Below, one piece after another: positions 1 through 64,000 of a stretch of DNA of 64,000 nucleotides. Source of the stretch: Sphaerimonospora thailandensis (GTDB taxonomy: Bacteria > Actinomycetota > Actinomycetes > Streptosporangiales > Streptosporangiaceae). The stretch is from positions 1-64,000 of the forward strand of contig NZ_BOOG01000039.1 in the NCBI RefSeq assembly GCF_016863115.1, written 5' to 3'. Below the pieces are notes generated by a model that had not been told where the DNA came from, did no database searches, and saw nothing but the letters and a program-made list of their open reading frames with translations. A program made the position numbers and the translations under genes. Every line of letters starts with the position of its first letter. Position 1 is the first letter of the stretch.

Positions 1-250
1 TACCCCTTCCGGGGCAACCCCTCCAACCTACCTGAACTTCGCCGTTCCGTCGAACCGGGCGGAATCTGCCGAAATTCGGTTAAGAAAGAGGGAGACGCGG
101 AGAGCCTAGCAGCCGTTTCCCCCTGAGGGGATCGTGGCGCACCGGGCTACCGCGCTCCAGAAGACTAGCATCCCCGGGCGGGTGCCGTAGCCGACTTTTG
201 TTTCTCCCCCGTGGGGAGGCTCTCCAAACCTAGCTGAGTCGAGAACCTAC
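1..250 (-). promoter_or_regulatory. Candidate multi-promoter leader reading left (possibly rRNA-type)
   Basis: On the minus strand the -10-like hexamers TAGGTT (244-249, 227-232, 25-30), TAGTCT (162-167) and TAGGCT (103-108) recur. Short C4/G4 hairpins sit among them: CTCCCC/GGGGAG at 204-218, TCCCC/GGGGA at 118-131 and CCCC-GGAA-GGGG at 3-14. Stacked promoters with short GC hairpins resemble actinomycete rRNA operon leaders, so a leftward rRNA or other strongly expressed transcript may start here. No good -35 boxes are visible and the downstream gene lies outside the window, so the identity is inference. The remaining bases to 546 hold no convincing gene; folC, which often follows valS, is absent. 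Confidence 0.35.
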
Positions 251-546
251 TCGACCCGCACGAGGCGATCGGCTCCATCAACGCTCGTGGTCGTGAGGTG
301 CGGGGGCGGGCGACTGCTCTGGCCGACATAGGACCGCGCCCGAGACCCCCGCGCCCGAAGAGTCCGGAGGCTCATCGACCCGGCCGCAACTATCACGGTC
401 GGCCGGAGCGGCCGCCCGTTCCCGCGCCGGCCACACCCACCCGACCGCAGCCGTCCACAACGGACCGCCCTGTCCGACAGGTTCACCGTCGCTCAGGTCA
501 CCCGCGCTTCCGGACACCTCCGGTGTACCCAGCCCCGATGTTCCCG

Positions 547-3132
547 CTATGAGGGCAGTGCGGCGAGCTGCGCCTCGAGGCGAGAGATGTCCTCCTCCGC
601 CTGAGCTGCACGTTGTCGTACCTTGGCGACGACGTTCTCCGGTGCCTTGGCCATGAACTGCTCGTTGGCCAGTTTGCCGGTGACCTGGGCATGCTCCTTG
701 CGAGCCGCGGCGAGATCTTTCTCCAGTCTCCGCCGCTCGGCGGCAACATCGATGGCACCTGCGGTGTCGATCTCGACCAGGACCGCGCCGACGGTGAGCC
801 GGGCTGTCGCGGTGAAGGCGTCCGAGGGAGTTTCCAGCCGCAGTAGCGAGCGGATGGCCGTCTCGTGCGGGGCTAGCGCCGTACTGGACAGGGACAGCCG
901 CGCGGCCACGCGCTGTCCGGGCTTGAGCCCCTGGTCGGAACGGAACCTGCGCACCTCCGTGACCAGTTCCTGGACCGACGCGATCTCCTGCTCGGCGACC
1001 GCGTCGCCGGCCAGCCCGGCAGCGGCGGCAGGCCAGGGCGCGACCACGATCGACTCACCACCGGTCAGAGCCCGCCACAGTTCCTCAGTCACAAACGGGA
1101 TCAGCGGGTGCAGAAGCCGCAGCAAGGCGTCGAAAACGTGGCCCAGGACGCGCTTGGTGTTCTCGGCGAGCTCGCCCCCGGCGGAGATCTGGACCTTCGC
1201 CAGTTCGACGTACCAGTCGCAGACCTCGTCCCAGGCGAAGTGGTAGAGAACGTCAGAGATCTTGGCGAATTCGAAGTCCTCGAAAGCCGTGTCGATCGAC
1301 GTGATGACAGCCTGCAGGCGGGAGAGGATCCACCGGTCGGCTGCGGTGAGCTGCTGCGAGGGGATGCCGTCCGAGACGGCGCCGTTCATCAGCGCGAACC
1401 GCGTCGCATTCCAGATCTTGTTACAGAAGTTACGCGATCCGCCCGCCCAGTCTTCGCTGATCGCCACGTCAGAGCCCGGGTTGGCCCCGCGTAGCAGCGT
1501 GAACCGGGTGGCGTCGGCGCCGTAGCGCGCGATCCAGTCGAGCGGGTCGACGACGTTGCCGAACGACTTCGACATCTTCTTGCCGAACTGGTCGCGGACC
1601 ATGCCATGCAACGCCACGGTGCGGAACGGCGGCTGCCCGTCCATCGCATACAGCCCGAACATCATCATCCGGGCGACCCAGAAGAACAGGATGTCGTATC
1701 CGGTGACCAGCACCGTGGTCGGGTAGAAGCGGGCGAGTTCCGGAGTGGCGTCGGGCCAGCCGAGCGTGGAGAACGGCCACAGACCCGAGGAGAACCATGT
1801 GTCGAGCACGTCCTGGTCCTGCTCGTACCCAGCCGGCGGCTCCTCGTCCGGGCCCACGCACACCATTTCGCCGTCGGGGCCGTACCACACCGGAATGCGG
1901 TGTCCCCACCACAGCTGCCGGGAGATGCACCAGTCGTGCATGTCGTCGACCCAGTCGAAGTAGCGCTTTGCCATCTCCGGCGGGTGGATGCTGGTACGTC
2001 CGTCCCGGACGGCGTCGCCCGCCGCCTTGGCCAGCGGCGACACGTTGACGAACCACTGCAGCGACAGCCGCGGCTCCACCACGGTCTTGCATCGGGAGCA
2101 GTGACCGACCGAGTGCACGTACGGCCGCTTCTCGGCGACGATCCGGCCCTGCTCGCGCAGCGCGGCGACCACCGCCGGTCGCGCCTCGAACCGGTCGAGC
2201 CCCTCGAACGGCCCGTGCGCCGTGATGACCCCCCGCTCATCCATGATCTGGATGGATTCCAGCGCGTGGCGACGCCCGATCTCGAAGTCGTTGGGGTCGT
2301 GGGCCGGGGTCACCTTCACCGCGCCGGTGCCGAACGCCGGATCCACATGTTCATCGGCCACGATAGGGATGAGTCGACCGGTCAGCGGCAACTCCACCTG
2401 CTTGCCCACCAGATGGGCGTACCGCTCGTCGTTCGGATGGACGGCCACGGCGGAGTCACCCAGCATGGTCTCCGCACGTGTCGTGGCGACCACGATCTCC
2501 GTGTCGCCCGAGCCGTACCGGATCGAGACGAGTTCCCCGTCGTCCTCGGTGTGCTCAACCTCAATGTCGGACAGGGCGGTGAGGCAGCGCGGACACCAGT
2601 TGATGATCCGCTCAGCGCGGTAGATCAGTCCGTCATCGAAGAGCCGCTTGAAGATCGTTTGAACGGCCCGGGACAGTCCCTCGTCCATGGTGAACCGCTC
2701 GCGATTCCAGTCCACGCCGTCGCCGAGCTTCTTCATCTGGCCGAGGATCCGGCCGCCGGACTCCTCCTTCCACTGCCAGACGCGCTCGACGAACGCCTCA
2801 CGGCCGAGGTCATGGCGGGACAAACCGTCCTTGGCGATCTCGCGCTCGACGACGTTCTGCGTCGCGATACCGGCGTGGTCCATGCCGGGGAGCCACAGGG
2901 CCTCGAAGCCCCGCATCCGGGCCCGGCGGGTCAGCGCGTCCTGGATCGAGTGGTCGAGCGCATGCCCGACGTGCAGGGATCCGGTCACGTTCGGCGGAGG
3001 AAGCACGATGCTGTACGGCTCACGCCCGCTGCCCGCGTGAGCGGTGAAATACCCCTCGGATACCCAGCGCTCGTAGCTACGGGTCTCGACATCGGCGGGC
3101 GCGTACTGGGTAGGCAGCTCAGGCGTTGTCAT
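547..3132 (-). CDS. valS: Valine--tRNA ligase
   Basis: Class I aminoacyl-tRNA synthetase charging tRNA-Val in the cytoplasm, about 861 residues, normal for the family. The HIGH motif appears as HVGH at residues 54-57, preceded by PPPNVTGSL, and the KMSKS loop is intact at 519-523. An editing (CP1) domain lies between them, an anticodon-binding domain follows, and the last ~65 residues are the Arg/Glu/Ala-rich coiled coil typical of ValRS. I chose the ATG at 3132 because homologues begin close to MTTPELP; an in-frame TTG lies 9 bases upstream. It follows clpX by 42 bases on the same strand, so the two are probably co-transcribed. Confidence 0.96.
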
Positions 3133-3174
3133 GATGCCCAATTCTAGGGATGTCAGGCCACCACCCGGGCCAGG

Positions 3175-4458
3175 CTAGGCGGACTTCTCTCTTGGAGTGC
3201 GCTGCTGCTTGGCCTGGAGCTGGTCACGCGGCACCAGGGTCGGGTTCACATGCTCCAGCACGGCTTCGCGGGTGATGACGACCCGGGCCACGTCCTGCCG
3301 GGACGGCACCTCGTACATCACGGAGAGGAGGACCTCCTCCATGATGGCGCGCAGTCCGCGGGCTCCGGTGCCGCGCAGGATGGCCTGGTCCGCGATCGCC
3401 TCAAGGGCGTCGTCGGTGAACTCCAACTCGACGTTGTCCAGTTCGAACAGGCGGCGGTACTGCTTCACGAGCGCGTTGCGCGGCTCGGTGAGGATCAGGA
3501 TCAGCGCTTCCCTGTCCAGGTTGTGCACCGACGTGATCACCGGCAGCCGGCCGACGAATTCGGGGATCATGCCGAACTTCAGCAGGTCCTCAGGCATCAC
3601 CTCCGAGAAGATGTCCGAGGCGTCGATCTCCTCCTTGGACCGGATGATCGCGTTGAAGCCGATGCCCTTCTTGCCGATCCTCGACTCGATGATCTTTTCC
3701 AGGCCGGCGAAGGCTCCGCCGCAGATGAACAACACGTTCGTGGTGTCGATCTGGATGAACTCCTGGTGCGGATGCTTGCGGCCGCCCTGGGGCGGAACGC
3801 TCGCGGTCGTCCCCTCCAGGATCTTCAGCAGGGCCTGTTGCACGCCCTCGCCGGACACATCCCGGGTGATCGACGGGTTCTCGCTCTTGCGGGCGATCTT
3901 GTCGACCTCGTCGATGTAGATGATGCCGGTCTCGGCCTTCTTGACGTCGTAGTCGGCGGCCTGGATCAGCTTGAGGAGGATGTTCTCCACGTCCTCCCCG
4001 ACGTACCCCGCCTCAGTCAGCGCGGTCGCGTCCGCGATGGCGAACGGCACATTGAGCATCTTGGCGAGGGTCTGCGCGAGCAGGGTCTTGCCGGAGCCGG
4101 TCGGGCCGAGCAGCAGGATGTTGGACTTCGCCAACTCCAGGCCGTCGTCACGGCCGCGTTCACCGGACTGGACACGCTTGTAGTGGTTGTACACGGCCAC
4201 CGACAGCGCCTTCTTCGCCTTGTCCTGGCCGATGACGTACGCGTCGAGGAACTCGAAGATCTCACGCGGCTTGGGAAGGTTGTCCCACTTGAGTTCAGAG
4301 GACTCGGAGAGCTCCTCCTCAATGATCTCGTTGCAGAGATCGATGCACTCATCGCAGATGTAGACGCCAGGTCCGGCGATGAGCTTCTTGACCTGCTTCT
4401 GGCTCTTGCCGCAGAACGAGCACTTGAGCAGGTCTCCCCCGTCGCCGATGCGTGCCAC
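3175..4458 (-). CDS. clpX: ATP-dependent Clp protease ATP-binding subunit ClpX
   Basis: AAA+ unfoldase that recognises tagged substrates and feeds them into ClpP. The N-terminal zinc-binding domain has Cys at 13, 16, 35 and 38. Walker A GPTGSGKT is at 118-125, the GYVG pore loop near 153, and Walker [10 protein letters not shown] follows. Length is 427 residues, usual for the family. The open frame extends 28 codons further upstream, but the GTG at 4458 matches the conserved start ([12 protein letters not shown]) and has AAAGGAG eight bases upstream. It lies about 190 bases after clpP2 with a potential hairpin between them, and just before valS. Confidence 0.96.
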
Positions 4459-4602
4459 CCCAGATACTCCTTTGCGTGGGACCGCCCTGCCGCCGCGGTC
4501 GCTTCCGTCCGCACTCGGTCTACTCCGGTGCGAAAACGTCATCCCGCTCAGGTTTCGACGTTACCGTCTCCTGGACCCTCAGTGAGCCCCCTGGCGGCGA
4601 GT

Positions 4603-4641
4603 CGCACCGGAACGTGCCCAATTGGGACCCGCTCCGGTGCG
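4603..4641 (-). terminator. Inverted repeat between clpP2 and clpX
   Basis: Nine-base perfect arms CGCACCGGA (4603-4611) and TCCGGTGCG (4633-4641) enclose a 21-base loop, directly after the clpP2 stop. There is no T-run, so it could be a partial terminator or a processing hairpin that sets clpX expression relative to clpP1P2. Confidence 0.4.
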
Positions 4642-4649
4642 GCAACTCC

Positions 4650-5315
4650 TCAGGAAGCAGCGATCGCCGCCGCGCGCTTCTTCCGCGACGGGATGATGTC
4701 GTCAACCAGCCCGTACGCCTTCGCCTCCTCGGCGCTGAGGATCTTGTCGCGCTCGATGTCCCTGCGGACGTCGTCGGGCGCCTTGCCCGAGTGCCGCGCG
4801 ATGATCTCCTCGAGCAGCGACCTCATACGCAGGATCTCACGAGCCTGGATCTCGATGTCACTCCCCTGGCCACCGCCTTCGGTATAGGGCTGGTGGATCA
4901 GGACGCGGGCGTTCGGGAGCGCGAAGCGCTTGCCAGGCGTGCCGCCGGCCAGCAGCACGGCCGCCGCCGAGGCCGCCTGGCCCAGGCAGACCGTCTGGAT
5001 CTCCGGGCGGACGAACTGCATGGTGTCGTAGATCGCCGTCATGGCCGTGAACGACCCGCCAGGCGAGTTGATGTACATGCTGATGTCGCGGTCCGGGTCC
5101 AGCGATTCCAGCGTCAGAAGCTGCGCCATCACGTCGTTCGCCGAGGCGTCGTCGATCTGGACACCGAGGAAGATGATGCGGTCCTCGAACAGCTTGTTGT
5201 ACGGGTTCATCTCCTTCACGCCGTACGACGTGCGCTCGACGAAGGAGGGAAGGACATAGCGGCCGTTGATATCTCCCGGCCGGATCAGCTCGCTCACTTG
5301 GAAAGCTCCAGTCAT
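4650..5315 (-). CDS. clpP2: ATP-dependent Clp protease proteolytic subunit (ClpP2)
   Basis: Serine peptidase subunit of the ClpP1P2 double ring. The catalytic triad is readable: Ser116 in GQAASAA, His141 in VLIHQP and Asp190 in ERDKIL, with the standard Ser-Asp spacing of 74. Length 221 residues. The ATG at 5315 overlaps the clpP1 stop as ATGA, implying translational coupling. A GTG six codons in (5297) has a GGAG eight bases before it and could be an alternative start near the mature N terminus. Actinobacteria normally need both subunits to form active enzyme with ClpX or ClpC1. Confidence 0.95.
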
Positions 5316-5956
5316 GAGACGGCGCCCTCGGAGGGCACCTGGCGCGCGCTGCGCACGACATGGTCGATGAAGCCGTAGTCCCTGGCCTCCTCGGCCGTGA
5401 ACCAGCGGTCGCGGTCGGAGTCACGCTCGATCTGGTCGAGCGACTGCCCCGTGTGGAAGGCGATGCGCTCAGCGAGTGTCTTCTTCACGTACAGCATCTG
5501 CTCGGCCTGAATCGCGACGTCCGCCGCGGTTCCGCCGATGCCGCCCGACGGCTGGTGCATCATGATGCGGGCGTGCGGCAGCGCGTACCGCTTCCCGGGC
5601 GCGCCCGCGCAGAGCAGGAACTGCCCCATCGAGGCGGCCAGTCCCATCGCGACCGTGCAGACGTCGTTCGGCACATACTCCATCATGTCGTAAATCGCCA
5701 TGCCGGCCGTCACCGAGCCGCCAGGGGAGTTGATGTACAGCCAGATGTCGCGATCCGGGTCATCGGCGGCGAGGAGCAGGAGTTCGGCACAGAGCCGGTT
5801 GGCCACCTCGTCGCCCACCTGGGTGCCGAGCACCACGATGCGCTCACGCAGCAGCCGCTGGTAGAGCTGGTCTTCGAGGCGGGTCGGGCCCTCCTCACGG
5901 CCCCGGGCCTCGAAACCGGAGTCTGCGGACGGGAAGAAGGTCGGCGGGCTGGTCAC
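5312..5956 (-). CDS. clpP1: ATP-dependent Clp protease proteolytic subunit (ClpP1)
   Basis: First gene of the clpP1-clpP2 pair. The triad is Ser109 (GLAASMG), His134 (IMMHQP) and Asp183 (SDRDRW). The frame is open for 24 codons upstream, but the GTG at 5956 has GGAAGG seven bases before it and gives 214 residues, a normal size with an N-terminal region that is probably processed. The upstream intergenic DNA carries a ClgR-type box and a plausible promoter. The stop overlaps the clpP2 start by four bases. Confidence 0.95.
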
Positions 5957-5997
5957 AGCGTCACCTTCCAATGCGTCGTAATCGGTTGGCTTTGCTT

Positions 5998-6058
5998 GTG
6001 ACCTTAACGCGCGCCGCCGACAGGTCATGCCTCCTCACCGTGCTGTTCGCTGTCGGCG
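5998..6058 (-). promoter_or_regulatory. clpP1P2 promoter region with ClgR-type operator
   Basis: GTTCGC-N5-GCG is present at 6045-6058, matching the ClgR operator described for the Streptomyces clpP1 operon. Between it and the clpP1 start lies TAAGGT as a -10 candidate, with a weak TGAC-containing -35 about 17 bases upstream. ClgR is the activator of clp genes in actinobacteria; its own gene is not in this window. Confidence 0.55.
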
Positions 6059-6215
6059 CAGGTTCACCCTCGCGTCGGCACGGCTCGGTGCTCCCGGCCG
6101 CCTTTCCCGTCGCCACGCGGCCACGACACGCCGTACGAAGCCCCAGCTCATCTCGGTACGGCCGAAGAGCCGTGCGACGAGAAATTTACGGGGATTTACC
6201 CGGTAATAACCGAGA

Positions 6216-6247
6216 AACCCCCGGCGCACCGAAGTGCGGCGGGGGTT
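6216..6247 (-). terminator. Terminator downstream of tig
   Basis: Hairpin with arms AACCCCCG/CGGGGGTT plus CGCAC/GTGCG, one internal mismatch and, on the minus strand, a UUCG tetraloop. It lies 70 bases past the tig stop and separates tig from the clpP1P2 operon. Confidence 0.8.
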
Positions 6248-6317
6248 TTCCCGATCAGCACGGTCGATTGACTTTCCCGAGCCCACGACCATCGAAAAAC
6301 CGGCGAGAACCGGAAAC

Positions 6318-7706
6318 TCAGCTTTCCGCGGGCTGCTCCGGCTCGCCCTCGGCCTGCTCCGCCCCGACCTGCTCCTGCTCGGGGTTGAGCTCGGCGTAGA
6401 TGGCCTTGAGGTCGACGGCGTTGCCCGCCTCGTCCTTCACGCTGGCGGCGTCGCCCACGATGGTCTTGGCCTTCTCCCGGACGATCTCCACCATGGCGAG
6501 CGGGAGTTGATTGTTGTCGGCGAGGTGCTGGGCCAGCGTGTTCGGGGCGACGCCGACCTGCATGGCCCGGCGCACCACGAAGTCGGTGAGCTCCTGCTCA
6601 CTGACCCCGATCTCCTCGGCCTTCACAATCTTGTCGAGGACGAAGCCCACCTTCAGCGCCTTAGCCGCGTTCTGCTCGTACTCGGCGAAGCGATCCTCCT
6701 CGGTCGTCTGGTGAAGACGGAAGTACGCCTCGCGGCTGAGGCCGCTCTCCGCGATCTCGTGCTCGAGGTTGTGCTTGCGCGCGTCGATCTCGGCGGTGAG
6801 CGCGCTCTCCGGGAGCGGAATGTCGATCTTCTCGAGCAGTGCGTCCAGGGCCTTCTCCCGGCTCTCCATGACCTGCTCGATCAGCTTGTTGCGGCGAATC
6901 TGGCCGCGCAGCCCGTCCTTGAGCTCGTCAAGCGTGTCGAACTCGCTGGCGAGCTGAGCGAACTCGTCATCCAGTTCGGGCAGCACCTTCTCCTTGACCG
7001 ACTTGACGTTGATGATCACGTCGGCCTCCTCGCCGGCGTTCTCGCCGCCGACAAGCGTGGTGCGGAAGGTCTTCTCTTCGTCCGCGGCCATGCCCTGGAG
7101 CGCGTCATCCAGCCCCTGGAGCACCGAGCCGGCGCCGACCTCGTAGGAGACGTCGGCGGCCTGCTGCTCGTCGAGGTTCCTGCCGTCGATCTCGGCACGC
7201 AGGTCCATCACGACGTAATCGCCGTTCTGGGCCTGGCGCTCGACGCCGGTCAGTGTGGCGAAGCGCTGGCGCAGCGCGTTGAGCTGGGTGTCGATGTCCT
7301 CGTCGGACACCTCGGACGCGCCGACGACGACCTCGAGACCCGCGTAGTCGGGCACGTCGAAAGCCGGGCGGACGTCCACCTCGGCGGTGAACTCGACCTG
7401 CTCACCGTCCTCGAGCTTGGTGACCTCGATCTCCGGCTGGCTGACCGGGAAGACGTCGGTCTCGTCGACGGCCTGGCCGTAGAGCTTGGGCAGAGCGTCG
7501 TTCAGGGTCTCCTCAAGAACCACCGCGCGGCCGAAGCGCTGCTCGATGATCCGGGCCGGCACCTTGCCGGGGCGGAACCCGGGCACGCGCACCTGCTGCG
7601 CGACCTTCTTGTACGCGGCCTGCAGGCTCGGCTCGAGCTCCTTGAACGGCACCTCGACGGTGAGCTTGACCCGGGTAGGGCTGAGCTCCTCGACAGCGGT
7701 CTTCAC
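6318..7706 (-). CDS. tig: Trigger factor, ribosome-associated chaperone
   Basis: Prolyl-isomerase chaperone that binds nascent chains at the ribosome exit tunnel. The N-terminal ribosome-binding domain has the signature GFRPGKVP near residue 45, followed by the FKBP-type domain (NGDYVVMDLRAEIDG region) and a long helical C-terminal domain ending in an acidic Glu/Gln tail. I take the GTG at 7706 (462 residues) because AAGGAG lies eight bases upstream; the open frame extends eight codons further. Its position beside clpP1P2-clpX is conserved in many bacteria. A strong terminator follows, so it is probably transcribed separately from clpP1P2. Confidence 0.95.
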   Translation of the reverse strand: MKTAVEELSPTRVKLTVEVPFKELEPSLQAAYKKVAQQVRVPGFRPGKVPARIIEQRFGRAVVLEETLNDALPKLYGQAVDETDVFPVSQPEIEVTKLEDGEQVEFTAEVDVRPAFDVPDYAGLEVVVGASEVSDEDIDTQLNALRQRFATLTGVERQAQNGDYVVMDLRAEIDGRNLDEQQAADVSYEVGAGSVLQGLDDALQGMAADEEKTFRTTLVGGENAGEEADVIINVKSVKEKVLPELDDEFAQLASEFDTLDELKDGLRGQIRRNKLIEQVMESREKALDALLEKIDIPLPESALTAEIDARKHNLEHEIAESGLSREAYFRLHQTTEEDRFAEYEQNAAKALKVGFVLDKIVKAEEIGVSEQELTDFVVRRAMQVGVAPNTLAQHLADNNQLPLAMVEIVREKAKTIVGDAASVKDEAGNAVDLKAIYAELNPEQEQVGAEQAEGEPEQPAES

Positions 7707-7916
7707 GGGGTGGTCTCCTTGATCCAGCATCTGGTGATTGCAGGCGCGTAGTGCACGACAACCGCGGCACAGTAAACGCGCGCCGCGCCCACGTGAGAGG
7801 CACAGAGACCACCGCCGCCTGGGCGCAACCGCTTAGGCATGCTCGAATGTGGCGGGTGTCCAGCGCCAAGGGCAGTCTAGAACAGACCGACGGCTCGCAG
7901 CGACAGCCACGGCCTG

Positions 7917-8780
7917 TTACAGGTCGGCGATGATTCGCTGGAGCAGGTCAACGGTCTCCGCCGGGGTAGTGCTCACAGCGCACAAACGCTCCATGACCTC
8001 GATGTAGCGATCGAGTTCTTCGCGTTTGTCCAGGTAGAGGGCGCTCGCGAGCTGCTCCACGTAAACGATGTCGGGAAGCTCCGGGTCGGCGAACCGCAGG
8101 ATGCTGAAGGCCCCACCCTCCGCCGCGTGCCCCCCGTAACTGAACGGAATGACCTGGATCGTGACGTTGGGCTGGTTCATCAGATCGATCAGGTGCTGGA
8201 TCTGGCCGCGCATCACGTCCACGCCACCGATCGGCCGCCGCAGCGCCGCCTCGTCGATCACCGCCCAGAACAACGGGCTGTCCTCGCCGTCAAGAATGCG
8301 CTGCCGTTCGAGGCGCAGGTCGACCCGCCTGGCGATCTCCTCGGGCACCGCGCCGACCGCACCCGCCGTGATGACGGCGCGGGCGTACTCCTTGGTCTGC
8401 AACAGGCCCGGGACGAACTGCACCTCGTAGGTGCGGATGCGGGTCGCCGCCTCCTCCAACCCGACGTAGGTCTGGAACCAAGCCGGGAGTACGTCACTGA
8501 ACCGGTGCCACCAGCCGGGTTCGTTGGCCCGCTCGACCAGCCCCATCACCACGGCCCGGGTCTTCTCGTCCTTCACACCGTAAAGGGTGAGCAGGTCGGC
8601 GACGTCACGTTCCTTGAAGCTGACCCGGCCCAACTCCATCCGGCTGATCTTGGATTCGGATCCGCGGATGAACCGCCCGGCCTCGTCGCGGCTGACGCCC
8701 TTGTCTTCTCTGAGCCTGCGGAGCTGGGCTCCCAGGAGAATGCGGAGAGCCGTCGGGCCCGATCCAGGTTGGATCTGCAT
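7917..8780 (-). CDS. HTH regulator with DUF5753 domain (WhiJ/Scr1-like)
   Basis: DNA-binding protein of a family greatly expanded in Streptomyces and relatives. Residues about 15-70 form an Xre-type helix-turn-helix (LGAQLRRLREDKGVSRDEAG, then ESKISRMELG). The rest matches the DUF5753 region, with the typical FVPGLLQT and VIPFSYGGH stretches. Length 287 residues. ATG at 8780 is preferred over the GTG at 8783 because GGAGG is seven bases before it. It is divergent from an anti-sigma-like ATPase gene, an arrangement seen at whiJ-like developmental loci; the usual third partner, a small DUF397 protein, is not adjacent. The shared upstream region is full of inverted repeats. Confidence 0.85.
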   Translation of the reverse strand: MQIQPGSGPTALRILLGAQLRRLREDKGVSRDEAGRFIRGSESKISRMELGRVSFKERDVADLLTLYGVKDEKTRAVVMGLVERANEPGWWHRFSDVLPAWFQTYVGLEEAATRIRTYEVQFVPGLLQTKEYARAVITAGAVGAVPEEIARRVDLRLERQRILDGEDSPLFWAVIDEAALRRPIGGVDVMRGQIQHLIDLMNQPNVTIQVIPFSYGGHAAEGGAFSILRFADPELPDIVYVEQLASALYLDKREELDRYIEVMERLCAVSTTPAETVDLLQRIIADL

Positions 8781-8953
8781 CACGACTCCTCCCTCTCGGC
8801 TCCGCCCTCTTCATGCCACCCATGCCGCCACGGGTCTCGCACGATCCCAGCCGCTCCAATGGCGCCTATCCCAGCCCACACAGTGTCACCAGTTCCGGCC
8901 CGGTTGACAAGGTCTCATCCACGTAACCCCTGCCGCACCCCGAAAGCCGACTC

Positions 8954-9060
8954 TGTGCATTTGCACACACCGTGTGCACGTGCATTTGGGGCTTGCATGG
9001 GGGCGCTGAGTGTTCCATCATGTCTTGGTGCATATTGGGTTACATGTGCACCAAGACATG
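8954..9060. promoter_or_regulatory. Operator cluster between WhiJ-like regulator and ATPase genes
   Basis: A perfect 14-base inverted repeat (CATGTCTTGGTGCA at 9019-9032 and its complement at 9047-9060, 14-base spacer) sits just before the ATPase start. Upstream lie TGTGCA-TT-TGCACA (8954-8967) and a further TGTGCACGTGCA element (8973-8984). These are likely binding sites for the adjacent regulator. The remaining bases of the 8781-9090 gap show no gene. Confidence 0.6.
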
Positions 9061-9090
9061 GAGAACGGGCCAGCGGGAGGTACGGGCAGC

Positions 9091-9570
9091 ATGTCGGAGA
9101 AGCCCGGGTCCGCCGGTTCGTTGACCCGTGACGCGGGATTCGGTTGGTTCCTCCGCACCGCCAGCGAGTCCGATACCCGCACGTGTCCTCTGCGGCCCCA
9201 GGCCGACTCCGTCGGTCGGGCACGTGAGGTCACCCGCACCACCCTGCGGCAATGGGGCCTTCCCGAACTGAGCGAGGACGCGTCTCTGGTCGTCTCCGAA
9301 CTGGTGACGAACGCCGTCCGTTACGCTCGGTATCCGGTCGGCGAATGGAGCGATCACCCGATCACACTGGTGCTGCTCCGCATCGCACCACATGTCCTGC
9401 TGGCGGTCTCCGACCCCAGCGACCGCATCCCCGCGCCGAAGGAACCCGACTTCATCTCCGAACACGGCCGCGGTCTCTACATCGTCGAGACCTACAGCCA
9501 GGCCTGGGGATGGGATCCCCTCGACCACGGCGGCAAGGCCGTGTGGGCACTTCTGCGCAGCTCCGCCTGA
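9091..9570 (+). CDS. ATP-binding protein, anti-sigma factor kinase-like (HATPase_c)
   Basis: Single-domain GHKL ATPase of the RsbW/SpoIIAB-like type, about 159 residues. The N box is VSELVTNAVRYA and the G box EHGRGLYIVE; both look intact. Such proteins either phosphorylate anti-sigma antagonists or bind partners at whiJ-like loci. ATG at 9091 has GGGAGG ten bases upstream. An in-frame ATG at 9058 would fall inside the right arm of the long inverted repeat and would suit a leaderless transcript. Divergent from the WhiJ-like regulator, and followed by a hairpin terminator. Confidence 0.8.
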   Translation: MSEKPGSAGSLTRDAGFGWFLRTASESDTRTCPLRPQADSVGRAREVTRTTLRQWGLPELSEDASLVVSELVTNAVRYARYPVGEWSDHPITLVLLRIAPHVLLAVSDPSDRIPAPKEPDFISEHGRGLYIVETYSQAWGWDPLDHGGKAVWALLRSSA

Positions 9571-9710
9571 CACCACTCCAGCCTCGGGCCCTTCACCGAT
9601 CGCCGACTTCATGACGTTCGAGAACAAGGGGCAGGACATCGCCGCAGCCGACATAAGCCTGGTCCAGGTAAACAATCGGCACCGATCTCGGCGGTTTTCG
9701 GGCGATCACG

Positions 9711-9747
9711 AAGGCCAGGCCTCCCGTGCGGGATGACCTGGCCTTTT
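9711..9747 (+). terminator. Bidirectional hairpin terminator
   Basis: AAGGCCAGG (9711-9719) pairs with CCTGGCCTT (9737-9745), followed by TT on the plus strand. It ends the ATPase transcript and, in the other direction, lies just beyond the tRNA-Gly 3' end. Confidence 0.75.
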
Positions 9748-9755
9748 GTGTTCGG

Positions 9756-9826
9756 AGCGGACGACGGGAATCGAACCCGCGTAGCCAGTTTGGAAGACTG
9801 GGGCTCTACCATTGAGCTACGTCCGC
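9756..9826 (-). tRNA. tRNA-Gly(TCC)
   Basis: Seven-base acceptor stem GCGGACG/CGTCCGC, D arm with GTAGCTCAATGGTAGAGC, anticodon loop CTTCCAA giving anticodon TCC, and T arm GGTTCGATTCC. CCA is not encoded. Divergent from tRNA-Pro; the 91-base gap must hold both promoters. Confidence 0.95.
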
Positions 9827-9917
9827 GCGCGACCGGCTGTCCATCTGGTTTAGACTTCATCCGGTCGTCAGGGCGTAAGCGTACCGGAGTCCCGGAGCGT
9901 TCGCGTACCCGGCGAGA

Positions 9918-9991
9918 CGGGGCGTGGCGCAGCTTGGTAGCGCGCTTGCTTTGGGAGCAAGAAGTCGCAGGTTCAAATCCTGTCGCCCCGA
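9918..9991 (+). tRNA. tRNA-Pro(TGG)
   Basis: Acceptor stem CGGGGCG/CGCCCCG, anticodon stem CTTGC/GCAAG with loop TTTGGGA giving anticodon TGG, T arm GGTTCAAATCC and discriminator A. CCA is not encoded. Confidence 0.95.
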
Positions 9992-10008
9992 CTGCTCTGA
10001 CCAGTCAG

Positions 10009-10036
10009 AAGGCCGCCGGAGATCGGGAGCGGCCTT
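10009..10036 (+). terminator. Terminator after tRNA-Pro
   Basis: AAGGCCGC (10009-10016) and GCGGCCTT (10029-10036) form a perfect eight-base stem 17 bases past the tRNA. Confidence 0.7.
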
Positions 10037-10088
10037 CCGCATGACTGATCGGGTGACCATCATCTCCACTGGCCTCAGGTGACAGGCC

Positions 10089-10481
10089 TCACTCGTCCAC
10101 GACGTACGGGTGCGTGAGGAACTCGAGGGCGTGACCGTCGGGATCGTCCACGTAGACCCCGCGTCCATGATGCCGGTGGTTGATCTCCTGCGGCTCCTGG
10201 TGGTGCGGGCCGCCCCAGTACGGCAGGCCGCGCTCGACGATCCGCCCGTGGATCTGGTCGAACTCCTCCTCCGAGACCAGGAACGCCAGGTGCTGCATGA
10301 TGATGTGGTCGGAATCGACGATGGAGTCCGCGTAGTCGACGGTCACGCCGTTGGCGAGCGGGACGGTCGCGAACGGTCCGAACTCCTCGGGCTCGGGCGC
10401 TCCCAGCAGGGCGGTGAGGAACCGGGCCGAGGCGAACCGGTCGGTGCTGTGCATGATCGTGTGATCCAGTTGTGCGGGCAC
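10089..10481 (-). CDS. VOC family protein (glyoxalase/bleomycin-resistance fold)
   Basis: Small protein of about 130 residues with the vicinal-oxygen-chelate pattern: an N-terminal beta-alpha unit beginning LDHTIMHS, and a C-terminal [19 protein letters not shown] stretch that matches the usual metal-binding edge. The His in LDHTI and the Glu in ALEFLT are probable metal ligands. The substrate is unknown. GTG at 10481 follows TGGAGG with only four bases spacing; the larger open frame upstream is a shadow of the divergent gene. Divergent from trpB2. Confidence 0.75.
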
Positions 10482-10567
10482 GGGACCTCCAGGCGGTCGG
10501 ATCCGGTGTGACCCTTTCCTTCCGAGGCTACAAACCGTGTTCTCGGCCCTGCCAGGCACGGGTTCGC

Positions 10568-10635
10568 ACCGATCTGGCCCGCGTCCTTCCGCGGAGCCGT
10601 GCGTACTCGCAGACTGGTGTTCACGCCAGATCGGT
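10568..10635. repeat. Widely spaced inverted repeat before trpB2
   Basis: ACCGATCTGGC (10568-10578) and GCCAGATCGGT (10625-10635) are perfect 11-base complements 46 bases apart in the divergent VOC/trpB2 promoter region. This may be a looped operator or an RNA stem in the trpB2 leader. Confidence 0.5.
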
Positions 10636-10678
10636 CGCCCGGCAGCGCCGGGAGTCATACGGGAGAGGAGTGGATGAC

Positions 10679-12040
10679 GTGGCGAACGAGCCGACAAAGG
10701 TGCTACTCGAGGAGTCACAAATCCCACGGAACTGGTACAACATTCTTCCTGACCTTCCGAAGCCTCCCCCACCGCCGCTCCACCCGGCGACCCTGCAGCC
10801 CATCGGCCCGGACGATCTGCTGCCGTTGTTCCCCGCGGACCTGATCGCGCAGGAGGTGACCCGGGACCGTCACGTCCCCATCCCGGAGGACGTCCTCGAC
10901 GTCTACCGCCTCTGGCGTCCCACCCCTCTGATCCGCGCCCGCCGACTCGAAAAGAGCCTGAGCACCCCGGCCAGGATCTACTACAAGTACGAGGGCGGCA
11001 GCCCCTCGGGATCCCACAAGCCCAACACCGCGGTCCCGCAGGCCTACTACAACGCGCGACAGGGCGTGCGCAGGCTGACCACGGAGACCGGCGCCGGCCA
11101 GTGGGGCTCGGCGCTCGCGTTCGCCTGTGCCCAGTACGGCCTGGCCTGTGAGATCTGGATGGTACGGGCCTCCTATGACCAGAAGCCCTACCGCAGGTCG
11201 CTGATGCGGGCATATGGCGGCACCGTTCATCCGAGCCCCTCAGCGGTGACGACGACGGGCAGCAGGATCCTCGCCGAAGACCCCGGCTGTCCCGGCTCTC
11301 TCGGCATCGCGATCAGCGAGGCCGTGGAGGTCGCCGGCGGCCACGACGACACCCGGTACGCACTCGGCTCCGTGCTCAACCACGTGCTCATGCATCAGAC
11401 CGTCATCGGGGAGGAGGCACTGGAGCAACTCGCCATGCTGGGTGAGACACCCGACCTGATCATCGGCTGCGCCGGTGGCGGCTCCAACTTCGCCGGCCTG
11501 GTCTTCCCGTTCCTGCGGGAGAAGCTGGCCGGGCGGATGGCCCCCGTGCTGCGCGCGGTCGAACCGGCCGCCTGCCCCTCACTGACGAGGGGCGTCTACG
11601 CGTACGACTACGGAGACAGCGCGGGGTTCACTCCGCTGCTGAAGATGCACACGCTCGGGCACACGTTCGTGCCGGACCCGATCCACGCGGGCGGCCTGCG
11701 CTATCACGGCATGGCCCCGCTGCTGTCGCACATCTACGAGCTCGGCATGGTGGAGGCGGTGGCCAAGAACCAGTCCGAGTGCTTCAAGGCCGGCCTGCGG
11801 TTCGCCCGGACCGAGGGCATCGTGCCCGCCCCCGAGCCCACGCACGCTCTCGCCGAGACGATCGCGGAGGCGCTGCGCTGCGCCGAGACGGGCGAGCCAA
11901 AGGTGATCGTGACCGCGGTGTGCGGACACGGCCATTTCGACCTGCCCGCCTACGAGGGCCACCTGGCCGGCCATCTGGAGGACGTGCCGCTCCCCCAGGA
12001 ACGGATCGACACGGCGCTCGCGCAGCTACCCGCGGCGTGA
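10679..12040 (+). CDS. trpB2: TrpB-like PLP-dependent enzyme (TrpB2)
   Basis: Stand-alone tryptophan synthase beta-chain of the TrpB2 type, 453 residues, expected to join indole and serine or a related nucleophile. The PLP lysine lies in SGSHKPNTA. The phosphate-binding [12 protein letters not shown] and the [15 protein letters not shown] stretch are intact. GTG at 10679 has GAGGAG exactly eight bases before it, so earlier in-frame starts are rejected. No trpA or other trp gene is adjacent, which fits the salvage or moonlighting role proposed for TrpB2 rather than the main biosynthetic pathway. An inverted repeat lies in its leader. Confidence 0.88.
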
Positions 12041-12149
12041 CCATACCGAGATGAACCGATTTGGATCATTCATCGCAAGTAGCTGAAATGCACGGTAGTG
12101 ATTCATACGATTCTCAGGCATCCCACCGTCCCTCTCCGGAGTAGCCGAT

Positions 12150-13883
12150 TTGGACCGGAACTGCGTCATCAAGGACCCCGTCCCCCGAGACCGGGCGGAG
12201 TGGCGCCGCGGCAGCGCCGCGGCCGCGCACGAGCGGCTGGCCTTTCTCAACGAGGCGAGCCATCGGATCGGCACCACCCTGGACCTGGCGGAGACGAGCA
12301 GGGAGCTCGCCGACGTGGCGGTCCCGCGCTTCGCCGACACGGCGGCCGTCCTGGTCCAGGATCGGTTGTTGATCGACGGGGAGCTTCCCTCCCGCCAGAT
12401 CGACGGCAGCTCACTCGTCCGCCGGGTCGCGGTGGCCGTGGCGATGGAGGACCCGCAGCCGTGGCTCAACGCCTTCCCCGTCGGCGAGGTGACGGTCTTC
12501 TCCGCGATGCTGCCGCACACGCAGAGCATGGTCAGCGGCAAGCCGCTGATGTACCCCGTCCTCGACAAGGAGAGCGCCCGGGTGATCGGCGCCGGCGTAG
12601 ACCGTGAGGACGCGATCGTGGAGCTCCTCACCGACTCCTCCTTCCTCACCGTGCCCCTGCGCGCGCGAGGGCGGGTGCTCGGCTGCGCGGTCTTCAGCAG
12701 GCGGCCGGGCGGCCGGCCGTTCGAGGAGACGGATGTCGCCGTGGCCGAGGAGCTCGCGGCGCGGACCGCCGTGTGCATCGACAATGCCCGGCTCTACACC
12801 CGCGAGCACCGGACCGCCCTGACCCTGCAGAGCAGCCTGCTTCCCGCCGAGCTGCCGCAACCGCTGGGCATGGACATCGCCTCGCGCTATCTGCCGGCCA
12901 GTGATCTCATGGGCGTCGGCGGCGACTGGTACGACGTGATCCCCCTGCCGGGATGCCGGTCCGCGCTGGTTGTGGGCGATGTGATGGGCCACGGCACCCG
13001 GGCCGCCGCGACCATGGGGCAGCTCCGTACGGCCGCGCGCACGCTGGCGAGCCTGGACCTGCCGCCTGACGAGGTGCTCTTCCGACTCAACCTGATGAGC
13101 CAGGACCTCGATCCCACACAGATCGCCACGTGCATCTACGCCGTCTACGACCCGGTGACCCGCGGGTGCGCGCTGTCCAGAGCGGGTCACGTACCGCCCG
13201 TGCTGCTGCACCCGGATCGCTCGACCGAGATCATCGATCTGCCCCCGGGGCTCCCGCTCGGCATCGGCACCGACCCGCTCGAGACGCGGGAGCTGACCCT
13301 TCCGGCGGGCAGTGTGCTGGCCCTCTACACCGACGGCCTGGTGGAGAGCCGTGAGCGGGACATCGACGCGGGCATCATGACGCTGCGCCGTCTGCTCGCC
13401 GGCGCCGTCGACGATCTAGAGGACATGTGCGACGTGACGATCAGCGGCCAGCGGTCCGGCCACGATCGCGACGACATCGCGCTGCTGGTGGCCCGGGTGC
13501 GAGACCTCGACCCGGACGAGATCGCCTCCTGCCCGCTGCCCGCCGACCCGAGGTTCGTGGCGCACGCCCGCCGGTTCGTCCGCGACACCCTGGCCGCCTG
13601 GGGGCTCGGCGGGATGGCGGACAGCACTCAGTTGATCGTGAGCGAGTTGGTCACCAACGCGCTCAAGCACGGCTGGCCGCCGATCGAGCTGCGGCTGCTC
13701 CGCGGCCGGACGCTGGTATGCGAGGTCGTCGACGGCTCGGCGACCACCCCTGCCCCGCGTATGCCCGCGCCCGATGAGGACACCGGCCGGGGCCTCCAGC
13801 TCATCAAGCGGTTCGCCTACCGCTGGGGCACCCGGCCGACGCCGTACGGAAAAATCGTCTGGGTGGAGCAGAACCTCCCCTGA
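12150..13883 (+). CDS. GAF-PP2C phosphatase fused to an HATPase domain
   Basis: Three-part signalling protein of 577 residues. About 30-195 is a GAF-like sensor. About 215-425 is a SpoIIE/RsbU-type PP2C phosphatase with GVGGDWYDVI, VVGDVMGHG, ALYTDGLVE and DDIALLVARV. About 440-575 is an RsbW-like HATPase with VSELVTNALKHG and DTGRGLQLI. Carrying phosphatase and kinase-like domains in one chain suggests control of an anti-sigma antagonist in both directions. TTG at 12150 is chosen because CCGGAG lies eight bases before it. No sigma or antagonist gene is adjacent. Confidence 0.85.
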   Translation: MDRNCVIKDPVPRDRAEWRRGSAAAAHERLAFLNEASHRIGTTLDLAETSRELADVAVPRFADTAAVLVQDRLLIDGELPSRQIDGSSLVRRVAVAVAMEDPQPWLNAFPVGEVTVFSAMLPHTQSMVSGKPLMYPVLDKESARVIGAGVDREDAIVELLTDSSFLTVPLRARGRVLGCAVFSRRPGGRPFEETDVAVAEELAARTAVCIDNARLYTREHRTALTLQSSLLPAELPQPLGMDIASRYLPASDLMGVGGDWYDVIPLPGCRSALVVGDVMGHGTRAAATMGQLRTAARTLASLDLPPDEVLFRLNLMSQDLDPTQIATCIYAVYDPVTRGCALSRAGHVPPVLLHPDRSTEIIDLPPGLPLGIGTDPLETRELTLPAGSVLALYTDGLVESRERDIDAGIMTLRRLLAGAVDDLEDMCDVTISGQRSGHDRDDIALLVARVRDLDPDEIASCPLPADPRFVAHARRFVRDTLAAWGLGGMADSTQLIVSELVTNALKHGWPPIELRLLRGRTLVCEVVDGSATTPAPRMPAPDEDTGRGLQLIKRFAYRWGTRPTPYGKIVWVEQNLP

Positions 13884-13903
13884 CGACCCTGAGTCCCCGT
13901 GCT

Positions 13904-13981
13904 CTAGCGGCCGGTCGGGCGCTTACCGTGGTTGGCCTTCTTCTTCTTGCGTGCCTTGGACTTGCGTGCGCGCTTTGCCAT
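13904..13981 (-). CDS. Ribosomal protein bL37-like, 25 residues
   Basis: Very short gene encoding MAKRARKSKARKKKK followed by ANHGKRPTGR. The MAKR start, the Lys/Arg-rich middle and the ANHGKRP motif match the 24-25 residue protein bL37 first seen in the mycobacterial 50S subunit. AGGTGG four bases before the ATG is a good ribosome binding site. It lies between the 3' end of the phosphatase gene (opposite strand) and the DeoR promoter region. It would bind 23S rRNA; its length and composition leave little other choice. Confidence 0.8.
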   Translation of the reverse strand: MAKRARKSKARKKKKANHGKRPTGR

Positions 13982-14112
13982 GTGCCCACCTTTCTCGTCC
14001 GGCTTTTCCTCACTGTCCCCCGCCTGGCGGTGCCGTACAAGGGGGAAGAGCCGATCCATGCATCCTCGTCACCATGAATCAACATTCCTGCTGCTGCTAT
14101 CTGGCATAGTTT

Positions 14113-14127
14113 GTTGAAACGCGTTGA
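14113..14127 (+). promoter_or_regulatory. Candidate DeoR-family operator
   Basis: GTTGA is repeated at 14113-14117 and 14123-14127, one helical turn apart, just before the deoR-like start and next to a CATAGT -10 candidate. This suits autoregulation by the DeoR-type protein; the assignment is an inference. Confidence 0.4.
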
Positions 14128-14139
14128 TAGGAGCGATGG

Positions 14140-14952
14140 ATGCTGGCCCAGCAACGGCGGCAGGCGATCCTGGAGCGAGTCCGGAGGACGGGCGGTGCGC
14201 GCGTCGCGGAACTCGTACGCGACCTCGGGGTCTCGGACATGACCATCCGACGCGACCTGGAGGTCCTGGCGAACCGCGGACTGATCGAGAAGGTTCACGG
14301 CGGGGCCACCGCCACCGGAGCCGGATCCACCGAGGAGCCCGGTTTCGCCGCCAAGTCGATGCGCCAGCAGACGGAGAAGGACGCGATCGCCCGGCACGCG
14401 GCCCGGCTCGTCCAGCCCGGCGGCGCCGTGGCACTGTCGGCCGGCACCACGACATGGGCCCTCGCTCACCATCTGGTCGAGGTGCCCGAGCTGACCGTCA
14501 TCACGAACTCCGTGCAGGTGGCTGACGTTTTCCACCGGGCGGGACGGAGCGATCAGACCGTGGTGCTGGTCGGCGGCGTACGCACGCCGTCGGACGCGCT
14601 CGTCGGGCCGGTGGCGGTCGCCGCCATCCGGTCCCTGAACGTCGACACGCTCATGCTCGGCATCCACGGGATGAGCCCCCGAGCCGGCTTCACGACCCCG
14701 AACCTCCTCGAAGCCGAGACAGACCGGGAGTTGGTCGCCGCCGCGCGGCAGCTCGTCGTGCTGGCCGATCACACCAAGTGGGGCATTGTCGGCATCAGCA
14801 CCATCGCCCGCCTCGATCAGGCTCATGTCGTCGTCAGCGACACGGGACTGCCCGATGAAGCACGGGCCGAGCTGTCCGAGCACATCGGCGAGTTGATCCT
14901 CGCCGATCCGGCCAGGGACCGCGAGCCCGGGCGCCGGATACCGGCGCCGTGA
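14140..14952 (+). CDS. DeoR/GlpR family transcriptional regulator
   Basis: Sugar-responsive repressor of 270 residues. The N-terminal winged helix has the family motif VSDMTIRRDLEVL, and residues about 75-235 form the DeoRC sugar-phosphate sensor with LSAGTTTWALA and VLVGGVRTPSDALVGP. ATG at 14140 follows TAGGAG by six bases. It lies directly upstream of galT on the same strand, so it probably controls galactose use. The gap to galT carries a 9-base tandem repeat. Confidence 0.9.
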   Translation: MLAQQRRQAILERVRRTGGARVAELVRDLGVSDMTIRRDLEVLANRGLIEKVHGGATATGAGSTEEPGFAAKSMRQQTEKDAIARHAARLVQPGGAVALSAGTTTWALAHHLVEVPELTVITNSVQVADVFHRAGRSDQTVVLVGGVRTPSDALVGPVAVAAIRSLNVDTLMLGIHGMSPRAGFTTPNLLEAETDRELVAAARQLVVLADHTKWGIVGISTIARLDQAHVVVSDTGLPDEARAELSEHIGELILADPARDREPGRRIPAP

Positions 14953-14954
14953 AC

Positions 14955-14990
14955 GGCGACACAGGCGACACAGGCGACACAGGCGACACC
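14955..14990 (+). repeat. Tandem repeat, four copies of a 9-base unit
   Basis: GGCGACACA is repeated three times and followed by GGCGACACC, with no interruptions, just after the deoR stop. It may be slippage-prone and could alter the spacing to galT. Confidence 0.9.
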
Positions 14991-15033
14991 CGGCATCGCG
15001 CGTGACCCGACAGGAGACAGCACGAGCGACGAC

Positions 15034-16182
15034 GTGACCGACGACATGAACGGCAGTGTGAACGACAACGTGAAGCGCACGATCACCCATCTCACCGACG
15101 GCCGTGAGCTCATCTACTACGATCGGCGGGACGACGTGGACCACAGCGCCGCCGACGCCCGCGACCTGCCGCCGCGCTCCCCGGCTTCGGAGATGCGCTA
15201 CGACCCGCTGCTGGACGAGTGGGTGGCGATCGCCGGACACCGCCAGACCCGCACCCATCTCCCCTCCGCGAAAGAGTGTCCCCTCTGCCCCGCCCGGCCT
15301 GGATCAGAGATCCCCTCCCCCTACGAGGTGGCGGTCTTCGAGAACCGCTTCCCGTCCTTCAGCTTCAACCCGGGCGACCGGGACCTCGACCGCCACGGGC
15401 ATGTGGGAGGGCACGGGGATGTGGGCGAGCATGGGGATGTGGGAGGGCTCAGCGAAATACGGCCGGGCATCGGGCGCTGCGAGGTCGTCTGCTTCACCGC
15501 CGACCACGACGCTTCCTTCGCCTCCCTCACAGACGATCAGGTCGGACTCGTGATGGAGACGTGGGCCGACCGTACGGCGGAGTTGTCCGCCCTGCCGGGC
15601 GTGGAGCAGGTCTTCTGCTTCGAGAACCGGGGTGCCGAGATCGGCATCACGCTGCCGCATCCCCACGGGCAGATCTACGCCTACCCCTACGTGACCCCGC
15701 GCACCCGGCGGATGTTGGACACGGCCGCCCGCCACGCCGCCGGAAACCTGTTCGCCGACGTCCTGGCCGCCGAGCGGCGGGGTCCCCGGGTGGTCGCCGC
15801 CAACGAGCACTGGAGCGCCTTCGTGCCGGCGGCCGCGCGCTACCCGTTCGAAGTGCACGTTTATCCGCACCGTCGGGTGCCCGACATCCCGGCGCTCGCG
15901 GCCGAGGAACGCGCGGCCTTCGGGCCGCTCTACACCGAGGTGCTGCGCCGCCTGGACGGTCTGTTCGGGGTCGCCATGCCGTACGTCGCTGCCTGGCACC
16001 AGGCCCCGGTCTCCTACCGGCGCGATCTCGCCTATCTGCACCTGCAGCTGTTCAGCATCCGACGAGCCCCGAACAAGCTCAAATACCTCGCGGGCTCTGA
16101 GTCCGCGATGGGCGCCTTCGTCAACGACGTGCTGCCCGAGGAGGCGGCCCAGATGCTGCGCCAAGTCGAGATCACGGTCTGA
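15034..16182 (+). CDS. galT: Galactose-1-phosphate uridylyltransferase
   Basis: Leloir-pathway enzyme exchanging UMP between UDP-glucose and galactose-1-phosphate. The catalytic HPH triplet is at 209-211 (LPHPHGQIYAYP), with zinc-ligand type CPLCP near residue 78. About 382 residues with the GTG at 15034. No clear ribosome site is seen, and ATG 15046 or GTG 15070 are alternatives. Residues 121-138 are an in-frame triple repeat of six residues (HGHVGG, HGDVGE, HGDVGG) absent from typical GalT. galK and galE are not adjacent. Confidence 0.92.
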   Translation: MTDDMNGSVNDNVKRTITHLTDGRELIYYDRRDDVDHSAADARDLPPRSPASEMRYDPLLDEWVAIAGHRQTRTHLPSAKECPLCPARPGSEIPSPYEVAVFENRFPSFSFNPGDRDLDRHGHVGGHGDVGEHGDVGGLSEIRPGIGRCEVVCFTADHDASFASLTDDQVGLVMETWADRTAELSALPGVEQVFCFENRGAEIGITLPHPHGQIYAYPYVTPRTRRMLDTAARHAAGNLFADVLAAERRGPRVVAANEHWSAFVPAAARYPFEVHVYPHRRVPDIPALAAEERAAFGPLYTEVLRRLDGLFGVAMPYVAAWHQAPVSYRRDLAYLHLQLFSIRRAPNKLKYLAGSESAMGAFVNDVLPEEAAQMLRQVEITV

Positions 16183-16249
16183 TCTCTGAATGATTGCGAC
16201 TCGGGGTGGCATCCGGCGTTTCCGTACCACTAGTATCCATCGCATCGTC

Positions 16250-16392
16250 TGACTCAGCCGATGCGCCTAATCCCGGGTGCCTCACTCGGGAGCCGGGGAC
16301 CCACGGAACGTGGGGTGAAGGCACGACGTTCGTGTTCAACGCAGTGCCCGGGCGCCTCCAGCCCGAACCCGTCAGCTAACTCGGCAGGCATA
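16250..16392 (+). promoter_or_regulatory. Cyclic-di-AMP riboswitch (ydaO/yuaA type)
   Basis: The conserved blocks appear in the right order: CGCCTAATCCCGGG, then GCCGGGGACCCA, TGGGGTGAAGGC, AGCCCGAACCCGTC, and AGCTAACTCGGCAGGC. These match the ydaO consensus found upstream of cell-wall hydrolase genes in actinobacteria. A TAGTAT -10 candidate lies at about 16222. Ligand binding would be expected to switch off the downstream secreted protein. Confidence 0.9.
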
Positions 16393-16417
16393 TGGAGAGG
16401 AGTGGGCACTGCCCCGC

Positions 16418-17350
16418 GTGTTACCTCTGGCAGCCGGTGTGCTCGCGGCCACCGCGCTCGTGTTCGGTACGGCCACGGCGGGCCAGGCCGATCCAAAACC
16501 CAGCAGGAGCAGTCTCAAGAAGCAGCTCGCCGGCCTGGAGAAGAAGGTCGACCGGCTGATCGCCGACTACAACGCCAAACGGGTCGAGCTCACGAAGGCA
16601 CGTACGGCGGAGCAGGCCGCGCGCGACCGGCTCACCCGGGCCGAAGCGGACTACGACGCCATGAAGCGATCTGTCGAAGACTTCGCCTCACGGCAGTACC
16701 AGATGAGCGGCCCGATGCCGGTCCCCGACCTGACGACCTCGGCGCTCGTCTACCAGATGCAGCAGGAGCAGTCGCTCAGGCTGAGCCGCTTCGACGAGGC
16801 GCGCACGGAACGTCAGCGCGCCGCGGAGGCGGCGAAGGATCTGACCGACCGGCTGAAGTCGCAGGCCTCCGTCGTGGACGATCAGCGCGAGCAGGCCGAG
16901 AAGCTGATCGACGAGATCAAGGACAAGCTCGACAAGTTGGTCCCGGTCGCCCCCGGCAAACGGCCGGGCGGATCCTGGGCTCCGGAGCTGCCCACCGGCG
17001 CCGACAACATCACTCCTCGCACCCTGCTGATGCGCACGGAGGTGGCCGAGAACTTCGACCTGCGTTTCCCGGTCGGCTGTTACCGCTCGGAGTCGAGCGG
17101 TGAGCATCCCCTCGGCCGCGCCTGCGACTTCATGATGAGCTCGGGCGGCTCGATGCCGACGCCGGAGATGAAGGCTCTCGGCGACGCCGTCGCCGCCTGG
17201 GCGATCAAGAACGGCTCGAAACTGGGGGTGAAATATGTGATCTGGCGGCAGCAGATCTACAACCTCGGCTGGCCGGGCTGGCGCACGATGGCCGACCGCG
17301 GCGGGATCACCGCGAACCACTACGACCACGTGCACATATCGATGTACTAA
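16418..17350 (+). CDS. Secreted coiled-coil protein with a peptidase-M15-like C-terminal domain
   Basis: Probable exported cell-wall enzyme of about 310 residues. A hydrophobic signal segment (LPLAAGVLAATALVF) ends near ATAGQA. Residues about 30-175 are a long coiled coil rich in Lys, Glu and Ala. The C-terminal ~110 residues resemble the ARB_07466/VanY-like fold, with GEHPLGRACDFM and the terminal HYDHVHISMY, whose His and Asp are likely zinc ligands. The start is uncertain. GTG 16418 is 15 bases from AGGAG, while the CTG at 16409 has six-base spacing and adds an Arg to the signal n-region. The codon after the GTG is TTA. Controlled by the upstream riboswitch. Confidence 0.8.
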   Translation: MLPLAAGVLAATALVFGTATAGQADPKPSRSSLKKQLAGLEKKVDRLIADYNAKRVELTKARTAEQAARDRLTRAEADYDAMKRSVEDFASRQYQMSGPMPVPDLTTSALVYQMQQEQSLRLSRFDEARTERQRAAEAAKDLTDRLKSQASVVDDQREQAEKLIDEIKDKLDKLVPVAPGKRPGGSWAPELPTGADNITPRTLLMRTEVAENFDLRFPVGCYRSESSGEHPLGRACDFMMSSGGSMPTPEMKALGDAVAAWAIKNGSKLGVKYVIWRQQIYNLGWPGWRTMADRGGITANHYDHVHISMY

Positions 17351-17390
17351 GACCACGAACTGTGGAAACGTTCTGCGCGAAGGAGGACGT

Positions 17391-17852
17391 GTGACAGTGG
17401 CACGAGTACTGGTGGTCGGTCTCGATCCCGTCAAGATCCAGGGCTGGGACCCGGAGCCGGTCCAGGCGGCGATAGCACGTGGTCAGGCGCGATTCGACGA
17501 TCATGGTATCGAGGCCGACTGGTGTCTGGTGGCACTCGACGAGAGCCCCGAAGGGATGATCGTGGAGGCGCTGACCCGCGAAGACTACGTCTGCGTGGTG
17601 ATCGGGGGCGGCATCCGCAAGCACGAGCCGTTGCTCGAATTCTTCGAGAAGGTGGTCAACCTGGTCCGGCAGCACGCGCCCGACGCGGCCATCGCCTTCA
17701 ACAGCAGCCCCGAGGACTGCGCCGACGCGGCTCTGCGGTGGCTGCACCGGCCCGGCAGGGCAGGCGGCCCTGACAGGGCACTGATCACACCTCAGGGGCC
17801 GGCACCCGCGTGGCGAGAGTCTTCGGCGCCACATGGCGGAAGGCTTCGGTGA
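17391..17852 (+). CDS. Conserved hypothetical protein
   Basis: I do not recognise a named family. The first ~118 residues look like a small Rossmann-type domain (VARVLVVGLDP, DYVCVVIGGGIRKHE, AAIAFNSSPEDCADAALRWL) with alternating strands and helices. The last ~35 residues are Pro/Arg-rich and antisense to the end of the MmcQ gene, so the useful domain probably stops near 17745. GTG at 17391 follows AAGGAGG by four bases; the GTG at 17397 is equally possible. Convergent with MmcQ, overlapping by 68 bases. Confidence 0.65.
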   Translation: MTVARVLVVGLDPVKIQGWDPEPVQAAIARGQARFDDHGIEADWCLVALDESPEGMIVEALTREDYVCVVIGGGIRKHEPLLEFFEKVVNLVRQHAPDAAIAFNSSPEDCADAALRWLHRPGRAGGPDRALITPQGPAPAWRESSAPHGGRLR

Positions 17853-18150
17853 CGATCTGCCTGATCTCGTCCCAGTCCACCGGGACGTCCAGGTAGACGC
17901 CGAGCCAGCCCCGGTGTCCCACATAGGGGGGCCGAAAGAACCGGTCGGGCTCTGTCTCGACCAGTTCCTCCTGGACTCCCGGTGGGGCGGCGCACCAGAA
18001 CGCGAGCCGGTCGTCGTGGTGATGGTCGGCGAACATGACGAAGGTCTTCTTGCCCCGCACGAACCAGGTCGGCTCGCCGTGGCTGAGCCGTTCGGTCGTC
18101 TCGGGCAGCGCGAGGCACAGCGCCCGCAGCCTCTCCAGTTCTTCGTCCAT
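17785..18150 (-). CDS. MmcQ/YjbR family protein
   Basis: Small cytoplasmic protein of 121 residues with the CyaY-like fold of the MmcQ/YjbR family. Features include ALPETTERLSHGEPTWFVRGKK at the N terminus (shown here as ALPETTERLSHGE then PTWFVRGKK) and HRGWLGVYLD later. Members are described as DNA-binding or of unknown role. It starts seven bases after the RseP-type protease stop with no obvious ribosome site, so it is probably coupled to that gene. Its 3' end overlaps the convergent hypothetical gene. Confidence 0.8.
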   Translation of the reverse strand: MDEELERLRALCLALPETTERLSHGEPTWFVRGKKTFVMFADHHHDDRLAFWCAAPPGVQEELVETEPDRFFRPPYVGHRGWLGVYLDVPVDWDEIRQIVTEAFRHVAPKTLATRVPAPEV

Positions 18151-18156
18151 CGGCGG

Positions 18157-19461
18157 TCAGCCGGAGATGCGGACGGGGTTGACCAGATCGGCGTAGATCA
18201 GCAGGCCGCCCATGACGACGAGCAGCACGGCCATCACGTACGTCAGCGGCAGCGCCTTGGCGACGTCCACGTACGCGGGCATCGGCCGTCGCCGGATCCG
18301 CGCGATGCCGCGCTTGAGACCCTCCCACAGACCGCCCGCGATGTGGCCGCCGTCCAGCGGAAGCAGCGGGATCAGGTTGAACATGCCGACCGCGAGGTTG
18401 AGCCCGCCGAGCAGGGTGATGAAGATATTGATCTTGCTCTCGACGGGGATGTCCGAAGCGGCGATCTCACCGCCGATGCGGCCCGCGCCGACGATGCCGA
18501 TCGGCCCGTTGGGATCGCGCTTCTCCCCGGAGAACGCCGCCTGCCAGACGCCGACCATCTTCTTCGGAATGTTGAGCATCGCGACCGCGGTGCGTTCGGT
18601 CATGTCCCACATCTGACCCAGCACGTATCCGGGCCCCTGCCGCTCGACCACCAGCGTGGGCGACACGCCGAGGAAGCCCACGTTCTTCTCCACCTTGCCG
18701 GGATCGTCGAGCAACGGCATGTCCTGGGAGATCAGGTCGACGGTGAGGGTCATGCCCCTGCCCGCCCGGTCGATGCCGATGGTCGCGGCGCCGGCGCCGT
18801 GCGCCCGGATGAAGCGGGTGGCGTCCTCCCACGACGCGACCGGCTTTCCCGCCACCGAGGTGATCCGGTCGCCGGGCAGCAGTCCCGCCTTGGCCGCGGG
18901 TGTCGCCGGGTCGGAGTCCCGGCAGTCCCGCTTGGCTGCCTCCGCTGCGGGAATCACGCACTTGGACACCGAGGACACGGTCGGCTTGGTCACCGTCACG
19001 CCGAACCCCATCATCACGATGGCGAACAGCACGAAGGCGAGCACGAAGTTCATCGCCGGGCCGCCGAACATGACGATGACCTTCTGCCACCACGGCTTGC
19101 GGTAGAAGACACGGTTCTCGTCGCCCGGAACGATCTCCTCGGAGGCGACGGCTCGGGCGTTCTCGATCAGACCCTGCCATGGGCCGGTCGAGACGCTCCG
19201 CAGTTTGTTGGGATCGTCCGACGGCCGGGGCGGCAGCATGCCGACCATGCGGATGTAGCCCCCGAGCGGAATCCACTTGATCCCGTACTCGGTCTCACCT
19301 CGCCTTCGGGACCACATGGTGGGCCCGAAACCGACCATGTACTGGGTGACCCGGACGTTGAACAGCTTGGCCGGGACGAGATGGCCGATCTCATGCAGCC
19401 CGATGGAGAGCAGCAACCCGACGAAGATGACCACGAATCCGGCTACGGAGAGCCAGTACAT
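18157..19461 (-). CDS. rseP: RIP metalloprotease, RseP/Rip1-type site-2 protease
   Basis: Membrane zinc protease that cleaves transmembrane anti-sigma factors, 434 residues. The first helix carries HEIGH at residues 23-27. A PDZ domain is centred near residue 190 (AAKAGLLPGDRITSVAGKPV), and the second catalytic motif is LLPLDGGHIAGG. A C-terminal membrane segment (VMAVLLVVMGGLLIYADLV) follows. ATG 19461 sits directly before the first helix. Actinobacteria usually keep this gene between dxr and ispG; neither is present here. MmcQ follows at once. Confidence 0.92.
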   Translation of the reverse strand: MYWLSVAGFVVIFVGLLLSIGLHEIGHLVPAKLFNVRVTQYMVGFGPTMWSRRRGETEYGIKWIPLGGYIRMVGMLPPRPSDDPNKLRSVSTGPWQGLIENARAVASEEIVPGDENRVFYRKPWWQKVIVMFGGPAMNFVLAFVLFAIVMMGFGVTVTKPTVSSVSKCVIPAAEAAKRDCRDSDPATPAAKAGLLPGDRITSVAGKPVASWEDATRFIRAHGAGAATIGIDRAGRGMTLTVDLISQDMPLLDDPGKVEKNVGFLGVSPTLVVERQGPGYVLGQMWDMTERTAVAMLNIPKKMVGVWQAAFSGEKRDPNGPIGIVGAGRIGGEIAASDIPVESKINIFITLLGGLNLAVGMFNLIPLLPLDGGHIAGGLWEGLKRGIARIRRRPMPAYVDVAKALPLTYVMAVLLVVMGGLLIYADLVNPVRISG

Positions 19462-19662
19462 CAGCGCGTACCCCCGCGTCGGAGAAGCCGCCTTGCCATG
19501 CGTCGCACTCTTCGAGGGTAGCCGACGGAGGCGTAAGGGGAGCGTGTGCCGACGTGTTTGGGGTACCCGTCCCTCGACCTCCGCTTGACCAAATGGAGAC
19601 ACTTCGTTGACACTGCGGAGCCGTTCGATCACCCTTTGATAAACCACCCAGAGGGGAGCGTC

Positions 19663-20268
19663 TTGATCCGGATCCTGGTTGCCGAGCACCTTCCGTTGGT
19701 ACGGCGCGGCCTGGTGGCCTCGCTCGACGGCGAGAGCGACCTCGCCGTGGTCGCCGACGTCGGTTCGGCGGAGGACATCGTCCCCGCCGCCCTCGACGTC
19801 CGACCCGACGCCGCGGTCATCGACGTCGACCTGCCCGGCGTGGGCGGGCTCGACATCGCCGCCCGGCTCGGCGAGAAGGTTCCCGACTGCCGGGTGCTGA
19901 TCCTTTCGGCCCAGCCCAACCCCGGCCACGTGAAGCGGGCGTTCGCCGCCGGAGTCCTCGGCTACATGAGCATCGAGATCGGGCCGGACCAACTCGCCGA
20001 CGGCATCCGCCAGATGATCTCCGGGCGCCGGGTGCTCGACACCGATCTCGCCGTCGCCGCGCTCGAGGCGGCGGAGAATCCGCTGACCCCTCGCGAGCTC
20101 GACGTGCTCCGGATCGCCGCCGGAGGCGCTCGGTCCAAGGAAATCGCCGAGCAGCTGTGTCTGTCGGTCGGCACGGTGCGCAACCACCTCTCCCGCATCC
20201 TCTACAAGACGGGCGCACGCAACCGGGTGGACGCCGTACGCATCGCCGGCGACGCCGGCTGGCTCTGA
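19663..20268 (+). CDS. NarL/LuxR-type regulator with a degenerate receiver domain
   Basis: Two-domain protein of about 201 residues. The receiver keeps the phospho-acceptor position Asp54 (VIDVDLPG), but the acidic pair after strand 1 is reduced to VAEHLP, and the conserved switch lysine is missing (GYMSIEIG instead of a GYLLK-type motif). Phosphorylation is therefore doubtful. The C terminus is a LuxR helix-turn-helix (LTPRELDVLRIAAGG, SVGTVRNHLSRI). TTG at 19663 follows GAGGGGAG. It is convergent with the LanKC-like gene, nine bases away, recalling the atypical regulator RamR beside ramC. Confidence 0.85.
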   Translation: MIRILVAEHLPLVRRGLVASLDGESDLAVVADVGSAEDIVPAALDVRPDAAVIDVDLPGVGGLDIAARLGEKVPDCRVLILSAQPNPGHVKRAFAAGVLGYMSIEIGPDQLADGIRQMISGRRVLDTDLAVAALEAAENPLTPRELDVLRIAAGGARSKEIAEQLCLSVGTVRNHLSRILYKTGARNRVDAVRIAGDAGWL

Positions 20269-20277
20269 TTCGTCGCC

Positions 20278-22293
20278 CTACCAGGACCTCTCGGACGCAG
20301 CCACGACCCGCAGGCCGGACGGCCGGCTCCTCTCCCGCCGGGCGGGCGGGGCGCCCCCCAGGAACGGCAACCCCACCGGCTCGTCGTGCAGCGCCGCACC
20401 GACCGACAGCAGAACGCCCGCCGTACCCGTGGCGAGGTCCATCGAGAGCCGCAGCAGCCGCTCGCCGGGGAACGCGAGGTGTCCTCGGAAACCGACCGCG
20501 TGCCAGGAAAGGGCGGCGAGCTGACGGCCGGTCTCCTCATCCTCACGGCCCCAGCCGCCCGCGCGGTCGCGGCACAGGTACGCGATGATCCCGGCCCGGC
20601 CGCCGAACAGCCCGGGCTGGAAGTACAGGTGCGCCCTGGCGGCCCGGTCGAGGCGCGCCCGCGCCGCCGCGAGCTCCGGATCCGGCCGGTAGTGCAGGAA
20701 CTCCCCCAGCACCCAGGCCACGCCCACGCTGCCCCGGTCGAGATGCGGCGTGGCCCTCCGGTCCCCCTCCCGACCTCCCGCATCGACCCGCAACGACCCG
20801 TCGGCCTGAGCCACGCAACGACGCAGATCTCGGCGAAGCGCCAGCTCCGCCTGAGTGAGCCACTGGACGTCCCCCGTCCGCTCGAACATCCGGACGAACA
20901 GCAGGGCCGGGCCGGTTGTTCCGTACATCAGTCCCGGGCAGCCGTCGGACGCCTCATCGTTCAACCGGTCGGCCACGATGGCGGCGGTGCGCAGCGCCCC
21001 GTCGAGATCGCCGAGATACGCCTGGCTGAGCGCGATGCCGGACAGTCCCCCGTACAGATCGACGCCGAGCGGCCGGCGGCGCCCTGTCCCGGCCATGTCG
21101 AGCACCTCCTGTGCCTCCTCGTGCCGGCCCAGGTGGGCCAGCGCGTGGGCGACACCGTGCAGCCCGTCGTAGAACCCCGGCCCGAGCCGAGGTCCGCGCC
21201 CACGGACCCGGTCGATCAGCCACTGCTCGTGCTCGGGAAACCGGCCGGCTCCGGTGGCGTGCAGGGCGTAGAGCACCCCGGCCGCGCCATGTGCCAGGCC
21301 GAGGCCGCCGCCGTCACCGTCGAACTGTGCGACGTCACCGGGGAACAGCCGGTCATCGCGGCCGGGCGTGGCCGACGCCAGGATGGCCCGCCTCATCGAG
21401 TCACGCATCCGCCGCCAGCCTGCTGTGGGCGGCTTCGTCGCAAATCTCGTGCCGCATCCGGCGATCCTCACCGCCGGGCGCAGGAAGCTCTCACGGATGG
21501 GGAACAGCTCACCGATCACTTCGGCCAGTTCCGCGGGCTTCCCCCGGTCCAAAGCGAACAGTTCGGTGAGCGGAAGGAAGAGTGCGAGCCGCAGGCAGGC
21601 CAGCGCGTACCGGTCGGCGTCGAGGCCGCCTGCTCCCGGCGGCACGATCCCCGACGGCGACGCGAACGCGGGATCGTCCTGTCCGCTCCCGGCCGACTCC
21701 GTGATGGGCCGGGCCGCCCCGAAGCCGACCAGCGTGACGCCACCGTCCGGCCGGACGATGACGTCCGCCGGGCTCAGCCCGCCGTGCACCAACTCGTGCG
21801 CATGAACCTTCCCGACGACGTCCTCGACCTTCGCGCAAACAGCCGTCGCCCACTCCACGTACTCCGCCAGACGGCCCTCTGCGTCCCTCTCAGAGTCGCT
21901 CGTCCCCGCGGCGGTCAGTGGATGGCGCGCGGCGAGAGCCGCGCCCAGCGACTCTCCTGGGACGTGTTCCAGCACGAGGAACCGGCGTCCGCCGGCGGAC
22001 AGGCGCCCCTTCAGCTCTGGGGCCACGCCCAGCCCGGCGAGCCGTGCGAGCGCCTCGCCCTCGCGCTCCCGCCCGACCTCCTTCAACACCATCCGCTCCC
22101 CCGTGTCCGGGTGGACGGCCAGGTAGACGCCTCCGCCGTCACTCTCGCGCAGCACCGCGTCGATTCGGTACGGCAGGCCTTCCGGCGGCCTGCTCCCTGA
22201 CCGCGGACAAGAGGTCAGGCGGGGAGGACATGGCGTAGGAGAGTCGTAGAAGACGGGATCTGTACGGCAGTAGAGCTCGTATCGGTTCTCCAC
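20278..22293 (-). CDS. LanKC-like protein (RamC type) lacking the lyase domain, with a pseudokinase
   Basis: 671 residues against about 850-900 for class III lanthipeptide synthetases. Residues 1-20 (MENRYELYC, FYDSPTP) match the LanKC N terminus, but the following ~170-residue lyase domain is missing. The kinase-like domain begins at once (PYRIDAVLRESDGGGVYLA). Lys71 is kept. The HRD-type Asp is Gly172 (HGGLSP), the metal-binding Asn is Asp177, and the DFG-type Asp is Gly190 (LVGFG), so phosphotransfer is unlikely. Residues about 330-645 form a LanC-like cyclase barrel (YDGLHGVAHALAHLG, LYGGLSGIALSQ, LFGGRAGIIAYL) without the Cys-Cys-His zinc site, as in class III. GTG 22293 has GGGAGG seven bases upstream. 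Preceded by a small peptide ORF. Confidence 0.8.
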   Translation of the reverse strand: MENRYELYCRTDPVFYDSPTPCPPRLTSCPRSGSRPPEGLPYRIDAVLRESDGGGVYLAVHPDTGERMVLKEVGREREGEALARLAGLGVAPELKGRLSAGGRRFLVLEHVPGESLGAALAARHPLTAAGTSDSERDAEGRLAEYVEWATAVCAKVEDVVGKVHAHELVHGGLSPADVIVRPDGGVTLVGFGAARPITESAGSGQDDPAFASPSGIVPPGAGGLDADRYALACLRLALFLPLTELFALDRGKPAELAEVIGELFPIRESFLRPAVRIAGCGTRFATKPPTAGWRRMRDSMRRAILASATPGRDDRLFPGDVAQFDGDGGGLGLAHGAAGVLYALHATGAGRFPEHEQWLIDRVRGRGPRLGPGFYDGLHGVAHALAHLGRHEEAQEVLDMAGTGRRRPLGVDLYGGLSGIALSQAYLGDLDGALRTAAIVADRLNDEASDGCPGLMYGTTGPALLFVRMFERTGDVQWLTQAELALRRDLRRCVAQADGSLRVDAGGREGDRRATPHLDRGSVGVAWVLGEFLHYRPDPELAAARARLDRAARAHLYFQPGLFGGRAGIIAYLCRDRAGGWGREDEETGRQLAALSWHAVGFRGHLAFPGERLLRLSMDLATGTAGVLLSVGAALHDEPVGLPFLGGAPPARRERSRPSGLRVVAASERSW

Positions 22294-22339
22294 GTTCTCG
22301 CCTCCCGGACGCCTGCGAAAGCCTTACTCCGCGAGGATG

Positions 22340-22423
22340 TCAAGCAGGCGCGCCCGGGACCAGTGACCATTGGACACGGAAAGAACATGACTCGCTACAG
22401 TGAGTGTCCATTGAACTCGTCAT
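22340..22423 (-). CDS. 27-residue peptide ORF upstream of the LanKC-like gene
   Basis: Encodes MTSSMDTHCSESCSF followed by RVQWSLVPGAPA. The ribosome site GGAGGAG four bases before the ATG is among the strongest in the region. It lies 46 bases before the LanKC-like start and 55 after the phosphatase stop, all on one strand. Ser, Thr and two Cys in the first half would suit a lanthipeptide precursor, but the usual class III leader motif (ILDLQ-like) is absent. It may instead be a regulatory leader peptide. Too short for routine gene calling. Confidence 0.5.
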   Translation of the reverse strand: MTSSMDTHCSESCSFRVQWSLVPGAPA

Positions 22424-22478
22424 GGGTCTCCTCCGGACCGGTAGGGGCTCCGGCATACGGGGAGATTCGCCGGAAGAA

Positions 22479-23591
22479 TTACGGGCGCCAGATCAGCACG
22501 AGAGCGCAGTCGTCGTTGTGGCCGGAGGTCATCGACTGCACCAGATGCCGCGCGCGGTCGCGGAACCCCGAGGGCAGCAGCCGCTCGGCCTCGCCCAGCA
22601 GCCGGTCCAGCCCGGAGTCGATGTCCCGGCCCGGCTGCTCGATGAGCCCGTCGGTGAACAGCATGAGGGCGTCCCCCTTGCGCAACACCCCGCTGTCGGG
22701 CTCGCAGTGCAGGTCGGGGACGACGCCGAGCACGACGCCCTTGGCCGTCGACACCCGCCAGGTGCCCGATCCCGAGTCGAACTTCACCACCGGCGGATGG
22801 CCCGCCGAGGTGATCGTGTATCCGCCGGTGGACAGGTCCAGCGTGAGGTGGACGGCGGTGACGAATCCCTCATCCCCGAGCTGGCGGTGCAGGTAGGTGT
22901 TGCAGGCGCCCAGGAAGTCGTCGACCGAACCGAGCAGGCCGCCGAAGGCGCCGGAGAGCATGAGCGCACGCGTTCCCGCGTCCACACCCTTGCCGGAGAC
23001 GTCGACGAGCGCCATCTCGACGCGATCGCCGTCACGGGTGGAGACGATGAAGTCTCCGCCGAAGGACGACCCGCCGGCCTGCTTGAGCACCACCTTGCCG
23101 TCCCAGTCCTTGGGCAGCGACGGCAGGTCGCTCTGCCGCTTGAGCCGGTCGCGCAGCTCCAGCAGCATGGCGTCGCCACGCAGCCCCTGCACGCCGAGCT
23201 TGCCGCGGGTGCGGGCCATCAGCCAGGCCAGCACGGCCGTGAAACCCATCGTGATCAGCAGGCCCGCGCCCACGTTCCCCGGTCCCCGGACCGACCATAC
23301 GTAGGCCAGGGAGACGACGACGGAGCACAGCAGGATGGCCAGGCTGCGCAGCCGCAGTTGGAGGCCGCCGATGAGCGTGATCAGGATGAGCAGCGACGGG
23401 GAGAACCAGTAGGAGGAGACCTCGGCGTCGAGCACGCCGATGACCAGGGTGATCGCGCTCAGGGCGATGAGTAGGTTCCGGTCCTTGGACGAACTCTTCC
23501 TGACAAAACGGACCAACGGCACCAAGAGCGGCACTCGTACGAGAAGTGCGCGAAGCCGCGGAGGGATCAGCGGCGCCGGTCGGGAACTCAT
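22479..23591 (-). CDS. Membrane-anchored PP2C-family serine/threonine phosphatase
   Basis: 370 residues. A basic N terminus is followed by about four membrane segments between residues 38 and 135 (LLIALSAITLVIGVL, LLILITLIGGL, LAILLCSVVVSLAYVW, GAGLLITMGFTAVLAWLM). The SpoIIE-type phosphatase domain covers about 160-368, with GGDFIVS, LVDVSGKGV, MLFTDGLIE and HNDDCALVLI. The metal-binding aspartates are present. ATG 23591 follows GAGG. It lies upstream of the 27-residue peptide ORF and the LanKC-like gene on the same strand, so one transcript is likely. Divergent from the Eis-type gene. Confidence 0.88.
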   Translation of the reverse strand: MSSRPAPLIPPRLRALLVRVPLLVPLVRFVRKSSSKDRNLLIALSAITLVIGVLDAEVSSYWFSPSLLILITLIGGLQLRLRSLAILLCSVVVSLAYVWSVRGPGNVGAGLLITMGFTAVLAWLMARTRGKLGVQGLRGDAMLLELRDRLKRQSDLPSLPKDWDGKVVLKQAGGSSFGGDFIVSTRDGDRVEMALVDVSGKGVDAGTRALMLSGAFGGLLGSVDDFLGACNTYLHRQLGDEGFVTAVHLTLDLSTGGYTITSAGHPPVVKFDSGSGTWRVSTAKGVVLGVVPDLHCEPDSGVLRKGDALMLFTDGLIEQPGRDIDSGLDRLLGEAERLLPSGFRDRARHLVQSMTSGHNDDCALVLIWRP

Positions 23592-23721
23592 GATGGCCTC
23601 GACTGTATCCCCCCGGCCCAGGTGAGGGCACCCCTTTGACCAACAGCTTGATCGTTGAGTATGGGATGCCGGGATGGATATTGTGTGGCACTCCGCCGCC
23701 GACCACTCCTACTGTGCTCTG

Positions 23722-24951
23722 GTGACTGTCACCGTTCGTCCCATCGGCGAAGCCGAATGGCCCGATTTCACGGCCCTGCACCTCGAGGCGTTCAACGCCT
23801 CCTCCCCTCCCGAGGCCGTCGAGCGCTGGCGGGGGCTCTTCGAGTTCGACCGGTCCCTGGCGGCCTTCGACGGCGACCTGATGGTCGGCGGCGCCGCCGC
23901 GCTGTCGTTCACGATGACCGTCCCCGGCGGGCCGGTCCCGGTCGCGGGAGTCACCGCCGTCGAAGTGCTCCCCTCACACCGCCGCCGCGGCGTGCTGTCG
24001 GCCCTGATGGCCCGGCAGCTCCACGACATCCACGAACAGGGACGCGAGGCCGTCGCGGCGCTGTACGCGAGCGAGGCCGCCATCTACGGCCGCTTCGGGT
24101 ACGGCAGGGCCGCCGACAGCCTCTTCTTCCGGATCCCCACGCACCGCTCGGCCTTCGTCCCGGACGCTCCGGTCGACCCCGCGCTGCGACTGCGCGTGGC
24201 CCGGCCCGCCGACGCCCTCGACGACCTGCGGCGGGTCTTCGAGACCGTACGGCCGGAGCGGCCCGGGCTGTACGAGCGGTCGGAGGCCCGATGGCGGTAC
24301 GACGTCATCGCCGACGAGGAGTACGACCGCCGCGGGGCAGGCCCGCTGCGCTGCATGATCGCGGAAGACGCGGCAGGGCCGCGCGGCTACGCCCTCTTCC
24401 GCGTCGCGGGAAAGTTCACCGACCATGACGTGCCGGACGGCGAGGTACGGCTCGCCGAGCTGTTCGCCACCGACCCGGCGGCGTACGCGCTGGTCTGGCG
24501 GAGCGTGCTCGACCGGGACCTGTGCTCCCGGGTCCACGCCTGGAGCCGGCCGGCGGACGACCCGATCGTTCACCTCCTGGCCGAGCCGCGGCACCTCAAC
24601 GCGGGATGGCTGGACGATCTGTGGATCCGCCTCGTCGACGTGGACCGGGCGCTCGCGTCCCGCGCCTACGCCGCCCCCGCCGACCTCGTGATCGAGGTCG
24701 CCGACGAGCTGTGCCCGTGGAACGCGGGTCGCCGGCGGCTGATCACCGCGAAAGGCTCGTGCGAGCGGACCGGCGATCCCGCCGACCTCACACTGCCGGT
24801 CTCCGCGCTGGGCGCCGCCTACCTGGGCGGCCGGCCGCTCACGCCGCTCGCCGCCGCCGGGCTGGTACGGGAACACCGCGAGGGCGCACTGCGTGAACTG
24901 TCCACGGCGATGTCGTGGGAGCCCGAACCGTGGGGTGGTCTGGTCTTCTGA
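23722..24951 (+). CDS. Eis-family GNAT N-acetyltransferase
   Basis: About 409 residues, matching the Eis layout. An N-terminal GNAT domain holds the acetyl-CoA loop VEVLPSHRRRGVLSALM. A second degenerate GNAT domain follows, and a C-terminal sterol-carrier-like domain ends in WGGLVF, whose terminal Phe carboxylate serves in catalysis in Eis. Known members acetylate aminoglycosides or polyamines; the substrate here is unknown. GTG 23722 may be leaderless, since TACTGT ends six bases before it. An in-frame ATG at 23674 is an alternative. Confidence 0.85.
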   Translation: MTVTVRPIGEAEWPDFTALHLEAFNASSPPEAVERWRGLFEFDRSLAAFDGDLMVGGAAALSFTMTVPGGPVPVAGVTAVEVLPSHRRRGVLSALMARQLHDIHEQGREAVAALYASEAAIYGRFGYGRAADSLFFRIPTHRSAFVPDAPVDPALRLRVARPADALDDLRRVFETVRPERPGLYERSEARWRYDVIADEEYDRRGAGPLRCMIAEDAAGPRGYALFRVAGKFTDHDVPDGEVRLAELFATDPAAYALVWRSVLDRDLCSRVHAWSRPADDPIVHLLAEPRHLNAGWLDDLWIRLVDVDRALASRAYAAPADLVIEVADELCPWNAGRRRLITAKGSCERTGDPADLTLPVSALGAAYLGGRPLTPLAAAGLVREHREGALRELSTAMSWEPEPWGGLVF

Positions 24952-24981
24952 CGTCGGAATCTTCCGGGTAGGGTTCGGGAC

Positions 24982-25173
24982 ATGGCACTGCAGAGCTTGC
25001 AGATCACGGCGCTCACCGCGATGCGGGCCCGGGACGTGTCCCGACCGAAACCGGAGGAGCAGAAGGCGGCCGACGACCGCCCCCTGCGGGACGAGACGTC
25101 CCGGCGGGACTTCCGCCGGGACGCCAGGAGCACGGCCTATGGAAGGGGCGGGATCTCGCCCGTCGTCTCGTAG
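24982..25173 (+). CDS. Small conserved-looking protein, 63 residues
   Basis: Starts MALQSLQITALTAMRARDVSRP and continues as a highly charged, Arg/Asp-rich tail; here given as MALQSLQITAL then TAMRARDVSRP. TAGGGT six bases before the ATG suggests a leaderless transcript. I recall similar short proteins beside rpiB in other actinomycetes, but the function is unknown. Its last 37 bases overlap the end of the convergent rpiB. Confidence 0.55.
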   Translation: MALQSLQITALTAMRARDVSRPKPEEQKAADDRPLRDETSRRDFRRDARSTAYGRGGISPVVS

Positions 25174-25604
25174 CCGGAGAGCTGCCCGATCCTGCGGGCA
25201 TGCCGCTGCGCACCCGAGAACGGCGTCGTCAGAAAGATCTCCACGAAGCGGACCGCCTCCTCCGGCGTGTGCATGCGCGCGCCGAGACTGATGACATTGG
25301 CGTCGTTGTGCTCCCTGGCGAGCTTCGCGGTGTCCTCGTTCCAGGCGAGGGCCGCCCGGATGCCGCGCACCTTGTTCGCGGCGATCTGCTCACCGTTCCC
25401 CGAGCCGCCGATCACGACGCCGAGGCTGCCCGGATCGTCGGCGACGCCGCGGGCGGCGCGCAGCACGAACGGCGGGTAGTCGTCCTCCGCGTCGTAGACG
25501 GACGGACCGCAGTCCTCCACCTCGTGGCCCTGCTGCTTCAGCCAGTCGGCCAGGTGGTTCTTCAGTTCGTAGCCGGCATGGTCGGCACCGATGTAGACAC
25601 GCAC
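25137..25604 (-). CDS. rpiB: Ribose-5-phosphate isomerase B
   Basis: Interconverts ribose-5-phosphate and ribulose-5-phosphate in the pentose phosphate pathway. 155 residues. The signature GADHAG gives Asp8 and His9. The catalytic base is Glu72 in GGSGNGEQIAANKVRG, which is the actinobacterial arrangement in place of the Cys used by the E. coli enzyme. Convergent with the preceding small gene. Confidence 0.95.
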   Translation of the reverse strand: MRVYIGADHAGYELKNHLADWLKQQGHEVEDCGPSVYDAEDDYPPFVLRAARGVADDPGSLGVVIGGSGNGEQIAANKVRGIRAALAWNEDTAKLAREHNDANVISLGARMHTPEEAVRFVEIFLTTPFSGAQRHARRIGQLSGYETTGEIPPLP

Positions 25605-25773
25605 AGCCCAAGTTTCGCAGTCTCCGCGTGCGCGTGGGACGCCGGGCCCGGACTAGAGTAAGCGGCGAGAACGGCATCCGGTCCTTACGACCGGCGGCGC
25701 ACCGCCCCAGCCAACGAGCCCGGCCAACGGAACCGGCCAACGTCCGGTGAAGGCTCAGCCGAACAGGAGCATC

Positions 25774-26262
25774 ATGCGCGAGATCCGCAGCGTCGGCGAT
25801 CCGGTCCTGCGCACCCCGGCCGAGCCGGTCACGGACTTCGACCGGGAGCTTCGGCGCCTCATCGACGAGATGTTCTCGGTGATGTACGCGGCCGAAGGGG
25901 TGGGCCTGGCCGGTCCGCAGATCGGCGTGGGCAGGCGGCTGTTCGTCTACGACATCACGAATCGCAAGGGCCACCTGATCAATCCCGAGCTCACGATCGA
26001 CGATCCGGAGCAGATCGTCGAGGAGGAGGGCTGCCTGTCGGTGCCGAGCAGGCAGACGGGCAAGCCGCTGTACGCGCCGACGGCCCGCGCGGCCGGAGTC
26101 ACGGTCCGCGGCCTCGACAGGCTCGGCCGTCCCGTCACCGTCAGGGCCAGGGGCATGCTCGCCCGGTGCTTCCAGCACGAGTACGACCATCTCGAGGGGA
26201 CCCTGTACGTCGACAGGCTCACCAAGGAGGAGCGCAGGAAGATCCTCCTCCAGGCGCCCTGA
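25774..26262 (+). CDS. def: Peptide deformylase
   Basis: Removes the formyl group from nascent proteins. 162 residues with all three motifs: GVGLAGPQIG (42-51), EGCLSVP with Cys87, and QHEYDH with His135, Glu136 and His139 as metal ligands and base. ATG 25774 has CAGGAG four bases upstream; a GTG at 25747 is in frame but lacks a site. Convergent with the aldehyde dehydrogenase, with six bases between stops. Confidence 0.95.
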   Translation: MREIRSVGDPVLRTPAEPVTDFDRELRRLIDEMFSVMYAAEGVGLAGPQIGVGRRLFVYDITNRKGHLINPELTIDDPEQIVEEEGCLSVPSRQTGKPLYAPTARAAGVTVRGLDRLGRPVTVRARGMLARCFQHEYDHLEGTLYVDRLTKEERRKILLQAP

Positions 26263-26268
26263 CTCCCC

Positions 26269-27675
26269 TCACATCTGGATGGCCTTCGCCTCCAGATACT
26301 CCTCCAGTCCGAGCTCGCCCAACTCGCGGCCGACCCCGGAGTGCTTGTAGCCCCCGAACGGCGCGAGCGGGTTGAACCTGCCGCCGTTGATCGCGACCTG
26401 ACCGGTGCGCAGCCTGCGCGCCACGGCGAGCGCCTTCTCCTCGGTTTCCGCCCACACCGCGCCGGACAGTCCGTACGGCGTGCCGTTGGCGATCTCGACG
26501 GCCTCGTCCTCGGTGCCGAACGGGATGATCGACAGGACCGGACCGAAGATCTCCTCCTGCTCGATCGACATGCCCGGGGAGACGCCGGCGAACACGGCGG
26601 GCTCGACGTAGAAGCCCCGTTCCATCGGACTGTCCGTACCACCCAGCACCAGCCGGGCGCCCTCCTCCTGGCCGAGGTTGAGATAGCGGATCACCCGATC
26701 GCGCTGCGCGGCGGAGACCAGCGGTCCCAGACGGGTGCCCTCGGCGAAGGGATCACCCGGGGTGTACTTCCCGGCGAAGCCCACGGCCAGCCGCACCGCC
26801 TCGTCGTAGGAGTCCCAGTGCACGAGCATGCGGCTCAGGGCCGAACAGGTCTGGCCGGAGTTGACATAGGCGCCCGCGACGCCCACCTTCACGGCGGTCT
26901 CCAGATCGGCGCCGGGCAGGATCACATTGGCCGACTTGCCGCCGAGTTCCAGTGCGACCCGCTTGACCGTGTCGGCGGCCAGGGCGGCGACGCGGCGGCC
27001 CGCCCGGGTCGAGCCGGTGAACGACACCATGTCCACGCCGGGGTGGCCGGCGATCGCCTCGCCGACGACCGGCCCGCGCCCGCTGACCATGTTGAACACG
27101 CCGGGCGGCAGACCCACCTCGTGCAGGATGTCCGCGAGGGCGTACGCCGCCAGCGGCGCCACCTCACTCGGCTTGAGCACGACGGTGCAGCCCGCGGCGA
27201 TCGCCGGGGCCACCTTGCAGATGATCTGGTGGAGCGGGTAGTTCCACGGCGTGATCGCGCCCACCACGCCCACGGGCTCGCGGACGATCAGCGAATTGCC
27301 CACCCGGCCCGCGTCGAAGGCGTACCGCCCGGCGAGCTCCGCGTACGACTCCAGGACGCCGACCGGCATCAGGGTCTGCACCTTCAGCGCGAGCGCGAGC
27401 GGCGCGCCCATGTCGGTGGCGATCGTCGCGGCGATGTCGTCGGCTCGCTCACGCAGCAGGCCCGCCGCCGCCGACAGGAACCGGGCCCGCTCGGCCGGAG
27501 CGGCCGACGACCACCACGGGAAGGCCGCACGGGCTGCGGAGACCGCGGCCTCGACGTCGCCGGGTGAGCCCGCCGGCACCCGGTCGACGACCTCCTCGGT
27601 GGTGGGATTCACGACGTCGACACTCTCGCCGGAGGCGGACGGCACCCAGGCTCCGTTCAGGTAAAGGTGGCGCAC
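26269..27675 (-). CDS. NAD(P)-dependent aldehyde dehydrogenase
   Basis: 468 residues of the ALDH superfamily, oxidising an aldehyde to the acid. Active-site elements are present: general-base Glu in ELGGKSANV, nucleophile Cys in [11 protein letters not shown], the Asn of TPWNYPLHQ, and the late EEIFGPVL motif. The physiological substrate cannot be told from sequence. GTG 27675 has AAGGA seven bases upstream; the frame extends 23 codons more without a site. Confidence 0.9.
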
Positions 27676-27892
27676 GATCTCATCCTTGCGCGGCTGCCGC
27701 CGGAACGCGAGTACGGCGCCGCTCTCCGGCGGTTTCGATCTCATATCACCGAACGAACACCATCAATTTGGACACGGTCGATTTCGAGACCATTCCCCGC
27801 GCTGGCCGGAATGTGGTTGCATCGATCACCACCCGGGTTGTCAGCCCCGCTGTCAGCCCGGCCGGTTTCTCCATTACCCGGTAGGAGAGGTC

Positions 27893-27982
27893 GTGAATGC
27901 TGCCTTGTCGGTGCGGCGTGGCAAGATTCTGGCCATCCCTTTCGCGATGTGCGGCTGGGTCGGGGGCGTTGATATGCGATGA
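27893..27982 (+). CDS. 29-residue leader ORF before pepN
   Basis: GTG start with AGGAG five bases before it. Encodes MNAALSVRRGKILAI followed by PFAMCGWVGGVDMR. Its stop lies within the ribosome site of pepN, nine bases before the pepN GTG, so the two could be translationally coupled. Basic then hydrophobic; function unknown. The same frame stays open upstream, so chance cannot be excluded. Confidence 0.4.
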   Translation: MNAALSVRRGKILAIPFAMCGWVGGVDMR

Positions 27983-27991
27983 GGAGCAGGT

Positions 27992-30556
27992 GTGGCAGGC
28001 AATCTGACTCGTGACGAGGCGCGGGAGCGGGCCCGGCTGTTGAACGTCCAGTCCTATCAGGTCGAACTCGACCTGACCGAGGGCGAGGAGCGGTTCGAGA
28101 GCATCACGACGGTCAACTTCACCTCCAGCCGTTCGGGGGCGGAAACTTTCATCGATCTGCACGGGGCTCACGTGCGCAGAGTCGTGCTCAACGGAAAAGA
28201 TCTCGACGTCCGCGCCTACGACGCCGAGAAGGGCCGCTTCCCGCTGCCGGACCTGGCAGAGGAGAACGAGCTGCGCATCGACGCCGACGCCTCCTACATG
28301 CGCACCGGGGAGGGTCTGCACCGGTTCGTCGACCCGGTCGACCAGCAGATCTACCTGCACAGCCAGTTCGAGACGGCGGACGCCCACCGGATGTACGCCT
28401 GCTTCGACCAGCCCGACCTCAAGGCGACCTTCGAGCTGACCGTGCTCGCGCCCGCCCACTGGGAGGTGGTCTCCAACGCCGCCCCCGACTCCGTCGAGAA
28501 GCTGGAGGAGCACCGGGGCAAGCACGGCACGCTCCAGGCGTCCAAGCGCTGGCACTTCCCGCCCACACCGCGCATCTCGACGTACATCACGGCGCTGGTC
28601 GCAGGGGCGTACGCCGTCGTGCGGGACGAACACGACGGGATCCCACTGGGCATCTACGTGCGGCGGTCGCTGGCCGAGCACCTGGACCCGGAGAACATCT
28701 TCGAGGTCACCAAGCAGGGCTTCGACTTCTTCCACCGCGTCTTCAGCGTGCGCTACCCCTTCGGGAAGTACGACCAGCTCTTCGTGCCGGAGTTCAACGC
28801 CGGCGCCATGGAGAACGCGGGCGCGGTGACATTCCTCGAGGACTACGTCTTCCGGTCGCGCGTCACCGACGCGATGGTGGAGCGCCGCGCCGAGACCATC
28901 CTGCACGAGATGGCGCACATGTGGTTCGGCGACCTGGTCACCATGCGGTGGTGGGACGACCTGTGGCTGAACGAGTCGTTCGCCACGTTCATGTCCGTCC
29001 TGTGCCAGGCCGAGGCCACTCGCTGGGGCCAGGGCGCGTGGACCACGTTCGCCAACATCGAGAAGGCCTGGGCCTACCGGCAGGACCAGCTCCCCTCGAC
29101 TCACCCGATCGCCGCCGACATCCCGGACATGCAGGCCGTGGAGGTCAACTTCGACGGGATCACGTACGCCAAGGGCGCCTCGGTGCTCAAGCAGCTCGTC
29201 GCCTACGTCGGCCTCGACAACTTCCTCGCCGGGGTCCGCGACTACTTCGGTGAGCACGCCTGGGGCAACACGAGCCTGCAGGACCTGCTCTCCGCACTTG
29301 AGCGCACCTCGGGCCGCGACCTGTCGGCGTGGTCGAAGGAGTGGCTGGAGACCTCGGGGGTCAACACGCTGCGCCCGTCGTTCACCCTCGACGGCGAGGG
29401 TAGGTTCGCCTCCTTCGACGTGCTGCAGGAGGCGACCTCCGAACACCCCACCCTGCGTTCCCACCGGATCGCGATCGGCCTGTACTCGATGGACGGTGGC
29501 GTGCTGACCAGGACCAAGCGGGTGGAGCTCGACGTCGTCGGCGCCCGCACGGCCGTCCCGGAGCTGGTGGGCGAGCCCCGGCCTGACCTGGTGCTGGTCA
29601 ACGACGACGACCTCACCTACGCCAAGATCCGGCTCGACGATCGGTCGCTGGAGACCCTGGTGGGCGGCGCCATCACCGCGTTCCGGGACTCCCTGCCCCG
29701 CGCCCTGTGCTGGTCGGCCGCGTGGGACATGACGCGCGACGCGGAGATGGCCACCCGTGACTACGTGAAGCTGGTGGTCTCAGGGGTCGACTCGGTGCGC
29801 GACATCACGGTGGTGCAGGCCGTGCTGCGCCAGGCCCGCCAGGCCGTGCAGCAGTACGCCGACCCGGCGTGGCGGCCGACCGGCATCGCCGAGCTGGCCG
29901 CGGCGCTGCGCCGCCTGATCGCGGCGGCCGAGCCCGGCTCCGACCACCAGCTCGCGTACGTCAACGCGTTCACCGCGGTCGCCACCTCCGCCGAGGATCT
30001 GGCGTTCGTCAAGGGCATCCTCGAGGGCACCGCCGTACCCGACGGGCTGACCGTCGACGCCGACCTCCGCTGGACGCTCACGCACTCGCTGGTCGTCGGC
30101 GGCGTGCTCGACGCCGAGGACATCGACGCGGAGCTGGTGCGTGATGCCACCGCGACGGGCGAGCGCTCGGCCGCGATGTGCCGGGCTGCGCTCCCGACGC
30201 CCGAGGCCAAGGAGCAGGCCTGGGCGTCGATCACCGTCGGCACGCTGAGCGGGGCGCTGCTGCGCTCCACGATCCTCGGCTTCATGGACCCGCACCACGT
30301 CGACCTGCTGGAGCCGTACGGCGAGAGGTACTTCGACGAGGTCGGGCGCATCTGGAGCACGTGGACGTCCGACATGGCGCAGAACTTCGCGATCGGCTGC
30401 TACCCGGCCCTGCTGATCCGGCCCGAGACCGTGACCATGACGCAGGACCGCATCAGCGCGGCGCAGCCGCCGCACGCGCTGCGCCGGCTGCTGCTGGAGG
30501 GCGCCGACGGCGTCAGCCGGGCCCTGCGGGCCCAGGCGAGGGACGCCTCGGCCTGA
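27992..30556 (+). CDS. pepN: Aminopeptidase N (M1 metallopeptidase)
   Basis: Zinc aminopeptidase of 854 residues removing N-terminal amino acids from peptides. The substrate-anchoring GAMEN is at 271-275. The zinc motif HEMAH is at 305-309, with the downstream Glu in WLNESFA. The C-terminal ~400 residues are the helical ERAP1-like domain. GTG 27992 follows GAGGAG. It ends with a perfect 13-base hairpin. Together with the oligopeptidase at 37 kb it would complete the breakdown of Clp products. Confidence 0.95.
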   Translation: MAGNLTRDEARERARLLNVQSYQVELDLTEGEERFESITTVNFTSSRSGAETFIDLHGAHVRRVVLNGKDLDVRAYDAEKGRFPLPDLAEENELRIDADASYMRTGEGLHRFVDPVDQQIYLHSQFETADAHRMYACFDQPDLKATFELTVLAPAHWEVVSNAAPDSVEKLEEHRGKHGTLQASKRWHFPPTPRISTYITALVAGAYAVVRDEHDGIPLGIYVRRSLAEHLDPENIFEVTKQGFDFFHRVFSVRYPFGKYDQLFVPEFNAGAMENAGAVTFLEDYVFRSRVTDAMVERRAETILHEMAHMWFGDLVTMRWWDDLWLNESFATFMSVLCQAEATRWGQGAWTTFANIEKAWAYRQDQLPSTHPIAADIPDMQAVEVNFDGITYAKGASVLKQLVAYVGLDNFLAGVRDYFGEHAWGNTSLQDLLSALERTSGRDLSAWSKEWLETSGVNTLRPSFTLDGEGRFASFDVLQEATSEHPTLRSHRIAIGLYSMDGGVLTRTKRVELDVVGARTAVPELVGEPRPDLVLVNDDDLTYAKIRLDDRSLETLVGGAITAFRDSLPRALCWSAAWDMTRDAEMATRDYVKLVVSGVDSVRDITVVQAVLRQARQAVQQYADPAWRPTGIAELAAALRRLIAAAEPGSDHQLAYVNAFTAVATSAEDLAFVKGILEGTAVPDGLTVDADLRWTLTHSLVVGGVLDAEDIDAELVRDATATGERSAAMCRAALPTPEAKEQAWASITVGTLSGALLRSTILGFMDPHHVDLLEPYGERYFDEVGRIWSTWTSDMAQNFAIGCYPALLIRPETVTMTQDRISAAQPPHALRRLLLEGADGVSRALRAQARDASA

Positions 30557-30590
30557 CCCGCGCCCGGCGCAGAGTCCCGCACAGGCACAG

Positions 30591-30620
30591 ACGGGCCCCG
30601 GCACCCCTGCCGGGGCCCGT
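30591..30620 (+). terminator. Terminator after pepN
   Basis: Perfect 13-base stem ACGGGCCCCGGCA/TGCCGGGGCCCGT with a CCCC loop, 34 bases past the stop. No U-run, as usual in this GC range. Confidence 0.85.
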
Positions 30621-30736
30621 TCCGAGGGCGAAAGCGGGGCGCAAGGGGGATGCAAGCGGCCGACGATGGGATGGAGGGGACCGGGCCGCCACGCCGTACA
30701 CCCGGGTCTACCGTTCCTTCCAGGAGGCCCCCTCCG

Positions 30737-31291
30737 ATGATCCCCGCAGACGACAGCGCCCAGCACCTGACCGACGCGCCGCCACGCCGGGGCGACGTCA
30801 AGGTCTTCCCCGCACCCCCACGAAGCTCATCCTCCGGAACCTCGCCTTTCCGGCTGATCGAGGACGGGCCGCGGCCCGCCGATCTGGTCACTCCGGAAGA
30901 TCTCAAGCGCGTTCTCGGCATAGACGTGGGGCCCCCGGCGGCCTTCGACGCCGACCTTCCGGCGCCCTCCTGGCTGAGCGTGCGGTCCTGCAGCTACCGG
31001 TCCGGCGACGGCGTGCGGGTCGACGTACACGCGGCCGCGGGCATGCACTCCCGCTATCTGATGGTGCTCGGCCACATCGTGACCAGGGTCCAGGGGCGGC
31101 CGATCCAGGGGATCGGCGGCGGCGCGATGCTCTATCCGGGGCTGGTGGCCGCCCGGTCGGGCCGGGGCACGTTCGTGATCAGCGTCTCCGCTCTCACCGG
31201 GCCGCCGCCGTCCGATCCGCTGATCGACCTCGCCCGTACGGCGGCCGCACGGCTCGCCGAGACCCGCTCGACCCGCCCGCGGACCGTGTGA
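30737..31291 (+). CDS. Hypothetical protein, possibly altered at its 3' end
   Basis: No family recognised. 184 residues with a disordered Pro/Ser-rich first third, then LVTPEDLKRVLGIDV and WLSVRSCSYRSGDGVRVDV, a layout loosely like DUF3558 proteins but without a lipoprotein signal. ATG 30737 has AGGAGG nine bases upstream. The last ~12 residues (AETRSTRPRTV) are antisense to the start of an amidase remnant, suggesting that the original C terminus was replaced when the two were joined. Confidence 0.6.
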   Translation: MIPADDSAQHLTDAPPRRGDVKVFPAPPRSSSSGTSPFRLIEDGPRPADLVTPEDLKRVLGIDVGPPAAFDADLPAPSWLSVRSCSYRSGDGVRVDVHAAAGMHSRYLMVLGHIVTRVQGRPIQGIGGGAMLYPGLVAARSGRGTFVISVSALTGPPPSDPLIDLARTAAARLAETRSTRPRTV

Positions 31292-31486
31292 GGTCCCAGG
31301 GCGTACGGGCGGGCTCGCCGACGTAGGTCTCCGTGTGACACGGCATACCGAACTCAGGAGTGCCGGCCTTGCCCGCCATGATCCTCCCGATCGCGAGGTT
31401 CAGGTCCTTGATCTCGACGGGGACAGTTCCCGGGAACGTACGGCGGCCGCCTGCTCAAGAGCGGTAAGATCATGAATGTCTGCCAC
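31255..31486 (-). pseudogene. Remnant of an amidase-signature enzyme
   Basis: Two pieces in different frames are recognisable. From the GTG at 31486 comes an amidase-like start VADIHDLTALEQAAAVRSR then ELSP. After a frame change come VPVEIKDLNLAIG and GKAGTPEFGMPCHTE, then PARTPWDLTRSAGGSSGS. The IKDL, GK-TPEFG, NPWD-type and GGSSG motifs are classic amidase signature elements. The spacing between them shows internal deletions, and everything after GGSSG is gone. It is therefore a decayed, non-functional gene. The rest of the 31292-31620 gap holds only promoter-like sequence for the NERD gene. Confidence 0.75.
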
Positions 31487-31620
31487 GTACCGAACGGTAG
31501 GCCTCTCGTACGGAGATATCTAGAGAAGATACCCACAGGAGTGCGCCGTGAACCGGTTCAAGCAGGCCACAAAAGTATGAACCAACCAACACTAGGCAGC
31601 CCGTTGACAGCTCGACTACC

Positions 31621-32556
31621 GTGAGTGATGTGGATACCGGTCCAGCGCCCGAAAACGGTCACGATACGTCACCCATTTGGGTGAGCGACCCCCCGTCGGA
31701 GCCGTCCCAGTCGTCGCCGACCGCATCGGGAACCCCAGCGGCACCACCCGCCGCGCAGGCGACGGCCCGGACGGCCGCACCGCCACCGCAGCCGCCGCCC
31801 GACGCTCCCCCGAAGGCGCACATCCATGCCCCTACACCGGCCCTGCGGAAGTCGCCGTTCGAGCGGGCGTCGATCGGTTTCCTGATGCGTGACCCGAGAT
31901 ACCGTCACCTGCGTCTGCGCGCGCTGATCGGGTTCGCGGCCGGCATCGTGGCCGGAATCCTCTTCGCGAACTGGCGGATCGGCCTCACCGCCGCGATCCT
32001 CGCGGTCATAGTCGACACCGTGTATCGGGCGCGGACCGTCTCGTCGATCCCGGCGTGGCGGCGCACCTCGGCCGCGGAACGCCGTACGGAAGGCCAACTC
32101 AAGAAGCTCGAGCGCAGCGGGTACCGGACGCTGCACGCCCGGGCCATCCCCGGCAGCGAGGCGCAGATCGATCATCTGGTGGTCGGCCCCACCGGGGTCT
32201 ACGCGGTGGACTCGGAGAAGTGGGACCGGCGCCTTCCCGTGCGGGTGCAGTCGCACCGCAAGCTGTTCCACGGGCCGTTCAATCGGAAGCCGAGGCTCGA
32301 CGAGGCCCGCTGGGAGGCCGCCCAGGCCAGCGAGCTGATCAGTGAGGCGCTGGGCCGCGAGATCACCATCGTGCCGTCCCTGGCGATCTACGGCCCGGCG
32401 ATTCCGTGGCGGATCCTCAACATCCGCGAGGTGGACGTGTTCTCCGGCGGTCTCGTCCGCAAATGGATCACCAAGCGGGAGAGGTCGCTCACCTCCGAGG
32501 AGATCGACGCCATCTACCGTGCTGCCGGGCGGGTCCTGCCGCCTCGCTACGAGTAG
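31621..32556 (+). CDS. NERD domain membrane protein
   Basis: 311 residues. A Pro/Ala-rich disordered N terminus (to ~75) is followed by two membrane segments (IGFAAGIVAGILFANW, GLTAAILAVIVDTVY) and then a NERD domain from ~155, with EGQLKKLERSGYRTLH, IDHLVVGPTGVYAVDSEKW and the LAIYGPAIPW region. NERD is a nuclease-related fold; the Asp of IDHLVV and the Glu-x-Lys of SEKW correspond to nuclease active-site positions. Role unknown, possibly DNA or RNA processing at the membrane. The GTG start is tentative. Confidence 0.75.
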   Translation: MSDVDTGPAPENGHDTSPIWVSDPPSEPSQSSPTASGTPAAPPAAQATARTAAPPPQPPPDAPPKAHIHAPTPALRKSPFERASIGFLMRDPRYRHLRLRALIGFAAGIVAGILFANWRIGLTAAILAVIVDTVYRARTVSSIPAWRRTSAAERRTEGQLKKLERSGYRTLHARAIPGSEAQIDHLVVGPTGVYAVDSEKWDRRLPVRVQSHRKLFHGPFNRKPRLDEARWEAAQASELISEALGREITIVPSLAIYGPAIPWRILNIREVDVFSGGLVRKWITKRERSLTSEEIDAIYRAAGRVLPPRYE

Positions 32557-32685
32557 CGCGGCCCGCCGCCGGTCGGCTCCGTCGCCAGGCGCGACACGGC
32601 GTCCGAGCCGTGGACACGCGGTCTCGACAGCCGGGCGGTAGCCGTACCATTTGAGGACCCGTAGTCTTCGGATGGGAGTCCGCCC

Positions 32686-34524
32686 ATGCCCGCGCTCAGA
32701 TCACGTACGGTCACGCACGGCAGGAACATGGTCGGTGCCCGGGCGCTGCTCAGGGCCACGGGAGTGGCGGGCAGCGACTTCGGCAAGCCGATCGTCGCGG
32801 TTGCCAACAGCTTCACCCAGTTCGTCCCCGGCCACGTGCATCTGCGCGAGGTCGGCGACGTGGTCGCCGCAGCGGTCCGGGAGGCCGGCGCCATCCCGCG
32901 CGAATTCAACACGATCGCGGTCGACGACGGCATCGCGATGGGTCATGGCGGCATGCTCTACTCGCTGCCGTCCCGGGAGCTCATCGCCGACGCGGTCGAG
33001 TACATGGTGAACGCCCACTGCGCCGACGCGCTGGTCTGCGTCTCCAACTGCGACAAGATCACACCGGGGATGCTGCTCGCGGCCTTCCGGCTCAACATCC
33101 CGACGGTCTTCGTGTCCGGCGGCCCGATGGAGGCGGGGAAGACCCCCGGCCGCAAGCTCGACCTGATCGACCCGATGATCGCCGCCGCCGACGACAGCGT
33201 CTCCGACGACGAACTGCTCGCGATGGAGGAGAGCGCCTGTCCGACCTGCGGCTCCTGCAGCGGCATGTTCACCGCCAACTCGATGAACTGCCTGGCCGAG
33301 GCGATCGGCCTGGCGCTGCCCGGCAACGGCACGACGCTCGCCACTCACGCGGCGCGCAAGACGCTGTTCGAGAAGGCCGGCCGCGCCGTGGTGGAGATCG
33401 CCCGGCGCTACTACGAGCAGGACGACGAGACGGTCCTGCCGCGGAGCATCGCCGGCCGTGACGCGTTCGAGAACGCGATGGCACTCGATGTGGCCATGGG
33501 CGGTTCGACCAACACGATCCTGCACCTGCTCGCCGCGGCCCGGGAGGCCGGAGTCGACTTCGGGCTCAAGGAGATCAACGAGGTGTCGCTGCGGGTGCCG
33601 TGCCTGTGCAAGGTCGCCCCGGCGACTTCCAAGTACCACGTCGAGGACGTCCACCGCGCCGGCGGCATCCCCGGCATCCTCGGGGAGCTCGACCGGGCCG
33701 GTCTGCTCCACCGCGACGTGCCCACCATCCACTCGGCGTCCCTGGCGGACTGTCTGGCCGAGTGGGACCCGAAGTCGCCCGGGGTCACCGACGAGGCGAT
33801 CGAGTTGTGGCACGCCGCCCCCGGCAACGTCCGCACGGTCCGGCCCTTCTCTCAGGAGGCCCGATGGGAGACGCTCGACCTCGACCGCGCCGAGGGCTGC
33901 ATCCGTGACAGGGAACACGCCTACACCCAGGACGGCGGCCTCGCCGTGCTGTACGGCAACCTGGCCCAGGACGGCTGCGTGGTGAAGACGGCAGGCGTCG
34001 ACGAGTCGATCTGGCGGTTCTCCGGTCCGGCCGTGGTGTTCGAGTCCCAGGAGGAGGCGGTCGAAGGCATCCTGGGGAACAGGGTCAAGCCCGGCGACGT
34101 GGTCGTCATCCGCTACGAGGGCCCCAAGGGCGGCCCCGGCATGCAGGAGATGCTCTACCCGACGAGCTTCCTCAAGGGCAAGGGCCTCGGCAAGGCGTGC
34201 GCGCTCGTCACCGACGGCCGGTTCTCCGGCGGGACGTCGGGCCTGTCCATCGGGCACGCGTCGCCCGAAGCGGCCGAGGGCGGCATCATGGCCCTCGTGG
34301 CCGACGGCGACATCATCGAAATCGACATCCCGGGCCGATCGATCGAACTCAGGGTGCCGGAGGAGGAACTGGCCACCCGACGGGAGCGGCTGCTCGCGGA
34401 CCTCGGCGGCTACCGCGCCCGTGACCGGCACAGGCCGGTCTCCGCCGCGCTGCAGGCGTACGCGGCGTTGACCACCTCGGCCTCAACTGGAGCCTCCCGC
34501 GACCTGTCCCAGCTCTCCCGTTGA
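32686..34524 (+). CDS. ilvD: Dihydroxy-acid dehydratase
   Basis: Iron-sulphur enzyme of valine, isoleucine and pantothenate synthesis, 612 residues. Cluster ligand candidates are Cys122 in [10 protein letters not shown] and the [10 protein letters not shown] motif (Cys185, 188 and 191). The DRFSGG-type site appears as [19 protein letters not shown] 32686. Not linked to ilvBNC here. A long perfect hairpin ends the transcript. Confidence 0.95.
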
Positions 34525-34533
34525 CCACCCAAC

Positions 34534-34566
34534 CCGTGATCTTGCAGTTGATTCGCAAGATCACGG
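34534..34566 (+). terminator. Terminator after ilvD
   Basis: Perfect 12-base stem CCGTGATCTTGC/GCAAGATCACGG with a nine-base loop, starting ten bases after the stop. Confidence 0.85.
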
Positions 34567-34598
34567 TGGGGTGTGGCCGTGGGGTTAGAAGTCGATTA

Positions 34599-34633
34599 CG
34601 TGTTCGGAAAAGCCCGATAGCGTGTTCGGAAAA
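34599..34633 (+). repeat. Direct repeat pair before the WYL gene
   Basis: CGTGTTCGGAAAA occurs at 34599-34611 and 34621-34633, start to start 22 bases, i.e. two helical turns. Likely tandem operators or promoter elements for the WYL-domain gene. Confidence 0.6.
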
Positions 34634-34662
34634 ATGTCAGTGCTCGCCGTTATCGTCAAGGT

Positions 34663-35154
34663 ATGGCCAACGTCACAAGGCATTCGCTGACAGCGGCGGA
34701 GATCGCCGCACTCGCCCTGTCACTCGCCCATCTCGGGGCAGGCCCGCAGTCCGTCACCGCCCGCCGCGGGCTGCGTCACGCATTCGACCACCTCGACCTC
34801 GACGACGACGTCATCGCCACCACCCTGGCCACGCTGACCACACCGCTTCCGCCCGATGTGGCCAGGCGGGCGAGGCTGATGGCGAACGCCGTCACCGCCC
34901 GGCTGGTGATCCGCCTCCAGTATCTCGACGCTGCGGGCCATCTCACGATCCGCGACGTCGAGCCGGTGACCTGCCTGGTCCATCGCGAGTTCTGGTACCT
35001 GGTCGGCTGGTGCCGCCTCCGCCGCGGGATCAGGGCATTTCGATTCGACCGGATAGTCGCGGTCGAGCCCACCGATCTCCCGGCCCGGCCGCACCTGCCC
35101 GAGCGCTATCTCCCCTTCCAGCGCCGTACGGCCAAACGCCGCAAAGCGGCCTGA
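34663..35154 (+). CDS. Isolated WYL-domain protein
   Basis: 163 residues, half the length of usual HTH-WYL regulators. The C-terminal WYL fold is clear: RLQYLDAAGHLTIRDVEP, HREFWYLVGWCRLR and IRAFRFDRIVAVEPTD. The N terminus (residues 1-75) is helical but shows no winged-helix DNA-binding motif. WYL domains sense nucleic acids or ligands and often control defence or repair genes. Either a stand-alone sensor or a truncated regulator; no frameshifted HTH segment is visible upstream. ATG 34663 with a weak AAGG site. Confidence 0.75.
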   Translation: MANVTRHSLTAAEIAALALSLAHLGAGPQSVTARRGLRHAFDHLDLDDDVIATTLATLTTPLPPDVARRARLMANAVTARLVIRLQYLDAAGHLTIRDVEPVTCLVHREFWYLVGWCRLRRGIRAFRFDRIVAVEPTDLPARPHLPERYLPFQRRTAKRRKAA

Positions 35155-35169
35155 CCGGTCACCCGGAGA

Positions 35170-35397
35170 TCACCCGCAGCAGCCACCGCCGCAGCAGCCA
35201 CCGCCACCGCCACCGCCACCGGAGGGGCGCGGAGCGGGGGCTGCGGCGGCCCGCCCGGTCACCGCGACCATGGACAGCAACTTCACGGTGTCGTCGTGGC
35301 CTGCCGGGCAGGCGGCCGGGGCGTTCGCCTCTGCCATCGGCCGGTTGAGTTCGAAGGTGGATCCGCACGCACGGCAACGGTAGTCATAGCGAGGCAT
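35170..35397 (-). CDS. FmdB-family zinc-ribbon protein
   Basis: 75 residues. The N-terminal zinc ribbon MPRYDYRCRACGSTFEL with a second knuckle CPAGHDD is followed by a Gly-rich tail ending GGCCGGGCCG. The tail is encoded by simple CCG/CAG-type repeats. Probable nucleic-acid or protein binding; role unknown. Last gene of a minus-strand cluster with a GNAT and an HNH protein. Confidence 0.85.
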   Translation of the reverse strand: MPRYDYRCRACGSTFELNRPMAEANAPAACPAGHDDTVKLLSMVAVTGRAAAAPAPRPSGGGGGGGGCCGGGCCG

Positions 35398-35426
35398 GCT
35401 CACAGGGTACGGCGTTCGCCGGGTCT

Positions 35427-36245
35427 CTAGGTGAAATGGATCGTGGCGTGGTCGGCGACCGGGAGGAAGCCCAGCTTCCGGTAGACGGAGTTCGACGTGG
35501 GGTTGGCGAGATCGGCGAACAGCAGCACCTCGGCGGCCCCCTCGTCCATCACCTTCCGGCTGGCCGCGTGGGTCACGGCACTGCCGTACCCACGGCGGCG
35601 GAACTCGGGAGGTGTGTAGACGGGCCCGATCCTCGACATGCCCGCGATGGGGGTGGAGGCGGCTGCCAGCGCCACGCACCGGCCGCCGTCCTCCCACCAG
35701 AGCAGCTCCGCACGATTGATCTTCGCCGAGGCGACCGGGGTGGGATCGGCGCCGACGTCCACATCGGCCTCCGCCTGGAACTCGCGGAACCACTGGGCGG
35801 CCTCGTCCAGCTCGCCGATGGTGGCCGTACGGGCCTTGCCAGGGACGGCGCACGGCGCGAGCGCGCCGAGCCGGTAGAGGCGTTCGACACTGCGGTGCCG
35901 TTCGGGCCGCCACCAGTCCCGCGCGAACGCCTCCGCCGCGTTCAGCGGGCCGCCGACCGCGCCGACCACCCGTTCCCTCTCGATCAGCTCCCGGACCAGC
36001 AGAGACAGTGCGGGCGAGGGCACGTCACCGATCCGCAACGGGTAGGGCGGCGTGTGAACGACCACACCGGCCACCGACCCGTCGTCGTCTTCGAACCAGC
36101 CCATCAGCGGGTCCTCCGCGTACTGGCCTGCACGCAAACCGCGTAACACGGTCAGCGAGACCGTGTTACGGACCGGGTCGCGCAGCAGCCACGGCTCGAC
36201 CACCGCCGCGAACTCCTCGACATCCCTGGTGAACGTCCACCTCAT
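35427..36245 (-). CDS. GNAT family N-acetyltransferase
   Basis: 272 residues. The N-terminal half is a degenerate GNAT-like unit; the C-terminal half has the full acetyl-CoA site (IGPVYTPPEFRRRGYGSAVT) and the terminal VYRKLGFLPVADHATI. Substrate unknown. It follows the HNH gene by 13 bases and precedes fmdB by 29, so an operon is likely. Confidence 0.85.
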   Translation of the reverse strand: MRWTFTRDVEEFAAVVEPWLLRDPVRNTVSLTVLRGLRAGQYAEDPLMGWFEDDDGSVAGVVVHTPPYPLRIGDVPSPALSLLVRELIERERVVGAVGGPLNAAEAFARDWWRPERHRSVERLYRLGALAPCAVPGKARTATIGELDEAAQWFREFQAEADVDVGADPTPVASAKINRAELLWWEDGGRCVALAAASTPIAGMSRIGPVYTPPEFRRRGYGSAVTHAASRKVMDEGAAEVLLFADLANPTSNSVYRKLGFLPVADHATIHFT

Positions 36246-36258
36246 GACGACCGGCCTA

Positions 36259-36768
36259 TCATGCCGCCGGCCGGGCGAGGTAGGGCGCCCACTGGGGATC
36301 GCCGTCGAACTGCGCGCCGATGAGCCGCCAGTGCACTCCGCGTGGCGCCGCGGGCGTCACGTGCAGGGTCCACCCCAGCTCTTCCAGCAGCTTGTCCGCC
36401 TTGTGGTGGTTGCACGGCATGCACGAGGCGACGCAGTTCTCCCACGTGTGGGGGCCGCCCTTGGACCTGGGTATCACATGGTCGATCGTCTCGGCCCGCT
36501 GCCCGCAGTAGGCGCAGCGGAAGTTGTCCCGGCGCATCAGCGCGGCCCGCGTGAGCGGGATGCGCGTGCGATAGGGGATGCGCACGTAGCGACGCAGCCG
36601 GATCACCGAGGGGACGTCGAACGTGCAGGTGGCCGAGCGCAACACCGCGCCGTGCCCGTCGTGGTGCACGACGTCCGCCTTCTCCCTCAGCAGCAGGACG
36701 ACCGCCCGGTGCAGGGAGAGCGTGGTCAGCGGTTCGTAGGTCGCGTTGAGCAGCAGAACTTGGCGCAT
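36259..36768 (-). CDS. HNH endonuclease family protein
   Basis: 169 residues. A conserved N terminus (VLLLNATYEPLTTLSLHRAV) is followed by the HNH zinc fold: FRCAYCG, IDHVIPRSKGG and NCVASCMPCNHHKAD. The Cys pairs bind a structural zinc, and the DH and Asn-His make the catalytic centre. This compact type is widespread in actinobacterial chromosomes and is not obviously mobile. ATG 36768 has GGGAGG seven bases upstream. The 316-base gap beyond it shows no gene, only the start region of the next gene. Confidence 0.88.
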   Translation of the reverse strand: MRQVLLLNATYEPLTTLSLHRAVVLLLREKADVVHHDGHGAVLRSATCTFDVPSVIRLRRYVRIPYRTRIPLTRAALMRRDNFRCAYCGQRAETIDHVIPRSKGGPHTWENCVASCMPCNHHKADKLLEELGWTLHVTPAAPRGVHWRLIGAQFDGDPQWAPYLARPAA

Positions 36769-37070
36769 CAGCCGGCCTCCCCGACAATTCCGGCTGTGCG
36801 CCTTGGTTGTTGGGGCCCCGCCTTTTGGGACCCGGATGCTTCCGTCACAGGGACCTCCGCCGGACGGCCCAGCGGATCGTCACCACGGCACCGCCCTTTC
36901 CCCAAGAGTGTGGCCTGCACGGCGTCCGCTCCGCCACCCCATAAACGCACCACGGGGTTGACGACCGGGACGCCTGCTGCTTCTTATTCCCAGCCGATCA
37001 TCCATTTACGCCCGGCTTGGCCGGGTTCGGACGGCGGCCGCACCAACCACGACCCGGGCGCCGCAACTGT

Positions 37071-37084
37071 TCTAAAGTTCCAGC
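37071..37084 (+). promoter_or_regulatory. Leaderless promoter for the oligopeptidase gene
   Basis: TAAAGT lies about eight bases before the ATG at 37085 and no Shine-Dalgarno is visible, consistent with transcription starting at or next to the start codon. Confidence 0.4.
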
Positions 37085-39163
37085 ATGACGCGACTGCCGT
37101 ACCCGCCCGCCCGCCGCGACGACATCGTCGACGACCTGCACGGGACACCGGTGCCCGACCCGTACCGCTGGCTGGAGGATCCGGACGATCCGGCGACCAA
37201 GGAGTGGCTGGACGCACAGGACGTGCTGATGCGCGCGGCGGCTCTGCCGGGCCGCGAGCGCTTCCGTGACCGCGTCGCCGAGTTGCTGCGCTCGGGATCG
37301 GTCGGCACGCCCGCGTGGCGTGGTGAGCGCCGGTTCTTCACTCGCCGCACGCCCGACCAGGAGCATCCCGTCCTCTACGTGGGCGAAGGGGACGCCGAGC
37401 GGGTGCTGCTCGACCCGATGGCCCTCGATCCCACCGGGCTGACCACACTCGACTCCTATCAGCCCGACAAGGAGGGCAGCCGGCTGGCGTACCAGATCTC
37501 GGTGGGCGGCGACGAGGAGTCGCGCCTGTTCGTGATCGACGTGGCGACCGGCGAGGTCGTCGAAGGGCCGATCGACCGGTGCCGCTACTCCCCCGTCGCG
37601 TGGCTGCCCGGCGGCGAGGCCTTCTACTACGTACGCAGGCTGGCGCCCACCGAGGTCCCGGCCGGCGAGGAGCAGTTCCACCGCCGGGTCTACCTGCATC
37701 GCGTCGGGACCTCCACGGACGACGACGTGATGATCTTCGGGCAGGGCCTGGAGAAGACCAACTACTACGGCGTCTCGGTCTCCCGCGACGGCCGCTGGCT
37801 GTCGATCTCCGCCTCGCGCGGTACGGCCCCCCGCAACGACCTGTGGGTGGCCGACCTGTCGGCCTCACCGGTCGACACGCCGGAACTGGTCACCGTGCAG
37901 CAGGACGTGGACGCCCAGACCGGGCTGCACTTCGGCCGCGACGGGCGGCTCTACGTCTTCACCGACCTGGACGCTCCGCGCGGGCGGGTCTGCGTGACCT
38001 CGCCGGAGACGCCTACCCGGGAGCACTGGCGTGACCTGATCCCCGAAGACGCGGAGGCCGTGCTCACCAGTTTCGCGATCCTGGATGACAGCGCCGAGGT
38101 CGACGCCGCGGACCATGTCCTGCTCGTCGGATGGACCCGGCACGCGATCTCCGAGGTCACGATCCACGCCATGGACAACGGCGAGCGGATCGGCGAGGTC
38201 CCGCTGCCCGGACTCGGCTCGGTCGGCGCGCTGATCGAGCGTCCGGAGGGCGGCCATGAGGTCTGGTTCAGCTACACCGACAACATCACGCCGACGACCG
38301 TCCACCGATTCGACTCGAAGACCGGCGAGACCACGCTGTGGGAGGCCCCGCCGGGCGCGGTCGAGGTGCCCGAGGCCCACACCGAGCAGGTCGTCTACCG
38401 GTCAAAGGACGGCACCGAGGTCCGGATGCTCGTCGTCTCCCGCCAGGGGGACTCCGGTCCCAGGCCCACGATCCTGTACGGCTACGGCGGCTTCGGCATC
38501 TCGATGAACCCCGGCTTCTCGGCCTCCGCGCTGGCCTGGGTCGAGGCCGGCGGCGTCTACGCGGTCGCCCAGCTGCGCGGCGGCGGCGAGGAGGGCGAGC
38601 AATGGCACCGTGACGGGATGCTCGCCCACAAGCAGAACGTTTTCGATGATTTCCACGCCGCGGCCGAGCATCTGGTCACCGCCGGCGTGACGACTCCGGA
38701 TCGTCTCGCCGTCTCCGGCGGCTCGAACGGCGGTCTCCTGGTCGGGGCGGCGCTCACCCAGCGACCCGATCTGTACGCGGCCGCGGTCTGCTCGGCGCCC
38801 CTGCTCGACATGATCCGATATGAGCGCTTCGGTCTCGGGGCGACCTGGAACGTCGAGTACGGCTCCGCCGAGATCGCGGAGGAGTTCGGCTGGCTGTGGG
38901 GCTACTCGCCCTACCACCACGTCCGTGAGGGGGTGACCTATCCCGCCACGATGTTCACGGTCTTCGCCTCCGACACGCGGGTGCATCCGCTGCATGCCTG
39001 GAAGATGGCGGCGGCGCTCCAGCACGCCCAGTCCGGCGACCGCCCGATCCTGCTGCGCAACGAGGCCGAGGTCGGCCACGGCGCACGGGCGGTGAGCAGG
39101 TCCGTCGACCTCATGGCCGACCAGCTCGCGTTCATCGCGGGCCACACGGGCCTGGACGTGTAG
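37085..39163 (+). CDS. Prolyl oligopeptidase family serine peptidase (S9A)
   Basis: 692 residues, cytosolic (no signal peptide). A seven-blade propeller covers about 70-430, and the alpha/beta-hydrolase domain follows. The catalytic triad is Ser547 in SGGSNGGLL, Asp630 in ASDTRVHP and His665 in EVGHGAR. It cleaves short peptides after proline or, for the related oligopeptidase B, after basic residues. The N terminus (YPPARRDDIVDDLHGTPVPD) is typical of the prolyl type. Confidence 0.93.
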   Translation: MTRLPYPPARRDDIVDDLHGTPVPDPYRWLEDPDDPATKEWLDAQDVLMRAAALPGRERFRDRVAELLRSGSVGTPAWRGERRFFTRRTPDQEHPVLYVGEGDAERVLLDPMALDPTGLTTLDSYQPDKEGSRLAYQISVGGDEESRLFVIDVATGEVVEGPIDRCRYSPVAWLPGGEAFYYVRRLAPTEVPAGEEQFHRRVYLHRVGTSTDDDVMIFGQGLEKTNYYGVSVSRDGRWLSISASRGTAPRNDLWVADLSASPVDTPELVTVQQDVDAQTGLHFGRDGRLYVFTDLDAPRGRVCVTSPETPTREHWRDLIPEDAEAVLTSFAILDDSAEVDAADHVLLVGWTRHAISEVTIHAMDNGERIGEVPLPGLGSVGALIERPEGGHEVWFSYTDNITPTTVHRFDSKTGETTLWEAPPGAVEVPEAHTEQVVYRSKDGTEVRMLVVSRQGDSGPRPTILYGYGGFGISMNPGFSASALAWVEAGGVYAVAQLRGGGEEGEQWHRDGMLAHKQNVFDDFHAAAEHLVTAGVTTPDRLAVSGGSNGGLLVGAALTQRPDLYAAAVCSAPLLDMIRYERFGLGATWNVEYGSAEIAEEFGWLWGYSPYHHVREGVTYPATMFTVFASDTRVHPLHAWKMAAALQHAQSGDRPILLRNEAEVGHGARAVSRSVDLMADQLAFIAGHTGLDV

Positions 39164-39182
39164 GTCCCGTCCCCGCCAGCGG

Positions 39183-40046
39183 TCAGCGGGGGAAGGTGAT
39201 GGTCTTGTGGCCGTCCAGCAGCACGCGGTGCTCCGCGTGCCAGCGGACGGCCCGGGCCAGCGCCTGGCACTCGAGGTCACGGCCGATCGCGGCGAGGTCC
39301 TCCGGTGAGTGGGTGTGGTTCACCCGAGCCACCTCCTGCTCGATGATCGGACCCTCGTCGAGATCCGGGGTGACGTAGTGCGCGGTGGCCCCGATCAGCT
39401 TGACACCCCGCGAGTACGCCTGGTGGTACGGCTTGGCGCCCTTGAACGACGGCAGGAACGAGTGATGGATATTGATCATTCGACCGGCCAGCTTGGCGCA
39501 CATGTCCTCCGACAGCACCTGCATATACCGGGCGAGCACCACCATGTCGGCCCGGTAGTGGCCGACCAGCGTCAGCAACTCGGCCTCCTGCCGGGCCTTG
39601 GTCTCCGCCGTGACCGGCAGGTGGTGGTAGTCGATCCCGTACGACTGGGTGAGCGGCCGCAGGTCGGGATGGTTGGAGGCGACGGCCACGATCTCGATGG
39701 GCAGCAGGCCCGAGCGCACCCGGTAGAGCAGGTCGTTGAGGCAGTGGCCGAGCTTGCTCACGAGCACCAGCGCCCTGGGTTTGACAGCGAGGTCGAAGAT
39801 CTCGAACTCCATGCCGAATTCGGTGCCCAGCTCCGGGCCGAGCGCGGCGAAGGCCGTACGGAGCTCGTCGATGATGCCCGGTCGGCCCGCGAACTGGATC
39901 CGCATGAAGAACCGCTCCGCCACCGGGTCGCCGAACTGCTGGCTCTCGATGATGTTGCAGTCGTGGCGGGCCAGCAGTCCCGAGACCGCCGCGACCACTC
40001 CGGGGCGGTCCGGGCAGGACAGGGTCAGCACGTATTCAGCGCTCAT
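39183..40046 (-). CDS. purU: Formyltetrahydrofolate deformylase
   Basis: Hydrolyses 10-formyl-THF to THF and formate, balancing one-carbon pools. 287 residues. An N-terminal ACT domain (YVLTLSCPDRPGVVAAVSGLL) is followed by a formyltransferase-type domain with the catalytic run INIHHSFLPSFKGAKPYHQA and later Asp in TPDLDEGPII. ATG 40046. Convergent with the peptidase gene. Confidence 0.94.
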   Translation of the reverse strand: MSAEYVLTLSCPDRPGVVAAVSGLLARHDCNIIESQQFGDPVAERFFMRIQFAGRPGIIDELRTAFAALGPELGTEFGMEFEIFDLAVKPRALVLVSKLGHCLNDLLYRVRSGLLPIEIVAVASNHPDLRPLTQSYGIDYHHLPVTAETKARQEAELLTLVGHYRADMVVLARYMQVLSEDMCAKLAGRMINIHHSFLPSFKGAKPYHQAYSRGVKLIGATAHYVTPDLDEGPIIEQEVARVNHTHSPEDLAAIGRDLECQALARAVRWHAEHRVLLDGHKTITFPR

Positions 40047-40156
40047 GCTTCGATCCTCAACGACTTCGATCCTCGGCTGCGGGGTGCGGCTTCCGTCCGT
40101 CCAAGGGTAGAGCCACCAGTCGCCTCGCCCGCCCGGTGGTGCTTCCCGCCCCGCGT

Positions 40157-42289
40157 TCACCCCGCCTTTTCGTGGCGTTCCAGCGCGAGCCGAATGTCCG
40201 GGTCGTCCGGCGCGAGGGCGTGCGCCCGGCGGAAGTCCCGTCCGGCCTCGTCCACCCGCCCCAGGTCCATCAGCGCCGTGCCCCGATTGAAGTAGAGCGC
40301 CGCGCCGTCCTCTTCAGACCGCCCGAGCGCGATGGCCCGGGTCAGATCCTCCACCGCGCCCGCCGCGTCGCCGGTCTCGTAGCGCAGGATCGCCCGGTTC
40401 GCCCAGGCCGAGGCGAGCCGCGGATCCGCCCTCAGAGCGGCGTCGTAGGCGGACCGCGCCTCGGTGAACCGTCCCGTCACGGCCTCCAGCTGACCGAGCA
40501 CACCGTGCAGGTGGGCGTTGCCGGGATCGAGAGCCAGCCCCGCGGCCACGTCGCGCCTGGCCGCCTCGTGCTCGCCGAGCATCTCCAGCAGCCCGGCCCG
40601 GTTGACGTACGCGTCGAGATATCCCGGATCCAGCTCCAGCACGTGGTCGAGGTCGGCCCTGGCCCGTTCCAGCTCTCCGGCGGCCAACCGGACCTCGGCG
40701 CGGTTGTAGTACGCCTCCGGCAGCGGCGGGCTCATCCGCATCGCCGTCTCGTAGTCGGCCACGGCGTCATCCACCCGGCCCAGCTCGAACAGCAGGTTCC
40801 CCCGGTCCAGATAGTGATCGGGGAAGGCGGGATCGATGGCGACGGCCCGGTCGAAGTCGTCCAGAGCCTCGGTGGTCCGTCCCATCCGCGCGAGAAGTTG
40901 GGCCCGGTTGGCGTACAGCACCATCCGGTGCACGGGATGGGCGCCTGGGGGAAGCTCCCGCCGCGCGAGGTCGAGTGCCGACTCCACCAGGCTGAGAGCG
41001 GCCTCGGCTCTCCCCTGCCGCAGTTCGATCAGTGCCCGGCCGTTCCGGTCGAACCCGAGCTTGAAGGCCCGCTCCCGGTGGTCGGGCAGCAGCGTGGAGA
41101 TCGCGATGGCCTCGTTGATCCAGCCGGTGGCCCGGCCCAGATCACGCTGTCGCGGGTCGGGGTGGCGGGCGTCCAGCATGGCCGTGCCGTACGCGGCGGC
41201 GGCATGCACGGCGGGCTCCTCGCTCCCCCTCCTGGCCTGGTCCCACAGCTCCAGCGCGCGGTCCCGCCGACCCAGCCCGGCGAGTGCGGTGGCGGTTCGC
41301 TGCGTGAAGCGCCACCACAGATCGGAGCCGGGCGTGGCGAGCGCCAGGCCGCGCTCGCCCAACTCGGCTACGGCGTCGAGGAAACCCTCCCTGACGCAAT
41401 GGTCCACCGCCGCCCACAGCACGCCGAGCGCCGCGTCCCGGTCGCCACCGCGCTCGAGATGGTACGGCAGGGCGCCCAGCGCGAACACCGGCACCTGTTC
41501 GGGATCGGCCCCCAGCCCGGCGGCCTCCAGTTCGGCGGCGCGCCGGTCGTGCCGGCGTGCCCGTTCATCGGCGGGCAGCGCGAGATACGCCTCGTACGCC
41601 GCTGGATCGTCGCAGGTGCCGTCGGACTCGATGTACTCGGCGGCGCGATCACCGGCGCGATCACAGGTGTGGTCCTCGCTGTGATCTCCGGTGTGGCCGT
41701 CGGGCTTCCTGCTGCCGGCATCCACCTCGACCAGCTCCGGTGTCGATCCAAATGCCGGAGATCCCAATGCCGGAGATCTCGGTGCCGGAGACCCCAGTGC
41801 CAGAGTTAGATCCTCCACCCGCCGGGCCAGCACCCGCAGCAGCTCGAGGTCGGTCGGGTCGGCCTGGTGCACGTTGTCGGCTGCCAGCGTCCAGGTGCCC
41901 GGAAGGCATTCGCGCAGGCATCCCGCGACGAACTCCGCGATCCCGTTGGCGATGCGCAGCGTCCGCCGTGGTGCGGGGACCAGGATCCGCTCGGCTTCCG
42001 GAACACGTGCCTCGATGGTCTCCCTTCGAGCGGGCACCAGCGGGCGCAGATCCGGAGCGGCCGCGCGGATCTCGATGTCGTGCGCGGCGACGAGCCCGGG
42101 AGAACGCGCCAAGGCGATCGGCACCAGCGCGCGAAGGACGACACCGCCGATCGTGTACGGACCACACAGCCGACGGTGCCCGTTGACGACGGGCATCACA
42201 AGGGGTGGCAGCTCCAGGGATCGGAGTGCCTGCACACGGTCATGGGAAAGGACTCCCCTGACCCAGACATGGTGGCGGCGGCCCTTCAC
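40157..42289 (-). CDS. TPR protein with a degenerate NTPase-like N-terminal region
   Basis: About 710 residues. Residues ~25-170 contain VNGHRRLCGPYTIGG, where a P-loop would lie but without GK[ST], and ADNVHQADPTDLELLRVLARRV (given as ADNVHQADPTDLE, LLRVLARRV), which resembles the Walker B region of LuxR-linked STAND ATPases. After a linker carrying a 15-base in-frame repeat (41751-41805), residues ~250-700 form at least ten TPR units. GTG 42289 overlaps the stop of a 24-residue peptide ORF as GTGA, so the two are probably coupled. Other possible starts lie further in. Function unknown. Confidence 0.7.
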   Translation of the reverse strand: MKGRRHHVWVRGVLSHDRVQALRSLELPPLVMPVVNGHRRLCGPYTIGGVVLRALVPIALARSPGLVAAHDIEIRAAAPDLRPLVPARRETIEARVPEAERILVPAPRRTLRIANGIAEFVAGCLRECLPGTWTLAADNVHQADPTDLELLRVLARRVEDLTLALGSPAPRSPALGSPAFGSTPELVEVDAGSRKPDGHTGDHSEDHTCDRAGDRAAEYIESDGTCDDPAAYEAYLALPADERARRHDRRAAELEAAGLGADPEQVPVFALGALPYHLERGGDRDAALGVLWAAVDHCVREGFLDAVAELGERGLALATPGSDLWWRFTQRTATALAGLGRRDRALELWDQARRGSEEPAVHAAAAYGTAMLDARHPDPRQRDLGRATGWINEAIAISTLLPDHRERAFKLGFDRNGRALIELRQGRAEAALSLVESALDLARRELPPGAHPVHRMVLYANRAQLLARMGRTTEALDDFDRAVAIDPAFPDHYLDRGNLLFELGRVDDAVADYETAMRMSPPLPEAYYNRAEVRLAAGELERARADLDHVLELDPGYLDAYVNRAGLLEMLGEHEAARRDVAAGLALDPGNAHLHGVLGQLEAVTGRFTEARSAYDAALRADPRLASAWANRAILRYETGDAAGAVEDLTRAIALGRSEEDGAALYFNRGTALMDLGRVDEAGRDFRRAHALAPDDPDIRLALERHEKAG

Positions 42290-42360
42290 CCCTTGTGGAT
42301 TACGCTCGACGTGCCGGTGAGCTTCACCGTTCCGGGCTTGCGGATGATGATCTTCTTCAT
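42286..42360 (-). CDS. 24-residue basic peptide coupled to the TPR protein
   Basis: Encodes MKKIIIRKPGTV followed by KLTGTSSVIHKG. AGGAGAGAGG lies just before the ATG, and a good promoter is 37 bases upstream. The stop overlaps the GTG of the TPR gene. The KKIIIRKPG-VKLT start looks like a conserved recognition segment, and the Thr/Ser-rich end could be a modifiable core. This could be a ribosomal peptide precursor or signalling peptide read by the TPR protein; no modifying enzyme or exporter is adjacent. Missed by length-limited gene callers. Confidence 0.6.
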   Translation of the reverse strand: MKKIIIRKPGTVKLTGTSSVIHKG

Positions 42361-42396
42361 CGTGCCTCTCTCCTACAGGATCGGAACCAAGGCACA

Positions 42397-42425
42397 AGTA
42401 TCGATAACCATCCGCAATTCGCCAA
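42397..42425 (-). promoter_or_regulatory. Promoter of the peptide-TPR operon
   Basis: TTGGCG (42420-42425) and GATACT (42397-42402) are separated by exactly 17 bases on the minus strand, giving a leader of about 30 bases. Confidence 0.6.
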
Positions 42426-42437
42426 GAAGGGGAAGCA

Positions 42438-42944
42438 TTATCTATCTATAGAAAACGGTGCAACCACGACATTCAACTGTTTTTCGCCATATACCACGAC
42501 CGTGTCTCCGCGGATCTCGCGGTGCAACTCGCGCCATCCCGATTTCCGGTACAGCTCGACCGCCGCCACCTGACGCAGCGTGGTATCGCCGCGCAGCACC
42601 GAGTAGCCCAGTCGGCGGGCGCGGTTCTCGAGCGCCTCGGCCATCTGCGAGCCGTAGCCGCGCCGCTGATGATCGGGGTGAACCCGGAGGCGACACATTT
42701 CAGCGGTCTCGTCATCGATGCGGCGTAGCCCGCCCATGGCGATGATCCCCGAACCGATCACCTCTCCGACCAGGAACTCGCCCCGGTCGGCCAGGTATAT
42801 CTCGGTGATCCGCGGAAAGTCGTCGTCGTAATAGACGCCGTCGCCCGGCATGAGACCGACCTGCGCGAGGCCGATCTGGTGCAGGGCCCAGACCGCGTCG
42901 AGGTCCGACCACCGGTACCGGCGGATCCTGAGCCGGGGCGTCAT
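42438..42944 (-). CDS. GNAT family N-acetyltransferase
   Basis: 168 residues with the acetyl-CoA loop LRVHPDHQRRGYGSQMAEAL and the terminal VELYRKSGWRELHREI. The start overlaps the stop of the HTH-TPR regulator as ATGA, so it is the second gene of that operon. Substrate unknown; it may modify the regulator or a metabolite linked to it. Confidence 0.88.
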   Translation of the reverse strand: MTPRLRIRRYRWSDLDAVWALHQIGLAQVGLMPGDGVYYDDDFPRITEIYLADRGEFLVGEVIGSGIIAMGGLRRIDDETAEMCRLRVHPDHQRRGYGSQMAEALENRARRLGYSVLRGDTTLRQVAAVELYRKSGWRELHREIRGDTVVVYGEKQLNVVVAPFSIDR

Positions 42945-44563
42945 GCCCCGCTCGCGGTACGCCTGACGACCTTGCGGGAGTTGACCAGGTCACGGAAGTC
43001 ATTGAGCAGGGGGCTGTCGCCGTACTTGGAATGGACGGCCTTGATGAGGTCGTGTGCCGGGCGGAGCATCAGGTCGGTGCAGTAGTCGGGTTCGATCGCC
43101 TCGATCGCCTCCCGCCCCATCTTCAGTGCCGCCTCCATGTCACCCTCCAGGTGCCGGCACAGGGCTCGGTCGAAGCGGATGAGGGTCTGGTCGAGCAGGT
43201 CTTCTCCGGTGTATTTGCCGAGCGCCTGCTCCAGCATGACGTCGGCTTCCAGCGTCTGGCCCAACTGCACCAGGACGTCCCCCTGATAGAAGTAGAGCTG
43301 CCGCTCGGTGTAACCGAAGGCCGGGTCCTCCTGATCGCTCGCGTTCATCTGGGAGAACGCGGCCCGGGCCCGGTGCAGCGCCCGCTTGGCCTGCTCCACC
43401 ACCTCATGTCGGGGGCCGGAGGCGCTCGTCATCTTGGCCAGGGCCCTGGCCTCGACGACCGGCGCCATCGTCCTGGCGGCACAGGGCGTCTGTCCGGCCA
43501 GATCACGGCTCTTCCTGGCCAGGCTCAGTGCCTCGCGCGGATCTCCGTAGTAGAGCGGGACCAGAGCCTCCCGGGCGGTGACCCACGCACGCAGCGCGCG
43601 GTCACCGGTCTCGTCGGCGGCGATCCGGCCGGTACGGAAGAACGACCGGGCCTGGCGATGATCACCCAGATCGATCATGATCATCCCGGACAAGCCGGCG
43701 AGCTGGGCGGCCATCTTGCACAACCGCTCCTGCATCTCGATGGGCTGACGACTCTCCAGCACCCTGCGCACCGCCGAGAACTCCAGCAGCACGTCGCAGA
43801 GCAGCCGCAGCGGCTGGGTGTTCATGTACTGCCGGCCGAAGCCGTTCGTGGTCTGCTCCCAGTGATCGAGCATCGCCGGCGAGACGGTGGAACTCACAAT
43901 CGTCTGGTCCATCCGCCGCCGAAGGCTCTCCACCGCACCGAGCACCTCGCTGTCCGGCGCGGGCGCGGGGTCGACGCCCCCACCGCCCCCGACAGCCCCA
44001 CCTGCGCCGACGGCGCCGACACCGCCGACGAGGAGCTGCAGCAGCGTCCTCCGTAGCACGTTCTCGTCCTCCTCACCCCCGTTCGCGGAGGAGTCACCGC
44101 CGTCTGACGGAACCCGCGTCTCACGCGCACCGGAGGAATGGTCAAGTCGTTCGTCTTGTGAGCCCCCGCTACCCGCGGCCTCCGTGATCATGTGGCCGTG
44201 ACCGCATATGCATGGGCCCTCGAACCCGAGGGCGAGCGGTTCGACCCGGTAGACCGAGCACAGGTAGTGGAGATATTCCGGGCCAGGGCGCTTCATGCCC
44301 GACTCGTATGCGGACAGTAGCGTCTCGCCGATCCCGGGGACGGGTTTTCGGTCTCTTTCGAAGAGGGCGCGCACCTGCTCGATGACGTCCGCCAGGGCGA
44401 TGCCGTTCGAGAGGCGATGAGCTTTGATCCTCGTCGTCCCGAACTGCGGCTCGCACCCCTCGTAGATCTCCTGGGCGATCACGGCCGGAACACGGCCCGC
44501 GGCGAGGCCGCGCGCTCGGATCCGACGCGCGATCTCCGTCTCCTTGTGTTGCCTGCCGGACAT
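42941..44563 (-). CDS. HTH transcriptional regulator with a TPR sensor
   Basis: 540 residues. A helix-turn-helix-like region lies within ~10-110 (HRLSNGIALADVIEQV, GIGETLLSAYESGMKRPGPE), where the second part reads like an Xre recognition helix. A Gly/Ala-rich hydrophobic stretch (LLQLLVGGVGAVGAGGAVGG) and then TPR-type helices follow to the end. The layout matches actinomycete regulators that sense peptides or small ligands. ATG 44563 has GAGAGG upstream. Translationally coupled to the GNAT gene and divergent from an 86-residue protein. Confidence 0.75.
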   Translation of the reverse strand: MSGRQHKETEIARRIRARGLAAGRVPAVIAQEIYEGCEPQFGTTRIKAHRLSNGIALADVIEQVRALFERDRKPVPGIGETLLSAYESGMKRPGPEYLHYLCSVYRVEPLALGFEGPCICGHGHMITEAAGSGGSQDERLDHSSGARETRVPSDGGDSSANGGEEDENVLRRTLLQLLVGGVGAVGAGGAVGGGGGVDPAPAPDSEVLGAVESLRRRMDQTIVSSTVSPAMLDHWEQTTNGFGRQYMNTQPLRLLCDVLLEFSAVRRVLESRQPIEMQERLCKMAAQLAGLSGMIMIDLGDHRQARSFFRTGRIAADETGDRALRAWVTAREALVPLYYGDPREALSLARKSRDLAGQTPCAARTMAPVVEARALAKMTSASGPRHEVVEQAKRALHRARAAFSQMNASDQEDPAFGYTERQLYFYQGDVLVQLGQTLEADVMLEQALGKYTGEDLLDQTLIRFDRALCRHLEGDMEAALKMGREAIEAIEPDYCTDLMLRPAHDLIKAVHSKYGDSPLLNDFRDLVNSRKVVRRTASGA

Positions 44564-44682
44564 TCCGGCCCCTCTCTCACGGCCGGGCCGCGTTCGCAGC
44601 CCAACGTTTCCCGACCGGTCTCTGCTCGTGACGCTGAGTAGCGACTCCATCGCACTCTGCCCACACAATAATGATGGACCAA

Positions 44683-44699
44683 ACTTGGCGCGGCCAAGT
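44683..44699. promoter_or_regulatory. Palindromic operator upstream of the HTH-TPR regulator
   Basis: ACTTGGC-GCG-GCCAAGT is a perfect palindrome in the 329-base divergent gap (44564-44892), flanked by GGACCAAA and TTTGGAC in partial symmetry. A likely target of the adjacent regulator. No gene is seen in the rest of the gap. Confidence 0.5.
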
Positions 44700-44892
44700 C
44701 TCCACTTTGGACGAGCTGACTAAGGATCGTCTCCCCACTGGGGGTTTCTTTCAACCGAGTTGGGGATTCCCTTCACCTCAGCGGCTCTGGGGCCCGTTGA
44801 CCCGTTCCGTTTGGTGAGTCATCTTGGGCAGGCCGAAGATGCAGAGCGGCGATCACAAACCGGTCGTCAGCCGAAATGAAGGAGGACTTCAG

Positions 44893-45153
44893 GTGGGAGA
44901 GGATGATTTCCGGCGATTGGAACATCTGGTCTCCGAACTGGACGCCCGGGGCCTGATCGCCCGCGTCGTGCGCACCCCGGCGGGTCGCGCCTACGTCCGA
45001 GTCATCAATCCGGAAGCGACCAGCCTCACCGAGAACGTCGTCTGCCAGGCGACCGACTACTGGTGGTCGTGGGGCGAGCGGATGCACCGGGCGGACGACC
45101 CCGCCGGAGCGGCCACGAAGGTCGCCCGAGTGCTGGCCGCGGTGGGCGAGTAA
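44893..45153 (+). CDS. Small hypothetical protein divergent from the HTH-TPR regulator
   Basis: 86 residues: FRRLEHLVSELDARGLIARVV, then a short strand region and VCQATDYWWSWGERMHRADD. Given in parts: FRRLEHLVSELD, ARGLIARVV. GTG 44893 has AAGGAGG seven bases upstream, stronger than any earlier start. Proteins of this type often sit beside TPR or Xre regulators in actinomycetes; the function is unknown. Confidence 0.7.
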   Translation: MGEDDFRRLEHLVSELDARGLIARVVRTPAGRAYVRVINPEATSLTENVVCQATDYWWSWGERMHRADDPAGAATKVARVLAAVGE

Positions 45154-45636
45154 GGAGTGTCCAAGGATGCTCTCCGCGCATGCGGGGATGCGTCCGCGCA
45201 GCCACACGGACACGCCGCCACCACCGCGGCTCCCGGGGCCGGCGAGACGCCCGGTGCGGAGCGTTCCCAGGCCGTTCCACCACGTCCTGGCGGGGAACGT
45301 TGCGGCGTCACGCCGGCCCCGTACACCCATGAACCACCGGTACGGCCTGCCGTACCGGACGGACCGCCGTCCGAGCCGGCCCGGGGAGTCACCGGGACGC
45401 GGGGCGGACGGCCATCGGGGGGATCCCCCTCTCGGAGAACGGCGACGGACGCGCTTCCGGGTGCGCGTCCCAGCTCTGCCATCCGTCACCGAAGCACGCC
45501 CGCTGTCCGGGTCGTCCCGGGCGGCGAGCGCGCTTCCGTCTCCCCGGCGATGTGACGGGGGCCGGTCCGGTCGGCACTATGGGGAAGGCTTACCTTCCTG
45601 TTGCCTGTCCGTACCGATCCGAGGGGGATCCGCTCC
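45154..45636. other. Long intergenic region without a convincing gene
   Basis: Open frames here are Pro/Arg-rich on both strands and lack ribosome sites. Visible elements are a CACTAT -10 candidate near 45575 and the hairpin GGAAGG-CTTA-CCTTCC at 45583-45598, which probably belongs to the leader of the channel gene. Confidence 0.6.
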
Positions 45637-46680
45637 GTGCTCTTCCCGTTGACGTCGTTCCCGCTGACGTCGTTCCCGCTGACGTCTCTGACGCCCAGCC
45701 CCGACCCGAACGACATCGGCAATGCCGGTGAGACGATGAAGACCGTGACGGCGGCCTGCGAGAAGGGCCAGGGGATCTTCTGCGCGATCCTCAAGACCTC
45801 GTTCCCCGGCCAGCGATTCCCGGCCTGGGTGCAGCTCGTGGCCGGCTTCACCGACACTCTGATCGCCCTGACCCTGATCCTGATCGGGGCGCTGATCGTA
45901 CGGAACATCGTCCACCGGTTGATCACTCGGGTTACCCTCCGGGCGAGCACCGGCGTGCTGCCCGAGCGGCTGCGCAACCGCGCTCTGCTGGTCTCGGACG
46001 CGAGCGCGGCCATCCTGAGCGAGCGCCGCAGGGCGCGGGCCGAGGCGATGGGTTCCGTGCTGCGCAGCGTGTCGTCGGTGCTGATCCTCGGCACGGCCGC
46101 GCTCATGATGCTCGGCAAACTGAATGTGGCGCTCGCCCCGCTGCTGACCAGCGTCGGCATCCTCGGCGTCGCCGTCGGCTTCGGCGCGCAGGAGCTGGTC
46201 AAGGACTTCATCGCGGGCATGTTCATGCTGCTGGAGGACCAGTACGGCGTGGGCGACGTGATCGACACCGGCTCGGCCATCGGCACGGTCGAGGCCGTCA
46301 CCCTGCGGATCACCCGCCTCCGCGACGCCGACGGAAAGGTCTGGTACGTGCGCAACGGCACGATCAGCCGGGTCGGCAACGAGTCCCAGGGCTGGTCGAG
46401 GGCGCTGGTCGACGTGCCCGTGCCGTACGACTCGGATCTGGGCGCGGTGCGCGACCTGCTGAAAGGCATCGCGACCGGGCTGTGGGAGGACCCCGACTTC
46501 CACCAGAAGCTGATCATCGAGGAGCCGGAGGTCTTCGGGCTGGAGCAGCTCTCCGCCTCGACCGTGATCTTCCGGGTCACCGCCAAGACCGCCCCGGTAC
46601 GGCACGAGGAGGTCACCCGCGAGCTGCGGCTGCGCGTCAAGCGGGCCTTCGACGAGAGGGCCCTGGCCTTCGCCGGCTGA
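45637..46680 (+). CDS. MscS-family mechanosensitive ion channel
   Basis: About 347 residues. Membrane helices are LVAGFTDTLIALTLILIGAL, SVSSVLILGTAALMML and the pore-lining TM3 with LLTSVGILGVAVGFGAQELVKD (given as LLTSVGILGVAVGFG, AQELVKD). The cytoplasmic beta domain starts at EDQYGVGDVID. It protects against osmotic down-shock. GTG 45637 follows GAGGGGG by nine bases; TTG 45601 is possible. The N terminus contains a 15-base tandem repeat (45643-45687) encoding FPLTS three times, unusual for the family. Confidence 0.88.
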   Translation: MLFPLTSFPLTSFPLTSLTPSPDPNDIGNAGETMKTVTAACEKGQGIFCAILKTSFPGQRFPAWVQLVAGFTDTLIALTLILIGALIVRNIVHRLITRVTLRASTGVLPERLRNRALLVSDASAAILSERRRARAEAMGSVLRSVSSVLILGTAALMMLGKLNVALAPLLTSVGILGVAVGFGAQELVKDFIAGMFMLLEDQYGVGDVIDTGSAIGTVEAVTLRITRLRDADGKVWYVRNGTISRVGNESQGWSRALVDVPVPYDSDLGAVRDLLKGIATGLWEDPDFHQKLIIEEPEVFGLEQLSASTVIFRVTAKTAPVRHEEVTRELRLRVKRAFDERALAFAG

Positions 46681-46693
46681 CGGCGCGTTTAAC

Positions 46694-46719
46694 CTACCAG
46701 TCGGTAGCTGACCTAGGCT
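46694..46719 (+). promoter_or_regulatory. Leaderless promoter with overlapping palindrome
   Basis: TAGGCT at 46714-46719 ends six bases before the GTG of the globin gene, so the mRNA probably starts at the codon. CTACC-AGTC-GGTAG (46694-46707) lies in the -35/-10 spacer and resembles a TetR-type operator. Confidence 0.5.
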
Positions 46720-46725
46720 GAGACC

Positions 46726-47109
46726 GTGACGAGCGAGCAGACCGAGTCCTTCTATGACGCCGTCGGAGGCGAGGAGACCTTCCGGCGGCTCGTCCACCGG
46801 TTCTATGAGGGCATCGCGACCGATCCGTTGCTGCGCCCGATGTACCCCGAGGATGACCTCGACGGGGCCGAGGAGCGGCTGCGGTTGTTCCTGATCCAGT
46901 ACTGGGGCGGCCCGAACACCTACAGCGAGCGCCGTGGCCATCCGCGGCTGCGCATGCGGCACGTCCCGTTCGTCATCGGGGAGCGTGAGCGCGACGCCTG
47001 GCTGGGGCACATGCAGGACGCGATTCATTCGCTGGAGCTGCCGCCGGAGCGGGCGGAGCAGCTCTGGAAGTACCTCGTCTACGCCGCCTACAGCCTGGTG
47101 AACGCATAA
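46726..47109 (+). CDS. glbO: Group II truncated haemoglobin (GlbO type)
   Basis: 127 residues. The proximal haem ligand is His79 in LRMRHVPF. Trp92 in the G helix (AWLGHM), Tyr66 at the CD1 region ([13 protein letters not shown]) and Tyr27 near B10 mark group II. It binds oxygen and may detoxify NO or peroxide. Followed closely by the glucosidase gene. Confidence 0.93.
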
Positions 47110-47139
47110 TCCACTCGAGTGCCGGGCAGCCACTCGAAC

Positions 47140-48657
47140 ATGGAAGAGACCCCCTGGTGGCGCGACGCCGTCGTCTATGAGATCTACGTACGCAGCTTCG
47201 CCGACGCCTCGGGTGACGGTGTGGGCGACCTGGCCGGCATCCGGGCTCGCCTGCCGTACCTCGCGGACCTCGGCGTCGACGCGATCTGGCTGACCCCCTT
47301 CTATCCCTCCCCGATGGCCGACGGCGGGTACGACGTGGCCGATTATCGCGACGTGGATCCGCTGTTCGGGTCGCTCGCCGACTTCGACGCCCTCGTCGCC
47401 GACGTCCACGCGCACGGCCTGCGGCTGATGGTGGACGTCGTGCCCAACCACAGCTCCTCGGCCCATCCGTGGTTCCAGAAGGCTCTGGCGGCCCCCAGGG
47501 GCTCCCAGGAGCGCGACCGGTACATGTTCCGGGACGAGCCGAACAACTGGCTGTCCACGTTCGGCGGACCGGCGTGGACCCGGGTGCCGGACGGACAGTG
47601 GTACCTGCACCTGTTCGCGCCCGAGCAGCCCGACTTCAACTGGCGCAATCCGGAGGTGCGCGCGGAGTTCCTCGACATCCTGCGCTTCTGGCTCGACCGC
47701 GGGGTGGACGGCTTCCGCATCGATGTGGCGATGGGGTTGATCAAGGCGGAGGGGCTGCCGGACACCGGTCCCGGCTTCCGCTCCGGATCGCCGATGTGGA
47801 GCAGGCCCGGGGTACACGACATCTATCGGGAGTGGCGCCGCGTCCTCGACTCCTACCCGGGCACACGGGTCGCCGTCGGCGAGGTCTGGACCGACTCCGC
47901 CGACGACCTCGCGCTCTACGTCCGCCCCGACGAGCTGCACCAGAGCTTCAACTTCGCCTGGTTGGAGGCCCCGTGGTCGGCCACGGCGTTCCGGAAGGTC
48001 ATCGACGACACGCTGCGCGCGATGGCGGCGCCGACCTGGGTGCTGTCCAACCACGATGTCGTACGGCACCGCACCCGCTACGGCGAGGGGTCACTCGACC
48101 CGTCGGCGGGGCTCGACCGGGCCAGGGCCGCGCTGCTGAGCATGCTCGCCCTCCCCGGGTCCGCCTACCTCTACCAGGGGGAGGAACTCGGCCTGCCCGA
48201 GGTGACCGACCTGCCGCCGCAGGCCCGCCAGGATCCGATCTTCAAGCGTTCGAAGGGCGAACTACCGGGCCGGGACGGCTGCCGGGTGCCGCTCCCGTGG
48301 TCCGGGACGGCCCCGCCGTACGGCTTCGGCGGCGGCGGGTCCTGGCTGCCGCAGCCGGACGACTGGGCCGAGTCGACGGTGGAACGGCAGATCGCCGATG
48401 CCTCGTCGACGCTGTCGTTCTACCGGCGGGCCCTGGCGGTCCGCCGGGACCTGAGAGGCACGCTGCCGGACGCGATCGAGTGGCTCCCCGCTCCCGGCGA
48501 CGCGTTGTTCCTCCGGCGCGGCCGGCTGACCTGCGCCATCAACTGCGGGGAGGATCCCGTACGGCTCCCGCCGCACGAGCACGTGCTGATCTCCAGCGGT
48601 CCCCTCGACGGAATGGACCTGCCGGCGGACACCGCGGCCTGGTTGACCGGCCGCTGA
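47140..48657 (+). CDS. GH13 alpha-glucosidase / alpha-amylase family protein
   Basis: 505 residues, cytoplasmic. Catalytic residues of the TIM barrel: nucleophile Asp195 (FRIDVAM), acid Glu248 (VGEVWTD) and Asp306 (NHDVVRH). Region II is DVVPNHSS, and DLPPQARQDP near residue 365 is typical of oligo-1,6- or alpha-1,4-glucosidases. It probably breaks down malto-oligosaccharides or trehalose-related sugars. The ATG at 47140 (MEETPWW) is preferred to the GTG at 47119; neither has a clear site. Confidence 0.9.
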   Translation: MEETPWWRDAVVYEIYVRSFADASGDGVGDLAGIRARLPYLADLGVDAIWLTPFYPSPMADGGYDVADYRDVDPLFGSLADFDALVADVHAHGLRLMVDVVPNHSSSAHPWFQKALAAPRGSQERDRYMFRDEPNNWLSTFGGPAWTRVPDGQWYLHLFAPEQPDFNWRNPEVRAEFLDILRFWLDRGVDGFRIDVAMGLIKAEGLPDTGPGFRSGSPMWSRPGVHDIYREWRRVLDSYPGTRVAVGEVWTDSADDLALYVRPDELHQSFNFAWLEAPWSATAFRKVIDDTLRAMAAPTWVLSNHDVVRHRTRYGEGSLDPSAGLDRARAALLSMLALPGSAYLYQGEELGLPEVTDLPPQARQDPIFKRSKGELPGRDGCRVPLPWSGTAPPYGFGGGGSWLPQPDDWAESTVERQIADASSTLSFYRRALAVRRDLRGTLPDAIEWLPAPGDALFLRRGRLTCAINCGEDPVRLPPHEHVLISSGPLDGMDLPADTAAWLTGR

Positions 48658-48660
48658 CCC

Positions 48661-49137
48661 TCAGGGCGCGGTGAGGAACCGCTTCAGGTGGACGAGCTCG
48701 TCCTCGTCTAGTCTGCGAGGGCGGGCCTCCGCCACGTCGAAGGCGACCATCACGCTGCGCGCTTCGACGTAGAGTGCGTCGTCGTCTCGGATTTCGTAGG
48801 CCAGGTTGAACCGTACCGGGGTGATCTCGGTCACCCAGACCTCCACCCGGACCGGCTCGATCCTGAAGTCGAGGGCCCGCCGGTAGTCGATCTCGTGCCG
48901 GGCGACCACGAGGCCCAGTCGCGCGCCGCCGTTCTCCCGCCGCAGCGGGTGGAGCATGGCGACCCGCGCGTCCTCGAGGTAGTCGAAGAAGCGGACGTTG
49001 TTGACATGACCCAGGCTGTCGATGTCGCCGAAGCGCACCGAGCGCTCGAAGACGAATCGGCTCGTACTCTCGGCGTCGCCGGGCGGTTGGGGCGTCGTGG
49101 GGCCGTGGAACGTCGTGGGGTGGTGCGAGTCGGTCAC
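48661..49137 (-). CDS. Acyl-CoA thioesterase (4HBT hot-dog fold)
   Basis: About 158 residues. The hot-dog signature VRFGDIDSLGHVNNVRFFDY carries the catalytic Asp (given as VRFGDIDSLGHVNN, VRFFDY). The first ~25 residues are Pro/Thr-rich. GTG 49137 may be leaderless, since TACGTT lies six bases upstream; the frame runs six codons further. Convergent with the glucosidase, stops four bases apart. Confidence 0.85.
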   Translation of the reverse strand: MTDSHHPTTFHGPTTPQPPGDAESTSRFVFERSVRFGDIDSLGHVNNVRFFDYLEDARVAMLHPLRRENGGARLGLVVARHEIDYRRALDFRIEPVRVEVWVTEITPVRFNLAYEIRDDDALYVEARSVMVAFDVAEARPRRLDEDELVHLKRFLTAP

Positions 49138-49160
49138 GGCAGAAACGTAGACCACCCGCG

Positions 49161-49183
49161 ACCCCCGGCCGGTGGCCGGGGGT
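49161..49183 (-). terminator. Terminator after ettA
   Basis: Perfect ten-base stem ACCCCCGGCC/GGCCGGGGGT with a GGT loop, extendable by CCGC/GCGG, 37 bases past the ettA stop. Confidence 0.8.
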
Positions 49184-49219
49184 GCGGGTGGGTCACGGTC
49201 AGGCGCGGATGACCTCGCG

Positions 49220-50884
<1,665 letters not shown>

Positions 50885-50958
50885 GCCACCAGCCTAGTGC
50901 CCCGCTCTCCAAGCTTCGCCCCATCGCGTCGCCCGGGCAAATCTTGTCGGTCGCGGCA

Positions 50959-52347
50959 CTAGGGGATGCCGCCGGTGGTGCTGTCCGGTCTGCGCGGGGG
51001 CGGAGCGATCGGGGTGGCCGGCAGGCAGATGCGGTCCCTGCCCAGTTCCTTGGCCCGGTACAGCGCGAGATCCGCTGCGGCGAGCAACTCGATCAGGTCG
51101 GCGCCGTGCAGGTTCATGATGGCGACGCCGGCCGATACCGTCACCGTGACCATCGCCTGCTCGGCGGCCACCGCCATCCGGCCCACCCGGGTACGCAACC
51201 GCTCGGCCACCCGCCGCGCCTCGCTCACGTCAGTGCCGGGCAGCAGCACGACGAACTCCTCACCGCCGAACCGGCCCACCACGTCGTATTCGCGGAGCTG
51301 ACTGCGCAGGGTGGCGGCCACCTGGATCAGCACCTGATCGCCCACGAGGTGACCGTAGGTGTCGTTGACCTTCTTGAAGTGATCGATGTCCACCAGGATC
51401 AGTGCGAGCGGGCTGCCCAGGCGCTGCGCCCGGCCGATCTCCGTGTCGGCCTCACGCTGCCAGGCCGCCGCGTTGAGCAGCCCCGTTTTGGGATCGGTGC
51501 GGGCCGCGGCCTGGAGTTGGGCGTGCAGCAGGCTGCGCTGGAGCAACACGACAGGTGGCAACAGGAGCAGCAGCAGTGCGAGGTTGAGCCCGCAGAGCAC
51601 GGCCACCATCACGCCGAGGCACAGCTCCACCGCGTCGAGCAGGAACCGCTCGCGATCCCATAGGACCTCTCCCCACCGGCCTTCCGGATCGGCCGCGTGG
51701 GCTGCGACGGCGATGAGCGCGATGTTGAGAACCGTGAAGACGACGGCGCACACCACCGCGACGCCGATGGCCTGTCCGCCGCCTGTGGACAGGTCGGCCG
51801 CCACCGGTCCGGCATCCCCCGCCGCTCCGACCCGCCCGGATGACACCGCGTCGCCGGGCGGCCCCACTGACCTGAACAGCCCCACGCCGTCGCCGATCCA
51901 CGAATGGAACAGCACCGACGCGGCACCCGCGGCCAGCCCGATGGCGGCCGAGGTGAAGACCCTCCGGTGGAGAACCGTCGCCCGCACCCTGAGTTGGAGC
52001 AGGATCTGCAGCGGAACGGGCGCCAGCAGCGCGTAAACCGGCGGCAGCAGGAACGCCACTGGCAGCCACCATGCCGACAGCAGGTCACGCGACACTCCGG
52101 CCGGCATGCCGAGACGACGGGTCGCCTCGATGCACACGGCTCCGCAAGCGGTGAGCGCGGCGAACGTCGCGAGGTCGGCGAGCCGGAATTCCGTCGATCT
52201 CGTCAGGACACCGATCAAGACCAGATCGAGCGTGACGATCGCGCACAGGTAGGCCACGAGCGCACGCGACTGGGCCAGCAGGGGCCACCGGCCCGGCGAG
52301 CAGACGGAGTCTCGCGGTTTCGCGGATGCCCGACCCGTTGCCGTCAT
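50959..52347 (-). CDS. Membrane diguanylate cyclase (GGDEF domain)
   Basis: 462 residues. At least seven hydrophobic segments occupy the first ~290 residues. The C-terminal GGDEF domain runs from ~295, with the active site RFGGEEFVVLLPG. An RxxD inhibitory site (REYD) sits five residues before it, so product inhibition by c-di-GMP is expected. The final ~20 residues are disordered. ATG 52347 precedes a basic stretch. Downstream of ssb and upstream of ettA on the same strand. Confidence 0.9.
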   Translation of the reverse strand: MTATGRASAKPRDSVCSPGRWPLLAQSRALVAYLCAIVTLDLVLIGVLTRSTEFRLADLATFAALTACGAVCIEATRRLGMPAGVSRDLLSAWWLPVAFLLPPVYALLAPVPLQILLQLRVRATVLHRRVFTSAAIGLAAGAASVLFHSWIGDGVGLFRSVGPPGDAVSSGRVGAAGDAGPVAADLSTGGGQAIGVAVVCAVVFTVLNIALIAVAAHAADPEGRWGEVLWDRERFLLDAVELCLGVMVAVLCGLNLALLLLLLPPVVLLQRSLLHAQLQAAARTDPKTGLLNAAAWQREADTEIGRAQRLGSPLALILVDIDHFKKVNDTYGHLVGDQVLIQVAATLRSQLREYDVVGRFGGEEFVVLLPGTDVSEARRVAERLRTRVGRMAVAAEQAMVTVTVSAGVAIMNLHGADLIELLAAADLALYRAKELGRDRICLPATPIAPPPRRPDSTTGGIP

Positions 52348-52488
52348 GCCACCCCCCAACGCACCCCAAAACAGCATCTCACGATGTGTAACACAATAGT
52401 TGCGGAGGGTGCGGAACGCGATGGGAACCACTACCTTGGCACGTCACGATCTGTCACCAGGGGTCCGATTTGAGGCGCCGGGTCGCGA

Positions 52489-53157
52489 TCAGGCGGCCAG
52501 CCGCTGTTCCGGCCAGCCGGGCTCGTCGCCCTCGCCGTCGCCCTCGCCGCCGTCGACGTCACCGTCAGCGTCACCGACGACCTCGATCTCGGCCTGCGCC
52601 CCGTCGCCCGCCCTGCCACTCGGCACGCTGTCGGCGTCGGTGTCGGCCAGGGGGTGCGGCATGGCGCTCCCCCGCGCCTCCGGCAGGGACTCCGGCAGGG
52701 ACTCCAACAGAGCCGCCGCCGGGGCCCGGGCGGCCTCAGGAGCCCGAGTGGCCTCCTCCAAAGACCGCCGCTCCGCTTCCCTCGGCGCACCGCCGGCGTA
52801 GCCAGGTCGCTCGAACGCGGCGATGCCGTACTTCAGGTCGTGGCCCACCGAGCTGGCCTCTATCTCGACCCAGTACCGCTGCTCGCCGTTGCGCTCGTAC
52901 TGCCGGACCCGCAGCCTGCCGTACACGACGACCGGCTGGCCTCTCCGGACAGACTGCTGGACGTTGTCGCCGAGCCTGCGAAAGCAGCGGACCGTGTAGA
53001 AGGTGGTGTCCCGGTTCTGCCAGGAGTTGGTCTGCGGGTCGAGGAAACGCCGATTGACGGCCATCCGCATGGTCGTGACGCGTGAGCCGTCCGGCAACTG
53101 GAACTGTTCGGGGTCTTTGGTGACGTTCCCGCTCAGCGTGACGTAGATGTCGCTCAT
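52489..53157 (-). CDS. ssb: Single-stranded DNA-binding protein, variant C-terminal tip
   Basis: 222 residues. The OB fold covers 1-110 (TLSGNVTKDPEQFQLPDG, WVEIEASSVGHDLKYG), with the family-typical NRRFLDPQTNSW. The long tail is Ala/Glu- then Asp/Gly-rich and encoded by simple repeats. It ends DEPGWPEQRLAA, so the DDDIPF-type tip that recruits partners is altered. It is not linked to rpsF/rpsR, so it is probably the second, SsbB-like paralogue. ATG 53157. Confidence 0.88.
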   Translation of the reverse strand: MSDIYVTLSGNVTKDPEQFQLPDGSRVTTMRMAVNRRFLDPQTNSWQNRDTTFYTVRCFRRLGDNVQQSVRRGQPVVVYGRLRVRQYERNGEQRYWVEIEASSVGHDLKYGIAAFERPGYAGGAPREAERRSLEEATRAPEAARAPAAALLESLPESLPEARGSAMPHPLADTDADSVPSGRAGDGAQAEIEVVGDADGDVDGGEGDGEGDEPGWPEQRLAA

Positions 53158-53281
53158 GAAATGCCTCCCACGGGCCCGGACGCTCGCCAGGCCCGCAGCC
53201 CACCTTGGCGCTCGCCGTCCGGGCTCCGCGTCACCGAACGGCGTTCTGTGGAGAACCGCCGCGGCCCTCCCGCCGTCACGC

Positions 53282-53323
53282 GGGTTCAGTCACACGGGTT
53301 CAGTCACACGGGTTCAGTCACGC
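53282..53323. repeat. Tandem repeat, three copies of a 14-base unit
   Basis: GGGTTCAGTCACAC occurs three times (the last ends CGC) just beyond the stop of the GTPase gene, in the gap between ssb and that gene. Confidence 0.85.
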
Positions 53324-53328
53324 GGGGA

Positions 53329-54960
53329 TCAGCGGTTGGCAGTGGCCATCGCGTCGAAGAACTCGTTGTAGCGGCGCATCTCCCGCTCCACCGGTTCGAT
53401 GACCATGTCCTTTGTGATCGCGCCGACTCGGCGCCGCATGTCGCGCTCGAGGCGGTCGCGTTCCCTGCCCGCCCCCAGCAGTACGGAATTCCGGCCGGCC
53501 ACCCCGGACAGGAGACCGAGCCCCAGCACACTGATCACCATCAGCCCCAGCCAGGGCAGGACCGCGACATCGCCGAGCAACTGGGCGGGCGGCCTGCCGA
53601 GCTTGAAGACTCCGAACGCGAGGATCGAGCCGCCCCAGGCCAGGCCGGCCACGGACATCACCACCAGCAGGTACTGCCAGATCTTCAGCAGCCACCACCA
53701 GGCGGGCACCCGGTCGAGCGGCGGCGCGACCTGAGCCAGTTCACGCGACAGCGCCTCGGTAAGCCGCCCCGGCCCCGACCGGGCGGCCTCACGCACGCCG
53801 CGCTGCCATACCTCGGGCATGTCCGCGGACAGCCCGTTCGCCAGCGACAGCACGGCGTTGTCCACCTCGGCGGGCTGGGCACTGACGGTGCTGCCGACGA
53901 GGCCGCGGATTTCCTCCTTCACCCCGCCGAGCCGCAGGGTGCCGGCGGGATCGGGACGCAGCTTCGCGGCCCAACGGGCGTACGGCCAGCCGACCCAGTC
54001 GATCGAACGCACGCCGTACACGTTCTCCATCGCCTCACCGAGCGCGGAGACGCCCACGGCATCGCACAGCGCGCCGGTCAGTCCCGCCCTGCGGACGCCG
54101 TCGACGGTCGGCTCGACGTGCCGGATCTCCGGCAGGTCCGCGGCGATCCGCAGCATCAGCCGGTCGAGGTCGGCTTCCAGCCGCTGGTGTGCGGCCCTGC
54201 GGGCCGCGACGGCCTCGGCCAGGACGGCCTTGAGATCGTCGATCCCCTTGCCTGTGGTGGCCGAAGTCGCGACCACCTGGGGATCGGCGACGCCCTCGCG
54301 CCTGAGCAGGTCCGCCAGGTCGGCGACGCACTCCGCCTCCTCCTCCGGCGCCAGGCGGTCGCACTGGTTCAGCACGAAGACGGTCACCGCGTCGTGCCCG
54401 GCCAGGTCGGTGACATAGCGCCGGTGAACGGACGCGTCCGCGTACTTCTGCGGGTCGAGCACCCAGACGATCAGATCGGCGGCTTGAATCAGCCGGTGGG
54501 CCTCGGGGTCGGTGAGCGCCCGGATCGAGTCGTGGTCGGGCAGGTCGAGCAGGATGAGCCCGTGGAGGCGGCTCTCGCCCTTGTCGAGGGCACTGGCCCG
54601 GGCGAAACGGTGCCGCCACTGGATCTGCAGCCAGTCGAGCAGCGGGCCGGCGCCGTCGAGTCCCCACACGCAGGCATGGGTACGCGCAGTGGTCGGCCGC
54701 CTCACCCCGATGGGTGAGAGCTCCAGTCCGGAGACGGCATTGAACAGGGACGACTTGCCGCTGCCGGTGCCACCGGCGAGGGCCACCACGGTGTGATCCG
54801 GTGACAGCTTCATCCGGTCACCGGCTCGCAGCAGCAGTTGCGCGGCCTCGGTCAGCAGGGCCGGCTCGACCCTCGCCTGACCGAGTTCGACGATCCGGGA
54901 GAGGGCAGCGAGCCGGGTTCCAAGCCCGTATTGCCTCTCCGCCATGCTGACAGCGCTCAT
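53329..54960 (-). CDS. YfjP-type P-loop GTPase with membrane segments
   Basis: 543 residues. Walker A is GGTGSGKSSL near residue 62, the G3 region LLDLPDHDS, and the NKxD-type motif is NQCDRL. A central helical region is followed by two membrane segments (LLVVMSVAGLAWGGSILAF, VLPWLGLMVISVLGLGLLSG) and a charged end. This actinobacterial family almost always sits next to a dynamin-like GTPase, as here, with 37 bases between them. ATG 54960 follows GAGGAG at short spacing. The role is probably membrane-associated; partner heterodimerisation is an inference. Confidence 0.82.
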   Translation of the reverse strand: MSAVSMAERQYGLGTRLAALSRIVELGQARVEPALLTEAAQLLLRAGDRMKLSPDHTVVALAGGTGSGKSSLFNAVSGLELSPIGVRRPTTARTHACVWGLDGAGPLLDWLQIQWRHRFARASALDKGESRLHGLILLDLPDHDSIRALTDPEAHRLIQAADLIVWVLDPQKYADASVHRRYVTDLAGHDAVTVFVLNQCDRLAPEEEAECVADLADLLRREGVADPQVVATSATTGKGIDDLKAVLAEAVAARRAAHQRLEADLDRLMLRIAADLPEIRHVEPTVDGVRRAGLTGALCDAVGVSALGEAMENVYGVRSIDWVGWPYARWAAKLRPDPAGTLRLGGVKEEIRGLVGSTVSAQPAEVDNAVLSLANGLSADMPEVWQRGVREAARSGPGRLTEALSRELAQVAPPLDRVPAWWWLLKIWQYLLVVMSVAGLAWGGSILAFGVFKLGRPPAQLLGDVAVLPWLGLMVISVLGLGLLSGVAGRNSVLLGAGRERDRLERDMRRRVGAITKDMVIEPVEREMRRYNEFFDAMATANR

Positions 54961-54997
54961 CCGCTCCTCACCGTCGTACCGGAGGCGCGGCGCTCGG

Positions 54998-57121
54998 TCA
55001 TCGCGCCACCTCGAGGTTGTAGGTCGCCTGGTACATCCGGGTAGCGGCGGCCTCGTCGGGAATTCCGGCGTTGTCCAGAACGTCCACGTAACGGAGCATC
55101 TCCTCGTCGAAGAGCAGGCCGATCCGCGCACGTAGATCGCTACGAGCCTTCGCGCCGATGCCGCGCAGCGACTCCGCGCCGAGCAGCCCACGCAGCAGCC
55201 GCTGCGGCAGCGAACTGGTGCCGGCGCCGGCCGCCGTCATGTCGGTGGCGCCGTACCCCAGCAGGCCGACCGTGAAGATCAACGCGAGTGACTCCACGTC
55301 GAACGAGATGATCTTCGCTACCGATCGCTTGGTCACGCCCTCGGTCCGGATCAGCTCGGTCACGTGGTCCTGCCAGGCGCTGATCGCGCCGGCCGTCCTC
55401 CGTACCAGTTCCTCGGAGTGACGGCCGAGCCCGGGAGTGGCGGCCAGACGGTCACCCGCCCCGGCGCGCTGCCGCCAGCGGGCGACGACGTCTTCGGCCG
55501 CCCGCTGGGCAGCCGAAGTAATCATGGATTCGAGTGCGGTGCGCAGGGCCGATCTGAGTGGCGGCACCCGCTCGGGGCCCTGCTGCCGGCTCTTGCCGCC
55601 GCGGCGCAACTGGAGCGTGCGCATGAGGTCACCGGAGCCGGCGAAGTCCTGCCAGCGGGCCAGCACCTCGCCGCGCAGCAGCGAGCCGTTGCGGGTGGTC
55701 TCGTCGATCTCGGTGAGCACGCCCGCATAGGCGGCGTCGACGTCCGAGCGCAGGTCGGCCCGGAGTGCCACCTGGGTTTCCAGGTGACGGGCGAGGGCGG
55801 GGAGCCGGATCCGGAAGCTGTTCAGCACACCGTTCAACGTCGCCCGTACGGCGGCCGCGCGCCGCTGGTCGTCGACGGACAGCTCGGCCAGCCACATCCG
55901 CAACTCGGCGATCTCCACCTCCGGCAGCCGCCCGTCTCGGACCACCGTCTCATTGATCACAAAGCGCTCGACCTCGCCCAGGCCGTACTCGTCGAGCATC
56001 CGGCCGAAGTGCTTGACGATGACGTCCCGGGACTTCGCCGGCACCCGGGAGAGCACGATGACCAGTCGCGCTCCGCGCTCCTTCGCCCGGCGCAGCAGAC
56101 CCCAGGAGGGGGCGTCGGCGTACCGGGCCGCGGTGGTCACGAACATCCACAGGTCCGCCACGTCGAGCATCCGATGGGCGCTCTCGTGGTGCTCCTCCAC
56201 CACCGAGTCGATGTCGGGAGTGTCCAGGAGGGCCACATCCTGGGGCAGCCGCGGAGTCGGGACCAGCAGGAAGCCGTCCGGACCGGTGGCGCCGCCCGTC
56301 GTCGCGTCGCCGTCCGTTCCCCCGCGGTCGAGCCTGGCCAGGCCGCCCAGCAGGTCGCCCATGGCGTACCACTCGTAGTCGTCGGGGTGGCAGGCGAGGA
56401 CGGGCGTCGCGGTGGTGGGACGGCGCACTCCGGTAGCCGTGACCTTCTGCGCGGCGAGCGTGTTGACCAGGGTCGACTTGCCCGCGCCGGTCGAGCCCGC
56501 CACGACGATCAGGGCGGGCGCCGTGCTCATGTGCACGCGCGGGATGACGTAGTCGTCGAGCTGGGCCAAGACGGCGGCCTGCGCCCTGCGTGCCTCGTCC
56601 GATCCCGGCACGTCGAGCCCGAAGTGCAGCCCCTTGACCGCCACGCGCAGCTGGTTGAGCGCCTCGGTCAGCGCCGCCGACACCGGCTCCGGCAGCGGCA
56701 GCTCCCGGCGACGCCGACCGGCCGGGGTCTCCCGCGGCCCGTCCTCCCGGGTCCCGTCTCCCTCAGGATCGCCGCCCCCGGGCTCATCGGCCTCGGATGC
56801 GTCGGTTTCGGATGCGTCGGTCTCAGATGCGTCGGCCTCGGGCTCGTCCGCTTCAGAGGAGGCCGCTTCGGGTGCCGCCGCAGGCTCGTCCGTCTCGGTG
56901 TCGACCCCGTCCGGTACGGCCTCGGCCTCCGGCTCGCCGACGTCCGGGGGATGGGGGCCGGGATCATCGCCTTGGATGGCACGGAACACGATCGTCTGCT
57001 CGGCCGGAGTCTCCGCCGACTCCGGCGTCCCGGAGTGCTCGTCAATGGCCGACTCCTCGGGCACGGCGTCACCGTCCCCGTTCGCGGAACTGTCGGGCGT
57101 CTGCCTGGCTGCGGATTTCAC
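54998..57121 (-). CDS. Dynamin-like P-loop GTPase
   Basis: 707 residues. The first ~145 are acidic and disordered, with a 15-base in-frame repeat at 56791-56835 (ETDAS-type units). Walker A GSTGAGKSTL lies near residue 215, G3 is LLDTPDIDSV, and long helices follow with a hydrophobic stretch ALIFTVGLLGYGATDM near 620. The GTG at 57121 overlaps the CysG-type stop as GTGA. It pairs with the YfjP-type GTPase downstream. Possible roles are membrane remodelling or septum-related work, as for other bacterial dynamins. Confidence 0.82.
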   Translation of the reverse strand: MKSAARQTPDSSANGDGDAVPEESAIDEHSGTPESAETPAEQTIVFRAIQGDDPGPHPPDVGEPEAEAVPDGVDTETDEPAAAPEAASSEADEPEADASETDASETDASEADEPGGGDPEGDGTREDGPRETPAGRRRRELPLPEPVSAALTEALNQLRVAVKGLHFGLDVPGSDEARRAQAAVLAQLDDYVIPRVHMSTAPALIVVAGSTGAGKSTLVNTLAAQKVTATGVRRPTTATPVLACHPDDYEWYAMGDLLGGLARLDRGGTDGDATTGGATGPDGFLLVPTPRLPQDVALLDTPDIDSVVEEHHESAHRMLDVADLWMFVTTAARYADAPSWGLLRRAKERGARLVIVLSRVPAKSRDVIVKHFGRMLDEYGLGEVERFVINETVVRDGRLPEVEIAELRMWLAELSVDDQRRAAAVRATLNGVLNSFRIRLPALARHLETQVALRADLRSDVDAAYAGVLTEIDETTRNGSLLRGEVLARWQDFAGSGDLMRTLQLRRGGKSRQQGPERVPPLRSALRTALESMITSAAQRAAEDVVARWRQRAGAGDRLAATPGLGRHSEELVRRTAGAISAWQDHVTELIRTEGVTKRSVAKIISFDVESLALIFTVGLLGYGATDMTAAGAGTSSLPQRLLRGLLGAESLRGIGAKARSDLRARIGLLFDEEMLRYVDVLDNAGIPDEAAATRMYQATYNLEVAR

Positions 57122-58350
57122 GGGATCCGCTCCGCTCGCACCATTTCGATCTCCTGGCCGACTCTGACGACCTCGCCGATGATCGCGATCGCCGGTGGCC
57201 GTACCCCGACCGCGGCCACCCGTTCCGCCACAGTCGACAGTGTGGCGGAGACGGCTCGCTGCGTCGGAAGCGTACCGTCCTGTACCACCATTGCGGGAGT
57301 TTCCGGTGAACGTCCCTCTCTGAGCAGGGTCTCGGATATCTCGGTGATCCGCTCGACGGCCATCAGGAGGACCAGCGTCCCTCGCGATCGCGCCAGAGCC
57401 GGCCAGTCGACCGTGGATCGGGGGTCACCCGGCGGGACGTGCACCGAGACCACGTGGAACTCCTGGCTGACGCCGCGATGGGTGACGGGGACGCCGGCCG
57501 AGGCCGGGACCGCGACCGCGCTGCTGACACCGGGCACGACGGTCACCGGGATGCCCGCACGCGCACAGGCGATGGCCTCCTCACCGCCGCGGCCGAAGAC
57601 GAACGGGTCGCCTCCCTTCAGCCTGACCACGAACTTGCCCTCGCGGGCGCGTTCGACGAGCAGCTCGTTGATCTTTTCCTGGGAGAGTGAGCGGCCGTAC
57701 GGGACCTTCGCCGCGTCGACGAGCTCGACATCGGGCGGCAGCTCGTCGAGCAGGGCCCGGGGCGCGAGGCGGTCGGCGACGACCACGTCGGCCTGCGACA
57801 GGAGCTGGCGCCCCCGGACGGTGATCAGCCCCGGATCTCCCGGCCCTCCGCCGACCAGCGCGACGCCGACGGGCTTGCTGCGGTGGCGGCGGGCGTCCAC
57901 CGTGCCGTCGCGCAGCGCGCCGACCACGGCGTCGCGGATCCCGGCGGCACGCCGGGGGTCGCCTCCGGCGGTCACGGCCACGCTCACCTCGTCGACGCGC
58001 CCGCTGGCCGGCGTCCAGGCGGCCGAGGCGTCCTTGTCGTCGGCGCGCACGCACCAGATCCGCTTGGCGTCGGCCTCGGCGGCGACCGCCGTGTTCACGT
58101 CTCGCTGGTCGGTGCAGGCGTGCACCAGCCAGGCGCCGTCGCAGTCGCCGACCTGATATGGCCGGCGCTCCCAGGTAACCCGGCCCGCCGCGATGAGGTC
58201 GTCGAGGGCCGGGGTGACGCCGGGCGAGACAAGGGTCACCGAGGCTCCGGCGGCGAGCATGGCGGGGATCCGCCGCTGTGCGACGCGTCCACCGCCGACG
58301 ACGAGCACCCGCCGCCCGTCGAGGCGCAGGCCGAGCAGGTAGGGCGCCAT
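57118..58350 (-). CDS. cobA: Precorrin-2 dehydrogenase / uroporphyrinogen-III C-methyltransferase fusion (CysG type)
   Basis: 410 residues. Residues 1-150 form the NAD-binding dehydrogenase (VLVVGGGRVAQRR). Residues 160-405 form the SAM-dependent methylase with VALVGGGPGDPGLIT, RLKGGDPFVFGRGGEE and VVPGVSSAVAVPA. It makes sirohydrochlorin on the route to sirohaem and cobalamin. ATG 58350 has GAGGAG nine bases upstream. The 173-base gap to cobT holds a possible TAGGTT promoter element. Coupled to the dynamin gene. Confidence 0.93.
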   Translation of the reverse strand: MAPYLLGLRLDGRRVLVVGGGRVAQRRIPAMLAAGASVTLVSPGVTPALDDLIAAGRVTWERRPYQVGDCDGAWLVHACTDQRDVNTAVAAEADAKRIWCVRADDKDASAAWTPASGRVDEVSVAVTAGGDPRRAAGIRDAVVGALRDGTVDARRHRSKPVGVALVGGGPGDPGLITVRGRQLLSQADVVVADRLAPRALLDELPPDVELVDAAKVPYGRSLSQEKINELLVERAREGKFVVRLKGGDPFVFGRGGEEAIACARAGIPVTVVPGVSSAVAVPASAGVPVTHRGVSQEFHVVSVHVPPGDPRSTVDWPALARSRGTLVLLMAVERITEISETLLREGRSPETPAMVVQDGTLPTQRAVSATLSTVAERVAAVGVRPPAIAIIGEVVRVGQEIEMVRAERIP

Positions 58351-58523
58351 GACCCCTGTCTCCTCAATCCGTCAAGCATGTCTTGTTAGGAAGCAAACCT
58401 ACCGTCGGGTTGCGACGGCAATCCACCGGTTGGGGCCGTGAGGCGTGTCGGAGCCGCGAGCGACGTGCCCCTGTCGGCAGTCATTCCCGCGGCCCTGTCC
58501 CACGGACCCGCTCCAATGGTGCC

Positions 58524-59609
58524 TCATGCTTTCTGCTCCGCCACCCCGGCGGCGTCGAAGGTGGCGACCTCGTGCATGACCCGGGCCGCGGCGGCGACCA
58601 GCGGCTGGGCGAGCAGACCGCCGGTGCCCTCGCCGAGACGCAGTTCCAGGTCCACGAGGGGGCGCAGGCCGAGGTGCGCCAGCGCGGCGGCGTGGCCGGG
58701 CTCGGCCGATCGGTGCCCCGCGACGCAGTAGCCGGTCACGTCCGGTGCCAGCGCGGCGGCCGCCAGCGCGGCCGACCCCGCGATCACCCCGTCGAGGATG
58801 ACCGGCACCCGCTCGGCCGCCGCGCCGAGGACGAACCCGGCTATCGCCGCGTGCTCCAGGCCGCCGACCGCGGCGAGCACCCGCAGCGCCTCCTCAGGTC
58901 CGGCGGGTACGGCTCCGGCCGGGGAGATGCCGTTGGCCGGCAGGGCCTGCCGTACCACCTCGATCTTGTGCCGGTGCGTGGCGTCGTCGATGCCGGTCCC
59001 CCGTCCGGTCACGGACTCGGCATCCCGACCGGTGAACGCGCAGATCAAGGCGGCGGACGCGGTGGTGTTCGCGATCCCCATGTCACCGGTGATCAGGCAG
59101 CGGTGACCGGCCGCCACCAGGCCCCGAGCCACTCCGGCCCCGGCCGCGAGGGCCTGCCGGGTCTGCTCGGCCGTCATCGCCGGCCCCCGGGAGAGGTCGG
59201 CCGTGCCGTACGCGACCTTGTGGGAGATCAGTCCGGGCGCGGGCGGCAGGTCGACCGCCACGCCCACGTCCACGACGGTGACCGTGGCGCCCACCTGTGC
59301 GGCGAACGCGTTGGCCACCGCCCCGCCGACCGTGAAGTTGGCCACCATCTGTGCGGTGACCTCCTGGGGCCAGGGTGAGACTCCCCGGGCGTGCACACCG
59401 TGATCAGCGGCGAAGATCGCGAGCGCGGCCGGCGTCGGGAGCGGAGGCGGACACACCGCCGCGATCCCGGCCAGCCGTACCGCGACGTCCTCCAACACTC
59501 CGAGAGAGCCGCGCGGTTTGGTGAGCCGGTCCTGATGCGCTCGCGCCTCCGCCATCGCCTGCGCGTCGATCGGCCGAATGGCCGCGATCGTCTCATCGAT
59601 CGGCGTCAC
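58524..59609 (-). CDS. cobT: Nicotinate-nucleotide--dimethylbenzimidazole phosphoribosyltransferase
   Basis: Makes alpha-ribazole phosphate for the lower ligand of cobalamin. 361 residues, with KPRGSLGVLEDVA near the N terminus, the ITGDMGIANTTA loop and the catalytic Glu in LDLELRLGEGTGG near the C terminus. ATG 59609. Lies between the chelatase-like and CysG-type genes on one strand. Confidence 0.94.
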   Translation of the reverse strand: MTPIDETIAAIRPIDAQAMAEARAHQDRLTKPRGSLGVLEDVAVRLAGIAAVCPPPLPTPAALAIFAADHGVHARGVSPWPQEVTAQMVANFTVGGAVANAFAAQVGATVTVVDVGVAVDLPPAPGLISHKVAYGTADLSRGPAMTAEQTRQALAAGAGVARGLVAAGHRCLITGDMGIANTTASAALICAFTGRDAESVTGRGTGIDDATHRHKIEVVRQALPANGISPAGAVPAGPEEALRVLAAVGGLEHAAIAGFVLGAAAERVPVILDGVIAGSAALAAAALAPDVTGYCVAGHRSAEPGHAAALAHLGLRPLVDLELRLGEGTGGLLAQPLVAAAARVMHEVATFDAAGVAEQKA

Positions 59610-59672
59610 CGCTCACCCTCCTCGGGATGCCCCCGGAAAACGGCCTCGAGGCGACCGCCTGGCCGGGGCTCC

Positions 59673-60650
59673 TCAGACGGCGCTGGCGATGCCGGGCCGA
59701 GACAGCGACTCCGATCCGATCTCCGTCTCGATCTTACGGTCGATCTTGGAGCCGATCCCGGTGCCGTTCTCTGTGTCGAGCTTGGCGTCGATCTCAGTGT
59801 CAGCCACCGCATCGATCTTGTCGAACGCGTTCCGGCTCCGCCCGGGCGGCAGGCCGACCCCGGCGAGCGCCTCCTCGTACCGGTCGATGACGACATCCGC
59901 CAGGCCCTCGCAGTCGCCGATCACCTCGGCACACCGGATGTCGAGGCCCTCGTGGTTGGCGCCGTAGGCCAGCGCCTGCGCCCAGATCCGCTCGAGAATG
60001 GCGCCGGCGAACAGGACATAGGGCAGGACGATCACCCGCTTGGCGCCGAGCCTGCGGCACCGCTCGATCCCGCCGGGCACGCCGGGGCGGCTGTGCGACA
60101 CGTAGGCAGTCTCGACGGTGAGCAGGTCGGCGGCGTGGGTCTCCCAGAACAGCCGGGAGACCCGGTGGACCTCGGCGTTGACGGCAGGCTCGGTCGAGCC
60201 GTAGCCGACGAGCACGACGGCGGTCTCGCCCGGCGCGATCTCCTCCGGGGCCTCCTCGGTCACGAACCTCGGCATCTCGGCGCGAGCGTCGGCGAGCCGT
60301 TCCGCGAGCAGTTCGAGCACCCGGGGATCGGGGCCGAGAGGACGGCCCAGGTCGTATTCGAGGGTCGGGTGCCGCTCCTGCTCCAGTGCGAGCGTGCCCG
60401 GGATGTCGCCGAGAGCGCGCCGGTCGCCGGTCAGGCTGAGCGGCACCGCGATCACGTGATGATGCCCCCGGGTGACGAGGGAGGTGATGGAATCGCTGAG
60501 CGGCGGGCGGGCCTTCGTGATGAAACCACCGCTCACCTCGGCGGGAAGCCCGTCGAGGCGGCAGCGGAGTCGATGAACGAACCGGCCGAACTCGGCCACG
60601 CCGGTCTCATCGTGAGTGCCATGGCCGATGAGCAGCAGCGGCGGTTTCAT
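59673..60650 (-). CDS. CbiX-like sirohydrochlorin chelatase with unusual C-terminal tail
   Basis: 325 residues from two CbiX-type halves. The first has LLLIGHGTHDETG with the metal-binding His; in the second this becomes VLVGYGSTEPAVN, so only one His-type site is visible at that position. VIVLPYVLFAGAILERI is typical of the fold. It would insert cobalt or iron into sirohydrochlorin. The last ~50 residues are a charged low-complexity tail (DTEIDAKLDTENGTG, KIDRKIETEIGSES) not normal for the family. Heads the cob cluster, but no cobalamin riboswitch is seen upstream. Confidence 0.85.
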   Translation of the reverse strand: MKPPLLLIGHGTHDETGVAEFGRFVHRLRCRLDGLPAEVSGGFITKARPPLSDSITSLVTRGHHHVIAVPLSLTGDRRALGDIPGTLALEQERHPTLEYDLGRPLGPDPRVLELLAERLADARAEMPRFVTEEAPEEIAPGETAVVLVGYGSTEPAVNAEVHRVSRLFWETHAADLLTVETAYVSHSRPGVPGGIERCRRLGAKRVIVLPYVLFAGAILERIWAQALAYGANHEGLDIRCAEVIGDCEGLADVVIDRYEEALAGVGLPPGRSRNAFDKIDAVADTEIDAKLDTENGTGIGSKIDRKIETEIGSESLSRPGIASAV

Positions 60651-60780
60651 CTACCTGATCTCCCATGCCTTGGACCTGCGAACAGCCGTCGTCCCGGCTC
60701 GCGAGGATAGCCTTCCGCGCTCAATCATGGGCTCCGCTTGACCGTACGGCCCAGACCATGCAGGAATTCTTTACCAAATG

Positions 60781-61878
60781 TCATGAAATCTCCCCCTTTA
60801 GCACCCCGAACAGTACGGCATCGGCCCGACCGTCCGGCACCGGAAGAGCCTGCCGCAGGATGCCCTCCTCGACGAACCCCGCCCGCCTCGCGACCGCCCG
60901 GCTGGCGTGGTTGCCCGTCGCGACCAGCATGTGGACGCGTTGGAGGCCCGACCGCAAGAGGTGGGCGGTGAGCATGCGCACGGCCTCCGCGGCGTACCCC
61001 CGCCGCCGTGCCCAGGGCGCGATCCAGTATCCCACCTCGGCATCGCCGCGCTCCTGATCCTCGCGCTGCACGCCGATCGCCCCGGCCAGCCGGCCGCCCT
61101 CCCGCGGCTCGATGGCGAAGCTGCCGCCGTTGCCGGGACCCGCCGGATGAGAGAGCCGGGTGCACCACTCGATCGCCTGCTCCAGGGTGTAGCCGGCGGT
61201 CCAGGTCAGCCAGCGGCGCATCTCCGGGTCGTCCCTGACCGCCTCCAGGACGTCGAAGGCGTCCCCGCGCGCGAACGGCCGCAGCACCAGGCGCTCGCCC
61301 TCCAGCCGGCGCCCCTCGGCCGCCGTACGGTCGTCGCCCCGCAGCCGGCCGAAGACCACGAGGTCGTGCGGCCCGTCGTCCTCGAACCCGCCGCCGCGCA
61401 GCAGCCCCTCCCGGACGAAGCCCCCCTTCTCGGCGACCCGTAAGGACGCGATGTTGTCCGAGTTGGCGCGCAGTTCGATCCTCCGTAGCACGTCCTCACC
61501 GAGAAGCCAGTCGGTGAGCCCGCGCACCGCCTCGGTCGCGTAGCCGCGCCGCCGGTGCGCCGGATGCACGCCGTAGCCCACCTCGGCGATCCCTGCGGCC
61601 CACTGCGCCCGGAACAAGCTGATCGAGCCGACGATGCCGTCATGGGCCCGCATCGCGAGATGGATGCCCTGGCCGGAGCGCCACAGCTCGTGGACCCCGT
61701 GAGCCAGCCACCGTCCGATGCCCGAAGGGTGCCCCGGAGCGCCCGGCGGCAGGGTCGTGGGGTGCGCGCCCGCCTTGATCACCACCTTCACCTGGGCCGT
61801 GTCGTCCAGGTGGAACGGTCGCAGCACCAACCGCTCAGTGATGATCGTCAGCCGCTCGTCGAACACCCGCAACTCCAC
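60781..61878 (-). CDS. Tandem GNAT (RimJ-like) acetyltransferase
   Basis: 365 residues made of two related GNAT units. The first covers ~10-175, with VGYGVHPAHRRRGYATEAV; the second ~190-360, with VGYWIAPWARRRGYAAEAV. Both keep the acetyl-CoA loop. Substrates may be protein N termini or antibiotics. The GTG at 61878 lacks a clear ribosome site; GTG 61866 is an alternative. Confidence 0.85.
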   Translation of the reverse strand: MELRVFDERLTIITERLVLRPFHLDDTAQVKVVIKAGAHPTTLPPGAPGHPSGIGRWLAHGVHELWRSGQGIHLAMRAHDGIVGSISLFRAQWAAGIAEVGYGVHPAHRRRGYATEAVRGLTDWLLGEDVLRRIELRANSDNIASLRVAEKGGFVREGLLRGGGFEDDGPHDLVVFGRLRGDDRTAAEGRRLEGERLVLRPFARGDAFDVLEAVRDDPEMRRWLTWTAGYTLEQAIEWCTRLSHPAGPGNGGSFAIEPREGGRLAGAIGVQREDQERGDAEVGYWIAPWARRRGYAAEAVRMLTAHLLRSGLQRVHMLVATGNHASRAVARRAGFVEEGILRQALPVPDGRADAVLFGVLKGEIS

Positions 61879-62000
61879 TAGCTACCCGGATTTTTCACCC
61901 GAAAGGGGTTAAATGCGGCACCGACCCAGGCACGCTCCATGTTTGGCGCGGTCGCTACGGGTACGAGGCACGTCAGTGACCCTAATCGGGAGGTGAGGTC

Positions 62001-62420
62001 ATGAGTATCCAACGCGGCAGCGACAAGCACGGCCCACGCCTCGACGACGAGCAGAAGCACGAGACGCAGGGCCTCGTACGCGGAACGGGCTCGAGCCACG
62101 CGCAGGAGTGGAAGGAACCCGAACCTTCACATCTGCCCGAGGAGGACCTGACCCCCCGGAGCTACTCTCCGCACCACGAGCCCGGGACGCCCGGCGGCAT
62201 CACCCCCGCCGATGTGGAGCGCCGGAGCAACCTCGCCAAGTGGCTGAGCGACGCCGGCTACCCCGCGGATCAGGGCAAACTGCTGGCGCACGCCGAGGGC
62301 AGGCATGCCCCGGACGCCGTGATAGAGGCGGTGAGCCGGCTTCCCGAGCATTTCAGGTTCCACAACGTGGGCGAGGTCGCCGAGGCTCTCGGGCTCGGGA
62401 TCGAACGCCGGCGCTGGTGA
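62001..62420 (+). CDS. DUF2795-like protein
   Basis: 139 residues. The first ~70 are disordered and charged. The C-terminal domain (RSNLAKWLSDAGYPADQGKL then LAHAEGRHAPDAVIEAVSRL) resembles DUF2795, a small helical fold of unknown role common in actinobacteria. ATG 62001 follows GGGAGGTGAGG. Its stop overlaps the start of the next gene. Confidence 0.75.
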   Translation: MSIQRGSDKHGPRLDDEQKHETQGLVRGTGSSHAQEWKEPEPSHLPEEDLTPRSYSPHHEPGTPGGITPADVERRSNLAKWLSDAGYPADQGKLLAHAEGRHAPDAVIEAVSRLPEHFRFHNVGEVAEALGLGIERRRW

Positions 62421-63502
62421 CGGGAGGGGCGTTGAGACTCGACTTCATCCGGCCGCTGTACGACCGGCCGGGGCCGTACGCCTCGGTCTACCTCGACACC
62501 GAGCGGTCCGAACAGGGACAGGCCGACGTGGTCCAACGGCGCTGGGCCATGCTCAGGGAGCGGCTGACCGAGGCGGGCGCGCCGACCGACGTCCTCGATC
62601 CCATCGGGGGACTGGTGCTGGATCCCCGTGTGGTCGCGCCCGGCCGGGCCGTGTTCGCGACCGGCGGAGAGGTCGTGTTCGCCCGTCCTCTCCACACGCA
62701 GCCGCGCAGGCAGACCGCGCGGTGGTCGCCGCTCCCCCACGTGGTCCCCCTGCTCGCCCAGCGCGGGGAGCCCGTGCCACATCTCGAGGTGCTCGCGGAC
62801 CACGCGGGAGCCGATCTGGTCATCGCCCGGAACGGCGCACGACGGGAGCTGACGGTGGAGTCCACAACGGACTATCCGATGCAGAAGACCGGCAAGGGCG
62901 GCTGGTCGCAGACGCGATACGACCGCGACGCCGAGGAGACCTGGCGCCGCAACGCCGTCGCCGTCGCCGAGGTCGTGGACAGAGAGGCGCACGACAGCGG
63001 CGCCGAGATCGTGGTGTTGGCCGGCGACCCGAAGTCGCGCGGTCTCGTGATGGAGCGACTCAGCAAGGACACCGCCAGGAAGGTCACCGTGGCCGAGCAC
63101 GGCAGCCGGGCCGCCGGAGCGGACCGACGGAATTTCGAGGCCGACGTGGACCGGGCATGCGAGGCCTGGGTCGAGCGATGCCGTGCCGAACTGCTCGACG
63201 CCTACGCGACAGGGCCGTACGCGACCGGACTGCAGGAAACGGCCCGGGCGCTGCGCGAGGCACGCGTGCGGACGCTGCTGCTGCACGACGACCCCTCGTC
63301 GACGGCCACGGTGTGGGTGGGCCCGGAGCCGACCCACCTGTCCACCGACCGGGCCGACCTGCTGGATTGGGGCGTCGCCGAGCCGTTCGAGGAGCGGGCC
63401 GACTCCGCGCTGGCGCGGGCCGTCGCCGGCACGGACGCCGACCTCTGGTTCGTCGACCACCTCCCGTCACCCGACGGAGTGGGCGCCGTACTGCGTTTCT
63501 GA
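62417..63502 (+). CDS. baeRF2-family release-factor-like protein
   Basis: About 361 residues. Starts LRLDFIRPLYDRPGPYASVY, typical of the bacterial archaeo-eukaryotic-release-factor relatives. The catalytic-loop equivalent is GKGGWSQTRYDR with Gln165, matching the Gln used by eRF1 and Vms1 for peptidyl-tRNA hydrolysis. A helical and an L7Ae-like C-terminal domain follow. It may release stalled peptides from ribosomes. GTG 62417 overlaps the previous stop as GTGA; TTG 62432 with GGGAGG four bases upstream is an alternative. Confidence 0.8.
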   Translation: MTGGALRLDFIRPLYDRPGPYASVYLDTERSEQGQADVVQRRWAMLRERLTEAGAPTDVLDPIGGLVLDPRVVAPGRAVFATGGEVVFARPLHTQPRRQTARWSPLPHVVPLLAQRGEPVPHLEVLADHAGADLVIARNGARRELTVESTTDYPMQKTGKGGWSQTRYDRDAEETWRRNAVAVAEVVDREAHDSGAEIVVLAGDPKSRGLVMERLSKDTARKVTVAEHGSRAAGADRRNFEADVDRACEAWVERCRAELLDAYATGPYATGLQETARALREARVRTLLLHDDPSSTATVWVGPEPTHLSTDRADLLDWGVAEPFEERADSALARAVAGTDADLWFVDHLPSPDGVGAVLRF

Positions 63503-63582
63503 CAGCCGTCCCGACCAAGGGCCACCACCCCCCGGGCGTGATCTTTGCGAATACTCTCAGCAATCGCGACTGACCTGCGACT

Positions 63583-64000
63583 TCATGGAGTCCGGTCGCC
63601 GACCTCCTGGTCATGGGCCCCCGGGACGAGCCCACGCTGAAGGTCGTCCGCGGCCTCGTCCTCGGGTGACCGGCGCCGGCCCGCCGCCGTCACCGAGCCG
63701 CCGAGGATGAGGGCGGAGGCGAGGAGCATGCCGGGCGTGACGGACTCGCTGAGCACGACGACTCCGGCCAGGACCGCGACGACCGGGTTGATGTAGGTGA
63801 AGATCACCGAACGAGTGGGCCCGACCTCTCGGATGAGCGCGAAGAACACAACGAATGCCAGCGCGGTGCAGATCAGGGCGAGACCGGCCAGTGCGGCCAG
63901 GACCCGTCCCGGGGGCATGACCTGCGGCCAGTTCAACGCCGCCGCCGGCGTGTAGACGAGCGCGGCGATGGTGAGGCAGACGGCGGTCATCGGCAGCGAC
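63583..64000 (-). CDS. EamA/DMT-family transporter, C-terminal part
   Basis: Partial gene running off the right edge. The visible ~139 residues hold four membrane segments (VCLTIAALVYTPAAAL, LAALAGLALICTALAFVVFF, VIFTYINPVVAVLAGVVVL, LLASALILGGSVTAAG) and a charged cytoplasmic tail. The ALAFVVFFALIREVGPTRS and YINPVVAVLAG stretches are typical of the second EamA repeat. It exports metabolites or drugs; the substrate is unknown. Confidence 0.88.
   Translation of the reverse strand, partial: SLPMTAVCLTIAALVYTPAAALNWPQVMPPGRVLAALAGLALICTALAFVVFFALIREVGPTRSVIFTYINPVVAVLAGVVVLSESVTPGMLLASALILGGSVTAAGRRRSPEDEAADDLQRGLVPGAHDQEVGDRTP

Follow-up and report, generated by a model that had tools for sequence, protein, structure and literature searches.

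A LanKC-like protein without lyase domain and catalytic kinase residues, the probable remnant of a ram-type operon, in Sphaerimonospora thailandensis

The window analyzed here, a stretch of 64,000 nucleotides of Sphaerimonospora thailandensis, carries a gene for a LanKC-like protein between a gene for a SpoIIE-type membrane phosphatase (PP2C) and a gene for a NarL-type response regulator (Table 1). The regulator gene occupies the place of RamR in the ram operon, and beyond it lies a gene whose product is presumably, by homology, an RseP-type protease. The initial annotation had described the LanKC frame as intact and preceded by a strong ribosome-binding site, and indeed, the frame is open over its whole length and is preceded by GGGAGG; a purine-rich stretch stands at the same position in most relatives and is absent at two Nonomuraea loci (L078 and L116). 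The block between the phosphatase and LanKC genes appears partly conserved in relatives, including intact loci, in an alignment judged by eye.

Table 1. Coordinates of the LanKC locus and its flanking genes in the window
Feature	Position	Strand	Basis
RseP-type site-2 protease (presumed), other flank of the syntenic site	18157..19455	-	on the far side in 73/73 fetched loci
NarL-type response regulator, TTG start, convergent with LanKC	19663..20268	+	profile match, synteny
LanKC-like protein, kinase-dead (inferred) and lyase-less, 671 aa, GTG start	20278..22293	-	open frame; NCBIfam lanthi_synth_III; predicted fold similar to ThurKC
Class III LanC-like cyclase domain, residues 293-646	20356..21417	-	PF05147; conserved sites
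Pseudokinase domain, residues 40-282	21448..22176	-	alignment; 44% identity to CurKC kinase
Linker across the excised lyase domain, residues 20-40	22174..22236	-	alignment gap over lyase columns
N-terminal tag (N-helix of ThurKC), residues 1-19, kept	22237..22293	-	alignment
GGGAGG, likely ribosome-binding site, 7 nt before GTG	22301..22306	-	sequence
27-codon ORF, not supported as a gene	22340..22423	-	no third-position excess against genus-mate
PP2C-LanKC intergenic block, putative promoter or site for a regulator	22360..22406	-	16 upstream regions aligned
SpoIIE-type membrane phosphatase (PP2C), core flanking gene	22479..23591	-	PF07228

The NCBIfam profile for class III LanKCs was matched only over positions 214 to 832 of 833, by residues 34 to 631 of the protein, and thus the phospho-Ser/Thr lyase domain is absent, as it is in the alignment with intact LanKCs; with 533.4 bits, the protein did not reach the equivalog cut-off of 575 bits. 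In the same alignment, the catalytic Asp of the kinase is replaced by Gly172, the metal-binding Asn by Asp177 and the Asp of the DFE motif by Gly190, in agreement with the lesions read from the DNA alone in the initial annotation. The β3 Lys (K71) and the αC Glu (E78) are retained. Although the Pfam Pkinase model stayed below its cut-off (15.8 versus 31.7 bits), homology and structure prediction indicate a kinase fold. A pseudokinase has such a fold without at least one of the conserved Lys, HRD Asp and DFG Asp, and here the Lys is present and both Asp residues are gone; kinase activity has presumably been lost. The retention of the N-terminal tag and the cyclase, also claimed earlier, was evident from the alignment, from PF05147 (28.4 bits versus a cut-off of 23.2, with the best stretch at residues 408 to 495) and from conserved sites, defined as those with a conservation of 95% or more among 78 intact rows (3 of them second copies from Sinosporangium siamense, S. 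album and Nonomuraea typhae): 76 of 79 were kept in the cyclase, 32 of 41 in the kinase and 7 of 11 in the tag and linker. Thus, of the properties of an active class III LanKC, the kinase fold and the cyclase are present, whereas the equivalog score, the lyase, the kinase residues and a cognate precursor at the locus are missing.

The protein is predicted to fold well: the AlphaFold2 model calculated from 64 sequences, which superseded a poor one from 16 sequences (pLDDT of 64.6), had a mean pLDDT of 85.6 and a pTM of 0.88, with the N-terminal tag as a region of low confidence. It matched ThurKC with a Z score of 39.7 over 594 residues, and the comparison with CurKC, which like the modelling had been proposed at the outset and which covered the kinase domain, gave 44% identity. 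In its kinase and LanC-like cyclase domains, its N-terminal tag and its overall arrangement, the protein is therefore like the class III LanKCs ThurKC and CurKC (RamC was compared by name only), but it differs from them in having no lyase, none of the kinase Asp, Asn and DFE Asp residues and no adjacent precursor gene. ThurKC positions were transferred by a HMMER alignment, and we numbered N369 and D382 of the kinase ourselves rather than after the ThurKC paper, in the accessible part of which alanine variants at the lyase residues checked here had dehydration abolished or impaired (PMC10604976). The Phe that contacts the leader (F236 in ThurKC) is missing in all 12 damaged proteins, which makes binding of LanA-type leaders by damaged LanKCs doubtful. 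In the window protein, the half of the leader groove that the lyase would form is absent as well.

In two Sinosporangium genomes, the same chromosomal site has the gene order PP2C-LanKC-LanA-ABC-ABC-NarL-RseP, and the LanKC has all the catalytic residues checked. This gene set matches the ram/amf locus (ramCSABR; SapB, AmfS), as described for SapB in the part of PMC4255298 available. The window genome and 11 others have the site without LanA and ABC genes. No ABC exporter gene was found between PP2C and RseP in the window or in Sphaerimonospora mesophila, and no LanA gene was found in the 9-base gap between the LanKC and NarL genes of the window; the regulator gene starts about 9 bases past the LanKC stop in one relative (G105) and about 75 bases past it in another (G238). 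The window thus differs from a complete ram/amf locus in having only the LanKC remnant and the regulator. At the level of sequence, the common site demonstrates descent from a ram-type operon. The neighborhood had been said to echo ram/amf loci, with a NarL-type regulator and a PP2C present and ABC exporters absent, and this description was borne out. Since ramR itself is found in streptomycetes only, according to the accessible text of PMC4255298, the regulator in the window is RamR-like by position only.

Two members originally assigned to the system did not stand. The phosphatase gene was found in 336 of the 341 genomes of the family and borders the site whether LanKC is there or not; we rejected it as a member on the ground that it belongs to the core genes. 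The 27-residue peptide was also rejected. Its frame (38 codons from an upstream ATG) is open in S. mesophila, but the 22 base differences between the two species are spread 8:7:7 over the codon positions, with 11 nonsynonymous and 2 synonymous codons, and without a third-position excess there is no sign of coding constraint. No counterpart was found in 14 other upstream regions, and in intact loci the precursor gene sits downstream of LanKC, not upstream.

The orthologue of S. mesophila (81% identity) has the same excision junction and shares the replacements at positions 172 and 190; its metal-binding Asn is still present. Microbispora oryzae lost the lyase separately, and in a tree of 20 rows with five outgroups (two of them long-branched; G217 was excluded for a long insert in the cyclase), two events of lyase loss are forced by the starred branches. 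The initial annotation had named full-lyase orthologues or a deletion that is not conserved as evidence against its reading, and this test gave a mixed result: the deletion is common to both Sphaerimonospora species and a separate one exists in M. oryzae, but orthologues with a full lyase domain exist as well, for example, in Microbispora corallina. At this locus, LanKC was intact wherever LanA was adjacent (4/4), and kinase and/or lyase residues were lost wherever it was not (12/12); the LanA genes downstream of the 4 intact LanKCs encode LDLQ-type leaders, and none lay downstream of the 12 damaged ones. Among the best 80 of 424 confirmed relatives from a scan of GTDB genomes, 74 had all 14 residues checked and the remaining 6 were all at this locus; this control is not a census, since the known damaged proteins missing from it number at least four (G023, G238, G239 and G240).

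Is the gene simply decaying? A dispensable, functionless gene that has so far escaped a stop codon would fit with the kinase substitutions, which differ between lineages, and with g71 (Microbispora), where 13 of 15 genomes have no LanKC at the site, a pattern that dispensability of the gene in this genus would produce. In addition, 12% of neutral simulations were free of stop codons, so the open frame alone is not significant. However, dN/dS between the window gene and that of S. mesophila was 0.28 (kinase, 0.30; cyclase, 0.23; N-terminal tag, 0.05 over only 18 codons), versus a mean of 1.39 and a minimum of 1.08 in 300 neutral runs, and damaged LanKC frames are open in 2/2 Sphaerimonospora genomes and in 6/6 genomes of g23 and g68 (Planotetraspora where named). 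The only intact pair, from Sinosporangium, gave 0.285; eight damaged pairs, which are not independent because genomes recur in them, ranged from 0.20 to 0.39 for the whole gene, 0.12 to 0.48 for the cyclase and 0.22 to 0.50 for the kinase, so some are under weaker constraint than that single intact pair. Among the neighbor genes, some NarL and GNAT comparisons spanned under 100 codons owing to errors in frame extraction and were left out. By these ratios, the window gene is under purifying selection and is not a pseudogene, and we regard slow decay as quite improbable. The earlier view that this is not fresh decay gained from the junction common to both species, from the constraint on the frame and from the descent of the locus. 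An error that fused the tag to the kinase domain is conceivable in a draft genome of 166 contigs, but it is refuted by the identical junction in S. mesophila and contradicted by the separate loss in M. oryzae, and its probability is negligible.

Alternatively, the disarmed protein might lend its cyclase domain to a second, complete class III cluster in the genome (C19; a LanKC, two LanA, two ABC and a NarL gene) or associate with it in a complex; LDLQ-type patterns were matched genome-wide twice at C19, beside that LanKC, and once at C2. Of the 12 genomes whose LanKC is damaged, 9 carry such a second LanKC next to an LDLQ-type LanA, and the lyase-kinase and cyclase of ThurKC jointly modified a substrate in vitro as separate polypeptides, as given in the accessible part of PMC10604976. 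However, the second LanKC already includes a cyclase, none of the 12 damaged proteins retains the leader-contact Phe, and in three genomes with a damaged LanKC (Planotetraspora sp. A-T 1434 [G105] and Nonomuraea dietziae [G178 and G211]) the thresholds used yielded no such cluster; a helper in trans seems rather unlikely to us. Also unlikely is a partnership with the convergent regulator in which the LanKC would, for example, act as a sensor or sequester its partner. In the lineage of the window, nothing but these two genes is left of the operon, and the regulator is present at 15/15 fetched LanKC-bearing loci and in the window, but at 36 of the 73 loci fetched it persists where LanKC is gone and thus does not need LanKC; 60 loci were drawn from PP2C matches, nearest genera first, and these site counts are not representative of the whole family.

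We consider it probable that a ram-type operon for a class III lanthipeptide was dismantled in place, that the window protein is its surviving and disarmed LanKC, and that this protein was retained either as a scaffold of kinase and cyclase or in a LanC-like role. From the states in relatives, we infer that the exporters would have been lost first, followed by the precursor gene, the kinase chemistry (through lineage-specific substitutions) and, last in Sphaerimonospora and M. oryzae, the lyase domain, which a dead kinase leaves without a substrate. In two Nonomuraea genomes, lyase residues would have gone first. What is left is the N-terminal tag, a pseudokinase in which the Lys-Glu pair stands but both Asp residues are gone, and a cyclase with hardly any change. 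Given the purifying selection, the remnant may act by binding, possibly as a scaffold, or by its LanC-like cyclase half rather than by phosphorylation and elimination.

Eukaryotic LanC-like proteins (LanCL1/2) are zinc proteins that lack a kinase domain and employ a cyclase-type toroid outside lanthipeptide synthesis. The window protein matches their fold with a Z score of about 28 but differs from them in being a cyclase of class III type fused to a pseudokinase. We found no paper on a LanKC pseudokinase, a lanthionine synthetase pseudoenzyme or a Sphaerimonospora lanthipeptide. Tentatively, lanthipeptide synthetases may have given rise to a lineage of pseudoenzymes in which, after loss of the precursor, kinase and lyase were repeatedly discarded and the core of tag, pseudokinase and cyclase took on a new function unrelated to lanthipeptides; such proteins would be the bacterial equivalent of the eukaryotic LanC-like proteins. 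Genome-mining rules by which a LanKC match suffices to name a class III cluster can catch disarmed proteins. One chromosomal site shows a biosynthetic operon in several graded stages of dismantling, which indicates that the enzyme core outlasts its chemistry under selection and makes roles of the LanC-type fold in bacteria beyond lanthipeptide production testable.

The LanKC-like gene of the window encodes a protein that the initial annotation had described as lyase-less with Gly172, Asp177 and Gly190 in its kinase, and this was borne out. The frame is open, the class III LanKC profile match begins at position 214 and covers kinase and cyclase without the lyase (533.4 bits; cutoff, 575), and in the alignment the three residues replace the catalytic Asp, metal Asn and DFE Asp of intact relatives. 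Sphaerimonospora mesophila shares both Gly replacements in the alignment and retains the metal Asn. The beta3-Lys/alphaC-Glu pair (Lys71, Glu78) is retained, as in 16/16 LanKCs of the locus (the stretch between PP2C and RseP). The earlier view that this is not fresh decay also held, since S. mesophila, the one genus-mate compared (81% identity), has the same tag-kinase junction, and assembly error was rejected on the same grounds. A third lyase-less protein is found in Microbispora oryzae, whose sister in the tree, Microbispora corallina, retains the lyase; the starred branches of the tree force two separate lyase losses. Both excisions run from just past the N-terminal tag to the pre-kinase linker, near the domain borders of ThurKC (N-helix, 4 to 21; lyase, 29 to 213; kinase from 233; PMC10604976).

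Coordinates of the features discussed (window positions, except for L146)
Feature	Position	Strand	Remark
LanKC-like gene	20278-22293	-	open frame, 671 codons, good ribosome site
NarL-type regulator	19663-20268	+	
Conserved upstream stretch	22360-22406	-	contains GTCACTGG
Peptide ORF	22340-22423	-	27 residues
Second class III cluster	L146 (G000:C19:92000-107000), about 3279-10924		complete, same genome as window

The window locus is a dismantled ram-type operon. Relatives retain the order PP2C, LanKC, NarL-type regulator, RseP, and in two Sinosporangium genomes a precursor with the leader MALLDLQGME, a pair of ABC exporters and then the regulator come after LanKC. This likens the Sinosporangium locus to the SapB/ram system of Streptomyces, which has the same gene set, with ramR itself found in streptomycetes only (both from PMC4255298). 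Among 73 sampled loci (13 via LanKC matches and 60 via PP2C matches, nearest genera first), LanKC was present at 15, the regulator alone at 36 and neither at 22. Two Nonomuraea-genus loci (G228 and G217) combine an intact LanKC with a precursor but have no exporters at the site; the G217 LanKC (L126) carries a long Gly-rich, low-complexity in-frame insert within the cyclase, its checked residues being intact.

Two proposed components of the system were not upheld. PP2C, a SpoIIE-type phosphatase, is instead a core gene of the family (336/341 genomes). The peptide frame is open in S. mesophila, but its 22 differences are spread 8:7:7 over the codon positions and the codon changes are 11 non-synonymous versus 2 synonymous; the peptide is therefore without sign of coding, and no counterpart was found in 14 other upstream regions. 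The rejected ORF overlaps an upstream stretch partly conserved, by eye, across 16 loci, which may be regulatory; the neighbouring NarL-type regulator is a candidate to bind there.

At this locus, damage to the catalytic residues and absence of the precursor coincide. Of 16 LanKCs compared, the window protein included, 4 have a downstream precursor and retain every checked lyase and kinase residue, whereas all 12 without one have lost some; the damaged genomes are related to one another, and the lesions are not independent events. Different residues are affected: Sphaerimonospora has lost both the catalytic Asp and the DFE Asp, Microbispora and Planotetraspora sp. A-T 1434 the catalytic Asp, and the five genomes of g23 (Planotetraspora in the records named) and Nonomuraea dietziae the DFE Asp. 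Several lyase residues are lost in four of these five g23 genomes (a single one in the fifth) and in two Nonomuraea-genus genomes, of which G178 retains all checked kinase residues. Same-site LanKCs minus lyase residues are L078 (G178) and L116 (N. dietziae), and the order of decay in G178 is the reverse of that in the window lineage. As a control, a GTDB genome scan confirmed 424 relatives; among the best 80 of the 424, not a census and with damaged G023, G238, G239 and G240 outside it, 74 had all 14 checked residues and the other 6 all sit at this locus.

Purifying selection acts on what is left of the protein. For the window protein and that of S. mesophila, which share the deletion, dN/dS was 0.28 (kinase, 0.30; cyclase, 0.23; tag, 0.05 over 18 codons only), and it was 0.285 in Sinosporangium, the sole intact pair. 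In 300 neutral simulations with substitution frequencies taken from four-fold sites, dN/dS averaged 1.39 (minimum, 1.08); 12% of the runs were free of stop codons, and thus an open frame alone is little proof. Eight other damaged pairs gave 0.20 to 0.39 for the whole gene, and values in damaged pairs, which overlap, were 0.12 to 0.48 for the cyclase and 0.22 to 0.50 for the kinase; constraint is therefore weaker in some lineages. When the alignment positions with 95% or higher conservation across 78 intact rows (three being second copies) are counted, the window protein retains 76/79 in the cyclase, 32/41 in the kinase and 7/11 in tag and linker; kinase-domain losses include catalytic-loop residues, DFE residues and the leader-contact Phe. 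The predicted structure (mean pLDDT, 85.6; pTM, 0.88; tag of low confidence) superposes on ThurKC across 594 residues (Z, 39.7; rmsd, 3.2). No paper on a LanKC pseudokinase or a lanthionine synthetase pseudoenzyme turned up in an open-access library that lacks most subscription papers.

Two kinase Asp residues are needed for kinase chemistry. Because these and the lyase are absent, Ser/Thr dehydration by the window protein is not expected; in ThurKC, dehydration is impaired or abolished by alanine variants of the lyase residues checked here (PMC10604976). It is attractive to assume that the protein helps the second class III cluster of its own genome, L146, where a LanKC with a frame of 950 codons is accompanied by two ABC exporters, a NarL-type regulator and two precursors that are nearly identical and carry MALLDLQTLE leaders. 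Indeed, 9 of 12 genomes with a damaged protein have a second LanKC with an adjoining precursor, but in the other 3 no such cluster was found at the thresholds used, and all 12 damaged proteins lack the leader-contact Phe. Clusters resembling L146 were also seen in G001, G115 and G241 (L148 to L150). Cooperation with the adjacent regulator is possible, although the 36 loci with the regulator and no LanKC speak against it; there, the regulator may have outlived the operon many times. DDH is a common receiver motif, and the regulator of the window, with AEH in its place, seems to be without the usual receiver residues. The parts retained by the window protein suggest either binding or a role for the cyclase half, and a putative LanC-like scaffold or cyclase-type role is most likely.
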